Positions 1 to 47,488 of a stretch of 47,488 nt of DNA are shown piece after piece. Made by a program: the position numbers and the translations under genes. The notes below the pieces were generated by a model. That model saw only the letters and a list, made by a program, of their open reading frames with translations. It had not been told where the DNA came from and searched no databases. Each line of letters opens with the position of its first letter. The stretch's first letter is position 1. The DNA is from Halothiobacillaceae bacterium (lineage in GTDB: Bacteria > Pseudomonadota > Gammaproteobacteria > Halothiobacillales > Halothiobacillaceae). The stretch is taken from assembly GCA_028696185.1 (NCBI GenBank), contig JAQVHL010000016.1, positions 1 to 47,488 on the forward strand. Reading direction: 5' to 3'.

Positions 1-11
1 CACTTCGAACG

Positions 12-252
12 GCCCGCATTGCGCGCGGGCGAGTACCTTTCTTTGCTTGCCCAAAGAAAGGTACCAAAGAAAGGGCACCCCCACGGAGGCGCCCTTCGGG
101 CAAGCCCTGGCCGGGGCCGCTCCGACCTGGCCGTCCCAAATTCGAGCGCCGCACCCGTCAGGGCTTGGGGCATGGATGCCCCAAGGGTGCGAGAACAGGA
201 CGCGCGACGTCCTGTCGCGCTGGGACTGAAAGGGCCATCCATGGCCCTTTCA
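12..252. repeat. Chain of five perfect inverted repeats (hairpin cluster)
   Basis: Five exact inverted repeats follow one another with no convincing gene. They are 12-17/25-30 (6-bp arms), 33-45/52-64 (13-bp arms GTACCTTTCTTTG, 6-nt loop), 164-173/176-185 (10-bp arms CTTGGGGCAT, 2-nt loop), 202-208/214-220 (7-bp arms GCGCGAC) and 227-238/241-252 (12-bp arms TGAAAGGGCCAT, 2-nt loop). A further direct copy of CAAAGAAAG sits at 65-73. An open frame across the region has no recognisable domain and looks like a by-product of the palindromes. From memory, the first hairpin resembles a repeat that gives spurious small proteins in several high-GC proteobacteria. Its role is unknown; it could be a transcript end or a mobile REP-like element. 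Confidence 0.75.
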
Positions 253-280
253 CCCGGTCTCCACGACCCCGTCCATGGCG

Positions 281-354
281 CCTCCAAGGGGGACCTAGGA
301 ACCCTTCATCCGGTGCTGAATTGTCCGCAAAACCTTCGTTTTGTAATCACCCTC
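281..354. repeat. Dispersed repeat, copy A
   Basis: Bases 281-328 match 8149-8195 closely, with a shared core CTTCATCCGG-Y-GCTGAATTGTCCGC. Bases 323-354 are a 32-bp arm that matches 36739-36770 at 30 of 32 positions, as counted by eye. No opposite arm is seen on the left, so this copy is one-sided. The stretch 355-480 holds nothing I recognise and leads into the 3' end of the GGDEF-EAL gene on the minus strand. Confidence 0.7.
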
Positions 355-480
355 GTAGAGGTTCACAGAGAAATTCCCGGCTCGAATTCGATCCAGGGGA
401 AGCCTCAAGCTGAAATTCATATATGAAAACCGGGACAGGCTCTGCGCAGGCAGTTGAAAAACGCTTTACAACCGCCGCTG

Positions 481-2760
481 TCAGGCCGATTCCGCCAGTG
501 CGCCCGGTGGCCAATCCTCCGCCGGGGCGGCAGGGGCCTCGGGAAAACCGGGCAGGCGCTCGAACTCGTCTATAGGCAGCGGACGACTGTAAAGATAGCC
601 CTGGAACAAATGGCAACCATGCTGGCAGAGTAATTCACGCTGGGCCTGCGTTTCCACGCCTTCGGCAATCACCGCCAGCCCAAGCGCCTGCCCCATGGCA
701 ATGATGCTGCGCACGATGGCCTCATCGCTTTCGTCCTCCACCATGTCACGCACGAAGCTCTGGTCAATCTTGAGTTGATCCAATGGCAGGCGGCGCAGGT
801 AGGACAGCGAAGAGTAGCCGGTACCAAAATCATCCATCGAAAAGCCAACGCCCAGGGCCTTGAGGGCTTTCATCTTGCGCACGCTGTCTTCGATATCGAC
901 CAACATGCTGCTTTCCGTGAGTTCGAGCTTCAGCCGGCTGGGAACAACGCCATGACGCGCCATCACACGGCTTACCTGCTCGACGAAATCCGCCTGACTG
1001 AACTGCTTGACGCTGACATTGACTGCCAGGATGAGATGACACAGGGTAGGCATACGCGCCCAGCGGGCCAGCTGATGGCAAGCGGTATCGAGCACCCACG
1101 CCCCGATGGGCAGAATCAGGCCGGTTTCCTCGGCCAGGGGAATGAAACGTGCCGGAGAAACCCACTCCAAACCTGGGCGAAACCAGCGCAGCAAGGCTTC
1201 GGCACTGAGGATATGTCCGCCGGACTCGACCTGTGGCTGATAATACAGGGTGAACTGCCCTCCCAGTCGTACGGCTTCGCGTAGCGCCTCTTCCAGCTCG
1301 AAACGCGCTTCGAGGGCCTGCTGCAAACCCGGCCGGTAAAAGCGGCAACTGTCGCGGGAAAACCCTTTGGCATCATACATGGCGGCATCGGCATGCTTGA
1401 GCAGATCATCGGCGCCATGCTCATCCCCACGAAACAGGGCCACACCCACGCTGGCGGTGATATGACAGGCCTGCTCCTGCAGAAGAAAGGCTTCACGCAG
1501 GGCATCGCGCAACCGTCCGGCCAGGGTTGCGGCGGACAGGGTCGCGCCAACCTCTTCGCGCCCCAGCGCCTCAAGTAAAATCAGAAACTCATCCCCACCA
1601 GGACGCGCCATCATTGCGTCATCCCCCAGTACACGTCGAAGACGACGCGCCACTTCGCAAAGCAGAAGATCGCCCGCCGCATGACCCCGCGTGTCGTTGA
1701 GGACTTTGAAATTATCCAGATCAAGCATCAGCACCGCGCCCCATTGGGCTGCGGCCTCACTGACATCCACCACTTCCTGGAGCTTTGCGATGAACTGGCG
1801 CCGGTTGGGCAGGCCCGTGAGAGGATCGTGGTAGGCCAGCTCGTGAATACGCGCTTCGGCCTGCTTTTTTTCCGTCATGTCCAGCACGATGCCGACATGA
1901 TGTGTCACTCGCCCCTCCCCGTCCATGACCGGGCTCAGACTCAGCCACTGCGGGCAGATCGAACCGTCCTTACGCCGGCTGCAAATCTCGCCCTGCCAAT
2001 GACCGTCCCGCTGAAGATTGCCCCAGAGGGCGTCAAAAACCGCCGAATCATCCTTATCGAACATGAAATCACTCGGCAAACGGCCCAGTACATCGTCTGC
2101 GCCGTATCCGCAAAGCCGGCTGAACGCAGGATTGATTTCAAGGATGCGCCCTTGCGCATCGAGAATCATGACCCCTGAATGACTGCTTTCGAACACACTG
2201 GCCATCAGATTGCGTTCTTCGAACAGTCGATCACACTCACTCATCAGCGTGGCGGCTTCTTTTTCCTGCGCCTGACACTGACGTACCGCTCGCGACAGAT
2301 GAACCATGATCGGCCTGAATATCTGGGTCAAGGGCAGCCGGGTGCGCGGCATGCGCCGAGCCAGCAGCATCACGACACCGAAGGTTCGCAATTCATGCGG
2401 ATCGTGGATGGGAAGACGCAACCAGACACGGTATTCACTGTCCATGGCCGGCAGACAGTTCAGCAACTCCGCTTCATCGAACAGACGTACCGAATCCCCG
2501 GCCAGAAGCGACGAGGGCAAGACCAGCTCACCATCGATCATTTCGATCAGGCGATAGTCGCCAATGGCCGTATAGATGCGTGTACCTACCCACTCTGGCA
2601 GATTGCCTGCGGGCACGTCCAGACAGACGAATCCGGCTGGAAATCCGCCATGCTGCAACAGGCGCTGCAGGGTGTGCGTCAGCAAGGGGCGTAAACGGGA
2701 ATGCGCGCCGATGACCACCGCCAGATCGTACAGGATGGCCAGGACGTTACCTCGACTCAT
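481..2760 (-). CDS. PAS-GGDEF-EAL cyclic-di-GMP enzyme
   Basis: A 759-residue cytoplasmic protein predicted to make and/or break cyclic di-GMP. An N-terminal region (about 1-165) looks like a degenerate sensory domain. A PAS domain follows (about 185-300), then GGDEF (about 305-475) with an intact GGDEF signature at 388-392, then EAL (about 485-735). The EAL half keeps EALLRW at 521-526, NVS at 581-583, DDFGTGYSS from 643 and AEGVE at 699-703, so phosphodiesterase activity is plausible. No RxxD inhibitory site lies upstream of GGDEF. The chosen ATG lies two bases after the stop of the FIST gene (TGAGCATG) and has GGAG about nine bases upstream, so the two are probably co-translated. The upstream FIST protein is a likely input. 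There is no membrane segment. Confidence 0.93.
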   Translation of the reverse strand: MSRGNVLAILYDLAVVIGAHSRLRPLLTHTLQRLLQHGGFPAGFVCLDVPAGNLPEWVGTRIYTAIGDYRLIEMIDGELVLPSSLLAGDSVRLFDEAELLNCLPAMDSEYRVWLRLPIHDPHELRTFGVVMLLARRMPRTRLPLTQIFRPIMVHLSRAVRQCQAQEKEAATLMSECDRLFEERNLMASVFESSHSGVMILDAQGRILEINPAFSRLCGYGADDVLGRLPSDFMFDKDDSAVFDALWGNLQRDGHWQGEICSRRKDGSICPQWLSLSPVMDGEGRVTHHVGIVLDMTEKKQAEARIHELAYHDPLTGLPNRRQFIAKLQEVVDVSEAAAQWGAVLMLDLDNFKVLNDTRGHAAGDLLLCEVARRLRRVLGDDAMMARPGGDEFLILLEALGREEVGATLSAATLAGRLRDALREAFLLQEQACHITASVGVALFRGDEHGADDLLKHADAAMYDAKGFSRDSCRFYRPGLQQALEARFELEEALREAVRLGGQFTLYYQPQVESGGHILSAEALLRWFRPGLEWVSPARFIPLAEETGLILPIGAWVLDTACHQLARWARMPTLCHLILAVNVSVKQFSQADFVEQVSRVMARHGVVPSRLKLELTESSMLVDIEDSVRKMKALKALGVGFSMDDFGTGYSSLSYLRRLPLDQLKIDQSFVRDMVEDESDEAIVRSIIAMGQALGLAVIAEGVETQAQRELLCQHGCHLFQGYLYSRPLPIDEFERLPGFPEAPAAPAEDWPPGALAESA

Positions 2761-2762
2761 GC

Positions 2763-4064
2763 TCAGGTGCTCCGCTGCCAGCACAAGGCCGCCAGCGTGG
2801 CACCATGAAATTGCGGATACCCGCCGCCGGGGCAGCTGCCAATCTCGCCCAGGGAAACGGCCCCGGCCATATGCCTACCGTCGAAACGACCGGCCAGGGT
2901 ACGCAGCTCACGCTGCGCCGCCTCGAATCCCAGTTGAATACGCCGTCCCGCACAGTAGAACAACAAAAGATCATGCACGGCGCCATCGGCCAGTTGAAGC
3001 AATCCATCCATGAGCTGGTGCAACATCTCTCCCCCCCCAATGCTGGGTGGCTCAAGCAGCGTCAACACCGAATCCGGGGGAATCTCCCCGGCACACTGAA
3101 GCTCACCCTCCGAACCCAGCGCAAGCGGAACGCAAACCAGCACCTGATTCTGTCCACGCAAAATCCCCAGTGGATAACGTGGTGCCAGATCACGGAAGTT
3201 TTCCCGCGAGATCGTCACGCCATAATGCGCCAGTACCCATTCACGATACACGTCGAAGGCCGGTCGCCAGTCGATTTGTGCAATGCAGTTCCCCCGTCCG
3301 CTGGTCGCATACACGGTATCCCTCGGCATGCGATAGCCATGCTCCAGTACAACCCCCCGATGCGGATTGAGCAGAAGCACCAGGACGCCTTGCTCCACGA
3401 CACGCTCCCCGTCGAACAGGCAGGGCATGGGACGAAACGACTCGCTTCCCGCATTCACACCGGCATAGTGCACCCGATTGGCCAGCTGCAGATAAAGCTG
3501 ATCGAGCACTTGGCCGATGTGCGGCAAGGCCGCGTCGAAAAAGAGAAACAGGGTCGAATCCCCGCCCTCCTGCCAGCCCGCCCCCATCTGTGCGCGGATA
3601 CCGTTGGCGATGCGATCAATCGCCCGCTCGATACCGGCCTCATCGCGAGGCAGGGGCGCATGCAGGGCGGCGTAGGGCATCTGCTTGAAGCACAAAAGCC
3701 AGACCCCTCCGGAATGCAAGAAGCCTTCCCGCACCAATTGAGGAAAGATCCCCCCGACCACCGGCACCCGTCGATGGCGGCAGACCGCCTGCAAGGCAGG
3801 CAAGGCATCGCGGTGCGCTTCGGCAAGCAGCATGCAGACGCCCATTTTCGGGAACAGGTTCTGCCACTGTCCAAGCACCGCATCCATCGCGCGAGGGTCT
3901 GGCTTGGGCAGGTAATGCATCAGATCGGCCTGGCGCAGGGCATTTTGTTGCGTCTGCTGCAAACGGTTTTCTGCCTCCACATCCGGCGCGATACGCACGC
4001 CGCCGTACAGGCTCGACCGATCAAAGGAAGAAGGGGATACAAAAACGGGGGTATCGAACAGCAT
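2763..4064 (-). CDS. FIST-domain sensory protein (possible NosP-like)
   Basis: About 433 residues with a FIST_N-like N-terminal half and a FIST_C-like C-terminal part. The C-terminal segment AFDVYREWV followed by FRDLAPRYPLGI is typical of FIST_C. FIST proteins are cytoplasmic sensors; one branch (NosP) binds haem and nitric oxide and is encoded beside a histidine kinase or a c-di-GMP enzyme. The next gene downstream is a GGDEF-EAL enzyme only two bases away, which fits that arrangement. Haem binding cannot be judged by eye. The start is ATG at 4064 with GGAG eight bases upstream; a longer version from 4118 is possible but lacks a ribosome site. About 150 bp separate it from cheD, so it may have its own promoter. 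Confidence 0.85.
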   Translation of the reverse strand: MLFDTPVFVSPSSFDRSSLYGGVRIAPDVEAENRLQQTQQNALRQADLMHYLPKPDPRAMDAVLGQWQNLFPKMGVCMLLAEAHRDALPALQAVCRHRRVPVVGGIFPQLVREGFLHSGGVWLLCFKQMPYAALHAPLPRDEAGIERAIDRIANGIRAQMGAGWQEGGDSTLFLFFDAALPHIGQVLDQLYLQLANRVHYAGVNAGSESFRPMPCLFDGERVVEQGVLVLLLNPHRGVVLEHGYRMPRDTVYATSGRGNCIAQIDWRPAFDVYREWVLAHYGVTISRENFRDLAPRYPLGILRGQNQVLVCVPLALGSEGELQCAGEIPPDSVLTLLEPPSIGGGEMLHQLMDGLLQLADGAVHDLLLFYCAGRRIQLGFEAAQRELRTLAGRFDGRHMAGAVSLGEIGSCPGGGYPQFHGATLAALCWQRST

Positions 4065-4215
4065 TTTCTTCGCTCCAACGGATAATTTCCCCCAACAGGG
4101 AGAGGGCGTTGTAAACACAAGACAGGAGGCGTGGTCGACCTGGAAAAGCCAACGGTCGCAGAGATCCGGCTCACCTTAAGCACAATGCTCCGACACGCGC
4201 TCAGGCAAGGGCAGT

Positions 4216-4806
4216 TCAGGCGCACTGGGGACAAGGCAACAGAGGACCTCCCAGAGCGGTGGCTTCCCTTTTTTTCAGAGGGGTATGGCGCAACCAGACG
4301 GCGCCGGTCTGTACATCGAACACCACTTGACGATGGCCGCTTCCGCCCAGATGTCCCGGCTGCATTTGCATGCCGTATTCACGAACCAGACGCTGACCCA
4401 CTTCGACATTGCGCAAGGGGACGGCCTGTTCGTCCGAACCGGCACGCCCCTGAGTGGGCGCAAACATATGCCCGCCACCGAACAGACGCGCCACCAATTC
4501 CTGCACCGGACAGCCGTAGTGCGAGAACGCTTCGATCAGCACCTGCATGGCATCCTCCGCATAACGGGGATTTCGCGCCGTCGGCCGATTCTGGCGGCCG
4601 GCCAGCAAGTAATGACACATCCCACCGACACGCTGGCCCGGATGCCAAAGCGTCACCGCGACACAAGAACCCAGCAGGGTGCGAATCCGGTAGGCTCCCC
4701 GGCCAACCCAGGTTTGCCCTGGCAAGAGGTAGACCTCCTGCCCTGTCGATGCATCGAGCGCTTCATGCTCGCCCCAGAGTAAGCGGGAACCGTTTCCGAT
4801 CGTCAT
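4216..4806 (-). CDS. cheD: Chemoreceptor glutamine deamidase CheD
   Basis: About 196 residues. CheD deamidates specific glutamines on chemoreceptors, and in some species also controls CheC or the receptor state. The catalytic block TLLGSCVAVTLWHP lies at 43-56 with the probable nucleophile Cys48, followed by GGMCHYLL with His65. The 17-residue Cys-His spacing is the one known for the family. A second conserved block, ARLFGGGHMF, follows. The start is ATG at 4806 with AAGGAG eight bases upstream. It follows a chemoreceptor gene by 47 bp on the same strand, and that receptor is an obvious candidate substrate. No cheA, cheW, cheR, cheB or cheY is present in the window, so the partner kinase is encoded elsewhere. 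The C-terminus carries an unusual CPQC. Confidence 0.95.
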   Translation of the reverse strand: MTIGNGSRLLWGEHEALDASTGQEVYLLPGQTWVGRGAYRIRTLLGSCVAVTLWHPGQRVGGMCHYLLAGRQNRPTARNPRYAEDAMQVLIEAFSHYGCPVQELVARLFGGGHMFAPTQGRAGSDEQAVPLRNVEVGQRLVREYGMQMQPGHLGGSGHRQVVFDVQTGAVWLRHTPLKKREATALGGPLLPCPQCA

Positions 4807-4853
4807 TTTGCATCTCCTTTTCCCGCCTGCCAGGCAAGAAATTCCATGATTTT

Positions 4854-6479
4854 TCAAACCCGTGCGTAACTCATTTCCCCCAGGGGCGCATCGCCCGCCT
4901 CCTGCTCATCCACCGCCCTCGACAGGCCGACAACCTTGCGCAGTTCGGGCTTCTCCTGGGCGAGCACGGATTCTTCATCCATCTCATTCGTGCGGAACCA
5001 AGCGATGATTCCTTGCAATTGGTCGGCCTGGCCGTTCATTTCCTCAGCGGTGGCCGCAAGCTCTTCGGAGGCGGACGCATTCTGTTGCGTCACCTGGCTG
5101 AGCTGCGTCATGGCTTCACTGATCTGACTGGCGCCGGTGGACTGTTCCTGTGAAGCGGACGCTATTTCCCTCACCAGTTCGGAGGTTTTCTGGATGGAAG
5201 GCACCATTTGTTCGAGCAACTGACCGGCTTTTTCCGCCAGCGTCACGGAACTGCTGGCCACTTCACCGATTTCCTTCGCGGCAATCTGGGAACGTTCGGC
5301 CAGCTTGCGCACCTCGGTGGCCACGACGGCAAAGCCCTTGCCGTGCTCTCCGGCACGGGCCGCCTCGATGGCGGCATTCAGGGCCAGAAGATTGGTCTGA
5401 TAGGCAATTTCATCAATGATGCTGATCTTCGCCGCAATGCTCTTCATCGCGTCCACCATCTGGTGCGCGGCCACTCCGCCGTCCTGCGCTTCGTGCGCCG
5501 CCTGGGTCGAAATGGTGTCGGTGCGGTGGGCATTGTCCGCGTTCTGGCTGATCGATGCGGAGATCTGCTCGGCGGCGGCTGAGGTTTCCTCTACGCTTGC
5601 CGCCTGTTCGGTCGCGCTTTGACTGATGGCCTGAGCAGTAGCGGTAATTTCACCCGACGCATTGGTCAAGGAATCGGCCGACTGCCGCACTTCGCGAATG
5701 GTGTTGGTCAAACGCTCGACCATGATTTGCATGGCGCGCAGCAACTGAGCGGTTTCATCGACGCCCCGCACATGAATGCGAGTGCGCAGATCGCCCTGTG
5801 CCAACCGGTTGGCGATGTCTACCGCCTGATGGATGGGGCGGGTAATACCCCGTGTCACCACCACGCCAAGCAGGATGGCCAGCGCGACGCCAACAAGCAT
5901 CGCAAACATGACTGTCCCTTGAATCTGCCTGGCATGCTGGGCCGCCTCGCTCAGGATCTGCGCACGCTCGGCATCCAGCACCTGGCGCATACCGGCAAAC
6001 AACTCACGCATCTGTCCCAGATACCGCAAGGTATCCTCACGATAGACGGCTCGTGCGGCGGCTTCATCGCCACGCTTCAATAATTCAATGATACGTCCAG
6101 CTGTTTCGTGCAAGGCATCGTGAGGAGCGTCCATGGCATCGAACAAGCGGCGAAACTCCGGGCTCGCCTGCCGATAAGCGTCCGAGGCCGCAAATTGATG
6201 CAACCACTCACCGAATTTGCACTTGGCTGGATTGAGCTCGCCCTGGAATGGCTCGTTGAGCAACAGGGTGTTGGCCAGGCTATTGACCCAGGCCATGTGT
6301 CCCATTTCCCGCTGCAACTGCTCGATGGCCTCATCGGCGCGTTGATTGGCGGCAGCTGCATTGGCATTGACTTGGCTCAGGGCCGTGTAGGCCAGACTCC
6401 CCGCCACCAGCAGCACCAGCACGATCAGTGAAAAAGCCAAACTGAGTTTTCGACCGATGGTCATTCCTGAAACGTGCAT
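4854..6479 (-). CDS. Methyl-accepting chemotaxis protein with CZB-like periplasmic domain
   Basis: A 541-residue chemoreceptor. TM1 spans about 12-34 and TM2 about 189-209, with a HAMP linker after it and then the coiled-coil signalling domain with the hairpin tip around the [20 protein letters not shown] block. The loop between the membrane segments is predicted periplasmic. It contains H61xxW64, C87xFGxW92 and H120xxxH124, which resembles the His-Cys-His-His zinc site of CZB domains; zinc or metal sensing is therefore an inference. There is no C-terminal CheR-docking pentapeptide. The start is ATG at 6479 with AAGGAG nine bases upstream, preferred over the longer 6545 start. Upstream is another receptor-like gene on the same strand, and cheD is downstream. 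Confidence 0.95.
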
Positions 6480-6614
6480 GGTCTGTTCTCCTTTGTCTGA
6501 GATGACCGGGTATTGCTCTGGAAGGAACGCCTGCCCAGAGTGCAACTTTTACTTTTGCATCCGAAAATTAACTCACATGAAGTCCGGTGAACGTCGCAGG
6601 CGGACAGGCCGCGA

Positions 6615-7784
6615 CTAGAAAAACGTGATGTCACCCGGAGCGCTCGGCGCAAGCTGCGGCTCACCCCCACGGCCCGAATGGTTCTGATGCTGTTCGGGCG
6701 TGGTGTAACGTGCCTTGAGCTCTTCAAGCCAGCGCTGTGTGTCGGCACGCTCCACGCCGGAATCCAAGCGTTGCGCCAGCGCTCCCATGTCCTGCTCGAC
6801 ATGCGTAAGGATTTGCGAGACGCGATCCTGAAACTGCAAGGAAACGAGAATGCCGGAAATCTCTCCGTGGACACCGTCGCTTTCCTCGCGCAGCAGGCGT
6901 GCGGAATCTTCCAGCCCTTCCGCCACTGCGTGATAACGCTCCAGCACACGACGTATGGTTTGCTCGGCCTGGGTGACCATGGCCTCATCCTCAACGGCAT
7001 ACGCCTCGGCCGCATGACGGGTCGCGTGGATCACGGCATTGATCGCCTCCACCTTGGCCGTAATGCGCCGCCCGGCATCGCCAGACTTGCTGGAAAGATT
7101 GCGCACCTCACCGGAGACCACGGCAAAACCACGCCCGTGATCACCGGCACGCGCCGCTTCAATGGCCGCATTCAGGGCCAGCAGGTTGGTCTGCGTGGCG
7201 AGGCTGGAAACCGTATCCGCCATCGCCTTCATTTCCTGCGTGTAATTGCTCAACTCCACGATGCGCGCAAGCATTTCCCGCTTGGCATCCAGCGCGCCCT
7301 GCATCCCTGTCAACACGCTGTTCAGCTCATCACGGCACACATGAAGGGTCTGCACGACGGATGCCGCCTCGCCGGAATCGGTCGACTGAGCCAGAGCCTC
7401 CTCCAGACGGGTGTTGATGTCGGTAAAACGCATCACCAGCTCGCCTATCGACTCCTCGGTCAAGGAACGCCCCGTAGCGACATGACGCTGCCACAGAGGT
7501 ACCACGTTGCGCGTGAGATCGAGCAGGCTGTCTCCGGCACACGGGGCAGATGCCGCCGAACCACGGATCGTCTCCACGGTCCGCTGCCACAGCTGGAATT
7601 CGCGATGCAGGGTTTGATGACTGAGCCAGCTGGCGGCAACCCCAACCAGCATCAGCAAGGCGGCATTGAGCCAGACCAGGGGCCCCTGACCGGGGATGAG
7701 CACAAGAATGCCACCACAGGCGGCGATGAGTACCGGTAGCCAAGGCAACCAGTGGAGAACGGGAATTCGCGCCGACTCGTTCAT
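6615..7784 (-). CDS. Short membrane-anchored chemoreceptor-like protein with CheZ-like motif
   Basis: About 389 residues. Two hydrophobic segments at about 13-31 and 36-54 are joined by a very short loop, so there is essentially no periplasmic sensor. A long helical region leads to the receptor tip ([18 protein letters not shown], about 198-215). After the tip, at 314-330, lies [17 protein letters not shown]. Its D320 and Q324 are spaced as in the CheZ phosphatase motif (FQDxxxQ). A real phosphatase role is an inference. The tail ends DITFF. The start is ATG at 7784 with AAGGAGG seven bases upstream. It precedes the next receptor gene by about 135 bp. It probably senses an internal or membrane state through the common chemotaxis array. 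Confidence 0.88.
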
Positions 7785-8105
7785 CGTAGTCCTCCTTGAT
7801 GCCATTCCCGTACACTCTGGACGAGAGGCATCGATACCTTGCGCGACGCCAGAGCCCTTGCCCTATCGGAAGAGCGCGCTTGCCAAGCCCGTCAGACTGT
7901 AGAGCGTGGGCGAGGGCGTCAGACACAGACAGTCTCCAACACGAACATGACCGATGGGTGAAGCCCGTGAGGCAATCTCATACGGTCCGTAGGAAGTCTG
8001 GTATCCAGAGGTGTTTTTTCCTATCGGGAAACCCCCAACAGGCAGGTAAGCGGCAATGCAATCAGGCGTAAGGATATCCCTACCGTTCGCGGATTTTCCC
8101 CAAGA

Positions 8106-8222
8106 CCTTGAGAGTGTTTACAAAAACAAGGTTTGTTGGACACTATAGCCTCCAAGGGGATATGAGAATCCTTCATCCGGCGCTGAATTGTCCGCCAAAG
8201 CTTCGTTTGTTCCCCCAAGGTC
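8106..8222. repeat. Dispersed repeat, copy B (two-armed), in 467-bp intergenic region
   Basis: The intergenic region 7785-8251 has no gene I can support. Its 3' half holds an imperfect inverted repeat. The left arm (8110-8141), read on the minus strand, matches 36739-36770 at 27 of 32 positions. The right arm starts GTCCGC at 8190 and matches the arm of copy A at 17 of its first 19 bases. The middle (8149-8195) matches 281-328. This looks like a small non-coding element with terminal inverted repeats, as in a MITE. Bases 7785-8105 hold only the upstream region of the short receptor gene; no clear sigma-70 or sigma-28 promoter was found there. Confidence 0.65.
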
Positions 8223-8251
8223 AGCAGAAAAACACCCCGTCCGGAGCGGGG

Positions 8252-8899
8252 TCAGGTCGAGACGTCCTTGTCGATCACCCCATAGCGGATGGCACAGCGC
8301 ACCAGCTCGCTCATTGAGGCCAGACCCAATTTTTTCGTCAAACGATGCTTGTGCGTACTGACGGTCTTGGCCGACAGATGCAGGGCATCGGCCACACCGT
8401 TGATGGACTGTCCACGCGCAAGGCGCAGAAACACTTCGAACTCACGATCCGTCAACAAACTCCGCGGATGACTCTCCTCCATGGAGGTCGTGGAAAACAG
8501 CAAACGCGCCGCAAGACGGGGTTCTATGGCATGCCCGCCTGCCGCTACGTGCATGACGCCTGCCAGAATGGCTTCCGGTTCACTGTCCTTGGTCAGATAA
8601 CCGGCGGCGCCGGCCTTGATCGCACGGGAAGCAACCTGCGGCTCGTCATGCACGGAAAACACCAGCACGCGCAGACGCGGCGCTTCGTCGTGCAGACGGC
8701 GAATCAGCTCCACACCGCAAGGCCCCGGCATATTCATGTCCATCATCAGCACGTCGCTATCGCCACGCCGCGCCAGCTCGATTGCTTCCCAGCCGTTTTT
8801 CGCTTCCCCCGTGACGACGATGTCCGGCGCCAGCGCAAGAATGCGGCTGATCCCCTCCCGCACCACGGCATGATCGTCAGCAACAATAATCCTTACCAT
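8252..8899 (-). CDS. NarL/FixJ-type response regulator
   Basis: A 215-residue two-component transcription regulator. The receiver domain (about 1-120) has the acidic pair D8-D9, the phospho-acceptor D54 within VLMMDMNMPG, and a conserved lysine in GYLTKDS. A LuxR-type helix-turn-helix follows (about 145-205), with LTDREFEVFLRLARG and LSAKTVSTHKHRLTKKLG. The start at 8899 lies inside the 3' end of the kinase gene (23-bp overlap), which shows they are translated together. The longer frame running further upstream is not used, because the receiver begins exactly at this ATG. Target genes are unknown. The nearby chemoreceptors are candidates only by position. Confidence 0.95.
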   Translation of the reverse strand: MVRIIVADDHAVVREGISRILALAPDIVVTGEAKNGWEAIELARRGDSDVLMMDMNMPGPCGVELIRRLHDEAPRLRVLVFSVHDEPQVASRAIKAGAAGYLTKDSEPEAILAGVMHVAAGGHAIEPRLAARLLFSTTSMEESHPRSLLTDREFEVFLRLARGQSINGVADALHLSAKTVSTHKHRLTKKLGLASMSELVRCAIRYGVIDKDVST

Positions 8900-10598
8900 G
8901 CGTTTCTTCTCGTTGAGCCGGTATCCACACCGAAATCCTTGTCCCCTGCCCCGGTACGCTCTGCAGCCTGAATTCGCCCCCACACATGGATGCCCGCTCC
9001 CGCATGCCCAACAAACCGAAGCTGTTGCGTATCCGCCGTGCCTGAGCATCGAATCCGATGCCATCGTCAAGCACTTCAAGCAAAGTACCTTCGCTGGAGG
9101 CCTGAATCCAGACACGAATCTCACGCGCCTGAGCGTGGCGCGCGATATTGGTCAGCGCCTCCTGCAAAATGCGGAACAAGGCGGTGACCTGTTCATCGGA
9201 AAGACCACTCACTTCCTCCGGCGCCTCGAAATGACAGCGGATGCCGCTACGCTCCGCAAAACGGCTCAACTGCCACTCGGCGGCAGCCACCAGCCCCATG
9301 TTTAGCGTATGGGGCCGCAAAGCGGTTGCGATATTCCGCACGACATCCAGCATCGCATCGGCGGTTTTCTTCATTGCCTCGGCACCCTGGGCGATATCCG
9401 GATGTTGATGGGCATAGCGAAACTGCAACAAGGCGGCATCCATGCGCAAGGCCGTCAGGTATTGCCCGAGCTCGTCATGAACCTCACGCGCAATACGCGC
9501 GTACTCCGCCTCGCGCAAGCGTTCGTGATGTGCCGACAAGGCCCGCAGACGTCGTTGATACCGCATGAGTTGCGCTTCGTAATGCGTACGCTCGTACGCC
9601 AGCCCAAGAATATGCCCCAGCATTTCCAGAGCCTGACGATCTTCCCGCGTCCATTGCGCCTGTTCGGCACGCGCAACATCAAAGCCAATAAACCCCGTCA
9701 ACTCCTCCTGACGCCACAAAGGAACACACAACAAGGCCGCACAACCTCGGGAAAGCAGATACTCGCACTCCGTCGCCCTATTGGAGGGCAGTTTTGCCAC
9801 ATCCGGAACAAGCAGACTCCCCGAACGAGCCAAGCGCTCCAGAAACCAGGGCATCCGCTCATGGGTACACTCCTCGAACACGACGCCGTCCGTTATGCCC
9901 TCCAGCAGCGACCAGCAGTGACGCTGTTGAAATACGGACGCTTCCTCATGCACCCGATACACATACCCCCGATCCGCTCCCATCAACAGCCCCAGACAGC
10001 GCAGCACCCACTGCACGGCCGCCTCAAGCGATGCTTCGGAGGGTTTAAGAGAATGGCGAGAGAACTCCAGCAGGCAGGCCTGCAAGGCAAGCTGTCTTTC
10101 CAGCTCCGTGCGTGCCCGACGGGAGTCGGTAATGTCCAGCAGGCTTCCCATCACGCTCGACCGACGCCCTTGCTCCCTGGCATGCACGCAGACCCGCACC
10201 CAGCGAGGCTCGTTATCGATCATCAGGCGATGCTCGATGCAGTAGGGCAACCCTTCGTGCAGATACGCCTCCCAAGCCCGTTTGACCCGCGAGCGATCCG
10301 CTTTAGGAACCCGCGCCAGATAGTCCGAGTAACGCAAGGCGCGATGAGAGGGAACCCCCAGCAGGGAACGGAGCTCTCGCGAGCCACGCACGCAGCCGTT
10401 GTCCAGCTCCAGTCGCCACTCACCTATCCGTCGCATTCCCTGTCGCGACAGAGCCGCCGTCAACGCACGCGGGAAACGTGCCAGTCCTATCGCTGTCCGG
10501 CTTCCAAAAGAAGCGCTTTCATCAAGACACGGCAGGTCCGCCTGGATACCAAAACGCTTCTTCAACAACCAGGATTGTCGCAGCCTGCCGACCTTCAT
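8877..10598 (-). CDS. Soluble PAS-GAF sensor histidine kinase (NarX/HisKA_3 type)
   Basis: A 573-residue kinase without membrane segments. A PAS-like domain (about 55-160) ends in the PAC-like VMGSLLDITDSRRA. A GAF domain (about 185-335) carries LLCVPLWRQEELTGFIGFD. The HisKA_3 region (about 360-430) has the phospho-acceptor H374 in AREVHDELGQYLTALRMD. The HATPase domain has N484 in QEALTNIARHA and DDGIGFD at 511-517. It therefore phosphorylates the overlapping NarL-type regulator in response to a cytoplasmic signal that cannot be named from sequence. The start is ATG at 10598 with AAGGAGG five bases upstream. The first 50 residues are basic and show no domain. Confidence 0.93.
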   Translation of the reverse strand: MKVGRLRQSWLLKKRFGIQADLPCLDESASFGSRTAIGLARFPRALTAALSRQGMRRIGEWRLELDNGCVRGSRELRSLLGVPSHRALRYSDYLARVPKADRSRVKRAWEAYLHEGLPYCIEHRLMIDNEPRWVRVCVHAREQGRRSSVMGSLLDITDSRRARTELERQLALQACLLEFSRHSLKPSEASLEAAVQWVLRCLGLLMGADRGYVYRVHEEASVFQQRHCWSLLEGITDGVVFEECTHERMPWFLERLARSGSLLVPDVAKLPSNRATECEYLLSRGCAALLCVPLWRQEELTGFIGFDVARAEQAQWTREDRQALEMLGHILGLAYERTHYEAQLMRYQRRLRALSAHHERLREAEYARIAREVHDELGQYLTALRMDAALLQFRYAHQHPDIAQGAEAMKKTADAMLDVVRNIATALRPHTLNMGLVAAAEWQLSRFAERSGIRCHFEAPEEVSGLSDEQVTALFRILQEALTNIARHAQAREIRVWIQASSEGTLLEVLDDGIGFDAQARRIRNSFGLLGMRERASMCGGEFRLQSVPGQGTRISVWIPAQREETHGKDYCC

Positions 10599-10828
10599 GT
10601 GCCCTCCTTTGCGCTATCCCCATCCGGCCGCGTCGATATCTCTGCTTAACCATAGCATTCACACGGACAATCTGCCGGGGGCTACTGAAGCACCAATCCC
10701 TCCGGAAACGAGGCCCATCCAGCCAAATCTACTCGCCCCCTCATCCTGTAAAATCCTCCAGTAAAATCCTCCTGCCCCCCGATGGCCCTTCCTTCACGCC
10801 GCCCGGCGGCCCAATACGGATCCGGAAC

Positions 10829-11320
10829 ATGGAAAACAGCGAAACAGTAGGCATCCTCTTCGTTTGCATGGGAAACATTTGTCGCTCCCCCACCGCCGAA
10901 GGCGTATTCACACATCGCGCCCGAGAGGCGGGGCTCGTCGACCGTCTGCGCATCGACTCTGCGGGCACCCATGCCTACCACATCGGCAATCCGCCAGACC
11001 CCCGCTCACAGGAAGCGGCGCTGCAGCGCGGCATCGATCTATCCTGCCTGCGCGCTCGCAAGGTGGAGCCTGTCGACATCGAGCGTTTCGAGTATGTCCT
11101 GGCCATGGACGCCGATAATTTCGACATCCTTCAGCGACTCAGCCCACCGTCCTTGCGCGAACGTGTACGCCTGTTCATGGACTTCGCCCCGGATTACGGA
11201 CTGAAGGAAGTACCGGACCCTTATTACGGCGGTCCGGCCGGATTCGAGCGAGTACTGGACATGATCGAGGCGGCTTCGGAGGGGCTGATCACGCATCTGC
11301 GCCGCCATCACAGGCTGTAA
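10829..11320 (+). CDS. Low-molecular-weight protein-tyrosine phosphatase
   Basis: 163 residues. The P-loop CMGNICRS (C13 to R19, the CX5R signature) comes right after the first strand, and the general acid lies in VPDPYYGG near the C-terminus, as in the family. These enzymes remove phosphate from phosphotyrosine, sometimes on polysaccharide-export kinases (Wzb/Wzc) and sometimes in housekeeping roles. No wzc-like kinase is nearby, and the neighbours are a kinase gene on the other strand and fur, so its target is unknown. The ATG at 10829 is chosen because homology begins there; the longer in-frame frame overlaps the opposite-strand kinase gene and has no family match. A GGA lies a few bases upstream. 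Confidence 0.94.
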   Translation: MENSETVGILFVCMGNICRSPTAEGVFTHRAREAGLVDRLRIDSAGTHAYHIGNPPDPRSQEAALQRGIDLSCLRARKVEPVDIERFEYVLAMDADNFDILQRLSPPSLRERVRLFMDFAPDYGLKEVPDPYYGGPAGFERVLDMIEAASEGLITHLRRHHRL

Positions 11321-11328
11321 ACAGCCTG
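11311..11328 (+). other. Perfect hairpin overlapping the phosphatase stop codon
   Basis: CAGGCTGT and ACAGCCTG are exact 8-bp arms with a 2-nt loop that contains part of the stop codon. It lies 12 bp before a stronger terminator hairpin and may assist it. Confidence 0.5.
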
Positions 11329-11340
11329 CAGAAGACTCTA

Positions 11341-11384
11341 AAAAAAAGCCCCGCCCCACGGCATTACGCGGGACAGGGCTTTTT
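11341..11384. terminator. Bidirectional rho-independent terminator between the phosphatase gene and fur
   Basis: AAAAAGCCC (11343-11351) pairs with GGGCTTTTT (11376-11384), and an inner CCC/GGG extends the stem. Both strands end in a run of U in the RNA, and the two genes converge here, so it can end both transcripts. Confidence 0.85.
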
Positions 11385-11419
11385 CCAGCCGGTGTTTTCA
11401 GGCGCGGAAGCGGACTCCG

Positions 11420-11836
11420 TCAGCGCACGCCGCAGGTATCGCGGCTGATGCCATAAATGACCAGCGAATAGTCGGTCATGTCGAAGCCATGTTCTTCGGC
11501 GATCTTGGCAATGCGTTCCTGAATTATCGGGTCATGGAATTCTTCGACCACACCGGTCTTGATACAGACGATGTGGTCGTGCTCCCCCTTGGAGATGAGT
11601 TCGAAGACAGCCTTGCCGCTTTCGAACTGATGACGCTTGACAATGTCGGCAGCCTCGAACTGGGTCAGCACCCGGTAAACGGTAGCCAGGCCGATTTCCT
11701 CGTTCTGGGAGAGAAGCTCCTTGTAAACATCCTCGGCACTCATGTGCCAGGCGGGATTGCGCTCAAGGATCTCAAGGATCTTCAAACGCGGAAGCGTGAC
11801 CTTGAGGCCGGCCTTTTTCAGTTCGCTGGATTCCAA
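11420..11836 (-). CDS. fur: Ferric uptake regulator Fur
   Basis: A 138-residue iron-responsive repressor. The DNA-binding part includes KVTLPRLKILEIL and IGLATVYRVLTQFEAADIV. The metal-binding part has EHDHIVC (H86, H88, C91) and FHDPIIQ. The second cysteine of the CxxC pair found in the E. coli protein is replaced here (CIKTG), as from memory it is also in Pseudomonas Fur, so a structural zinc at that site is unlikely. The family start maps to a TTG codon at 11836, with AGGAG about ten bases upstream and no in-frame ATG or GTG nearby; weak initiation may keep Fur low. It is divergent from bamE, an arrangement common in gammaproteobacteria. It probably regulates the TonB operon at 37888. Confidence 0.97.
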   Translation of the reverse strand: MESSELKKAGLKVTLPRLKILEILERNPAWHMSAEDVYKELLSQNEEIGLATVYRVLTQFEAADIVKRHQFESGKAVFELISKGEHDHIVCIKTGVVEEFHDPIIQERIAKIAEEHGFDMTDYSLVIYGISRDTCGVR

Positions 11837-11920
11837 AACCGATGACTCCTGGTGGATTGTCTTACCCGCGCCCCAATGGCGGGGAAACTCGGAACGGCCC
11901 CGATGGCCGACCGGCGAGCA

Positions 11921-11948
11921 TGGACTTCGTCGTGACAGCCTGTATTAT
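11921..11948 (+). promoter_or_regulatory. Candidate sigma-70 promoter of bamE
   Basis: TGGACT at 11921-11926 (4 of 6 to TTGACA), a 16-bp spacer and TATTAT at 11943-11948 (5 of 6 to TATAAT), with TG just before the -10. It lies 36 bp upstream of the bamE ATG. This is a match by eye only. Confidence 0.45.
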
Positions 11949-11983
11949 TTGGAAGCCTTGTCGTTTTCTCAAGTCAGAAGGCC

Positions 11984-12364
11984 ATGCAAAAACCTTATCT
12001 CGCACTCTTCATGGGGCTTTCCCTGTCGCTCGCGGCAGGTTGCTCCAGTTCCACGGCCTGGACGCCGGGGTTCGTACAACCCTACCAGATCGACATCCAA
12101 CAAGGGAATCTACTTGATGAAGAAGCCGTGGCCCGCCTGCGCCCCGGCATGAGTCGCGACGAAGTTCGTTTCCTGCTCGGCACACCCACGCTAAAGGATG
12201 TCTTCCATGCCGACCGCTGGACCTACCTGCGTTACGAGAAACCCGGCAAGGAAAAACCGCGCCAGAGCGGTCTGGTAGTGCATTTCGAGGGGGATCGCGT
12301 CAGTCGCATCGAGCCTTTCGAGGACAAGACCGCGGCTCCCCAGGAACAGCCCGCCACCCCGTAA
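11984..12364 (+). CDS. bamE: Outer-membrane assembly lipoprotein BamE
   Basis: 126 residues. A lipoprotein signal peptide ends in the lipobox LAAGC (C20 lipidated). The SmpA/OmlA domain follows, with QGNLLDEEAVARLRPGMSR, VRFLLGTP and WTYLRY. BamE belongs to the BAM complex that folds outer-membrane beta-barrels, and acts at the periplasmic face of the outer membrane. The start ATG has AGAAGG just upstream. The gene is divergent from fur and ends nine bases from the convergent rnfH. The short tail after the domain is rich in Pro, Gln and Ala and looks disordered. Confidence 0.97.
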   Translation: MQKPYLALFMGLSLSLAAGCSSSTAWTPGFVQPYQIDIQQGNLLDEEAVARLRPGMSRDEVRFLLGTPTLKDVFHADRWTYLRYEKPGKEKPRQSGLVVHFEGDRVSRIEPFEDKTAAPQEQPATP

Positions 12365-12373
12365 GGGCGGGCT

Positions 12374-12700
12374 TCAGCCTTCGCTGCTTGACGTCGCCCG
12401 TCCCGCTTCGGCTCGCTGGCGCCGCACTGCCTTGGGGTCGGCGATCAGTGAGCGGTAGATTTCCACCCGGTCACGAGGCGCCAGCGCCCGCCCCAAAGGC
12501 ACCACCTTGGCGAACACGCCTACCTTGTTCACGCTCAGGTCGATTTCCGGGAAACGCTCCAGCAGACCGGATTGCCGGATAGCCTGCTCCACGGTGGTTC
12601 CCTCCGGCACATTGAGCGCCCGTAGCACCTGCTCATCGGGGCGAGCGTAAGCCACCTCGACCGGCATCAGCGGCCCGGCATCAGCCAAGACGTCGGCCAT
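12374..12700 (-). CDS. rnfH: RnfH/UPF0125 family protein
   Basis: About 108 residues with a ubiquitin-like beta-grasp fold expected from the family. Visible markers are [33 protein letters not shown] and [18 protein letters not shown], the conserved C-terminal block. The biochemical role is not established. It is usually encoded next to ratA, as here, where it overlaps ratA by 20 bp. The ATG at 12700 is chosen; an internal ATG eleven codons later is closer to the family start and could be the real one. The Arg/Ala/Ser-rich tail is probably disordered. Confidence 0.9.
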
Positions 12701-13127
12701 ACACCTGCTCCGCGCGACGCTGGAAGGCATCGACCAGCCCGTTGACGATTTCCCGGAACACCGGACCAATCGCCATATCGAGCAGCCGGTTGGCGAACTC
12801 GAACTCCATTTCCAGGGTCACCACACAGGCCGATTCACCGGCCGGCGCGAACAACCAGTGCCCGGACAGCCGGCGGAAAGGGCCTTCCACCAGACGAATC
12901 TCAATCATCTTGCCCGGCTGCATGCGGTTGTGGGTGGTGAAACTCTTGCGCAGGGCGCCACGCGCCAGCGTGATGCTGGCGCGCACCTCCTCCTCACTGC
13001 GCAACATCACCCGGGTCTGCACGCACCAGGGCAGAAACTGCGGGTAATCTTCCACCGCATTGACCAGTGTGTACATTTCATTGGGCGTATACGGAACGTG
13101 TAGCACGCGCTTGATGGTGGTGGTCAT
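12681..13127 (-). CDS. ratA: RatA-family START-like protein (ribosome association toxin)
   Basis: 148 residues of the polyketide cyclase/START-like family, with [14 protein letters not shown], the characteristic RatA/COQ10 block, and a C-terminal helix [21 protein letters not shown]. In E. coli RatA is reported to block 70S ribosome assembly. The fold resembles mitochondrial Coq10, which binds ubiquinone, so a quinone-related role is also possible. The ATG at 13127 is preferred to an upstream TTG at 13145. The gene overlaps rnfH. In many relatives ratA lies directly beside smpB in divergent orientation; here a transporter gene intervenes. Confidence 0.94.
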
Positions 13128-13152
13128 GAGTCGTTTTTTCCACAATTTCTGG

Positions 13153-14517
13153 TCACTGCCACAAACCCAAACCGCTCAACAACATCAAAAGCACGCCCAC
13201 AGGGGCGATGAACGCCGCCAACAGGCGCCAGAGCGCGAAACTGACGCGCCCCAGGCCCAGCTCCTGGCGTGTCGAGTCGGCGCGCATGACCCAGGCGGCA
13301 AACAGCGCCATGAGCATGCCCCCAAGCGGTAGCATGATGTTCGAGGTGACAAAATCCAGCAAGCCAAAAAAAGTCTTGCCAAACAGGGTCCAGTCCGCCA
13401 GCAGGTTGAAGGACAGCACGCTCAGAAGACCGATGGCCCAGATGATGGCCCCGAGCAGCAGGGTCGCACGCACCCGGGTAAAACCACGCTGCTCGACCAG
13501 ATGCGCCACAGCCGGTTCGATCATGGAAATGGCCGAAGTCCAGGCGGCGATGCTCACGACGATGAAGAACAGCGCACCGAACATCGTCCCCCAGGGCATC
13601 TGAGCGAAGGCAATGGGCAAGGTCTGGAAAATCAGGCCCGGTCCCGCGCCCACTTCCAGCCCATTGGCAAACACCACCGGAAAGATCACCAAACCTGCCA
13701 TCAGCGCAATCACCGTATCCGCCGCTACGATAATGAGTGTGGTGCGCGCGATGGAAACCCGCTCGGGCATGTAGGAGCCGTAGGCCATGATGGCCCCCAT
13801 GCCGATGCTCAGGGTGAAAAAGGCATGCCCCATGGCGATAAGCACGGATTGCGGGGTGAGCCGGCTGAAATCCGGTGTGAACATGAAGGAAAGCGCCTGA
13901 TAGAACGCCTCGGGCGAACCCATGTTGTAACCGACCAGCGCGACGAGTATCAGCGCAAGCAAGGGCATCATCCAGCGCGTGGCGCCTTCCAGACCGCCGC
14001 GCACACCGCGCGCGACTACCGTCAGTGTGAGCAGCATGGCCACGGTGTGCCAGAGCAGGAGCTTTTCCGGATCGGCAGCAAAGCCCTCGAAATGCGCACG
14101 GATCGCCGGTGCCGACATGCCCTCGAACATTCCCGACCCCGCGCGAAAGACATAAGCCAGCGCCCAGCCCATGATGACCGCGTAATAACTGAGGATGAGA
14201 AAACCGGAAGCAACCCCCATCCAGCCGATCAGCGACCAATGCCGGGAGGCGTTTCCCTCGCGCGCGAGCGCCTGCATGCCCAGAATGGGGCTGCGACGGG
14301 AACGCCGGCCCAGCATGATCTCGGTCATCATGATGGGCGTGGCCATCAGCAAAAGACACAGCAGGTACACCAGAACGAAGGCGGCGCCGCCGTTTTCCCC
14401 GGTGATGTAGGGAAACTTCCAGATATTGCCCAGACCGACGGCCGCGCCGGTGGCAGCGAGGATGAACGCCATACGGGACGACCATTGCCCGTGTATCGAT
14501 TCCCGTCGCTCGTGCAT
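13153..14517 (-). CDS. Sodium-dependent transporter, NSS (SNF) family
   Basis: About 454 residues and some 11-12 hydrophobic segments. The N-terminal block WSSRMAFILAATGAAVGLGNIWKFPY is the NSS signature around TM1 with its sodium and substrate site; the GENGGAAFVLVYL block follows. Later segments contain AFFTLSIGMGAIMAYGSY, matching the TM6 unwound region. The family couples sodium entry to uptake of amino acids or related amines; the substrate cannot be told. The ATG at 14517 gives a normal family length and the frame extends further only without homology. It ends 25 bp before ratA and is divergent from smpB, splitting a commonly conserved smpB|ratA pair. Confidence 0.94.
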   Translation of the reverse strand: MHERRESIHGQWSSRMAFILAATGAAVGLGNIWKFPYITGENGGAAFVLVYLLCLLLMATPIMMTEIMLGRRSRRSPILGMQALAREGNASRHWSLIGWMGVASGFLILSYYAVIMGWALAYVFRAGSGMFEGMSAPAIRAHFEGFAADPEKLLLWHTVAMLLTLTVVARGVRGGLEGATRWMMPLLALILVALVGYNMGSPEAFYQALSFMFTPDFSRLTPQSVLIAMGHAFFTLSIGMGAIMAYGSYMPERVSIARTTLIIVAADTVIALMAGLVIFPVVFANGLEVGAGPGLIFQTLPIAFAQMPWGTMFGALFFIVVSIAAWTSAISMIEPAVAHLVEQRGFTRVRATLLLGAIIWAIGLLSVLSFNLLADWTLFGKTFFGLLDFVTSNIMLPLGGMLMALFAAWVMRADSTRQELGLGRVSFALWRLLAAFIAPVGVLLMLLSGLGLWQ

Positions 14518-14621
14518 GCGCCCCCCGTTGCCGCGGTCACGTGTTGCCGCATTTGCTTGAAATGCCGACATTCTGCGAGAATCCCCAGGCTCAAACAAGG
14601 CACCGGTAACAAAAACCCAAC

Positions 14622-15098
14622 ATGGCCAAGAACACGGCGAATGACGGACAGAGCACGATCGCGCTCAACAAGAAAGCCCGTCACGACTATTTCATCGAAG
14701 ACCGCTTCGAGGCCGGAATTTCCCTGGAAGGCTGGGAAGTCAAAAGCTTGCGCGCAGGAAAAACCCAGATTGCCGATAGCCACGTCATCGTGCGCAACGG
14801 CGAAGTCTGGTGGCTGGGCGGGCTCATCACGCCCCTGCTCTCCGCCTCCACGCATATCCATCCGGACCCGACACGGACACGCCGCCTGCTGCTGAACCGC
14901 GAGGAAATCAACCGCCTGATCGGCGCGGTTGAGCGCAAAGGCTACACCATCATCCCTACCGCACTGTACTGGAAACGCGGGCGTGCCAAACTGGAAATCG
15001 GCCTGGCCAAGGGCAAGAAGGACTACGACAAACGCGCCACCGAAAAGGAACGCGACTGGCAGCGCGACAAAGCCCGCCTGATGCGCAAAAGCGTCTGA
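14622..15098 (+). CDS. smpB: tmRNA-binding protein SmpB
   Basis: 158 residues. SmpB binds tmRNA and brings it to stalled ribosomes for trans-translation. The family blocks are [43 protein letters not shown] and [12 protein letters not shown]. The basic C-terminal tail [19 protein letters not shown] is the part that enters the mRNA channel. Length and start are normal. The tmRNA gene itself is not found within the window. It heads a plus-strand run; the PIG-L gene begins 17 bp after the stop. Confidence 0.97.
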
Positions 15099-15115
15099 CG
15101 ACGAGGAGTGTGCCG

Positions 15116-15835
15116 ATGAACCGCCGCCTGCGCTGGTCCACCGTGTTTCGCCTGTATGAAAAAATCCAGCCCTGGGTCAACGTCTCTGCCGCCAAGGAAG
15201 ACCTGCCTCCGGGTGAGCGGATTGTCGTACTCGCTCCGCATATCGACGACGAAACCATTGGCTGTGGCGGCGTGATTGCCAAACACGCCGCGCAAGGCCA
15301 GCGCGTCGCCATCCTCACCTTTGCCGACTGCACGCCGGAGCGCATCGAGGAAGGCCGCGCCGCCGGGCGCCTCCTGGGTGTGGCGCGGCAGGACTTTCTG
15401 GCGCACACGTCCAAAACCCTGCTCGATGGCCCGGAACCGGCCGCCAGCCTGGCCCGCTTCCTCGACGAAGAACGTCCGGACCTTGTCTACGTTCCCGGCC
15501 TGTTCGACCGCCATGTCGATCATCTGTCCGTGAACCTGCTCCTGGCCCGCCACAGCCGCCAGACCGGCGCTTCCTGGATGGTCTATGCTTCAGAGATATG
15601 GAACACCCTGACCCCGAACGTGGCGGTGGACATCACCCTGTTCAAGACGCTCAAGGCCGACGCTCTTGCCTGCTTCAGCTCGCAGAACGCCGCGAACAAC
15701 TGGGTCGATGCCGCGCTCTCGCTCAACCGTTACCGAGGCATCACCACCGGAGCCGGCGACTATGCCGAAGCCTTCTACCGCATGACGGCCCAGGGACATG
15801 CGCAACTCTATGAACACGCGCTCGGCCGGCTCTGA
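15116..15835 (+). CDS. PIG-L family N-acetylglucosamine-type deacetylase
   Basis: About 239 residues. The zinc motif PHIDDE follows the first strand and a second metal-binding block DRHVDH lies in the middle, both hallmarks of PIG-L/LmbE enzymes that remove acetyl from N-acetylglucosaminyl lipids or glycosides. There is no signal peptide, so it is cytoplasmic. The ATG at 15116 is chosen because GAGGAG lies seven bases upstream; a GTG at 15110 is the alternative. It overlaps the following GT4 gene, so deacetylase and glycosyltransferase probably modify the same sugar-containing product. The substrate is unknown; surface polysaccharide or a glycolipid is my inference. Confidence 0.92.
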   Translation: MNRRLRWSTVFRLYEKIQPWVNVSAAKEDLPPGERIVVLAPHIDDETIGCGGVIAKHAAQGQRVAILTFADCTPERIEEGRAAGRLLGVARQDFLAHTSKTLLDGPEPAASLARFLDEERPDLVYVPGLFDRHVDHLSVNLLLARHSRQTGASWMVYASEIWNTLTPNVAVDITLFKTLKADALACFSSQNAANNWVDAALSLNRYRGITTGAGDYAEAFYRMTAQGHAQLYEHALGRL

Positions 15836-16982
15836 ACGACACGACACCCGCGCCGTCGTGCAACTGATCGCGGGTGACGGACGCGGCGGCGCCGACCGCA
15901 TCGCCCTGGCCCTGGGCGAGGGCCTGCGTGCGCTTGGCCTGCCCGTGGCGTTTGCCGTGTTCCCCGAGTTTCTCGAACGCCACGACCTGCGCGCCCAGGG
16001 CTACACGCTCTACCCCCTGACCCGCCGTCGCGGCATGGGCGGAGCACGCGATGTCCGCCGCCGGCTTGCTGACGCGCGACTGATCCTCAGCCATGACTCC
16101 GGTAGCCGTCACCTCGCCCTCAATGCACGCTTGCTCGGTCTTTCCACGCCGATCTGGTTCATGCGCCACTGCATCAGTGGCACCAGCCGCTTCGGTGGCG
16201 TGCAGTTGCATCGCCTGCTCATCCAGCGACAGATTGCCGTCAGCCACAGCGTCGCCGAATCCCTGATGGCCTCCGGTTACCCGGCATCGCGGGTGGACAC
16301 CGTGCATGGCGGTGTCGCGCTGGCACCCTTCGCCAGCCCGGACGCCGCCGAAGTGGCGGCGCTGCGCGAGCGCTGGCTGGCCGATGTCCCCCCCGGTACG
16401 CCCATCATCGGCATGGTGGCCCGCTTCAACGTCTACCCCGCCTGGCACGCCGCCGCCACCGACCTCAAGGGCTACGACGTGCTGTTTGCCGCACTGGCCC
16501 GTCTGACGCTGCCCTGGCGTCTGCTTGTCGTCGGCCCCAAGGATGCGGCCGATTTCACCGCCCTGCGCGCCATGGCCGCTCACCACGGGGCAGACCCGCA
16601 ACGCCTGATCTTCACCGGCTTCGTGGAGCGCATGGGTCCGGTCTACGCCCTGATGGACCTGAATGTCCTGCCCTCGCGCAGCGAAGGGCTGGGGCTGGGC
16701 GCCATCGAGGGCATGGCGGCCGGTGTCGCCACCGTGGCCAGCGCCAGCGGTGGGCTGCGCGAGGTCATCACCCCCGGCGAAACCGGTCTGGCTGTTCCCG
16801 AAGGAAACGCACATGCGCTTGCCGATGCGCTGCACACCCTGCTGAGCGAAGCGCAGACCCGACAGGTGCTGGCCACACAGGGGCAGCGCGCCGCGCTGGA
16901 ACGCTTCGATGCCGCGCGCATGAGCGCACGTGTCGCCGAACTGATCGACCTGCATCATCCCGCGAGGAGTGCCGCGCAATGA
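15798..16982 (+). CDS. GT4-family glycosyltransferase
   Basis: About 394 residues with a GT-B fold expected. The N-terminal acceptor half contains VQLIAGDGRGGADRIALAL. The donor half has RLIFTGFVERM, LNVLPSRSEGLGLGAIEGMA with the nucleotide-sugar EX7E-like site, and GLREVITPGETGLAVP. It would transfer a sugar from an activated donor to a lipid or saccharide in the cytoplasm. The start is uncertain: ATG at 15798 or 15810, both inside the PIG-L gene, neither with a good ribosome site, which suggests translational coupling. The stop overlaps the next gene's start in ATGA. Confidence 0.9.
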   Translation: MRNSMNTRSAGSERHDTRAVVQLIAGDGRGGADRIALALGEGLRALGLPVAFAVFPEFLERHDLRAQGYTLYPLTRRRGMGGARDVRRRLADARLILSHDSGSRHLALNARLLGLSTPIWFMRHCISGTSRFGGVQLHRLLIQRQIAVSHSVAESLMASGYPASRVDTVHGGVALAPFASPDAAEVAALRERWLADVPPGTPIIGMVARFNVYPAWHAAATDLKGYDVLFAALARLTLPWRLLVVGPKDAADFTALRAMAAHHGADPQRLIFTGFVERMGPVYALMDLNVLPSRSEGLGLGAIEGMAAGVATVASASGGLREVITPGETGLAVPEGNAHALADALHTLLSEAQTRQVLATQGQRAALERFDAARMSARVAELIDLHHPARSAAQ

Positions 16983-19900
16983 TCGAAAGCAGCACACCAC
17001 GCGCCGCCTCCCCCCCCGAGCCCTTCACACGCCTGACGCGCCCCCTGCCTTGGCTGGTATTCGTGCTGGTCAGCCTGGGCCTGGTCGCCACGCTGACCTG
17101 GATCTACACCCAACAAACCCGTGAACTGAAACTGGCTGCCCAGGCCAATCTTTCCGCCATTGCCGACCTGGAGGCCCGTCAGGTCAAGACCTGGCTGGAC
17201 GAGCGTCTGCGCGACGCCCGCCTGGTTTCCTTCGATGGCTTTGCCGAAGAGTGGGCGGACTGGCTGGAAAAAGGCGGAGACGAAGCGCGGCTCGGCCCGC
17301 TGCGGCGACGGCTGGAAGCCCTGCGTGTAGCCGGGGATTATCGAGCCATTTCAATACTGGACATCGACGGCCAGCCACGGCTCAGTGTAGGCAATTCGGC
17401 ACCCATGACGCCCAGCGAACAGGCCATTGCCCTGCACGCCCTGGAGCAGGACAGCCCACAGATCAGCGGCTTTTACTCCGATCTCCGACTCGGGCTGCAT
17501 CTGGGCATCGTCGCCCCACTCTTCGATGAGCGCAAACCCGTCGGTCTGCTGCGACTGGAAATCGACCCGCAAACCGGCCTGTTTCCACTGCTGTCGATCT
17601 GGCCCACGCCCTCGCCCAGCGCGGAAACCTTGCTCTTGCGCGGCCTGCCGGATGAGCGCATCCAGTTTTTGAGCCCACGCCGTCATGACCCGGCGGCCCC
17701 GCTCTCCACCGATCTGCCCCTCCTGTCCAAGCCGGTGCTGGCGGAAATGATCCGCAGCGGGCAGGACGGCTTTCTCGAAGGCCGGGATTACCGCAACCGC
17801 CCCAGCCTTGCCGCGTTGCGCCATATCCCCGACACGGACTGGGTGCTGATCGCCAAGATCGACCGTGCGGAAGTACTCGCCCCGATCAGCGAACGCCTGA
17901 TGACCCTGGCCGGTTTCGGATTGGCGCTGCTGCTGGGTGCGGCCCTCGTCGTCACCCTGCTGAGCTGGCGACGGCGCGCCCAGTACGAACGTGACCGCTA
18001 CCGTTTGTTGCTGGAACACCGTCAGGCCCAGGAAAGCGCGCGTCAGGCCCTTGCCGAAGGCGAGCAACGCCTGCAAATGGTGCTGCGCGGCGCCAAGATC
18101 GGCTTCTGGGACTGGAACATCCGCACCGGACAAAGCTTCTACAGCCCCGAATGGCACAATCTCGTGGGTTATCGTCCCGGAGAGATCGACAATCACCACG
18201 ACACCTGGCGCTCACTGATTCACCCTGACGATCTGCCCACGGTCGACGCCACCCTCGACGCTCACCTGCATGGCGATACCCCGACCTACGAGATCGAATT
18301 CCGCATCCTCAACGCCTCCGGTGAATGGCGCTGGGTGCTCTCGCGCGGCCAGGTTGTCGAATACGACAGCGAAGGCCAGCCCCAGCGCATGATAGGCACT
18401 CATCTGGACATCCACGACAAGAAGCAAGGCGAAATGAAAATGCGCCTGTGGACCCAGGCACTGGAACAAAGCCCTTTCGGCATCATCGTCACCGACGAGA
18501 ACGTGCGGATCCTCGCCGCCAACCGCGCCTTTGGCCAGATCACCGGTTATGAAAGCGGCCAAGCCATCGGCCACACCCCGGCCCTGCTCAAATCCGGTCG
18601 CCAGGACGAGGGATTCTATCAACGCATGTGGGAAACGATCCGCAACACGGGCCATTGGGAGGGCGAGATCTGGAACCGACGGCACAACGGTGAAATCTAT
18701 CCCGAGTGGCTGTCCATCGCCGCCATCCGCGACAGTCAGGGCCGCGTGGTCAACTATCTGGGCATTTTCACCGATCTGACGGAAAACAAGGCCGCACTGG
18801 AGCGGATCGAGTATCTTGCCTCGCACGATGCCCTTTCCGGACTGCCCAACGCGCCAACTTTCCTCCAGGAGCTGACGCTGTTGCTGCGTGCCCTGCCCCG
18901 TCCCGGCCAGCACTGCGCCCTGCTGCTGCTCGACCTGGACCGTTTCCGCAACATCAACGATTCCATGGGCCACGCGACGGGCGACTACCTGCTCACCGTC
19001 ATCGCGGATCGCCTGGTCAACACCCTGCCTCCAGGCACCCTGATCGGTCGGCGCGGAGGAGATGAGTTCCTGGTGGGGCTGGGCGCGCTCGACCAGGCCG
19101 AAGAAGCCAGCGACTATGCGCGCCGCCTGATTCGCAGCATTGCCGAACCCATCTGGGTTGAGGAAGCCGGCCTCAACATCAGTGTCGGCTGCAGCATCGG
19201 CATCAGTCTGTATCCCGATGACACGGACGACGCCGAAAGCCTGGTGCGCCATGCCGACACCGCCATGTACCGCGCCAAATCCATGGGGCGCAACACCTTC
19301 CAGTACTTTGCCGAAGACAACGCCGAAAAGGCGCTGGAAAACGTCTTCCTCGAAGCCGAGCTGCGCGCTGCGATGAAGACCCATACCCTGACGCTTGCCT
19401 ATCAACCCAAAGTCGATCTCGCCAGCGGCCGGCTGGTCGGCGTGGAAGCCCTGGTTCGCTGGAACCATCCCGAGCATGGTTTGATCTCGCCGGCCCGCTT
19501 CATCCCGGTGGCCGAGGCCTCGGGCCTGATCGTCCCTCTGGGCGAACTCATCCTTGAAGAAGCCTGCGCCCAGCTGCGTCACTGGCGTGATATGGATTTG
19601 CCGCCCTTCCCGGTTGCGGTCAATGTCTCCGCCGTGCAGTTCCGGCAGGGAGAGTTCGTCGAAATGCTCACGCGCACGGTGGAAAAATACCGGCTGCAAC
19701 CCAGCGACCTTGAGATTGAACTCACCGAAAGCGTACTCATGCAGGACGCCACCGGCACCATCGACCTGCTCAATCAGCTACGCACACTGGGCTACCGTCT
19801 GGCGCTGGACGATTTCGGCACCGGCTACTCCAGCCTCAGCTACCTGCGCTGTCTGCCGGTGCAAACCCTCAAACTCGACCAGAGCTTCATCCGCGCCATG

Positions 19901-20128
19901 GAAGACAACAGCGCCAACCGGGCCATCGTCGAATCCGCCATCCACATGGGGCATGCGCTTGATCTGTGCGTCATTGCCGAAGGGGTGGAAACCGCCAGCG
20001 ACGCCCGCCATCTGCAAGGCATAGCCTGCGATCAGGCCCAGGGCTACCACTTTGCCCGCCCCCTCCCGCCGCAAGAACTCGAAACCTGGCTGCGTGCACG
20101 CAGCTCATCCGAAGGAAGCCCGAAATGA
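16979..20128 (+). CDS. Membrane sensor PAS-PAS-GGDEF-EAL protein
   Basis: A 1049-residue inner-membrane c-di-GMP enzyme. TM1 is at about 23-43, a periplasmic sensor of some 260 residues (about 45-305, Cache-like by layout) follows, and TM2 is at about 308-330. Then come two PAS-PAC units (about 362-485 and 488-605), GGDEF (about 610-780) with GGDEF at 693-697, and EAL (about 790-1040) with EAL at 823-825 and DDFGTGYSS from 944. Both active sites look intact; there is no RxxD inhibitory site. The start ATG overlaps the glycosyltransferase stop (ATGA), and its own stop overlaps the next start the same way. This ties c-di-GMP control to the sugar genes before it. Confidence 0.95.
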   Translation: MIESSTPRAASPPEPFTRLTRPLPWLVFVLVSLGLVATLTWIYTQQTRELKLAAQANLSAIADLEARQVKTWLDERLRDARLVSFDGFAEEWADWLEKGGDEARLGPLRRRLEALRVAGDYRAISILDIDGQPRLSVGNSAPMTPSEQAIALHALEQDSPQISGFYSDLRLGLHLGIVAPLFDERKPVGLLRLEIDPQTGLFPLLSIWPTPSPSAETLLLRGLPDERIQFLSPRRHDPAAPLSTDLPLLSKPVLAEMIRSGQDGFLEGRDYRNRPSLAALRHIPDTDWVLIAKIDRAEVLAPISERLMTLAGFGLALLLGAALVVTLLSWRRRAQYERDRYRLLLEHRQAQESARQALAEGEQRLQMVLRGAKIGFWDWNIRTGQSFYSPEWHNLVGYRPGEIDNHHDTWRSLIHPDDLPTVDATLDAHLHGDTPTYEIEFRILNASGEWRWVLSRGQVVEYDSEGQPQRMIGTHLDIHDKKQGEMKMRLWTQALEQSPFGIIVTDENVRILAANRAFGQITGYESGQAIGHTPALLKSGRQDEGFYQRMWETIRNTGHWEGEIWNRRHNGEIYPEWLSIAAIRDSQGRVVNYLGIFTDLTENKAALERIEYLASHDALSGLPNAPTFLQELTLLLRALPRPGQHCALLLLDLDRFRNINDSMGHATGDYLLTVIADRLVNTLPPGTLIGRRGGDEFLVGLGALDQAEEASDYARRLIRSIAEPIWVEEAGLNISVGCSIGISLYPDDTDDAESLVRHADTAMYRAKSMGRNTFQYFAEDNAEKALENVFLEAELRAAMKTHTLTLAYQPKVDLASGRLVGVEALVRWNHPEHGLISPARFIPVAEASGLIVPLGELILEEACAQLRHWRDMDLPPFPVAVNVSAVQFRQGEFVEMLTRTVEKYRLQPSDLEIELTESVLMQDATGTIDLLNQLRTLGYRLALDDFGTGYSSLSYLRCLPVQTLKLDQSFIRAMEDNSANRAIVESAIHMGHALDLCVIAEGVETASDARHLQGIACDQAQGYHFARPLPPQELETWLRARSSSEGSPK

Positions 20129-21579
20129 GCGTCGAACCGATTTTCATCGGCAAGGCTGAACACGCCCTCCATCTGCTGCCACGTATGGCCAACCGTCACG
20201 GCCTGATTGCCGGCGCGACCGGCACCGGCAAGACCGTCACCTTGCAAGGGCTGGCCGAAAGTTTCTCGCGCCTGGGCGTGCCCGTGTTCATGGCGGACAT
20301 CAAGGGCGACCTCTCCGGCATCGCGGCAGCGGGCAGCGACAGCCCGCGCCTTCAGGCGCGCGCCGAACAGCTCAACATGGGAACGCTGAGTTTTTCCGCC
20401 GCCCCGACGGTTTTCTGGGACGTGTTTGGTGAGCAGGGACATCCGCTGCGCATCACCATCGCCGACATCGGCCCCATGCTGCTCGCCCGCCTGCTGGGAC
20501 TCAACGAAACCCAGTCCGGCGTACTCAGCGTCGTCTTCCGACTGGCCGACGATAACGGCTGGCTCTTGCTCGACCTCAAGGATTTACGCGCACTTATCCA
20601 GCATGTGGGCGAGCATGCCCGCGAGCTGCGCAATGAATACGGGAATCTTTCCCCCGCCAGCATCGGCGCCATCCAGCGCGCCCTGCTGGCCCTGGAGGAA
20701 CAGGGTGCCGACCGCCTGTTTGGCGAGCCCGCCCTCAGTCTTGACGACCTCCTCCAGACGGCTCCCGACGGACGGGGCATCGTCAACCTGCTTGCCGCCG
20801 ACCGCCTCTATCGCGATTCCCCTCGCGTGTATGCCACCTTATTGCTATGGCTGCTCTCCGAACTCTTCGAACAACTCCCGGAAGCCGGTGATCTCGACAA
20901 GCCCCGTTTCGTCCTGTTTTTTGACGAAGCCCACCTGCTGTTCGACGACACCCCCAAGGCCCTGGTCGATAAAATCGAACAAGTCGTGAGGCTTATCCGC
21001 TCCAAGGGCGTGGGGGTTTATTTCATCACCCAAAGCCCCCTGGATATTCCCGAAGCGATTCTCGGGCAGTTGGGCAACCGTGTGCAGCACGCCCTGCGCG
21101 CCTACACCCCGCGCGATCAAAAAGCGGTAAAAACGGCCGCCGCCACCTTTCGCCCCAACCCCGGCCTTGACACCGAACAAGCCATTACCGAGCTGGGTGT
21201 CGGTGAAGCGCTGGTCTCGCTGCTGGACGAAAAAGGGCGCCCCACCCCTGTCGAACGGACCCTGATCGCCCCGCCGCAGAGCCGCATTGGCCCGCTGGCT
21301 GCGAACGAACGACAGGCGCTCATCCACCGCAGCGCCCTGTACGGACATTTCGAAAAAGAGATCGACCGCGAATCAGCCTACGAAATGCTCCGCGCCCACG
21401 CCCAGCGCGAGCAACAAACCGCCACACCCCCGGCCACCCGCGCTCCCCAGCCACGCCCCTCCAACCGGGAAAGCCCTCTGGAAGCCTTCATGAAAAGCGC
21501 AGCCCGCGCGATAGGCAGCCAGCTTGGCCGCCAGATCATCCGTGGCATTCTGGGCTCACTGAGCGGAAAAAGACGGTAA
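20125..21579 (+). CDS. HerA-like/DUF853 ATPase (YjgR-type)
   Basis: 484 residues. Walker A is GATGTGKT at 30-37; Walker B is in VLFFDEAHLLF. DUF853 markers include FMADIKGDLSG, SLLDEKGRPTPVERT, and SAYEMLRAHAQRE near the end. The family belongs to the HerA/FtsK-like motor ATPases and is often called a putative helicase (E. coli YjgR), but no activity is established. The C-terminus is Pro-rich, then has a helical basic segment (AIGSQLGRQIIRGILGSL) that could be amphipathic. The start overlaps the c-di-GMP gene stop (ATGA) with GAAGGA upstream. It converges on the next gene with a 17-bp gap. Confidence 0.93.
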   Translation: MSVEPIFIGKAEHALHLLPRMANRHGLIAGATGTGKTVTLQGLAESFSRLGVPVFMADIKGDLSGIAAAGSDSPRLQARAEQLNMGTLSFSAAPTVFWDVFGEQGHPLRITIADIGPMLLARLLGLNETQSGVLSVVFRLADDNGWLLLDLKDLRALIQHVGEHARELRNEYGNLSPASIGAIQRALLALEEQGADRLFGEPALSLDDLLQTAPDGRGIVNLLAADRLYRDSPRVYATLLLWLLSELFEQLPEAGDLDKPRFVLFFDEAHLLFDDTPKALVDKIEQVVRLIRSKGVGVYFITQSPLDIPEAILGQLGNRVQHALRAYTPRDQKAVKTAAATFRPNPGLDTEQAITELGVGEALVSLLDEKGRPTPVERTLIAPPQSRIGPLAANERQALIHRSALYGHFEKEIDRESAYEMLRAHAQREQQTATPPATRAPQPRPSNRESPLEAFMKSAARAIGSQLGRQIIRGILGSLSGKRR

Positions 21580-21596
21580 TCGCCTTGCCCTGGCGG

Positions 21597-22781
21597 CTAG
21601 AATTTTTCCAGATTGAGCATGACCGGGAAGTCGTCATTCCCGGTGCGCTGGAAGGTATAGCGGGTATCGACACACTCGAAGCTGACCCGATCCGGACGCA
21701 AACGCCGCCTCGCCGGAGGCGGTGGCGCCATCTGTTCATGGGCGCGCTGGAAAAGTCCACGCAGCGAGGCGTCGAAACCGTGCGCCAGGGTTTTCAAAAC
21801 CCGTCCATCCAGATCGTCCTCGCCCACCAGGGTCAAATGAACATCCACGCCCAGCGCACGCAAGGTTTCGGCCTGACGGATTTTGTCCCCGGCGGGGGAA
21901 AGCGTGTCGCCCTCGCGGGCGTTCCATGAAAAAACCTGATAGGGAACATCCCGTTGCCGGGCCATGGTGGACAGATGCCCGGCATGACTCAAGTCGCGAA
22001 TGGCCTGCGCGGCCGGGCCGTAATAAAACGGATCCTCGGGCGGCACACACCGTTTCCAGGGTGTCAGACTGTAGCATTTGATGACGGTACGCCGGGTCTC
22101 CAGGCGCGCTTCACACCCCTCCAGCGCCCCCTCTTCCAGCACGTTCCACAGGTATTCCAGCGGAGGCGAGGTGTACGAGCAATTGTCAATCAAGACCCGC
22201 GCAAAACCGGGCGAAATCTTGTTCAGCAAATGCGCAATATAGCCCCCATGACTGCTGCCAATAAGCATGATATTGCTGAAATCGGCATTCAGTCCCTGAC
22301 GTTCCAGGTACTCAGTGACATACACATGATCCAGCGCCTGCATGAGGCCAAAGTTCTGATACTCCTCTTTGCCGGGTACCAGTGCGGCATGCAGCTCAAT
22401 CGTCTCGTCAAGAACCTCGTCCAGCCGCTCCACCAGTTGCCTGAGTGACAGCCTTGCCGAATCGAGCTCTGGAAAATAATCGCGACGTATCCGGTCCAGC
22501 GTTTCATCCGTAAGGGCAAGGGTCGCCCCGGTCTCGGGCCGTGTGTGATAGCAATGGTATTTCACCGCCACGGCGGCATAACCGAAATCACGGGTGAGAT
22601 GGCGCAGCAGCTTTTCCGAATAACCGGGGGGATCGCCACAGCCGCCAATATAGAAAACCACACCCGGATGGGGTGTGGCTGGCTGATAACAGACCTCGAA
22701 TTCCAGAGGGCTGTCCCGAAACCGTTGCAGTTCGAAATCCAGAGCACCCTGGATGGTTCTTCGCTCAAAACACAGACTCAC
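21597..22781 (-). CDS. Alpha/beta-hydrolase-like protein of unknown function (DUF2920-like)
   Basis: About 394 residues, no signal peptide. Visible hydrolase features are VVFYIGGCGDPPGY near residue 50 (oxyanion-hole-like strand turn), a nucleophile-elbow-like GSSHGGYIAHL in the middle, and a late aspartate- and histidine-containing part (LVGEDDLDGR, LAHGF). This fits a Ser-Asp-His hydrolase. The arrangement reminds me of DUF2920 proteins from motile bacteria, but this is from memory and not certain. The start is taken as GTG at 22781 with GGGGAG five bases upstream; GTG at 22802 is the alternative. It follows the 155-residue periplasmic gene on the same strand by 138 bp. The substrate is unknown. 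Confidence 0.75.
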   Translation of the reverse strand: MSLCFERRTIQGALDFELQRFRDSPLEFEVCYQPATPHPGVVFYIGGCGDPPGYSEKLLRHLTRDFGYAAVAVKYHCYHTRPETGATLALTDETLDRIRRDYFPELDSARLSLRQLVERLDEVLDETIELHAALVPGKEEYQNFGLMQALDHVYVTEYLERQGLNADFSNIMLIGSSHGGYIAHLLNKISPGFARVLIDNCSYTSPPLEYLWNVLEEGALEGCEARLETRRTVIKCYSLTPWKRCVPPEDPFYYGPAAQAIRDLSHAGHLSTMARQRDVPYQVFSWNAREGDTLSPAGDKIRQAETLRALGVDVHLTLVGEDDLDGRVLKTLAHGFDASLRGLFQRAHEQMAPPPPARRRLRPDRVSFECVDTRYTFQRTGNDDFPVMLNLEKF

Positions 22782-22919
22782 GCCGTCTCCCCATCCTCTC
22801 ACGCCAAACGCTTGAATCCCTTTCGGGGGAAAGCCCGACTATAGCGACGACAGGCAGGCAAGACAAATCACCCGGCCCGCTTGCGAAGACCGGGGTAGCG
22901 AAAGAGGCGAGGCTTTTCG

Positions 22920-23387
22920 TCAGCGCAAATCCAGAGCCTGGTTCAGCGCCGCCGCTTCGGTCACATAATCGACAGAAGTCACGGCACCGTCCTTGAGGTG
23001 GATCAGCGTGACAGTACCTTTACGACGCGGCATGAAGCTTGTATCCGCTGCCTCATACCCCAGCAGGACGGGATACGGACGCTCGCGCATCTTCGGCAGG
23101 GCGAACATGCTGGTAACAAAGGACGGCATCTCGCTGATGTCGGCGATGAAGACGGCCTGGCGCGTTGCCAGGAAATCCTTGGGCCGCGCCATCAATACCT
23201 CATTGACCATGTCACTGGGGGCCTTTTCCACAGCGAAGATCAGCAACGAGGTATCCGCCGGCACGGTATGCATCTTGTCGTGCTGGTCCTTGAGCTGGAT
23301 CGAGGGCAAGGCCGCCCCCGGCGCCAGAGGTTCGGCGAAGGCGGGAACGGTCAGGGTCAGGAGGCTGGCCAGAAGCAATCGACGCAT
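22920..23387 (-). CDS. Exported thioredoxin-fold-like protein of unknown function
   Basis: 155 residues. A clear signal peptide (MRRLLLASLLTLTVPAFA) is followed by PGAALPSIQLKDQHDKMHT, the usual opening of thioredoxin/peroxiredoxin-like domains. No CxxC or catalytic cysteine remains in the mature part, so it is not a normal thiol oxidoreductase. A periplasmic role is inferred. The ATG at 23387 gives a good signal peptide. A strong hairpin lies nine bases upstream of it. It follows hemL by 93 bp and may be transcribed with it. Confidence 0.8.
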   Translation of the reverse strand: MRRLLLASLLTLTVPAFAEPLAPGAALPSIQLKDQHDKMHTVPADTSLLIFAVEKAPSDMVNEVLMARPKDFLATRQAVFIADISEMPSFVTSMFALPKMRERPYPVLLGYEAADTSFMPRRKGTVTLIHLKDGAVTSVDYVTEAAALNQALDLR

Positions 23388-23395
23388 GGGAATCA

Positions 23396-23427
23396 CCCGG
23401 ACAATGAATCAGTTTTCATTATCCGGG
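23396..23427 (-). promoter_or_regulatory. Near-perfect hairpin just upstream of the exported-protein start
   Basis: CCCGGACAATGAA and TTCATTATCCGGG are 13-bp arms with one mismatch and a 6-nt loop. No U-run follows on either strand, so it is not a standard terminator. Its position, nine bases before the ATG at 23387, suggests an operator or an RNA structure that affects translation or stabilises the 3' end of the hemL transcript. Confidence 0.55.
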
Positions 23428-23480
23428 CATCATACAGGTAAATAAACCTATCCTTTGCGGGGAAGCGCCGGGCGGGCTTT

Positions 23481-24761
23481 TTACAGACTCGCGAAAACCC
23501 GCTTGGCGGCTTCCAGCGTGCTTTCGATCTCCGCATCGCCATGCGCGGAACTGACAAAGCCGGCCTCGAACGCGGACGGGGCGAAATACACCCTTTCCTT
23601 GAGCATGCCGTGGAAGAACAGGCGGAAACGGTCCACATCGCAGCGTGTAGCCGCCGCGTAACTGTCCACGGCGGTCTGTTCGGTAAAGAACAGACCGAAC
23701 ATTCCCCCCACCGACTGGGTCAGGAAGGCCACGCCGGCTTCACGCGCGGCAGCTTCCAGTCCCTCGCACAGCGCGCGAGTACGGGCGGCAAGACGCGTGT
23801 GAAAATCCGGCTCGGCAATCAGCTTGAGCGTCTTCAGACCCGCCGCCATGGCCACCGGGTTGCCGGACAGGGTTCCGGCCTGATAGACGGGCCCCAGCGG
23901 GGCGATATGCGCCATGATCTCGCGCTTGCCGCCGAAGGCGCCCACCGGCATGCCGCCACCGACCACCTTGCCCAGGGTGGTGAGATCCGGCGTGATGCCG
24001 TAATGGGCCTGTGCCCCGCCCAGGGCCACGCGGAAGCCGGTCATCACCTCGTCGAAGATCAGCACGGCGCCGTACTCGTCGCAAACCGCGCGCAGGGTTT
24101 CCAGGAACCCCGGTCTGGGCGGAATGCAGTTCATGTTGCCCGCGACCGGCTCGACGATGATGCAGGCGATCTGATGCCCGATACGTGAGAAGGTCTCGCG
24201 CACCTGCTCGCTGTCGTTGAAATCCAGGGTCAGGGTATGTTCGGCCAGCGCGTCGGGCACGCCGGGCGAACTGGGCACCCCCAGGGTCAGCGCGCCGGAA
24301 CCGGCCTTCACCAGCAGCGAATCGGAATGGCCGTGATAGCAGCCCTCGAACTTGACGATTTTCTCCCGCCCGGTGAAGCCGCGTGCCAGACGGATGGCCG
24401 ACATGGTGGCCTCGGTGCCGGAAGACACCATGCGCACCATGTCCATCGACGGCACCAGCGCGCAAAGCCGCTCGGCCATGTCGATCTCGGCGGACGTCGG
24501 CGCGCCAAAGGACAGACCCCGCTGCGCGGATTCGCGTACCGCCTCGATGACCGCCGGATGCGCATGCCCCAGGATCATCGGCCCCCAGGAACCGACATAA
24601 TCGATATACCGCTCGCCATCGGCCCCCCAGACAAACGGCCCTTCGGCGCGTTCGATGAAAATCGGCTCCCCGCCCACGCCGCGAAAGGCCCGGACGGGCG
24701 AATTCACGCCGCCGGGGATGTGTTTCTGGGCCTGAAGGAAAAGTGCGTGTGAGCGGGTCAT
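23481..24761 (-). CDS. hemL: Glutamate-1-semialdehyde 2,1-aminomutase
   Basis: A 426-residue PLP enzyme that turns glutamate-1-semialdehyde into 5-aminolevulinate, the entry to haem and other tetrapyrroles by the C5 route. Visible blocks are [13 protein letters not shown] at the N-terminus, GWG-like [23 protein letters not shown], and [18 protein letters not shown] with the PLP-binding lysine. Length is normal. The start overlaps the thiE stop by four bases. The presence of hemL fits a bacterium that uses glutamyl-tRNA for tetrapyrroles. The tail shows no terminator on the minus strand. Confidence 0.98.
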
Positions 24762-25414
24762 CGGGAAGCGTCCTGTAAAGGGTTTACAAACAACTGATGG
24801 ATTTCATGGGCGGCGCGGGCCACATTCTCACGGGCGAGCACGGCAGAAATCACCGCCAGCATGTCGGCGCCATGGCGGATCAGTGGCGCGCCATTTTCCG
24901 CCGTGATACCGCCAATGGCGCAGATCGGCAGCTGCAGCACCTCACGGGCCCGGCTGAGCAGCGCCACCGGCGCGCGCACCGCCTCGGGCTTGACGCCGGA
25001 AGGGAAAAACGCCCCGAAGGCGACATAATCGGCGCCGCGCGCCTGGGCATCGAGCGCGAGCGATAGCTGATCGTAGCAGGAAACCCCGATGATCGCGGCC
25101 TCGCCCAGACGCACGCGCGCCGTCTCGATGGGCATGTCCTCGCGCCCCAGATGAACACCGTCGGCGCCGCAGGCCTGCGCCAGCGCCACGTCGTCATTGA
25201 CGAGAAACAGCGCGCCATGACGCGAACAGAGCTCGCGCAGCGCAAGTGCCTGGGCCCGGCGCCTTGCGGCATCATCGCTCTTGTCACGGTATTGCACGAT
25301 ACGCGCGCCGCCGTTCAGGGCCGCCTCAACGGCGCTGCGCAAATGCTCGTCGGGCGCAAGCCGGGCATCGGTAACCAGATACAGGCCCCGCAAACGCGGA
25401 TCACGCGCTTTCAT
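24758..25414 (-). CDS. thiE: Thiamine-phosphate synthase
   Basis: 218 residues with a TIM-barrel fold. ThiE joins hydroxymethylpyrimidine-PP and thiazole phosphate into thiamine phosphate. Visible blocks: GLYLVTD at the start, [44 protein letters not shown] (where the family often has TxTK) and [12 protein letters not shown]. Overlaps of four bases with both the upstream glk and downstream hemL place it in a tight operon. The start codon at 25414 is consistent with the glk stop. There is no thi-box riboswitch in the overlap, and none was seen elsewhere. Confidence 0.96.
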
Positions 25415-26394
25415 GCGATCTCCAGCGCCTGCCAGGCCGCACCGATCAACGGCGCACGCGGCTCCAGCGCCACGCGCACCGGCAGGCTTTCCAGCAAGGC
25501 GCGGAAGCGTCCCTTGTCCAGAAAGCCTTCCAGGAAGGCCCCTTCACGCAGGGCCGGCAGGATTTTTGGCGCAATGCCGCCCCCCACCCATACCCCGCCA
25601 CCGGCCAGACATTTGAGCGCCAGATTGCCCGCCTCGGCGCCGTAGATGCGCGCAAACAGGCGCAGCGCCTCCACGCACAGCGCATCCTCTCCCGCCAGTC
25701 CCAGCTCGGTCACCACGGCATTGGCATCCGGCGCCGCCGCCATGCGCGCGGCCGTTCCGGCAGACTCGGCCGCGTGGCCGCTGTCGCGCAGGAAACGGTA
25801 CAACAGGGAAAATCCGCTGCCGGAAAGAATGCGCTCGTAGCTCACATGTCCGCCCAACTGCGAACGCAGCCAGACCAGCAAGGCATCCTCAAGCGGCGTA
25901 TTGGGCGCAAAATCGCAATGCCCCCCCTCGGTAGGCAGGGCGTGGTAACGCTGTCCATCCCAGTACAGGATGGCCTCGCCCAACCCGGTGCCTGCGGCAA
26001 TCACCGCCGTTGTACCCGATCTTGCCTGAGTCGAAGCCAAAGGGTTGAGTTCCACGTACTGTCCGACCGGCAGACGCAGCATACCCAGCGCGGCCGCCTG
26101 CAAATCATTGAGCAGACGCACGGGCGCACCGCCCAGCCCGCCTGAAAGCGTCGTTTCTTCCAGCACCCAAGGCAGATTGGTGGCGCGGCATACCCCGTCG
26201 CGCACCGGACCGGCCACGCCGAAACACGCCGCCGTCACCGTATCCGTGCCGACGAACGCGTGCATCAGGCTATCGAACTGCGCGTGCGAGGTACTGGCAT
26301 AGCTTTGCTCGCGCACGGTCTCAAGCCCGTTCGCGCCGTGCCGGAACAGGGCCAGCAGGGTTTTGGTACCGCCGATGTCGCCGGCAAGGATCAT
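25411..26394 (-). CDS. glk: Glucokinase
   Basis: 327 residues of the bacterial ROK-independent Glk family. The ATP-binding GDIGGTKT is at 5-12; the block GTGLGEAILYWDG and EGGHCDFAP (sugar binding, with the Glu-Gly-Gly-His motif) follow. The GGGVWVGGGIAPK segment near the end matches the second phosphate loop. It phosphorylates glucose in the cytoplasm. The ATG at 26394 has GGGAG about nine bases upstream; the longer frame has no homology. It lies 87 bp after a phosphorylase-kinase-alpha-like gene, which suggests a joint role in glucan or glycogen use. Confidence 0.95.
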   Translation of the reverse strand: MILAGDIGGTKTLLALFRHGANGLETVREQSYASTSHAQFDSLMHAFVGTDTVTAACFGVAGPVRDGVCRATNLPWVLEETTLSGGLGGAPVRLLNDLQAAALGMLRLPVGQYVELNPLASTQARSGTTAVIAAGTGLGEAILYWDGQRYHALPTEGGHCDFAPNTPLEDALLVWLRSQLGGHVSYERILSGSGFSLLYRFLRDSGHAAESAGTAARMAAAPDANAVVTELGLAGEDALCVEALRLFARIYGAEAGNLALKCLAGGGVWVGGGIAPKILPALREGAFLEGFLDKGRFRALLESLPVRVALEPRAPLIGAAWQALEIA

Positions 26395-26481
26395 GATGCA
26401 ATCTCCCGATTCGGCCCACGAAGCCATGACTGGACTATCCGCGGGATGGGTTTGGCTGTTGGCGATGCAAGGCGAGCACAC

Positions 26482-29400
26482 TCAAGGCTGGGTGGATTCC
26501 CCCGCCAGCTCGATCGCCTGCTGCTCGCCTTTTTCCAGAAGGAAATCCAGGGCCCAGACGATGCTGTTGGCCACCTTGTGCGGCGGCAGGCGGTAGAAAT
26601 CGCTCCAGGCCAGATCGCGCACCTCGTTGTAGCGTTCGCTATCTTCCGGGTGCGCTTCCAGGCGCGCCAGCCGTACCGCATGACCGATGATGACATCGAG
26701 CACCAGCCAGTCGTCGATACGCAGCGTGGGGTTGACCCGCACCACGGCAATCAGGGCTTCCAGCGCCTCGATGCACAGCTGGCGGTACTCGGGCGAGGCG
26801 ATGCGGTTCAGGCGATGATCGACCAGGAGAGCGAAGTTTTTCTCCCCGGCCGTGCTCTGGGCAAGTAATACCCGGCTTTCCAGATAGTTCTTGCGATTGT
26901 ACTTGTCGCCTATGACCACGCCCAGACCATGACGAAGCAGGTTCCATACGCCGCTGTGGAAATCCGCGCTCATCCGACCCAGCGTTCCGCCGACCTGGCG
27001 CCAATGGTACCAGTCACTCACCGGCGCTGACTCCAGCTCCGGCCCGACACGGTCAAGCTCGGCATTGAAGATGACCTTGACCAGACGCCCCGGTTGCGCC
27101 GCCAGATGCAGCGCCTCGGTGTGTTGCAAGCGGGCTTGTGCCGCGCCGTAATGCGCCAGCACCTCGCGCAAACGCTCGTTGATCTCGTGGGGCGCCAGAT
27201 CCAGAAGCCAGTCGAAGGCCTCGCCCGGCGGGCAGCGGCGCTCGCGTGCCAGCTCCGCAACCATCAGCTGCAGCAGGTGCCCGACTCGCAGGGTGATGAT
27301 GCCTCGAAACAGGCCGGAGTCGGCGCGAATCAGCATGCCCAGGTGAATGATGAGCTCCTGGGTGAGGATGCGTTCGCGTTCGTCCTCACCGCAGAACAGA
27401 CGAATGCGTTCCATCACCGCCTCGTTGGGCATGGGCTCGTGCAGGATGGCCCGCCGCGAGTAGGCGCGCCCCACGGCCAGTTGCTTCTGGCGCACCAGGA
27501 TGTCGATGACAGCCGTTTCGAGATTGGCGTCCACCTTGCCCAACAAGTCGGCCGAACGGCGCAGTACAGCCCAGAACTGCCAGTCCGCTGCGAGAAAGAA
27601 CAAACGTTCGGCCACTTCACGTAAACACAGCGAGGGGCCTTCGGGTGCGTCGCGCAATCCCGTATCGAAGCTCAGACCCTGCCGTCGAGCGAGCAGCACC
27701 AGAATCTCCACCTGCTCGTGAAGGTTGCCCGTACTTGCCAGCCACGTCAGAAGCGACTCGTCACTCGCGCTCTCCAGACGCATCAGCTCGTCGATCAACA
27801 GTGGACGGGTGGCGCACACCTCGCCACGCAGGGCAGTGGAATCGGTCGGAATGGCCGTCTCCTGCCCTTCCCGCCCTTCTTTGAAACACACCGGCAGACG
27901 GTCGCTGTTGGCCAGCGGGATCAGTTGCGCCAGTCGTCCGGCGCGTACCGGGACGCCATCGACCTGTCCCTTGAGCAGCTCGTCGCGCAGAAATTCGATG
28001 CACTCGGTGAAACCCGGTTCGCGCAGCATGCCACGGGTAATGACCAGCGTGATTAACGGCTTACCCGGCAGACGCCAGTACCGGTGCACATAGCTGATTT
28101 TCGCTTTCAGCAGTTTGACCAGAAAGGCGCTGTCGTGACCGAGATAGAAATCGCGGGTATTGAGCACCTGCGGCTGGAACACGGTGGGACGGCTACCGAC
28201 CCAGTAGACGCGCGAGGTGGTCAGCGCACGCAGGCGGCGCGGCGGCCGACCGCTGAGCAGCAGCTTGGTGTTTTCCCCCACGCGGGAGAGCGCCTCCGCT
28301 AGCAACGAGGGTTCACGCACGTCGACACCACCTATGGCAGAGAGCGGCTCGGTGACGATGCCGGCCTCTTCCAGACGAGCCTGGACCTGCTCATCCTCGG
28401 CAATCAGTGCCACCATTACGGCCCGCTCGACCCGACGGCCCACACGGCGGCTGCGGCCGAGCGGGTCGATGTCGGCGGTTTCCAGCAAACCGTCCTGAAT
28501 CAGGGCGGCCAGGATAAACAGGCTCTGCGCCCACACCAGCGGCTGGTTCTCGTTGGGCTGACGCGGCTGGCTACCAGGAGCGGCCCGCTCGGCGTCGATG
28601 TACTCCTGCGGGACGTAATACAGCTCGGGCAGGAGACGCAGGCCATCACGCTCGACGAACAGCGGTTCCAGCCGTTCGCGGTATTCGCGCGCCATCGCCT
28701 TGTCGCCGAAAAACAGGCCGTTGAGCAGCAAATAGGTGAAGAACAGCGGCCACTCGGATTCGATGTGCTCGAAGCGCAACAGCTCCTCGGGCTCGTAATG
28801 CAGCTTGTGCGTGTCTTCGATAGCGGTCTGATGGCCATCGCGCAGGAAACGCTTGCAACCGTAGCGGCCGGCGAGCTTGTCGATCACCATGCGCTGGGTC
28901 AGGGCCACCAGTTCGGGATTGCTCACCGCAAACGCCGGAAAACCAACCACCGACAACAGGGCCGCATCCACTTCCTTGGACCCCGATTCACGCGGCAGGA
29001 TGGATTTGAGCGTGATTTCGGTACGCGCGATATCATCCGGCAATACATGGATGACCGAAGCCACCTCGCCCTGCCCACCGTACAGATCGAAGGCCTGAAT
29101 CGACTGCAGGGCGGCCAGCACCATGCCGATGGAGCTGGCGTTGAGTTCGCGCTGCCCGGTGTTGATCTTGTTGCCGCGCTCCCAGATGCCGTAGTCGGGA
29201 ATGCTGTAAGCGCGGCTCAAGTACCAGACCAGGTTCTGGATGAAGCTCACCTCGTCCTGATTGAACACGATGCGCAGGCCGGAGGCGGTCATCTGCGTGA
29301 GCATGAGCAGGAACAAGGACGTGGCATCGAGCTGCAGATGCCCCCACTCGGTGTCGCCAACCACTTCCTGGCCGCTGGCCGTATCGTACTTGGCGTGCAG

Positions 29401-29769
29401 GGCGTCACGCGGATCCTGGGTGCGCTTGAAGCGCTCGACCTTGGGCGCCTGGCGCATCATCGCGAACAGCAGGCCGCGCATGAGCTTGACCACGCTTTGT
29501 TCAAGCTGATAGGTCCGCCCGTGATCGACATCCCGCTTGCGGTACGCCAGCGCCAGCCCCCACACGGCCAGGATGCTGTAGACGTTGTCACGCACCCAGG
29601 CATGGGTGTAATCGCCGTGGCAGGTCACGGCGGTACTGGCAGGCAGCAGGCCCGTGATGGGATGCTGACGGGCGAGGATGATGCGGCTCACTTCCTCGTA
29701 ATGCGTTTCCAGCCGACGCAGACACTGCGCATCATCAAGGGAAAATGCCGGCGATTCAAAAACACTCAT
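26482..29769 (-). CDS. Bacterial homologue of phosphorylase kinase alpha/beta subunit (GH15-related)
   Basis: A 1095-residue soluble protein that resembles the animal phosphorylase kinase regulatory alpha subunit along its length. The N-terminal (alpha/alpha)6 glucoamylase-like domain has AWVRDNVYSILAVWGL at 57-72, HLQLDATSLFLLML from 144, YGIWERGNK at 193-201, and GRYGCKRFLRDG at 301-312. The C-terminal region keeps FHSGVWNLLRHGLGV and LNRIASPEYRQL (PEYRQL at 993-998), which matches the animal alpha/beta C-terminus from memory. The family is known in some bacteria, but its function there is not settled; candidates are an oligoglucan-binding regulator or a hydrolase. The glucoamylase-like Glu in YGIWER (E197) is present. 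No gamma-like protein kinase lies nearby. glk follows directly. Confidence 0.93.
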   Translation of the reverse strand: MSVFESPAFSLDDAQCLRRLETHYEEVSRIILARQHPITGLLPASTAVTCHGDYTHAWVRDNVYSILAVWGLALAYRKRDVDHGRTYQLEQSVVKLMRGLLFAMMRQAPKVERFKRTQDPRDALHAKYDTASGQEVVGDTEWGHLQLDATSLFLLMLTQMTASGLRIVFNQDEVSFIQNLVWYLSRAYSIPDYGIWERGNKINTGQRELNASSIGMVLAALQSIQAFDLYGGQGEVASVIHVLPDDIARTEITLKSILPRESGSKEVDAALLSVVGFPAFAVSNPELVALTQRMVIDKLAGRYGCKRFLRDGHQTAIEDTHKLHYEPEELLRFEHIESEWPLFFTYLLLNGLFFGDKAMAREYRERLEPLFVERDGLRLLPELYYVPQEYIDAERAAPGSQPRQPNENQPLVWAQSLFILAALIQDGLLETADIDPLGRSRRVGRRVERAVMVALIAEDEQVQARLEEAGIVTEPLSAIGGVDVREPSLLAEALSRVGENTKLLLSGRPPRRLRALTTSRVYWVGSRPTVFQPQVLNTRDFYLGHDSAFLVKLLKAKISYVHRYWRLPGKPLITLVITRGMLREPGFTECIEFLRDELLKGQVDGVPVRAGRLAQLIPLANSDRLPVCFKEGREGQETAIPTDSTALRGEVCATRPLLIDELMRLESASDESLLTWLASTGNLHEQVEILVLLARRQGLSFDTGLRDAPEGPSLCLREVAERLFFLAADWQFWAVLRRSADLLGKVDANLETAVIDILVRQKQLAVGRAYSRRAILHEPMPNEAVMERIRLFCGEDERERILTQELIIHLGMLIRADSGLFRGIITLRVGHLLQLMVAELARERRCPPGEAFDWLLDLAPHEINERLREVLAHYGAAQARLQHTEALHLAAQPGRLVKVIFNAELDRVGPELESAPVSDWYHWRQVGGTLGRMSADFHSGVWNLLRHGLGVVIGDKYNRKNYLESRVLLAQSTAGEKNFALLVDHRLNRIASPEYRQLCIEALEALIAVVRVNPTLRIDDWLVLDVIIGHAVRLARLEAHPEDSERYNEVRDLAWSDFYRLPPHKVANSIVWALDFLLEKGEQQAIELAGESTQP

Positions 29770-29811
29770 GGCGGACGAGCCTCATCGAAAGCACGACAGG
29801 AGGACAGGAAG

Positions 29812-30690
29812 TTAATGCCGGGTGGGATGGGCCGTCGAAGTGGCATCCTCGGCAACAAACAGCTGCGCCACGTCCACCGCATCGAAACGGTAATGCGCGT
29901 TGCAGAACTCGCAATCGACCTCGATGCTGCCCTGCTCCTCCAGAACCGATTCGGCTTCCTCGCGCCCCAGGCTGAGCAGCATCTCGCCCACGCGCTGGCG
30001 CGAGCAGCCGCAGTGAAAATGCACGTCCGACTCTTCCAGAACGCGCACGCGCTCCTCGTGATAGAGCCGGTAAAGCAGGGTTTCGCCGGGCAGCGAGAGC
30101 AGCTCTTCATGGCGCACGGTGGCGCCCAGATGACCCACGCGGCTCCAGTCTTCCTCGGCTTCCTCGCCCTCCCCCGGCATCTTCTGCAACAGCAGGCCGG
30201 CGCAGTGCTCCCCGTCGGCGGCAAGCCAGAGACGGGTGGGCAGCTGCTCGGAGCGGGTGAAGTACTCTTCCAGCGCCTCGGCCAGGGTGGCGCCCGATAG
30301 CGGAACGATCCCCTGGTAGCGCTCGCCGCGCGCCGGCTCCAGCGTAATCACCAGCTGGCCTTCACCCAGAAGCTCACCCAGGGTTCCGCGAGCGACATCC
30401 TCGCCCTGCCAGCGCGCCATGGCGCGAAAACGCCGGTCGGCGCGCGCCTGGACGACCAGGAGCGAGACCGGACCGGCACCGCGCACCTGCAGGGTCAGAC
30501 GCCCCTCGAATTTGAGCGTGGCGACCAGAAGATTGGTGGCAGCAACGGCCTCGCCCAGGAGATCGCGCACCGCCTCGGGGTAGGCAAGCCGCCCCAGTAC
30601 GGTGCGCCAGGCCGTGCCCAGGCGGATATGTTCGCCGCGCACATGACCGGGATCGACAACAAAACGGATCAAGGTATCGGGATCGGACAT
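29812..30690 (-). CDS. hslO: Redox-regulated chaperone Hsp33
   Basis: 292 residues. Hsp33 holds unfolded proteins under oxidative stress and is switched on by loss of zinc from its C-terminal cysteines. The cysteines are visible as HCGCSR and CEFC, the CxC and CxxC pairs. N-terminal family blocks include VRGEHIRLGTAWRTVLGR and LKFEGRLTLQVRGAGPVSLLVV. The ATG at 30690 is used; a longer frame adds a tail without homology. It lies 95 bp after gatB and 42 bp before the phosphorylase-kinase-like gene on the same strand. Confidence 0.97.
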   Translation of the reverse strand: MSDPDTLIRFVVDPGHVRGEHIRLGTAWRTVLGRLAYPEAVRDLLGEAVAATNLLVATLKFEGRLTLQVRGAGPVSLLVVQARADRRFRAMARWQGEDVARGTLGELLGEGQLVITLEPARGERYQGIVPLSGATLAEALEEYFTRSEQLPTRLWLAADGEHCAGLLLQKMPGEGEEAEEDWSRVGHLGATVRHEELLSLPGETLLYRLYHEERVRVLEESDVHFHCGCSRQRVGEMLLSLGREEAESVLEEQGSIEVDCEFCNAHYRFDAVDVAQLFVAEDATSTAHPTRH

Positions 30691-30785
30691 CGAATGCTCT
30701 ACATGAACATGCCGCGCGCCCTTGTGGACGAACACGGCACGAAAACCGGACGCGGGCAGTCCCTCACCCCGCGCGCGTTGAAAGC

Positions 30786-32222
<1,437 letters not shown>

Positions 32223-32249
32223 CGAATCAAACCCCGTGAATGCTGTTGC

Positions 32250-33704
32250 TCAGGCGAAGGCGGCCGGCACGCGGGTGTGCCAGTCGGTGGCCTGCTGGAA
32301 GCGGTGCGCCACATTGAGCAGACGCGCTTCCTCGAAATAATTGCCAATGATCTGCAGCCCAACCGGCTTACCCCCGGCAAAGCCCGCCGGCACGGACATG
32401 CCGGGCAGACCGGCGAGGTTGACGCTCAGGGTGTAAATATCCGAGAGGTACATCTGAACCGGGTCTTCGCTCATCTGACCGACGGCCGGTGCGGCAAACG
32501 GGGCCACCGGCCCCATCAGCACATCCACCCCGGACAGCGCGCGGCGGAAGTCCTCGGCGATCAGGCGGCGGATCTGCTGCGCCTTGAGGTAATAGGCATC
32601 GTAATAGCCGGCGGACAGCGCGTAGGTGCCGATCATGATGCGGCGCTTGACCTCCTCGCCGAAGCCCTCGCCACGCGAACGCTTGTAAAGGTCTTCCAGG
32701 TCACGCGGGGCCTCGCAGCGGTGGCCGAAACGCACGCCGTCGTAGCGCGAGAGGTTGGAGGACGCCTCGGCCGGGGCGATGACGTAATAGGCCGGAATCG
32801 CCAGTTCACTGTTGGGCAGCGAGACATCGACGACTTCCGCACCCAGACGGCGGTATTCGTCCAGCGCCGCCTCCAGCACCCGCGCCACCTCGGCATCCAG
32901 GCCCTCGCCGAACCATTCGCGCGGCAGGCCGATGCGCAGGCCGGTGAGGTCCGCGTCCAGCGCGGCGCGGTAGTCCGGCACCTCGCGGTCGACGCTGGTG
33001 GAGTCCAGTGGATCAAAGCCGGCCATGGCCTGCAGCAAGAGCGCGCAATCCTCGGCAGAGGCGCCCATCGCCCCGCCCTGATCGAGACTTGAGGCGTAGG
33101 CGATCATGCCGTAGCGCGAGACGCGGCCGTAGGTCGGCTTGATGCCCGTGATGCCGCAGAACGCCGCCGGCTGACGGATCGAACCGCCGGTATCGGTGCC
33201 GGTGGCAACCGGCGCCAGCCGCGCGCCCACCGCGGCGGCCGAACCGCCGGAGGAGCCGCCGGGCACGCAGTCCGGGTTCCACGGGTTGCGGGTGATGCCG
33301 AAATGACTGGATTCGCTGGTCGAACCCATGGCGAATTCGTCCATGTTGGTCTTGCCCAGCATCACCGCGCCGCCCTGCTGGAGCTTCTCGTGCACGGTGG
33401 CATTGTACGGGGCGATGAAGTCGCGCAGCATGCGCGATCCGCAGGTGGTGCGCACGCCCTGGGTGCAGAAGATGTCCTTGTGCGCGTAGGGAATGCCGGT
33501 CAGCGGACCGGCACTACCGGCGGCAATGCGCGCATCGGCGGCGTGGGCAGCCTTCAGGGCTTCGTCATCGGTCACGGTGACAAAGCTGTTCAGGAGGCGG
33601 TCATGGGCGGCAATGCGCCCAAGGAAATGCTGGGTCAGTTCGACGCTGGAGAATTCGCGCCGGTCAAGACCGGCGCGCAGCTGGGCAAGGGAGAACGTAT
33701 GCAT
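32250..33704 (-). CDS. gatA: Aspartyl/glutamyl-tRNA amidotransferase subunit A
   Basis: 484 residues of the amidase-signature family. It frees ammonia from glutamine for GatB. The Ser-cisSer-Lys triad is visible: the lysine in [12 protein letters not shown], and the serines in [13 protein letters not shown] and [13 protein letters not shown]. Length is normal. The ATG at 33704 is preferred to a TTG two codons earlier. It lies 22 bp after gatC and 27 bp before gatB. Confidence 0.98.
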
Positions 33705-33726
33705 CGGCAAAGAAATCCTGCGCGGG

Positions 33727-34014
33727 TTATTCGATCACTTTGGGCACGAGATACAGGCCGGCCTCGACCTGCGGCGCGATGGACTGGAACAGCGCACGCT
33801 GATCGGTCTCGGTCACGGCATCCGGGCGCAGGCGCTGCACCGCATCGAGCGGATGCGCCATTGGCGCGATGCCGTGGGTATCGACCGCGCGCATCTTCTC
33901 GACCAGGTCGAAGATATTCGACAGGTCACGGGCATAGTCGGGAACCCGGGCCTCGTCGATGGACAGACGGGCCAGGTGGGCGATCTTGAGGACTTCATGG
34001 GAAGACAGGGACAT
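33727..34014 (-). CDS. gatC: Aspartyl/glutamyl-tRNA amidotransferase subunit C
   Basis: 95 residues, the small stabilising subunit of GatCAB. Blocks such as [15 protein letters not shown] near the N-terminus, [16 protein letters not shown], and [16 protein letters not shown] at the C-terminus are typical. The ATG at 34014 begins at the family start, and the longer frame upstream has no homology. It is the first gene of the gatCAB run and is divergent from mreB across about 220 bp. Confidence 0.96.
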
Positions 34015-34147
34015 CCATGGAACTCCGAACGGTACGACACGAAAATGACCCCGAACTCTACCACAGCCGGCCGCGCATTGTCCCCTTGCCGGGAGCCCCG
34101 ACGCATCGGGACGACGCGGTTTCGTGCTTGCCGGCATGAGCGGCGAT

Positions 34148-35272
<1,125 letters not shown>

Positions 35273-35280
35273 GACCCAAC

Positions 35281-36171
35281 GTGGCCGCCGCGCTTTTCAG
35301 GCAGGGCACCCCCGGACTTTTCAAGCTGTTCCTGCTCATCGGCCTGTCCATCGGGTTGATGATCGCCGACCAGCACCTGCATCGTACCGAATGGCTGCGT
35401 GCCACACTGGGCACGGTAACCGGGGCCGCCCATTATGTCCTGTCCCGCCCCTCGCACTGGCTGAGCAACTGGCAGGACGAGCGCCGCATGGCGGACGCAC
35501 TGCACAGCGAGGTCGAACGCCTGCGCGAGGAAAATCTCCTCCTCAAGGGACAGATGCAGCAGTTCTGGTCGATGTCGGAAGAAAACCGTCGTCTGCGCAG
35601 CCTGCTCAACGGGTCGCGCCTGCTTGACCACGACATCCTGCTCGCCGAAGTCATCAGCGCCGCACCGGATCCCTGGCGCCACCAGATCCTCATCAATCGT
35701 GGCAGCCGTGCCGGTGTGCATATCGGTCAGCCGGTCGTCGATGCCGAGGGCATTGTCGGACAGGTCCGCCACGTCACCCCCCTGACCGCCGAGATACTGC
35801 TCATCACCGCGCCCCGTCATGCCATACCGGTCATGATTCCGCGTACCGGCCAGCGCGGTGTGCTGCACGGCACGGGCCATCGCCAGCATCTGTCGCTCGA
35901 ACACATTCCTGACAACGCCGAAATCAACACCGACGATATTGTGGTGGCCAGTGGCCAGGATGGCGTCTTTCCCGGCGGCTTCCCGGTCGGACGCATCAGC
36001 AGCGTGCAGCGAGCCCAGGGCGGGCCTTTCGCGCGGATCGAGGTGCAGCCCTTCGCCGACCTGGAGCGTCTGCAGGAAGTCCTGCTTGTCTCCAGCAAAT
36101 ACGAAGACATTCAGCCCCCCGTGCGTCTGACGACACCCCCGCCGTCAAACTGTCCGGAACAACGCCCATGA
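35281..36171 (+). CDS. mreC: Rod-shape-determining protein MreC
   Basis: 296 residues. One N-terminal membrane segment (about 14-31, FKLFLLIGLSIGLMIAD) is followed by a coiled coil (about 63-105) and a beta-rich periplasmic domain with the NRGSRAGVHIGQPVVD and ISSVQRAQGGPFARIEVQP blocks. MreC links MreB to the peptidoglycan enzymes in the periplasm. The start is GTG with no strong ribosome site, consistent with coupling to mreB. The C-terminal tail is Pro-rich. The stop overlaps mreD by four bases. Confidence 0.97.
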   Translation: MAAALFRQGTPGLFKLFLLIGLSIGLMIADQHLHRTEWLRATLGTVTGAAHYVLSRPSHWLSNWQDERRMADALHSEVERLREENLLLKGQMQQFWSMSEENRRLRSLLNGSRLLDHDILLAEVISAAPDPWRHQILINRGSRAGVHIGQPVVDAEGIVGQVRHVTPLTAEILLITAPRHAIPVMIPRTGQRGVLHGTGHRQHLSLEHIPDNAEINTDDIVVASGQDGVFPGGFPVGRISSVQRAQGGPFARIEVQPFADLERLQEVLLVSSKYEDIQPPVRLTTPPPSNCPEQRP

Positions 36172-36668
36172 AACGCCCCTTCGCCCTCCTGCTGCCGCAG
36201 ATCACCAGCCTGGCCTTGAGCCTGATGCTCTTCCTGCTGCCAGCGCCCGAGGTGCTGCGCCCCTATCTGCCGCTCTGGCCTCTGCTGGTGGTTCTGTTCT
36301 GGTGTCTGCACACGCCCGAACGTTTCGGGCTGGCCGGCGCCTGGATCACCGGCCTGTTCGTCGATCTGGGCACGGGAGCCATGCTCGGGCAAAACGCGCT
36401 GCTCTATACCCTCTGCGCCGCGCTGATCCTCTGGCTGCACCTGCTGCTGCGCCCCCTGCCCCGCATACAGCTTGCCCTGTTCGTTGCCGGCCTGTCTGGG
36501 TTTTATCTTTTCTTTGACCTGTGGATGCGTGGTGGTGTTGGCGAATCCACCCTGGCCTGGGCCTTTTTCTATCCCATCCTGGGCAATCTTCTGGCTTGGC
36601 CGCTGCTGAGCCTCGTGATGGAAAAAACCCTGCTGGGGCAACATGGGGCCAACGGCGAGAGGGTTTGA
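36168..36668 (+). CDS. mreD: Rod-shape-determining protein MreD
   Basis: 166 residues, almost all in about five hydrophobic segments. The block RPYLPLWPLLVVLFWCLHTP and TGLFVDLGTGAMLGQNAL are typical of MreD in gammaproteobacteria. It works with MreC in the elongation complex in the inner membrane. The start overlaps the mreC stop (ATGA). The usual next genes, mrdA (PBP2) and rodA, are absent: a terminator-like hairpin and a dispersed repeat follow, then a LysR gene on the other strand. Confidence 0.96.
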   Translation: MKRPFALLLPQITSLALSLMLFLLPAPEVLRPYLPLWPLLVVLFWCLHTPERFGLAGAWITGLFVDLGTGAMLGQNALLYTLCAALILWLHLLLRPLPRIQLALFVAGLSGFYLFFDLWMRGGVGESTLAWAFFYPILGNLLAWPLLSLVMEKTLLGQHGANGERV

Positions 36669-36683
36669 CGCAAGCCATTCGAG

Positions 36684-36720
36684 CGGGGAGTTGCACCTGA
36701 AAACAGTGCCCCGGTTTTTT
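36684..36720 (+). terminator. Probable terminator of mreBCD
   Basis: CGGG and GCAC on the left pair with GTGC and CCCG on the right around a short loop, with a bulge on the left arm, followed by GTTTTTT. It begins 16 bp after the mreD stop. Confidence 0.55.
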
Positions 36721-36738
36721 CACCTGACACTCAAGGGC

Positions 36739-36770
36739 GTCCGCAAAACCTTCTTTTTGTAAACACCCTC
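36739..36770. repeat. Dispersed repeat, copy C (single arm)
   Basis: A 32-bp arm matching copy A (323-354) at 30 of 32 bases and the reverse complement of copy B (8110-8141) at 27 of 32. It sits between mreD and the LysR gene, exactly where the expected mrdA-rodA continuation is missing. Confidence 0.75.
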
Positions 36771-36791
36771 TTACCCCGCCCCAGTGACTCT

Positions 36792-37703
36792 CTAAGACGG
36801 CAAGGCCCAGCGAGGCGGCAGGCTGGCACGTAGATGGGCAATCAAGGCATCTACACGGTGCGCCCTTGGGGCGGCGGCCACCTTGAGGGACAGGGACAGA
36901 GGGGGCGCTTCCCAACCCTGCAGCACCGGACGGAAACGCCCTTTCAAACCATGCTTCGGGCATTCGGCCAGCCAGGCCGGAAGGATGCCGATACCGTAGC
37001 CGCGCGCGATGACATCCGCCTGCATCGGCAGGGAGTCGACCTTAAGACGCGCCTGGGGCTCGATCAGACAGTGCTCCTGCGCCCCCACCCGGCGCAAGGC
37101 AATGGTCGGAGATTCCCCCGCCAGTTCGACCCATGAGCAACCATCCAGGAGCTCTTCCGGGGTTTGCAATTGCGCACAGCGGCACGTCCCGCTCACCGAG
37201 GCATACAAGCGCCGCGTCCATTGTCCCAGCGGCACATGACGCAGGCCTGGCAGACGGGATTCCTCTCCGCAGGCAATCCAGACATCCACGCCTGTATCGC
37301 CTGGCAGACCCGCTTTCGGTACGACGGTGACCTCAAGACGAATACGCGGATGCCGGATCAGAAAATCATTGAGCACACGGGTGGCCCAGCCGCTGGTCAT
37401 CTCGGGACTGACCCAGACCCGTAAGGCCCCCTCCATCGCCTGCGCTTCGGCGGACAGGGAACAGCGGGCTTCTTCGGCCAGCGCGAGAATCCGCTGTGCA
37501 TACCCGGCATAACGCAGGCCCGCATCGCTCAGCAACAGGCGCCCGCCCTCCTGGCGGGTCAGACGCTGGCCCAACCCGCTTTCCAGCATGCTCAGACGAC
37601 GACTGAGTGTCGACTTGGGCCAGCCCAGCGCCCGTGCAGCGGCGCTCAGATTGGGATGCTCGCGCAGGGCCAGAACCGCGCGCAGCGCGTCGAAATCACT
37701 CAT
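36792..37703 (-). CDS. LysR-family transcription regulator
   Basis: 303 residues. The N-terminal winged helix-turn-helix is clear (LRAVLALREHPNLSAAARAL, then KSTLSRRLSMLESGLGQRL). The effector domain follows, with WVSPEMTSGWATRVLNDFL and RGYGIGILPAWLAE. LysR proteins usually control a divergent neighbour together with a small molecule; here that neighbour is the TonB receptor operon starting at 37888. The ATG at 37703 has AAGGAG about eight bases upstream; the longer frame has no homology. Five cysteines lie in the effector half, which is somewhat unusual. Confidence 0.94.
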   Translation of the reverse strand: MSDFDALRAVLALREHPNLSAAARALGWPKSTLSRRLSMLESGLGQRLTRQEGGRLLLSDAGLRYAGYAQRILALAEEARCSLSAEAQAMEGALRVWVSPEMTSGWATRVLNDFLIRHPRIRLEVTVVPKAGLPGDTGVDVWIACGEESRLPGLRHVPLGQWTRRLYASVSGTCRCAQLQTPEELLDGCSWVELAGESPTIALRRVGAQEHCLIEPQARLKVDSLPMQADVIARGYGIGILPAWLAECPKHGLKGRFRPVLQGWEAPPLSLSLKVAAAPRAHRVDALIAHLRASLPPRWALPS

Positions 37704-37741
37704 TTCATTCCACTCCTTACCTGGGCGATCCCGCCTGTTGC

Positions 37742-37764
37742 GATGAGGGGGCCACGCCCTCATC
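37742..37764. promoter_or_regulatory. Perfect inverted repeat between LysR and TonB genes
   Basis: GATGAGGG (37742-37749) and CCCTCATC (37757-37764) are exact 8-bp arms with a 7-nt loop. It lies 38 bp upstream of the LysR start, so it could be an operator for that regulator or another one. Confidence 0.4.
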
Positions 37765-37848
37765 CGTGTTCCATTTTTTGAACAAACCGTTCCCTTCCTG
37801 TGCCTTCCTGTATCGCGCCCAGCGGTTTACCATGCACAAAAAAGAAAT

Positions 37849-37867
37849 GCTATTGATTATTATTTCA
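37849..37867. promoter_or_regulatory. Fur-box-like site upstream of TonB receptor
   Basis: GCTATTGATTATTATTTCA, read on the minus strand, agrees with the 19-bp Fur consensus at 13 of 19 positions by my count. It lies 20 bp upstream of the receptor start, a place where a repressor would block transcription. The surroundings are AT-rich. Fur itself is encoded at 11420. Confidence 0.6.
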
Positions 37868-37887
37868 CATTACACGGAATGAAACGG

Positions 37888-39876
37888 ATGAAAAAGCCCT
37901 CGCTGCTCGCCCTCTCCCTGTGCCTGGGCACCGCTTCGGCCCAAGCCACCGATGAGGCTGCCCAAGCCCAGGAACTTCCCAATGTGGAAGTCCAGGCCGC
38001 ACATGAAGCGGATACCGCTCCCGGCGTGGAAAAACTGCCCATCGAACGCCTGCAACGCAATCAGGCCAAGGACATGGCGGATATCTTCCGCGACGAATCC
38101 TCGATCATCGTGGGCGGCGGCTCCCGCAATGCCCAGCGCCTCTACCTGCGCGGTATCGAGGCCAGCACCCTGAACGTCACGGTGGACGGCGCACGGCAAG
38201 GGCGCAATCTGTTCCAGCATCGCGGCAACATCGGCGGCATGGATCCGGAACTGCTCAAAAGTGTGGAAGTGCAGACCACCCCGAGCGCGGATCAGGGCGC
38301 CGGCGCCTTAGGCGGCAGCATTCGCTTTGAAACAGCAGACGCCCAGGATCTGCTCGCACCGGGGCGCAGACTCGGGGGAATGGTGAGAGGCGCGTACGGC
38401 AGCGTCGATCAGGCCCTGCGCGGCAGCACCAGCCTCTATGGCCTGCTGGGCGAACATGCCGGGCTGCTGGCCCATGTGAGCGCCACCAATTTCGAGGACT
38501 ACAAGGCCGGAGGCGGCGAAACCGTGAACGGCTCTGCCGGGCAGGATCGCGATTACTTCGTGAAATTCAGCCTGCTGGATGCGGCGGGCCACAGCCTGCG
38601 CGCCAGCGCCGAACGCAACCGGAACAGCGGCCTGTACCGCTATGCGGCGGCGGATGGCGCCTATGACCCGGACGCCCCCCTTACCTACCAGATCAGCCAA
38701 CGCGAAACCTATGTGCTCGATCACCGTTACCGCAAGCCTGGCAATGACCTGATCGACTGGAAGTTCAACGTCTTCAAAAATGAGCTTTCGCTTGAAAACC
38801 TGAGCAACGATACCCTGACCGAAAGCCAGGGTATGGGGGGCAAGCTGCGCAATATCGCCCGCTTCTCTCTCGGCCCAACCCGCCATAGCCTGACGGCCGG
38901 CCTCGACTATTACAGCGAAGAGGGCATCGAGACCCGGAGCAACGTTCAAAAAGGCAACGACAACAATGCCCGCAACACCGGCCTGTATCTGCAGGAGCGC
39001 ATGAATATCGGTCCGGTTCTGCTCTCTGTCGGGGCGCGGCACGATGATTACAGCAGCGATTTCGGCCCGGTGAACGTCAGTGGCAGCAAGGTATCGCCCA
39101 ACGCCAGTATCGAAGTGGAGATGGCCGGTGGTCTGAGCGGTCATCTGGCCTATGGTGAAGCCGTACGCAGCACCGGCATCATCCCCATTCAATGGTTGTC
39201 CAACACCACGGGTAACCCGACCTTCAACACCCAGAAAGGCAAGGACAGCTACGGTCGCGCTTTCGAGCCCGAAACGTCCAAACAAAAGGAAATCGGTCTG
39301 CGATACACCGCCAATGGCCTGATTGCCGCGAACGACCGCCTGCAGCTTGGCGCGACCGTATTTGAAACCGACATCGAAAATCTGATCCAGCAGATTGGCG
39401 GCTCGCAGGGCAAACCGGTCACCGGCTTCTATAACGACGACCCGGTTACCACCAAGGGCTACGAACTGCGCGCCAGCTGGATGATGAACCGCTGGCAGAC
39501 CCGTCTTAGCTTCACCCACGCCGACACCACCGGCAAGGACGGCCAGGCCCTTGCCGTGACCCGCCGTAAAGGCGCTTCCACGGGCGACCGGCTGGTGTGG
39601 GACACCCTGTGGCGTGTACGCGACGACCTCAACCTGGGTTACACCCTGACTGGCGTGGCCGGCCTGCATCGCGACAGCATCGACCGCTCCGGTTACACCC
39701 TGCACCACATCCAGGCTGAATGGAGCCCTGCCGCCCTGCGTGGCGTCAGTCTCGCGCTCGCCGTACGCAACCTGACCGACAAGCGTTACAGCGAACAGAG
39801 CTCCATCGGCACGGACGATACCGCCGTCGATGAACCCGGTCGCGATATCCGCCTGACCGCGACCTACCGCTTCTGA
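37888..39876 (+). CDS. TonB-dependent outer-membrane receptor
   Basis: About 662 residues. A signal peptide ends near SAQA (residue 20). The plug (about 30-150) has SIIVGGGSRNAQRLYLRGIE, NVTVDGARQGRNLFQHRG and SVEVQTTPSADQGAGALGGS. The 22-strand barrel ends in the usual aromatic, TATYRF. Such receptors import siderophores, haem, cobalamin or other metal complexes using TonB energy. The plug resembles haem/haemoglobin-type receptors, but the ligand cannot be named. The ATG at 37888 is preferred because GGA lies nine bases upstream; 37879 is also possible. A Fur-box-like site lies upstream, a LysR gene is divergent, and an exported tetrapyrrole-methylase-like protein follows. Confidence 0.93.
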   Translation: MKKPSLLALSLCLGTASAQATDEAAQAQELPNVEVQAAHEADTAPGVEKLPIERLQRNQAKDMADIFRDESSIIVGGGSRNAQRLYLRGIEASTLNVTVDGARQGRNLFQHRGNIGGMDPELLKSVEVQTTPSADQGAGALGGSIRFETADAQDLLAPGRRLGGMVRGAYGSVDQALRGSTSLYGLLGEHAGLLAHVSATNFEDYKAGGGETVNGSAGQDRDYFVKFSLLDAAGHSLRASAERNRNSGLYRYAAADGAYDPDAPLTYQISQRETYVLDHRYRKPGNDLIDWKFNVFKNELSLENLSNDTLTESQGMGGKLRNIARFSLGPTRHSLTAGLDYYSEEGIETRSNVQKGNDNNARNTGLYLQERMNIGPVLLSVGARHDDYSSDFGPVNVSGSKVSPNASIEVEMAGGLSGHLAYGEAVRSTGIIPIQWLSNTTGNPTFNTQKGKDSYGRAFEPETSKQKEIGLRYTANGLIAANDRLQLGATVFETDIENLIQQIGGSQGKPVTGFYNDDPVTTKGYELRASWMMNRWQTRLSFTHADTTGKDGQALAVTRRKGASTGDRLVWDTLWRVRDDLNLGYTLTGVAGLHRDSIDRSGYTLHHIQAEWSPAALRGVSLALAVRNLTDKRYSEQSSIGTDDTAVDEPGRDIRLTATYRF

Positions 39877-39900
39877 ATTCACCGCTGAGTTCTTCTCCCC

Positions 39901-39931
39901 TGGGCGGCCCGCCCGCCGCCCACTTCTTTTG
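39901..39931 (+). terminator. GC-rich hairpin between the receptor and methylase genes
   Basis: TGGGCGGC (39901-39908) and GCCGCCCA (39915-39922) are exact 8-bp arms with a 6-nt loop, followed by CTTCTTTTG. The U-run is interrupted, so it may be a partial terminator that lowers expression of the genes after the receptor, or a processing signal. Confidence 0.45.
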
Positions 39932-39950
39932 CCACAAAGGAACCCCCTCC

Positions 39951-40832
39951 ATGACCACGTCTCATCTACGTGCGTGCACGCTTGCGCTCGCACTGATCGC
40001 CTCACCGCTGAGCATGGCCTCTTCCGACACCCATGCAATGCCCAAGGGTGAGCTCTATCTGGTCAGCGCCGGTACCGGTGACCCGGAAAACATGACGCTA
40101 CGCGCCCATCGCCTGATCCAGTCCGCCGACCTGGTGCTCACCATGGGCGGACGTAAGGACGCCCTGGACGCGCTTATCAAGGACAAACCGGTACTGGACG
40201 CGGGCCATGGCCTGTTCGGCCTGTCCATCGACAAAAAGACCGGCGAAAAGCTGACGGAAGAAAAGCAGCTCGAAAATGCCGTAAAGGCCGCCCGGTCCAA
40301 GAAAACCGCAGAGGAAATCCGCGCCCAGCGCGATGAAAACCGCAAGCGCATACGCGAAGCCGTCGCCGCCGGCAAAAAAGTGGTGATTATCGACAATGGC
40401 GACCCGACGATCTTTGGTCCGCAGATCGGCTATATGAACGAATTTGCCGACCTGAACCCCCAGGTCGTGCCCGGACCGTCCAGCTTCAACGCTGCCAACG
40501 CCGCCCTGGCACGCAGCGTAGTGGGCGGAAAAAACCGTGCGGTAATGCTGACCATGGCCGCCCAGATGCATCAGGACGACAGCGCCGACCGTATGGCCCG
40601 ACTGATCGCCGATGGCACCACTGTGGTATTTTTCATGGAACGTGACACCCCGCGCTTTCTGGACGCGCTGAAAAAGCGCCTGCCGGGCTCAACGCCCATC
40701 GCGCTGGTTTCCAATGCCGGATCGCAGCAATCGCAACAGGTCATCCAGGCCACACTGGACACCCTGATGGCGCGCATCGGCGAGAACAAACCGAAGAATT
40801 ATCTGGTCTACGTCGGCGAATTTCTCGAATGA
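39951..40832 (+). CDS. Apparently exported tetrapyrrole (corrin/porphyrin) methylase-fold protein
   Basis: 293 residues. A signal-peptide-like start (ACTLALALIASPLSMA, cleavage near residue 23) is followed by a TP_methylase domain. That domain opens with GELYLVSAGTGDPENMTLRA (33-52), where CobA/CobM-type enzymes have a GPGDP loop; DNGDPTIFGP (148-157) and VPGPSSFNAANAAL (173-186) are the SAM-pocket regions. A helical Lys/Glu/Arg-rich insert lies at about 95-140. Normal enzymes of this fold are cytoplasmic because SAM is there. AAGGA upstream of 39951 supports the long start; the internal ATG at 40038 has no ribosome site. Function is unknown: possibly periplasmic tetrapyrrole binding for the receptor just upstream. 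It overlaps the permease gene (ATGA). Confidence 0.88.
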   Translation: MTTSHLRACTLALALIASPLSMASSDTHAMPKGELYLVSAGTGDPENMTLRAHRLIQSADLVLTMGGRKDALDALIKDKPVLDAGHGLFGLSIDKKTGEKLTEEKQLENAVKAARSKKTAEEIRAQRDENRKRIREAVAAGKKVVIIDNGDPTIFGPQIGYMNEFADLNPQVVPGPSSFNAANAALARSVVGGKNRAVMLTMAAQMHQDDSADRMARLIADGTTVVFFMERDTPRFLDALKKRLPGSTPIALVSNAGSQQSQQVIQATLDTLMARIGENKPKNYLVYVGEFLE

Positions 40833-42235
40833 GTTCGCCCGCCGCCTCAACTCCCCTGCGTCGTGAGCTTGGTTTACGCTCGGCCACCGTCCTGGTCATC
40901 GCCAACATGATCGGCAGCGGGGTGTTCACGACCTCCGGTTACATCATCGGTGAGCTGGGTAGCGCCCAGATGCTGTTGCTGTGCTGGCTGGTCGGCGGCC
41001 TGTTCGCCCTCGCCGGGGCCCTGTGCTACGGCGAGCTGGGCGCCATGCTGCCGCACGCAGGCGGCGAGTACATCTATCTGCGCGAGGCCTTCGGTCCGCT
41101 ACCCGCTTTTGTCTCGGGCTGGATCTCACTGATCGTCGGCTTTTCCGCGCCCATCGCGGCAGCGGCCATTGCCTTCGCCACTTATTTTCTCGGCAGCGAA
41201 GGCGAGGCTTTGCTGGTCCTGAGCGCCGCCGGGCACGACTGGCTGACCCTCTCCCCGGTCACCCTGCTGGCCAGCGCAGCGATTCTGGTCTTCACCTTGA
41301 TTCACCTGCACAGCTTGCGGCTGGGCAAGGGCGTGCAGAACCTCCTGACCGCCTACAAGCTGGGCTTCGTCGCCCTGTTCATCGGCGCCGGCCTGTGGCT
41401 GGGTGAAGGCAATCTGGCCCACCTCAGGCAAACCCTTCCGGAAGCCCCCGGCGGGGCGGCGAGCTTCGCCATTGCCCTGATCTTCGTTTCCTTTGCCTAC
41501 AGCGGCTGGAACGCTGCTGCGTATCTTGCCGGCGAGATACGCCGCCCGGAACGCAATCTGCCGCTAGCGCTCACCCTGGGTACCCTGCTGGTCGGCACAC
41601 TCTACCTGCTGATCAATCTCGTTTACCTCTACGCCCTGCCGCCCGAGGCGATGCGCGGCACGCTGGAGGTCGGCACGGCCGCCGCCGAAAAGCTCTTCGG
41701 CCCGACCATTGGCTCGCTGTTCGGCCTGGGTATCGCCCTGGGATTGTTATCGGTCATGAGCGCCATGATCATGGCCGGACCGCGCGTGTATTTCGCTATG
41801 GCACGCGATGGACTGTTCCCGCCATACTTCGGCCGGGTGCATCCCACCCGCGCCACACCGACCGGCGCCATCCTGTTTCAGTCCGTCATTGCCCTGGTGA
41901 TGGTGCTGGCCGCCGCCTACGACGCGCTGCTGATCTATATCGGCTTCACCCTGTCGCTGTCGTCGATGCTGGCGGTGGCCGCCCTGATGCGTCTGCGCCA
42001 CCTGCGCCCGGCGCTGCCGCGCCCCTACCGCACCCTCGGTTACCCGCTGACGCCCCTGCTGTTCATCGCCGGCAATCTATGGATCATCACCTACACCCTC
42101 AGCAGCCGCCCGGTGGTGGCGCTGTACGGTCTGGCCACCCTGACAGCAGGCGTGGCGCTGTATCGCCTGCGTTACCATAAAGTGGCACGAAGCGCTGAAA
42201 GAGCCCTGCCGGCAGAAGAAGGCGCTCCCTCCTAA
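40829..42235 (+). CDS. APC-family amino acid/polyamine permease
   Basis: 468 residues with about twelve membrane segments. The first segment has the APC signature SATVLVIANMIGSGVFTTSG; later blocks are FAYSGWNAAAYLAGEIRRPE and YFAMARDGLFPPYFGRVHPT, both standard in this superfamily. It should move amino acids or similar amines across the inner membrane; the substrate is unknown. The start overlaps the stop of the exported methylase-like gene (ATGA), so it is in that operon. It converges with mrp, 24 bp apart. Confidence 0.94.
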   Translation: MSSPAASTPLRRELGLRSATVLVIANMIGSGVFTTSGYIIGELGSAQMLLLCWLVGGLFALAGALCYGELGAMLPHAGGEYIYLREAFGPLPAFVSGWISLIVGFSAPIAAAAIAFATYFLGSEGEALLVLSAAGHDWLTLSPVTLLASAAILVFTLIHLHSLRLGKGVQNLLTAYKLGFVALFIGAGLWLGEGNLAHLRQTLPEAPGGAASFAIALIFVSFAYSGWNAAAYLAGEIRRPERNLPLALTLGTLLVGTLYLLINLVYLYALPPEAMRGTLEVGTAAAEKLFGPTIGSLFGLGIALGLLSVMSAMIMAGPRVYFAMARDGLFPPYFGRVHPTRATPTGAILFQSVIALVMVLAAAYDALLIYIGFTLSLSSMLAVAALMRLRHLRPALPRPYRTLGYPLTPLLFIAGNLWIITYTLSSRPVVALYGLATLTAGVALYRLRYHKVARSAERALPAEEGAPS

Positions 42236-42259
42236 CACAGGGCAAGCCTTTGACGGCGC

Positions 42260-43372
42260 TTAGTCGTTCTGCACGACGATGCGCGGAAACAGACTGCTGT
42301 AATCCTTGGCGCGCAGTGACAGAGTGGCGCCCAGCTTGCGCGCCATTTCCCGGTAGCGACGGGAAATCTCACCGTCCGGCTCGCTGACCAGCGTCGGATG
42401 CCCGCCATCCACCTGCTCACGGATGCGCCGATCCAGCGGCACGCCACCCAGGAAAGGCACCCCGTAACCTTGCGCCATGCGCTCGCCGCCGCCCTCGCCA
42501 AAAATCGGCTCCACATGGCCGCACTGCGAACAAACATGCAGGCTCATGTTCTCGATGACACCCAGCACAGGAACATTCACTTTTTCAAACATCTTCAGCC
42601 CCTTGCGCGCATCGAGCAGGGCAATATCCTGGGGTGTGGTGACGATCACCGCCCCCGCGACGGGCACTTTCTGCGACAGGGTCAACTGGATGTCCCCCGT
42701 ACCCGGCGGCATGTCGACGATCAGGTAATCCAGGTCGCTCCAGCGCGTGTCATTGAGCAACTGCTGCAAAGCCGATGTCACCATCGGCCCGCGCCAGATC
42801 ATCGGATTGTCTTCCTCGATCAGATAGCCGATGGACATGCTCTGCAGGCCGTGCGCCATGACCGGCTCGAAGTGCTTGCCGTCCAGGGTTTGCGGCTTCT
42901 CATGCGCCCCCAGCATCTGCGGCTGGCTCGGGCCGTAGATATCCGCATCGAGCAGGCCAACCCGCGCGCCTTCGGCATGCAGCGCCAGCGCCAGATTCAC
43001 CGCGGTGGTCGACTTGCCCACCCCGCCCTTGCCTGACGCTACCGCTACGATATTGCGCACCTCAGGCAGACGCTTCAGCCCAGCCTGCACACCATGAGCC
43101 TCGATTTTCCAGTCCACGCTCACATCCCAGCGAGTCACGCCCAGCACAGCGGACAGGCGCTCACCCACCTCCTGCGCCAGCGCCGGGACATAGCCGGCCG
43201 CCGGGTAGCCCAGGCGCAGATGCACGCCCACTTCAGCGCCACGCATGTCAATTTCACGAATCGCCTTCGCTTCGGCCAGCGTCTGCCCCGTGTAGCGATC
43301 CACGATGGTCCCCAGCGCCTCACGCACGGCAGCATCGCTGCCCCCAGACCGACCGAAACCGAAAAACGCCAT
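42260..43372 (-). CDS. mrp: Mrp/ApbC iron-sulfur carrier P-loop ATPase
   Basis: 370 residues. An N-terminal MIP18-like domain (about 1-95) is followed by the ATPase with the deviant Walker A ASGKGGVGKST, DADIYGPSQPQML, VDMPPGTGDIQLT and the CxxC motif CSQCGH that holds a bridging [4Fe-4S] cluster. It carries clusters to apoproteins in the cytoplasm. The ATG at 43372 has GAGGGG upstream. It lies 50 bp after a membrane protein gene on the same strand. Confidence 0.97.
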   Translation of the reverse strand: MAFFGFGRSGGSDAAVREALGTIVDRYTGQTLAEAKAIREIDMRGAEVGVHLRLGYPAAGYVPALAQEVGERLSAVLGVTRWDVSVDWKIEAHGVQAGLKRLPEVRNIVAVASGKGGVGKSTTAVNLALALHAEGARVGLLDADIYGPSQPQMLGAHEKPQTLDGKHFEPVMAHGLQSMSIGYLIEEDNPMIWRGPMVTSALQQLLNDTRWSDLDYLIVDMPPGTGDIQLTLSQKVPVAGAVIVTTPQDIALLDARKGLKMFEKVNVPVLGVIENMSLHVCSQCGHVEPIFGEGGGERMAQGYGVPFLGGVPLDRRIREQVDGGHPTLVSEPDGEISRRYREMARKLGATLSLRAKDYSSLFPRIVVQND

Positions 43373-43422
43373 GACCGTCCCCTCGATTGAAACCTTCGAA
43401 ATTCTACCCCAGCGTCTCGGGC

Positions 43423-44370
43423 TCATGTCCCCGGCGTTTGCCCTGCTTTAGGCGCCGGCAGGAGCCAGGCCAGCGCGCCCGCCAACAGGGAAGAGCCCAG
43501 CAGGAACAGATGCAGATTGATGGCCGCCGGCACCACCTGCGCCGCCGCCAGCCCAAAGGGAAGAATCGCTGCCAGCACGCCCGCCTCGTAGGTGCCGAAT
43601 CCCCCCGGCGCGTGAACCGGCAACACCGAGGTCAGATCGCCGCCGATGGCCCCAAGCCAGGCCAGCGCCGCAGGCATGGGCAGAAACGCCGCCAGCACCC
43701 AGGCCAGTGCCGCCAGCTTCACAAGCCAGTTGACCCAGGTCCAGATAAACGAGCGCCACAACTCCCGGCCATCGGCAGGCAGCGCCTGCAAGGCCTGTAC
43801 GGCTTTTGCGGACAAACGCCCCCCGCGTCCCTCACACCAGGAAAGAGCGCGTCCGCGCAGGGCGTAGGCCAGAAAAGGCGCAGGCAACAGCAGCAAGACC
43901 AGTGCGAGCGCACCCTGGCCCCACAAGGACACGGAAAGCGGGGCCAAAGCCAGCGCCGACAAGCCGATCAGCACGATGGCATGCAGATCCAGCAGACGAA
44001 ACCAGAACAACCCCGCCACGGAGCGCGCCACGTCCATACCGAAATAGCGCGACATCAACACCGGAAAGCTCACCTCCCCAGCCCGCATCGGCAACAGATT
44101 GTTGGCCAGATTGTGCAAGAGCGTCAGCTTCAAGCAGGCCACGAACCGCCCGGACAATTCAAGGCGGAAATAATCGAGCAAACGCAGCGCACGCAGGATG
44201 TAGCTCATGACCAGCAACCCCAGGGCCGCCAACGCCGCGCTCGGAGCAATCTGTCCCCAGGGCGCAAGCAGGTGCCCCCAGCCCCAGACCTGCTCCACGA
44301 CAAGCAGCATCCCGATCAGGGCGGCCCAGGACACGACAGCAGGCCAGCGGGCCGCAGCGCTCACCCCCAT
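43423..44370 (-). CDS. YbhN/LPG-synthase-like integral membrane protein
   Basis: 315 residues with about eight hydrophobic segments. Blocks LLHNLANNLLPMRAGEVSFPV and VLPVHAPGGFGTYEAGVLAAI are typical of the PF03706 family (the membrane part of lysylphosphatidylglycerol synthase, also YbhN and lipid flippase relatives). The aminoacyltransferase half is absent, so it is not a complete LPG synthase. A lipid- or glycan-linked role in the inner membrane is inferred. It precedes mrp by 50 bp. Confidence 0.9.
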   Translation of the reverse strand: MGVSAAARWPAVVSWAALIGMLLVVEQVWGWGHLLAPWGQIAPSAALAALGLLVMSYILRALRLLDYFRLELSGRFVACLKLTLLHNLANNLLPMRAGEVSFPVLMSRYFGMDVARSVAGLFWFRLLDLHAIVLIGLSALALAPLSVSLWGQGALALVLLLLPAPFLAYALRGRALSWCEGRGGRLSAKAVQALQALPADGRELWRSFIWTWVNWLVKLAALAWVLAAFLPMPAALAWLGAIGGDLTSVLPVHAPGGFGTYEAGVLAAILPFGLAAAQVVPAAINLHLFLLGSSLLAGALAWLLPAPKAGQTPGT

Positions 44371-44503
44371 TCTCCCTGCATGTGAACGCGCCTCGCCGGC
44401 TTAGCCGCGAGGTATTCCTGCGGAAAGGCTAAGGCAAAAAGCGATTTGTGGATCAATGGCATGCAGTAAACCTTGAAGACATGGAAAGGAAGAACGGTGT
44501 TAC

Positions 44504-44917
44504 TCACGCAGGGCTCTGGCGCATCCAGTCCTCCAGTCGCAGTCCTTCGACCCGCTCGAATCCACGCCGGTTGTTGCTCACCAGAATCAGGCCACGACTA
44601 CGAGCATGGCCCGCAATCATCGGATCGTAAGGCCCGATAGGTGTTCCCTGACGGGCAAGTTCAGCCCGGATCTGCCCGGTATGATTTGCAGCGGTGGTGT
44701 CGTAATCCAGAACATCCAGCCTCGCGATGAAACCCTCGATGACCTCCAGGTTTCTGACAGGCGCCGATGATTTTTCAGCGCCATAAATCAGTTCCATCAG
44801 AGTCACGGTGCTGATACACATCTGGCTGGCATGACGGCAAAAGATCCCGCGCAAGTCGCGAGGCTTGTTCTTGAGGGTGAAGAGGCAGATATTCGTATCC
44901 GGCATGTACTTCAGCAT
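44504..44917 (-). CDS. vapC: VapC-type PIN-domain toxin (endoribonuclease)
   Basis: 137 residues. PIN active-site acids are D7 in MPDTNICLF, E42 in TLMELIYGAE and D98 in IGPYDPMIAGHA; LVSNNRRGFERV follows as usual. It should cleave RNA (often initiator tRNA or similar) when not bound by its antitoxin. The start ATG overlaps the vapB stop by one base (TGATG), so the pair is co-translated. The C-terminus is complete. Confidence 0.95.
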   Translation of the reverse strand: MLKYMPDTNICLFTLKNKPRDLRGIFCRHASQMCISTVTLMELIYGAEKSSAPVRNLEVIEGFIARLDVLDYDTTAANHTGQIRAELARQGTPIGPYDPMIAGHARSRGLILVSNNRRGFERVEGLRLEDWMRQSPA

Positions 44918-45147
44918 CAGACCGCCTCGCGTTGCTGCTCTTGAACCGGCTCACGCTCCGTCATGAAGTCCTCGCTCACCCCAGGCCCGTCGAACCAGCT
45001 GTCCCAACCCTCGCCGGAGGGGGCGATAATGCGAGTGCGCCCAATGGCGATCACATCCACGCGCTTGACATCCTCGGGCAGGGCGACCGACTTGGGCAGT
45101 CGAATCGCCTGGCTACGGTTGCTCTTGAATACAGCGCCTTGTTCCAT
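44917..45147 (-). CDS. vapB: VapB/VagC-type antitoxin (AbrB-like)
   Basis: 76 residues. The swapped-hairpin DNA-binding domain has AVFKSNRSQAIRLPKSVALP and VDVIAIGRTRIIAP; the C-terminal half (WDSWFDGPGVSEDFM) is the typical toxin-wrapping tail. It neutralises VapC and represses its own operon. The start ATG has GGAAGG upstream, and the longer frame is without homology. A perfect palindrome lies just upstream. Confidence 0.95.
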   Translation of the reverse strand: MEQGAVFKSNRSQAIRLPKSVALPEDVKRVDVIAIGRTRIIAPSGEGWDSWFDGPGVSEDFMTEREPVQEQQREAV

Positions 45148-45163
45148 CGTGAGCCTTCCAAGG

Positions 45164-45184
45164 GGATATGCCAACGGCATATCC
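45164..45184. promoter_or_regulatory. VapBC operator palindrome
   Basis: GGATATGCC and GGCATATCC are exact 9-bp arms with a 3-nt spacer AAC. It lies 17 bp upstream of the vapB ATG and just after the predicted -10, where VapB or the VapBC complex would repress transcription. Confidence 0.85.
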
Positions 45185-45212
45185 ATCATGGAAAGAACCC
45201 TGGAGATGTCAA
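45185..45212 (-). promoter_or_regulatory. vapBC promoter
   Basis: On the minus strand a perfect TTGACA (-35, 45212-45207) is followed by a 16-bp spacer and CATGAT (-10, 45190-45185; 4 of 6 to TATAAT). The operator starts at the next base. Confidence 0.7.
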
Positions 45213-45244
45213 TGCAAGCCCGCTGAGCCCTGCAGGCATCCGTT

Positions 45245-47308
45245 TCACGCCTCCATTCCGCTGTGCCGCAACAGGGCATCGATCTGCGGATCGCGGCCGC
45301 GGAACGCCCGGAAGGAGTCCAGCGCGGGGCGGCTGCCGCCGACAGCGAGGATTTCACGCCAGAAGCGGGCGCCGGTCGCGGCATCGAGCAGGCTGCCCTG
45401 ACTGCCGCCGGCTTCCTCGAAGGCAGCAAAGGCGTCGGCGGAAAGCACTTCGGCCCATTTGTAGCTGTAGTACCCGGCCGCATAGCCGCCGGCAAAGATA
45501 TGGGCGAAACCGTGCGGAAAGCGGTGCCAGGCGGGCGGGTGGATGAGAGCGACTTCGCGGCGCACGGTTTCGATCAACGCAAGCACGGCCTCGACCGATA
45601 CCGGTTCCGTGGCGGCGGGTTCCTCGCTATGCAGGAGCAGATCGAACAGGGCAAATTCGATCTGACGCAGCATCTGCAATCCACTGTGGAAGTTGCGCGC
45701 GGCAAGCAGGCGATCATACAGCGTGCGCGGCAGCGGCTCGCCGGTCTGGACATGGGCGGTCATGCCGTGCAGCACGTCCCATTCCCAGCAGAAGTTTTCC
45801 ATAAACTGGCTGGGCAGCTCGACCGCGTCCCATTCAACGCCGTGGATGCCGGAAACGGCCAGTTCGTCCACTTCGGTCAGAAGATGGTGCAGGCCGTGGC
45901 CGAATTCGTGGAACAGCGTCAGCACGTCGTTGTGGGTGAAGGTGGCCGGGTCCGTCCCGACCGGACCGGGAAAATTGCAGACAAGATACGCCACCGGAGT
46001 CTGGGTACCGGCGGACAGCCTCGCCCGCGAGCGCGCGGAGTCCATCCACGCGCCACCGCGCTTGCCCGTGCGGGCGTAAAGATCAAGATAGAAATGCCCG
46101 ATGCCGGAGCCTTCGCGCTCCACGCGGTAAAATCGCACGTCCGGGTTCCAGACGGGGGCGCGATCCTCGACGATGGAGACGCCGAACAGGGTTTCGATAA
46201 CGCCGAACAGGCCCGCGATGACACGTGGCTCGGGCAGGTAACGGCGCAGCTCGTTTTCGGAGAAGTCATAACGCGCCTTGCGCAGCTTTTCCGCCGCGTA
46301 GGGGATGTCCCAGGGCATGAGTTCGGCAAGCCCGAGCTCGGCGGCGGCGAAGGCGCGCAGCTCCGTGAGGTCTTTTTCCGCATAAGGCCGCGCTCGGCGG
46401 GCCAGCTCGCGCAGGAAGGTCGTGACCTCGTCCACCGAGCGCGCCATTTTGGGCACCAGCGAAACCTCCGCGTAATGCCGATACCCCAGAAGCCGGGCCT
46501 GTTCACTGCGCAGGGCGAGGATGCGGCCGATGACCGGACCGTTGTCGCGCTCGGCGGGGCCGAATTCACTGGCACGGGTGGCATGGGCGCGGTAGAGCGT
46601 CTCGCGCAGGGCACGGTCGTCGGCATATTGCATCACCGGCAGGTAGGACGGCATGTGCAGGGTAAACAGCCAGCCGTCCTGCCCGGCACGTTCCGCCGCC
46701 TCGCGTGCCGCGCGGATGGCCTCTTCCGGCAAACCGGACAGCCCGGCTTCGTCATGGACGGTGTGGGTCCAGGCGCTGGTGGCATCGAGCAGGTTTTCCG
46801 AGAACTTCGCCGCCAGGGCGGAGAGCTCTTCCTGAATCGCCTTGAAACGCGGCTTGTCGACCTCGGGCAGCTCGGCGCCAGAGAGGCGGAAGTCGCGCAG
46901 CGACTGCTCGATGATGCGCTGGCGCACGGGATCAAGCGAGCCAAAGCACGGGGCGTCGTGGATGGCCTTGTACTTCGCGTACAGCGCGAGGTTCTGCCCC
47001 TGCTCGGCATAGAAAGCCGCCACCTCCGGCAACAGCGCGTTGTAAGCCTCGCGCCAGGGCGGGGTATCCATCACGCTGTGCAGATGGCCGACCACCCCCC
47101 AGGCGCGGTTCAGGCGCTCGCCCCCTTCGGTCAGGGGCTGAACGAAATTCTCCCAGCAGGGGGCGTCCGTATCCGCGAGCCGTGCCTCGATCAGGGCGCG
47201 GTTCTCGTCGATGAGCTGACGGATGGCCGGAGCGACGTGCTCGGGGCGCAGGGCGGCAAAGTCGATGAACTCGGCGGGATCGAGCAGCGGATTCACGGTG
47301 GCGGACAT
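45245..47308 (-). CDS. prlC: Oligopeptidase A (M3 metallopeptidase)
   Basis: 687 residues. It degrades short peptides in the cytoplasm, including cleaved signal peptides. The zinc motif is HEFGH (467-471), with the third ligand Glu in AVELPSQ (about E497), spaced as in thimet/oligopeptidase A. Other family blocks: ENFVQPLTEGGERLNRAWG, and HFYLDLYARTGKRGGAWM. The ATG at 47308 has AAAGG eight bases upstream; the longer frame adds no homology. Length matches E. coli OpdA. The remaining bases 47309-47488 show no gene. Confidence 0.98.
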   Translation of the reverse strand: MSATVNPLLDPAEFIDFAALRPEHVAPAIRQLIDENRALIEARLADTDAPCWENFVQPLTEGGERLNRAWGVVGHLHSVMDTPPWREAYNALLPEVAAFYAEQGQNLALYAKYKAIHDAPCFGSLDPVRQRIIEQSLRDFRLSGAELPEVDKPRFKAIQEELSALAAKFSENLLDATSAWTHTVHDEAGLSGLPEEAIRAAREAAERAGQDGWLFTLHMPSYLPVMQYADDRALRETLYRAHATRASEFGPAERDNGPVIGRILALRSEQARLLGYRHYAEVSLVPKMARSVDEVTTFLRELARRARPYAEKDLTELRAFAAAELGLAELMPWDIPYAAEKLRKARYDFSENELRRYLPEPRVIAGLFGVIETLFGVSIVEDRAPVWNPDVRFYRVEREGSGIGHFYLDLYARTGKRGGAWMDSARSRARLSAGTQTPVAYLVCNFPGPVGTDPATFTHNDVLTLFHEFGHGLHHLLTEVDELAVSGIHGVEWDAVELPSQFMENFCWEWDVLHGMTAHVQTGEPLPRTLYDRLLAARNFHSGLQMLRQIEFALFDLLLHSEEPAATEPVSVEAVLALIETVRREVALIHPPAWHRFPHGFAHIFAGGYAAGYYSYKWAEVLSADAFAAFEEAGGSQGSLLDAATGARFWREILAVGGSRPALDSFRAFRGRDPQIDALLRHSGMEA

Positions 47309-47488
47309 GAGCGGGCCTTTACGGATTTCGGGCAAGAAGGCAGAGAGTATCGGTTTACACGGCGCTTGAACAATACGCATTGATCGCTTTCTGAAAAACG
47401 CATCCTTGATTTTTTCAGCCTGTCCGCTTGCTTTCAGCCGCCGGTTAAAGCCGCTTTCAGGAACCGTTGCAGCCCTTTTTCGCCCGCC

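Follow-up and report, generated by a model that had tools for sequence, protein, structure and literature searches.

We find that the window, a 47,488-nucleotide stretch of DNA from a Halothiobacillaceae bacterium, encodes a full-length relative of the alpha and beta subunits of phosphorylase kinase (PhK), here called phkL, in which the putative active site of a GH15 enzyme is complete, and that a glucokinase gene directly follows. We consider it likely that phkL is a cytoplasmic, inverting GH15 exo-alpha-glucosidase on a PhK-alpha/beta scaffold, with a predicted activity that releases glucose from glycogen or maltodextrin for glucokinase (Glk). We infer its activity, substrate and location from homology, the predicted fold, the active-site residues, the phkL-glk pair and the glycogen genes. 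In short, phkL probably works in turning glycogen into glucose, a catalytic ability that its animal relative no longer has.

The interval 25411-29769 contains two minus-strand genes, phkL (26482..29769), identified by Pfam, phmmer and an AlphaFold2 model, and the glk open reading frame (25411-26481). The phkL frame runs for 1095 aa with no internal stops. Its product matches the GH15 profile PF00723 with 255.6 bits (Pfam cut-off 22) and the KPBB_C profile PF19292 with 297.9 bits (cut-off 27), the latter at residues 842-1084 (26518..27246, minus strand), and this combination over a chain of ~1100 aa places phkL in the PhK alpha/beta-type sequence family. Both domains were matched in 39/39 bacterial members. 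The GH15-like (alpha/alpha)6 domain, D1, covers residues ~13-440 (28450..29733, minus strand); the end at residue 440 is our choice, and GH15 structures align with model residues 12-444.

A first-pass annotation of this DNA had described a full-length PhK-alpha-like protein sharing long blocks with animal PhK alpha, and both descriptions hold. In a phmmer search of the PDB, the only matches of phkL at E <= 1 were human PhK alpha (8jfk_M, E 3.8e-208) and PhK beta (8jfk_B, E 3.3e-172), E-values that are too small for chance, and the blocks AWVRDNVYSILAVWGL, GRYGC-RFLRDG and PEYRQL are all present in the alignment. A profile built from 12 bacterial relatives finds the same two subunits in the PDB with E 4e-297 and 1.8e-254, respectively. 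Over D1-D2, phkL is 47% identical to human PHKA and 39% to human PHKB. The AlphaFold2 model, which was computed with 39 bacterial sequences as input (pLDDT 83.4, pTM 0.81), aligns with PhK alpha (8jfk_A) at Z 49.7 over 779 residues and 2.8 A and with PhK beta at Z 42.0, and GH15 enzymes come next. Human PhK alpha/beta (PDB 8jfk, 8z5r) and phkL therefore have in common the two Pfam domains and, as judged from the predicted model, the full-length fold. Unlike the human subunits, for which the available text of a 2024 structure paper describes a CaaX motif (PMC10978961), phkL ends in ...ELAGESTQP with no CaaX farnesylation motif, and it has no linked kinase. Bacterial proteins of this kind are already grouped with PhK in sequence databases, for example through Pfam KPBB_C matches in Synechococcus elongatus. 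Among titles and abstract openings in the open-licence PMC literature, we found no paper on bacterial or cyanobacterial PhK homologues, and an earlier mention may exist.

The putative active-site residues of D1 align with those of GH15 enzymes. When phkL is aligned by hhalign with eight ordinary bacterial GH15 proteins, D53-Y54, W58, R60-D61, GIWE197 and E382 fall on their GH15 equivalents, and the DYx3WxRD motif is found in 8/8 of the proteins compared. In phkL this motif spans residues 53-61 (29587..29613, minus strand) and places Y54, W58, R60 and D61 in the GH15 -1 subsite. Aspergillus glucoamylase has Y48, R54 and D55, which we take to be catalytic-pocket residues, at the same spacing as Y54, R60 and D61. 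The putative catalytic acid is E197 of the GIWE motif (codon 29179..29181, minus strand), and it lies at the GH15 acid position, in line with the glucoamylase-like pocket proposed around it in the earlier annotation. The putative catalytic base is E382 in LPELY (codon 28624..28626, minus strand), which aligns with the GH15 SEE motif. By alignment, motif and conservation over 108 bacterial rows, phkL thus has both the two catalytic Glu residues and the DYx3WxRD pocket motif of the GH15 family.

These residues are conserved across the bacterial proteins. R60, D61, W196, E197, E382, W413, K306, H313, Q314, N406 and N408 are invariant in 108/108 bacterial rows, which include three duplicate family loci, and H51, G52 and Y54 are kept in 107/108; the remaining row is gapped there, and we take it to be L118, whose reading frame begins at the H51-Y54 region. 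Among 39 sequences, 143 residues are invariant, of which 122 fall in the 440 residues of D1 (28%) and 21 in the remaining 655 (3%), a concentration that would be expected if the pocket itself is under selection.

The predicted model also gives D1 the (alpha/alpha)6-barrel of a GH15 catalytic domain. It aligns with 5z3a at Z 29.4 (rmsd 3.6 over 336 residues), with 1lf6 at Z 25.9 and with 1gah at Z 21.7, and it is weakest at the active-site loops (pLDDT < 50 at 197-200, 301-326 and 328-336). The 1lf6 entry is titled a bacterial glucoamylase and is presumably of the Thermoanaerobacterium type. Fold and catalytic motifs are thus common to phkL and the GH15 glucoamylases and trehalase-like enzymes (Aspergillus 1gah, 1lf6, the 5z3a glycosidase and bacterial proteins of the L145 type), but the likeness is at the profile level only (hhalign 90.6%). 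Unlike phkL, these enzymes are without KPBB_C, and the L145-type proteins carry a long N-terminal part ahead of the GH15 domain.

The human subunits depart from the bacterial proteins in this same pocket. Human PHKA keeps 108/122 of the invariant D1 residues and has lost 14; it is without H51-G52, has Q for Y54, and is changed at K306, H313, Q314, N406 and N408. Human PHKB keeps 86/122, the lost residues including Y54, R60 and E382, with K at the E382 position. According to the available text of PMC10978961, activity of the human PhK complex on maltose, isomaltose and glycogen is undetectable despite the presence of Glu185 and Glu371, acarbose activates PhK (as cited there), and the significance of the glucoamylase-like domains still needs work. 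The Glu pair by itself therefore proves nothing about activity, since PHKA has both residues. Comparison of the sequences suggests the lost Tyr and loop as a plausible reason for the inactivity of PHKA. PhK counts as one of the classic examples of a regulated kinase, and a related protein that is widespread in bacteria and keeps the complete pocket would offer a simple test system for the role of the glucoamylase-like domains; the pocket changes in PHKA and PHKB are a concrete list that could explain the lost activity.

The gene that follows phkL encodes an ATP-glucokinase (PF02685, 319.6 bits) at 25411..26394 on the minus strand, within the frame that extends to 26481. Its likeliest start is the ATG at 26394, 87 bp beyond the phkL stop, which agrees with the same-strand spacing in the first-pass annotation. 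The order hslO-phkL-glk-thiE-hemL is found in 20/20 fetched loci of the window's family (20 of 26 relatives with a match), with gatA-gatB ahead in 19; the contig of the twentieth (L015) begins at hslO. Within the family alone, this pairing could be plain synteny. In the methanotroph order, whose records include Methylococcaceae and Methylobacter, glk directly follows phkL in 8/8 loci among the matches listed in the genome scan, and other neighbours vary. It does so again in 29/30 loci of a separate draw, the exception being L160; these loci were returned from 46 matching genomes, and two genomes (G499, G500) overlap with the eight scan loci. Because the pair is kept in methanotrophs while other neighbours differ, the link is informative, and the absence of glk or glucan linkage in relatives, which was named as contrary evidence in the earlier annotation, is not what we see. 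The gap between the two genes is -4 to +13 bp in 11 measured loci (three of them duplicate family loci), with a 4-bp overlap in four. We infer that glk is most likely the co-transcribed partner of phkL.

The pairing does not extend to all carriers. Among the matches listed, glk is in range at 0/69 cyanobacterial loci, neither it nor glycogen genes are consistently beside the cyanobacterial phkL, and no gene family adjoins phkL there in more than 13/69 loci. It is also absent from the range covered at two G431-type loci and at five diverged loci. Further along the window, a 158-aa protein without a Pfam or NCBIfam match (22920-23396, minus strand) has counterparts beside hemL in 4/20 family loci, and a DUF2920 alpha/beta-hydrolase-like protein (21597-22802, minus strand; 203.6 bits) is found in 0/20.

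We propose that in the D1 barrel E197 would serve as acid and E382 as base, with Y54, R60 and D61 in the -1 pocket, and that this domain would cut single glucose units off the chain ends of glycogen inside the cell, or of maltodextrins that other glycogen enzymes leave behind. Glk, encoded by the next gene, would then phosphorylate the released sugar to glucose 6-phosphate, while the remainder of the phkL chain, with KPBB_C, would probably hold the oligomer or the glucan. The available text of two methanotroph papers (PMC6406325, PMC8062543) describes Glk as recycling free glucose from glycogen, with ~50 times less glycogen in a glk mutant and glucose accumulating in a gdh/glk double mutant, and that text does not mention phkL. 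A GH15 mutant of Sulfolobus has a glycogen phenotype that fits a degrading role, as described in the available part of PMC11046441. phkL is a candidate for the enzyme that supplies glucokinase with free glucose for recycling in methanotrophs, and possibly also in sulfur oxidisers. In methanotrophs the hydrolysis step may be redundant, since carriers there also have a classical GlgP.

The window genome has glycogen genes on contig C54, which encodes GlgA, GlgB, GH57 and GH77 proteins and an NTP-transferase/hexapeptide protein that we read as GlgC. The GlgA, GlgB and GH77 genes occur twice with equal scores and spacing, at L139 (G000:C54) and on G000:C72, and this doubling is probably an assembly duplicate. 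Besides GlgB and a 123-aa open frame, we saw no GlgX-like CBM48 protein in this genome; the frame (L131, G000:C15:100869-101006; CBM48 match of 33 bits) is possibly a small stand-alone glycogen-binding protein. Among the diverged relatives, L041 and L043 adjoin GlgB and a CBM48/alpha-amylase GlgX-like protein, L041 also a GH77 protein, and L044 has the same gene families as these glycogen loci; at L042, where one neighbour was typed, and at L045 there is no glycogen-gene link. The glucan-related task suggested in the first-pass annotation is supported by glk linkage in relatives and by glgB, glgX and GH77 linkage in some diverged ones. The L041 cluster of GlgB, GlgX-like, GH77 and PhK-like genes (L041:5631-17513) adjoins plasmid-type replication (RPA) and ParA genes and may lie on a plasmid or chromid.

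The same annotation had raised the presence of a glycogen phosphorylase. The sole PF00343 protein of the window genome is of the DUF3417 type, on contig C92, and the PF00343 search found no classical GlgP there, so the substrate that a PhK subunit would act upon is lacking. Three complete genomes (G277, G249, G376) have a phkL relative and 0 PF00343 matches. We also considered phkL as a strict replacement of glycogen phosphorylase and rejected this as a rule, because classical GlgP is present in carriers among the methanotrophs and also in G001, G004 and G007.

The nearest solved relatives of phkL are non-catalytic subunits, and D2-D5 and KPBB_C are fully kept, with both Pfam domains matched in every member. 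This would suit a glucan sensor or scaffold whose D1 binds glycogen ends uncut and whose role towards Glk or glycogen enzymes is regulatory, like that of PhK alpha/beta towards the gamma kinase. We think such a role unlikely, because mere binding does not require the joint retention of acid, base, Tyr and Arg in all lineages, and each of the two human subunits, PHKA and PHKB, is missing some of these residues. The first-pass annotation had left the choice between an active hydrolase and a sensor that preceded the eukaryotic regulator; the hydrolase is favoured, since the bacterial sequences have the complete site and PHKA and PHKB only part of it. An active GH15 enzyme might still act mainly on a different substrate, for example on trehalose or isomalto-oligosaccharides, or on limit dextrin, where removal of the alpha-1,6 stubs would amount to debranching. 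Any of these sugars would feed Glk too, a GlgX-like protein was not seen in the window genome beyond the two CBM48 frames already described, and phkL has a weak NCBIfam match to GH15 trehalase. That match, however, is far under its cut-off (28 bits vs 820), and diverged relatives adjoin GlgX-like genes, and we give this alternative a rather low probability.

A phosphorylase-kinase role for phkL is unlikely, given that it lacks a linked kinase and a CaaX end and that its genome has no classical GlgP. The earlier annotation was right that no gamma kinase is nearby: the one PF00069 match in the genome is on another contig than phkL. This missing linkage weighs little, as the PhK subunit genes of eukaryotes are not necessarily linked to one another. 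One could imagine a true regulatory subunit that pairs with a bacterial Ser/Thr kinase encoded elsewhere in the genome to act on a glucan phosphorylase, and the sole PF00069 kinase (L134:7151-8824, i.e., G000:C92:7151-8824) does lie ~11 kb from the sole PF00343 protein on one 22-kb contig. But the kinase carries sensor-like HAMP and sCache domains, a dozen other open reading frames separate it from the phosphorylase, and it is not near phkL; moreover, the phosphorylase belongs to the divergent DUF3417 type, and the three complete genomes above do without any PF00343 match. We judged the case for this kinase as a hidden gamma subunit to be weak, and regard the whole arrangement as highly improbable.

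Relatives of phkL are widespread in bacteria, many of them represented by metagenome-assembled or draft genomes. KPBB_C is found in 27/27 genomes of the window's family and in 0/69 genomes that represent other families in the set of relatives, in 8/398 genomes drawn across the phylum, in 46/121 of the methanotroph order, and above the cut-off in 45/194 cyanobacterial genomes (the phylum around a Calothrix genome). The genome scan used the best 80 of at least 572 confirmed stretches. In a careful tree of 27 D1-D2 sequences, the window protein lies within its family clade (support 100/97) and the methanotrophs form a separate clade (100/100). A quick tree of 63 rows with an Escherichia coli GH15 outgroup gave the same bacterial groups, although the outgroup is too distant for rooting. 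A recent transfer from a eukaryote, the other contrary outcome named in the first-pass annotation, is unsupported, as the window protein groups inside a bacterial family, and given its bacterial spread phkL is no isolated import into the window lineage.

The eukaryotic side of all comparisons and trees consists of human PHKA and PHKB, i.e., one species. Their branches in the 27-sequence tree are long (1.38 and 2.47), and a constraint of the bacteria to one clade was not rejected there (p-AU 0.515, with these two human sequences), so that the tree allows either ancient direction, a bacterial protein preceding the eukaryotic regulator, as the earlier annotation suggested, or the reverse. PHKA is closest to the cyanobacterial proteins (median 53% identity vs 47% for the window protein), which by itself does not show descent. 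Tentatively, it is possible that the enzyme form from which the PhK subunits derive still lives on in the bacterial proteins, and that an intracellular glucoamylase feeding Glk entered early eukaryotes, where it was duplicated and its catalytic activity was lost step by step (the pocket Tyr and loop in PHKA, also the Arg and catalytic base in PHKB); the GH15 domain of PhK would then still be a glucan reader, and activation by acarbose a relic of that site.

Of 38 pattern matches in viral_contigs, none was confirmed as a virus-borne phkL copy, and the plasmid collection gave a single, distant match. In a 4.9-Mb E. coli record filed as a plasmid, at a place that is featureless in the PLSDB table, there is a 550-aa GH15-like open reading frame (L144:2237-3889), perhaps secreted, with 24% identity to D1.

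Follow-up and report, generated by a model that had tools for sequence, protein, structure and literature searches.

A candidate Fur-controlled uptake operon that pairs a TonB-dependent receptor with a predicted exported tetrapyrrole-methylase-fold protein

We analysed a stretch of 47,488 nucleotides from a Halothiobacillaceae bacterium (hereafter the window) in which a TonB-dependent receptor, a protein of the tetrapyrrole methylase fold and a permease are encoded in a row. Our preferred reading, to which we give slightly better than even chances, is that these genes encode a Fur-controlled uptake system in which the methylase-fold protein is the periplasmic partner of the receptor. Fur and LysR would control the operon and the receptor would carry a scarce ligand over the outer membrane. 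The exported protein would receive this ligand in the cleft that held SAM and the tetrapyrrole in its enzyme ancestors, and would hold or alter it. Passage through the inner membrane, of the ligand itself or of a product, would then be the task of the permease. The predicted export, the order of receptor, partner and permease, the Fur boxes of orthologs and the loss of the residues that bind the substrate in SUMT can be read from the sequences; we infer from them that the components interact directly and in which direction they transport.

The order of the operon, read back from the sequence, is a divergent LysR gene, a Fur-like site, the receptor, the PF00590 protein and the permease:

36792 to 37763, minus strand: LysR-type regulator gene, divergent (LysR_substrate 4.1e-18, HTH_1 1.4e-11)
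37764 to 37842, no strand: putative promoter element GAAC..CCGTTCC...CTTCC on the LysR side, common to 8 aligned promoters
37843 to 37867, plus strand: overlapping Fur-box-like sites 5' of the receptor gene (ortholog-trained matrix; ortholog Fur boxes align here)
37879 to 39876, plus strand: TonB-dependent receptor, heme-receptor-like, with plug His114 (TIGR01785; nearest solved structures ShuA/ChuA)
39951 to 40832, plus strand: tetrapyrrole-methylase-fold protein of 293 aa, predicted exported, signal peptide from residue 1 to ~24 (PF00590, 1.8e-37)
40236 to 40370, plus strand: loop of variable length in the ortholog alignment, residues ~96-140, two helices predicted
40829 to 42235, plus strand: APC-family permease, LAT-like (AA_permease_2, 2.9e-62; nearest solved structure LAT2)

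Every part of the gene arrangement described in the original prediction was recovered in its place, including the ATGA at 40829-40832, where the stop of the PF00590 gene overlaps the start of the permease, and the ribosome site of the PF00590 gene itself (AAAGGA, just 5' of the ATG at 39951). The genome holds just one other PF00590 gene, and two genes of the FUR family; one of the latter, a strong match (142 bits), is encoded at 11453-11815, inside the window as well. A likely VapBC-type toxin-antitoxin pair, recognised by eye only from a PIN-like start (MLKYMPDTNICLF), is found at 44504-45495.

Orthologs were collected with a pattern on the motif FNAANAAL, chosen by aligning the window protein with made-up variants that kept just two motifs (and were used nowhere else). 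Run on a collection of 85,000 species, it gave 70 orthologous loci, spanning Chromatiaceae, Thauera, Geobacter, Aliarcobacter, many Desulfobacterota and Planctomycetes. It is important to highlight that all loci were gathered by one motif; the sample may thus be biased, and the fractions of loci given below describe that sample. Two earlier sets of search patterns gave no matches, and matches on plasmids turned out to be ordinary cobalamin genes. Searches of 57 relatives, of 369 genomes from the class and of 398 from the phylum gave only matches of the CysG/CobA type. When a 56-row profile of the family was run over the 398 genomes of the phylum, the window protein scored 317 bits and the next best 123, a gap that sets the family apart and indicates that it is seldom present in this phylum.

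The window protein has a predicted signal peptide with n-, h- and c-regions (mean hydropathy of the h-region 2.19 by our own heuristic), a feature conserved in the family. A home-made heuristic scan of 84 family proteins classed 56 as having signal peptides, 13 as lipobox candidates, 3 as uncertain and 12 as without, such that a likely signal peptide or lipobox is present at the N-terminus of 72 of the 84. Several members have textbook lipoboxes (VIGC, VAGC, AAGC); among the other candidates, some may have a plain signal peptide in which a cysteine occurs by chance, and the conclusion on export holds either way. There is an internal in-frame ATG at 40038 (Met30), with no Shine-Dalgarno-like run ahead of it. 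This, together with the family-wide signals, indicates that the start at 39951 is the right one, and makes a cytoplasmic product starting at 40038 unlikely. In a FastTree phylogeny rooted on CysG/CobA/CobM, the family forms one clade whose basal members are exported and where the window protein groups with Aliarcobacter and Geobacter. Nine clear cytoplasmic forms (from Duganella, Janthinobacterium, Marinobacter, Marinobacterium, Halomonas, Terasakiispira, a Burkholderiales MAG, Vibrio and Paracoccus) nest within exported clades. Three further members (L072, L087 and L091) lack a signal and have long N-terminal extensions; their starts may be miscalled. Hence, judging from this tree, export looks ancestral to the family and not a recent event in the window copy: the protein is predicted to be exported, as first proposed, but this is not peculiar to it. 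In Desulfobacterota there are tandem fusions of two family domains in one exported protein, several of them with a lipobox (L065-L067, L069-L071, L074-L079, L082, L085, L088, L089 and L092).

Domain calls for this protein were made with Pfam and NCBIfam profiles. It matches PF00590 well above the Pfam cutoff (129.8 bits against 27.8) and falls under the equivalog cutoffs of the enzyme subfamilies: CysG (90.8 against 400 bits), CobA (75.1 against 185) and the precorrin-4 methyltransferase CobM (76.1 against 259.65). The Arg and Glu of FGRxxE, the uroporphyrinogen-binding residues of SUMT (as in NirE), are replaced in the family by Pro and Gly/Trp. Almost all members, whether exported or cytoplasmic, keep Ala256 and the Gly-Asp of the SAM motif; in the columns presumed from CysG to contact SAM, the window protein retains G150, D151 and A256 and has Thr for the equivalent of Pro225. 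The conserved cleft motif, in which Asn180, Asn183 and Met229 are specific to the family, suggests ligand binding. AlphaFold2 gave confident models for the window protein (pLDDT 89, pTM 0.84) and for a cytoplasmic relative (pLDDT 91, pTM 0.87). Both lobes align with CobM 4e16, with Z-scores of 16.0 for the window model (216 residues, VIA) and 17.5 for that of the relative. The global rmsd of the two models to tetrapyrrole methylases is 13.8 and 14.4 Å, whereas a lone lobe fits 3hh1 at 2.0-2.1 Å, so that the models place the two lobes differently with respect to each other. This non-canonical arrangement occurs in both models (m765d6f643d61 and md5249f054fc5) despite the high pTM; it could reflect a swap of domains between the subunits of a dimer, or an error of the prediction. 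The protein aligns over both lobes with the known PF00590 methylases (CobM/CbiF, SUMT/CysG, CbiL) and keeps the GDP motif and the PGxSS hinge, but differs from them in its predicted export, in the lost SUMT Arg/Glu, in P157 and the three cleft residues, and in the predicted placement of its lobes (rmsd ~14 Å). The insert at 95-140, first described as unfamiliar from the enzymes, is no special feature but a loop whose length varies between orthologs throughout the family.

A candidate Fur box precedes the operon. The window site (37849-37867) agrees with the strict 19-mer at 12 positions; the 13 previously counted are reached only when position 13 may be C, T or A. Taken alone it is within chance (shuffle P 0.075), and it becomes convincing only through its orthologs. 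Fur boxes are found ahead of the receptor in six LysR-linked loci and in Oligella (shuffle P 0 to 0.015), and AATGAGAATNATTCTA-type boxes stand in the aligned ortholog promoters at the same place as the window site. Scanned with a matrix trained on the ortholog boxes, the 47-kb window has its best matches at 37843 and 37849, and five Markov-shuffled windows have none as good. The element GAAC..CCGTTCC...CTTCC is a second conserved block, next to the Fur-like site on the LysR side. Zur sites were not above expectation in the scanned regions, and cobalamin riboswitches were absent by the operons in 26 scanned loci and the window, the only two being distant.

The receptor scores 263.7 bits with the TIGR01785 heme/hemoglobin receptor model, under its cutoff of 316.85. 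Gln-His at positions 113-114 of the plug is invariant in 14 of 14 aligned receptors, and His114 falls in the plug stretch that aligns to ShuA/ChuA, as expected of a plug-apex histidine; in ShuA, the heme-binding His86 lies in this stretch. A second histidine, in an extracellular loop, was not evident in the alignment of the 14 receptors. These features favour a metal-centred ligand, with heme as one unproven candidate. The receptor's cluster is present in 17 other loci (34-51% identity among those aligned). The operon resembles ShuA/ChuA systems in receptor family, predicted Fur control and plug histidine, but its receptor is below the family cutoff, and in place of an ABC heme importer or heme oxygenase it has the methylase-fold protein and the LAT-like permease. 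LAT-type permeases are known to transport amino acids, not tetrapyrroles.

We then consider gene neighbourhoods, in which nearby ORFs were clustered and labelled. In 44 of 71 loci, a TonB receptor gene is found on the same strand no more than 4 kb away. Close to the family gene, receptors occur at six times the density seen more than 5 kb away (0.108 versus 0.018 per kb). This pairing extends over several phyla, as anticipated by the original prediction, and such conservation supports its idea of a periplasmic partner; of that interpretation, predicted export and the link to the receptor, two points on which it could have failed, are upheld. The receptor-less loci, about one third, are notably those of Planctomycetes and of most cytoplasmic forms. 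The four-gene layout of LysR, receptor, partner and permease recurs in seven relatives (Thauera, Thiococcus, Imhoffiella, Thiorhodococcus, Rhabdochromatium, Thiohalocapsa and one MAG), with LysR orthologs 50-57% identical in the equivalent position of 7 loci and permease orthologs up to 74% identical. The same APC permease adjoins the gene in 35 of 71 loci. It is confined to exported forms (35 of 58, versus 0 of 12; Fisher exact test p = 1.6e-4, an optimistic value as related genomes are not independent). None of the nine cytoplasmic forms has it, and they have other transporters instead; the Planctomycete members are exported and also without it. In Desulfobacterota, the order is receptor, one- or two-domain methylase-fold protein, DUF4198 and permease. 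Two receptor genes of equal score and length on two contigs (G000:C54:26870-28063 and G000:C72:26769-27962) are a duplication or an assembly artefact.

The clues on the metal conflict. Iron is indicated in Gammaproteobacteria by the Fur boxes and the heme-like receptor. In Desulfobacterota and Planctomycetes, the genes for CooT, NikL-like proteins, CbiM, FmdE and Nik/Opp-type transporters point to nickel or cobalt. Within 4 kb of the gene and on its strand, DUF4198 is encoded in 26 loci, a NikL-like protein in 14 and FmdE in 11. For example, a CooT gene (a CO-dehydrogenase accessory protein) stands just upstream of a receptor (L089:4119-4418). DUF4198 is not decisive on the metal, because two such genes are among the most strongly Fur-regulated in Caulobacter, beside a TonB receptor (PMC3751524). 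Among the receptors next to Desulfobacterota members are selenoproteins, in whose genes an in-frame TGA stands in a Cys-x-Sec context and is followed by a hairpin (L045, L047, L052, L057, L061, L072, L080 and L082). In several of these TGA-split genes, which adjoin the exported methylase-fold protein, the hairpin (e.g. GGGATCGAGGTCGATCCC) is right behind. Selenocysteine TonB receptors (FCYXU motif; deep-Sep) are a known family, whose published account does not mention a methylase-fold partner (PMC12013277). These Desulfobacterota receptors are of that kind (NF049945), unlike that of the window, which is of the heme-like kind. The family may deal with complexes of two or more metals.

The alternative that survives best, although we consider it unlikely, is that nickel or cobalt is taken up in complex with a metallophore or amino acid, the amino-acid-like ligand entering through the APC permease. 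It would account for the nickel and cobalt genes (CooT, CbiM, NikL-like, FmdE, Nik/Opp-type ABC) that adjoin family members, for selenocysteine and cysteine receptors as ligands of soft metals, and for the LAT-like permease. The fusion of an MFS transporter and a spermidine synthase in some operons also speaks for it; this fusion has TPR repeats and lies in or near the operon at L071:11186-14458, and also at L077 and L079. However, the window and its Chromatiaceae-type relatives have Fur boxes, NikR sites are not enriched (14 regions against 36 expected, and 26 against 33), and no metallophore synthase was recognised among the scanned neighbours. NikL-like and CbiM genes, as in the NikKLMQO nickel ECF systems, adjoin some family members, but none is beside the window operon, where the signals are of Fur and not NikR.

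We deem it quite unlikely that the exported protein has remained a SAM-dependent methyltransferase and acts on the imported compound in the periplasm, the APC permease supplying SAM or swapping SAM for SAH. The restriction of this permease to exported forms fits such an enzyme, as does its absence from cytoplasmic forms, which have SAM at hand and use other transporters; so does the retention of GD and Ala256, although these residues may serve the fold. Yet we know of no periplasmic SAM pool, the predicted arrangement of the lobes would open the SAM cleft, and the Planctomycete members are exported without the permease. That the imported substrate is a metal complex, and the permease a SAM carrier that enables its methylation, is less probable still. 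A role of the exported protein as regulator, chaperone or sensor of the receptor, instead of ligand carrier, is very improbable: its gene is tightly linked to that of the receptor, but the conserved cleft motif suggests ligand binding and cytoplasmic forms occur without a receptor. Finally, it is barely credible that translation starts at 40038 and yields an ordinary corrin or siroheme methyltransferase of the cytoplasm, whose gene simply happens to neighbour that of a receptor, since, despite the PF00590 membership and the in-frame ATG, signal peptides or lipoboxes are family-wide, all enzyme model cutoffs are unmet, the SUMT Arg/Glu have become Pro and Gly/Trp, and the operon partners are conserved.

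Fur-controlled uptake with a periplasmic methylase-fold partner hence remains our preferred reading. We count against it the score of the receptor under the heme cutoff, the lack of an evident second loop histidine in the alignment, the LAT-type permease, the nickel/cobalt neighbours in Desulfobacterota, the receptor-less third of the loci and the possible bias from the motif. Binding of a tetrapyrrole or metal ligand by the methylase-fold protein is plausible given its fold, the Fur boxes and the heme-type receptor. Within this reading, an iron complex, e.g. heme or a related metallo-tetrapyrrole, ranks first as ligand, at somewhat under even chances; another metal complex or metallophore comes second, as a serious contender, and something else comes last, as an improbable one.

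Our literature search found no paper relating 'tetrapyrrole methylase' to TonB uptake or nickel in a relevant way. These results suggest an undescribed, probably iron-linked, nutrient uptake system across several phyla. In TonB-dependent uptake, the cargo normally passes to a classical solute-binding protein and then to an ABC importer. Here, a relative of corrin and siroheme enzymes and a LAT-like permease would occupy that place in Proteobacteria and Desulfobacterota, and in Planctomycetes without the receptor. If confirmed, this would give a function to proteins that are easily mislabelled as precorrin methyltransferases, and would link two kinds of receptors, heme-like and selenocysteine, whose cargo could then be tested.
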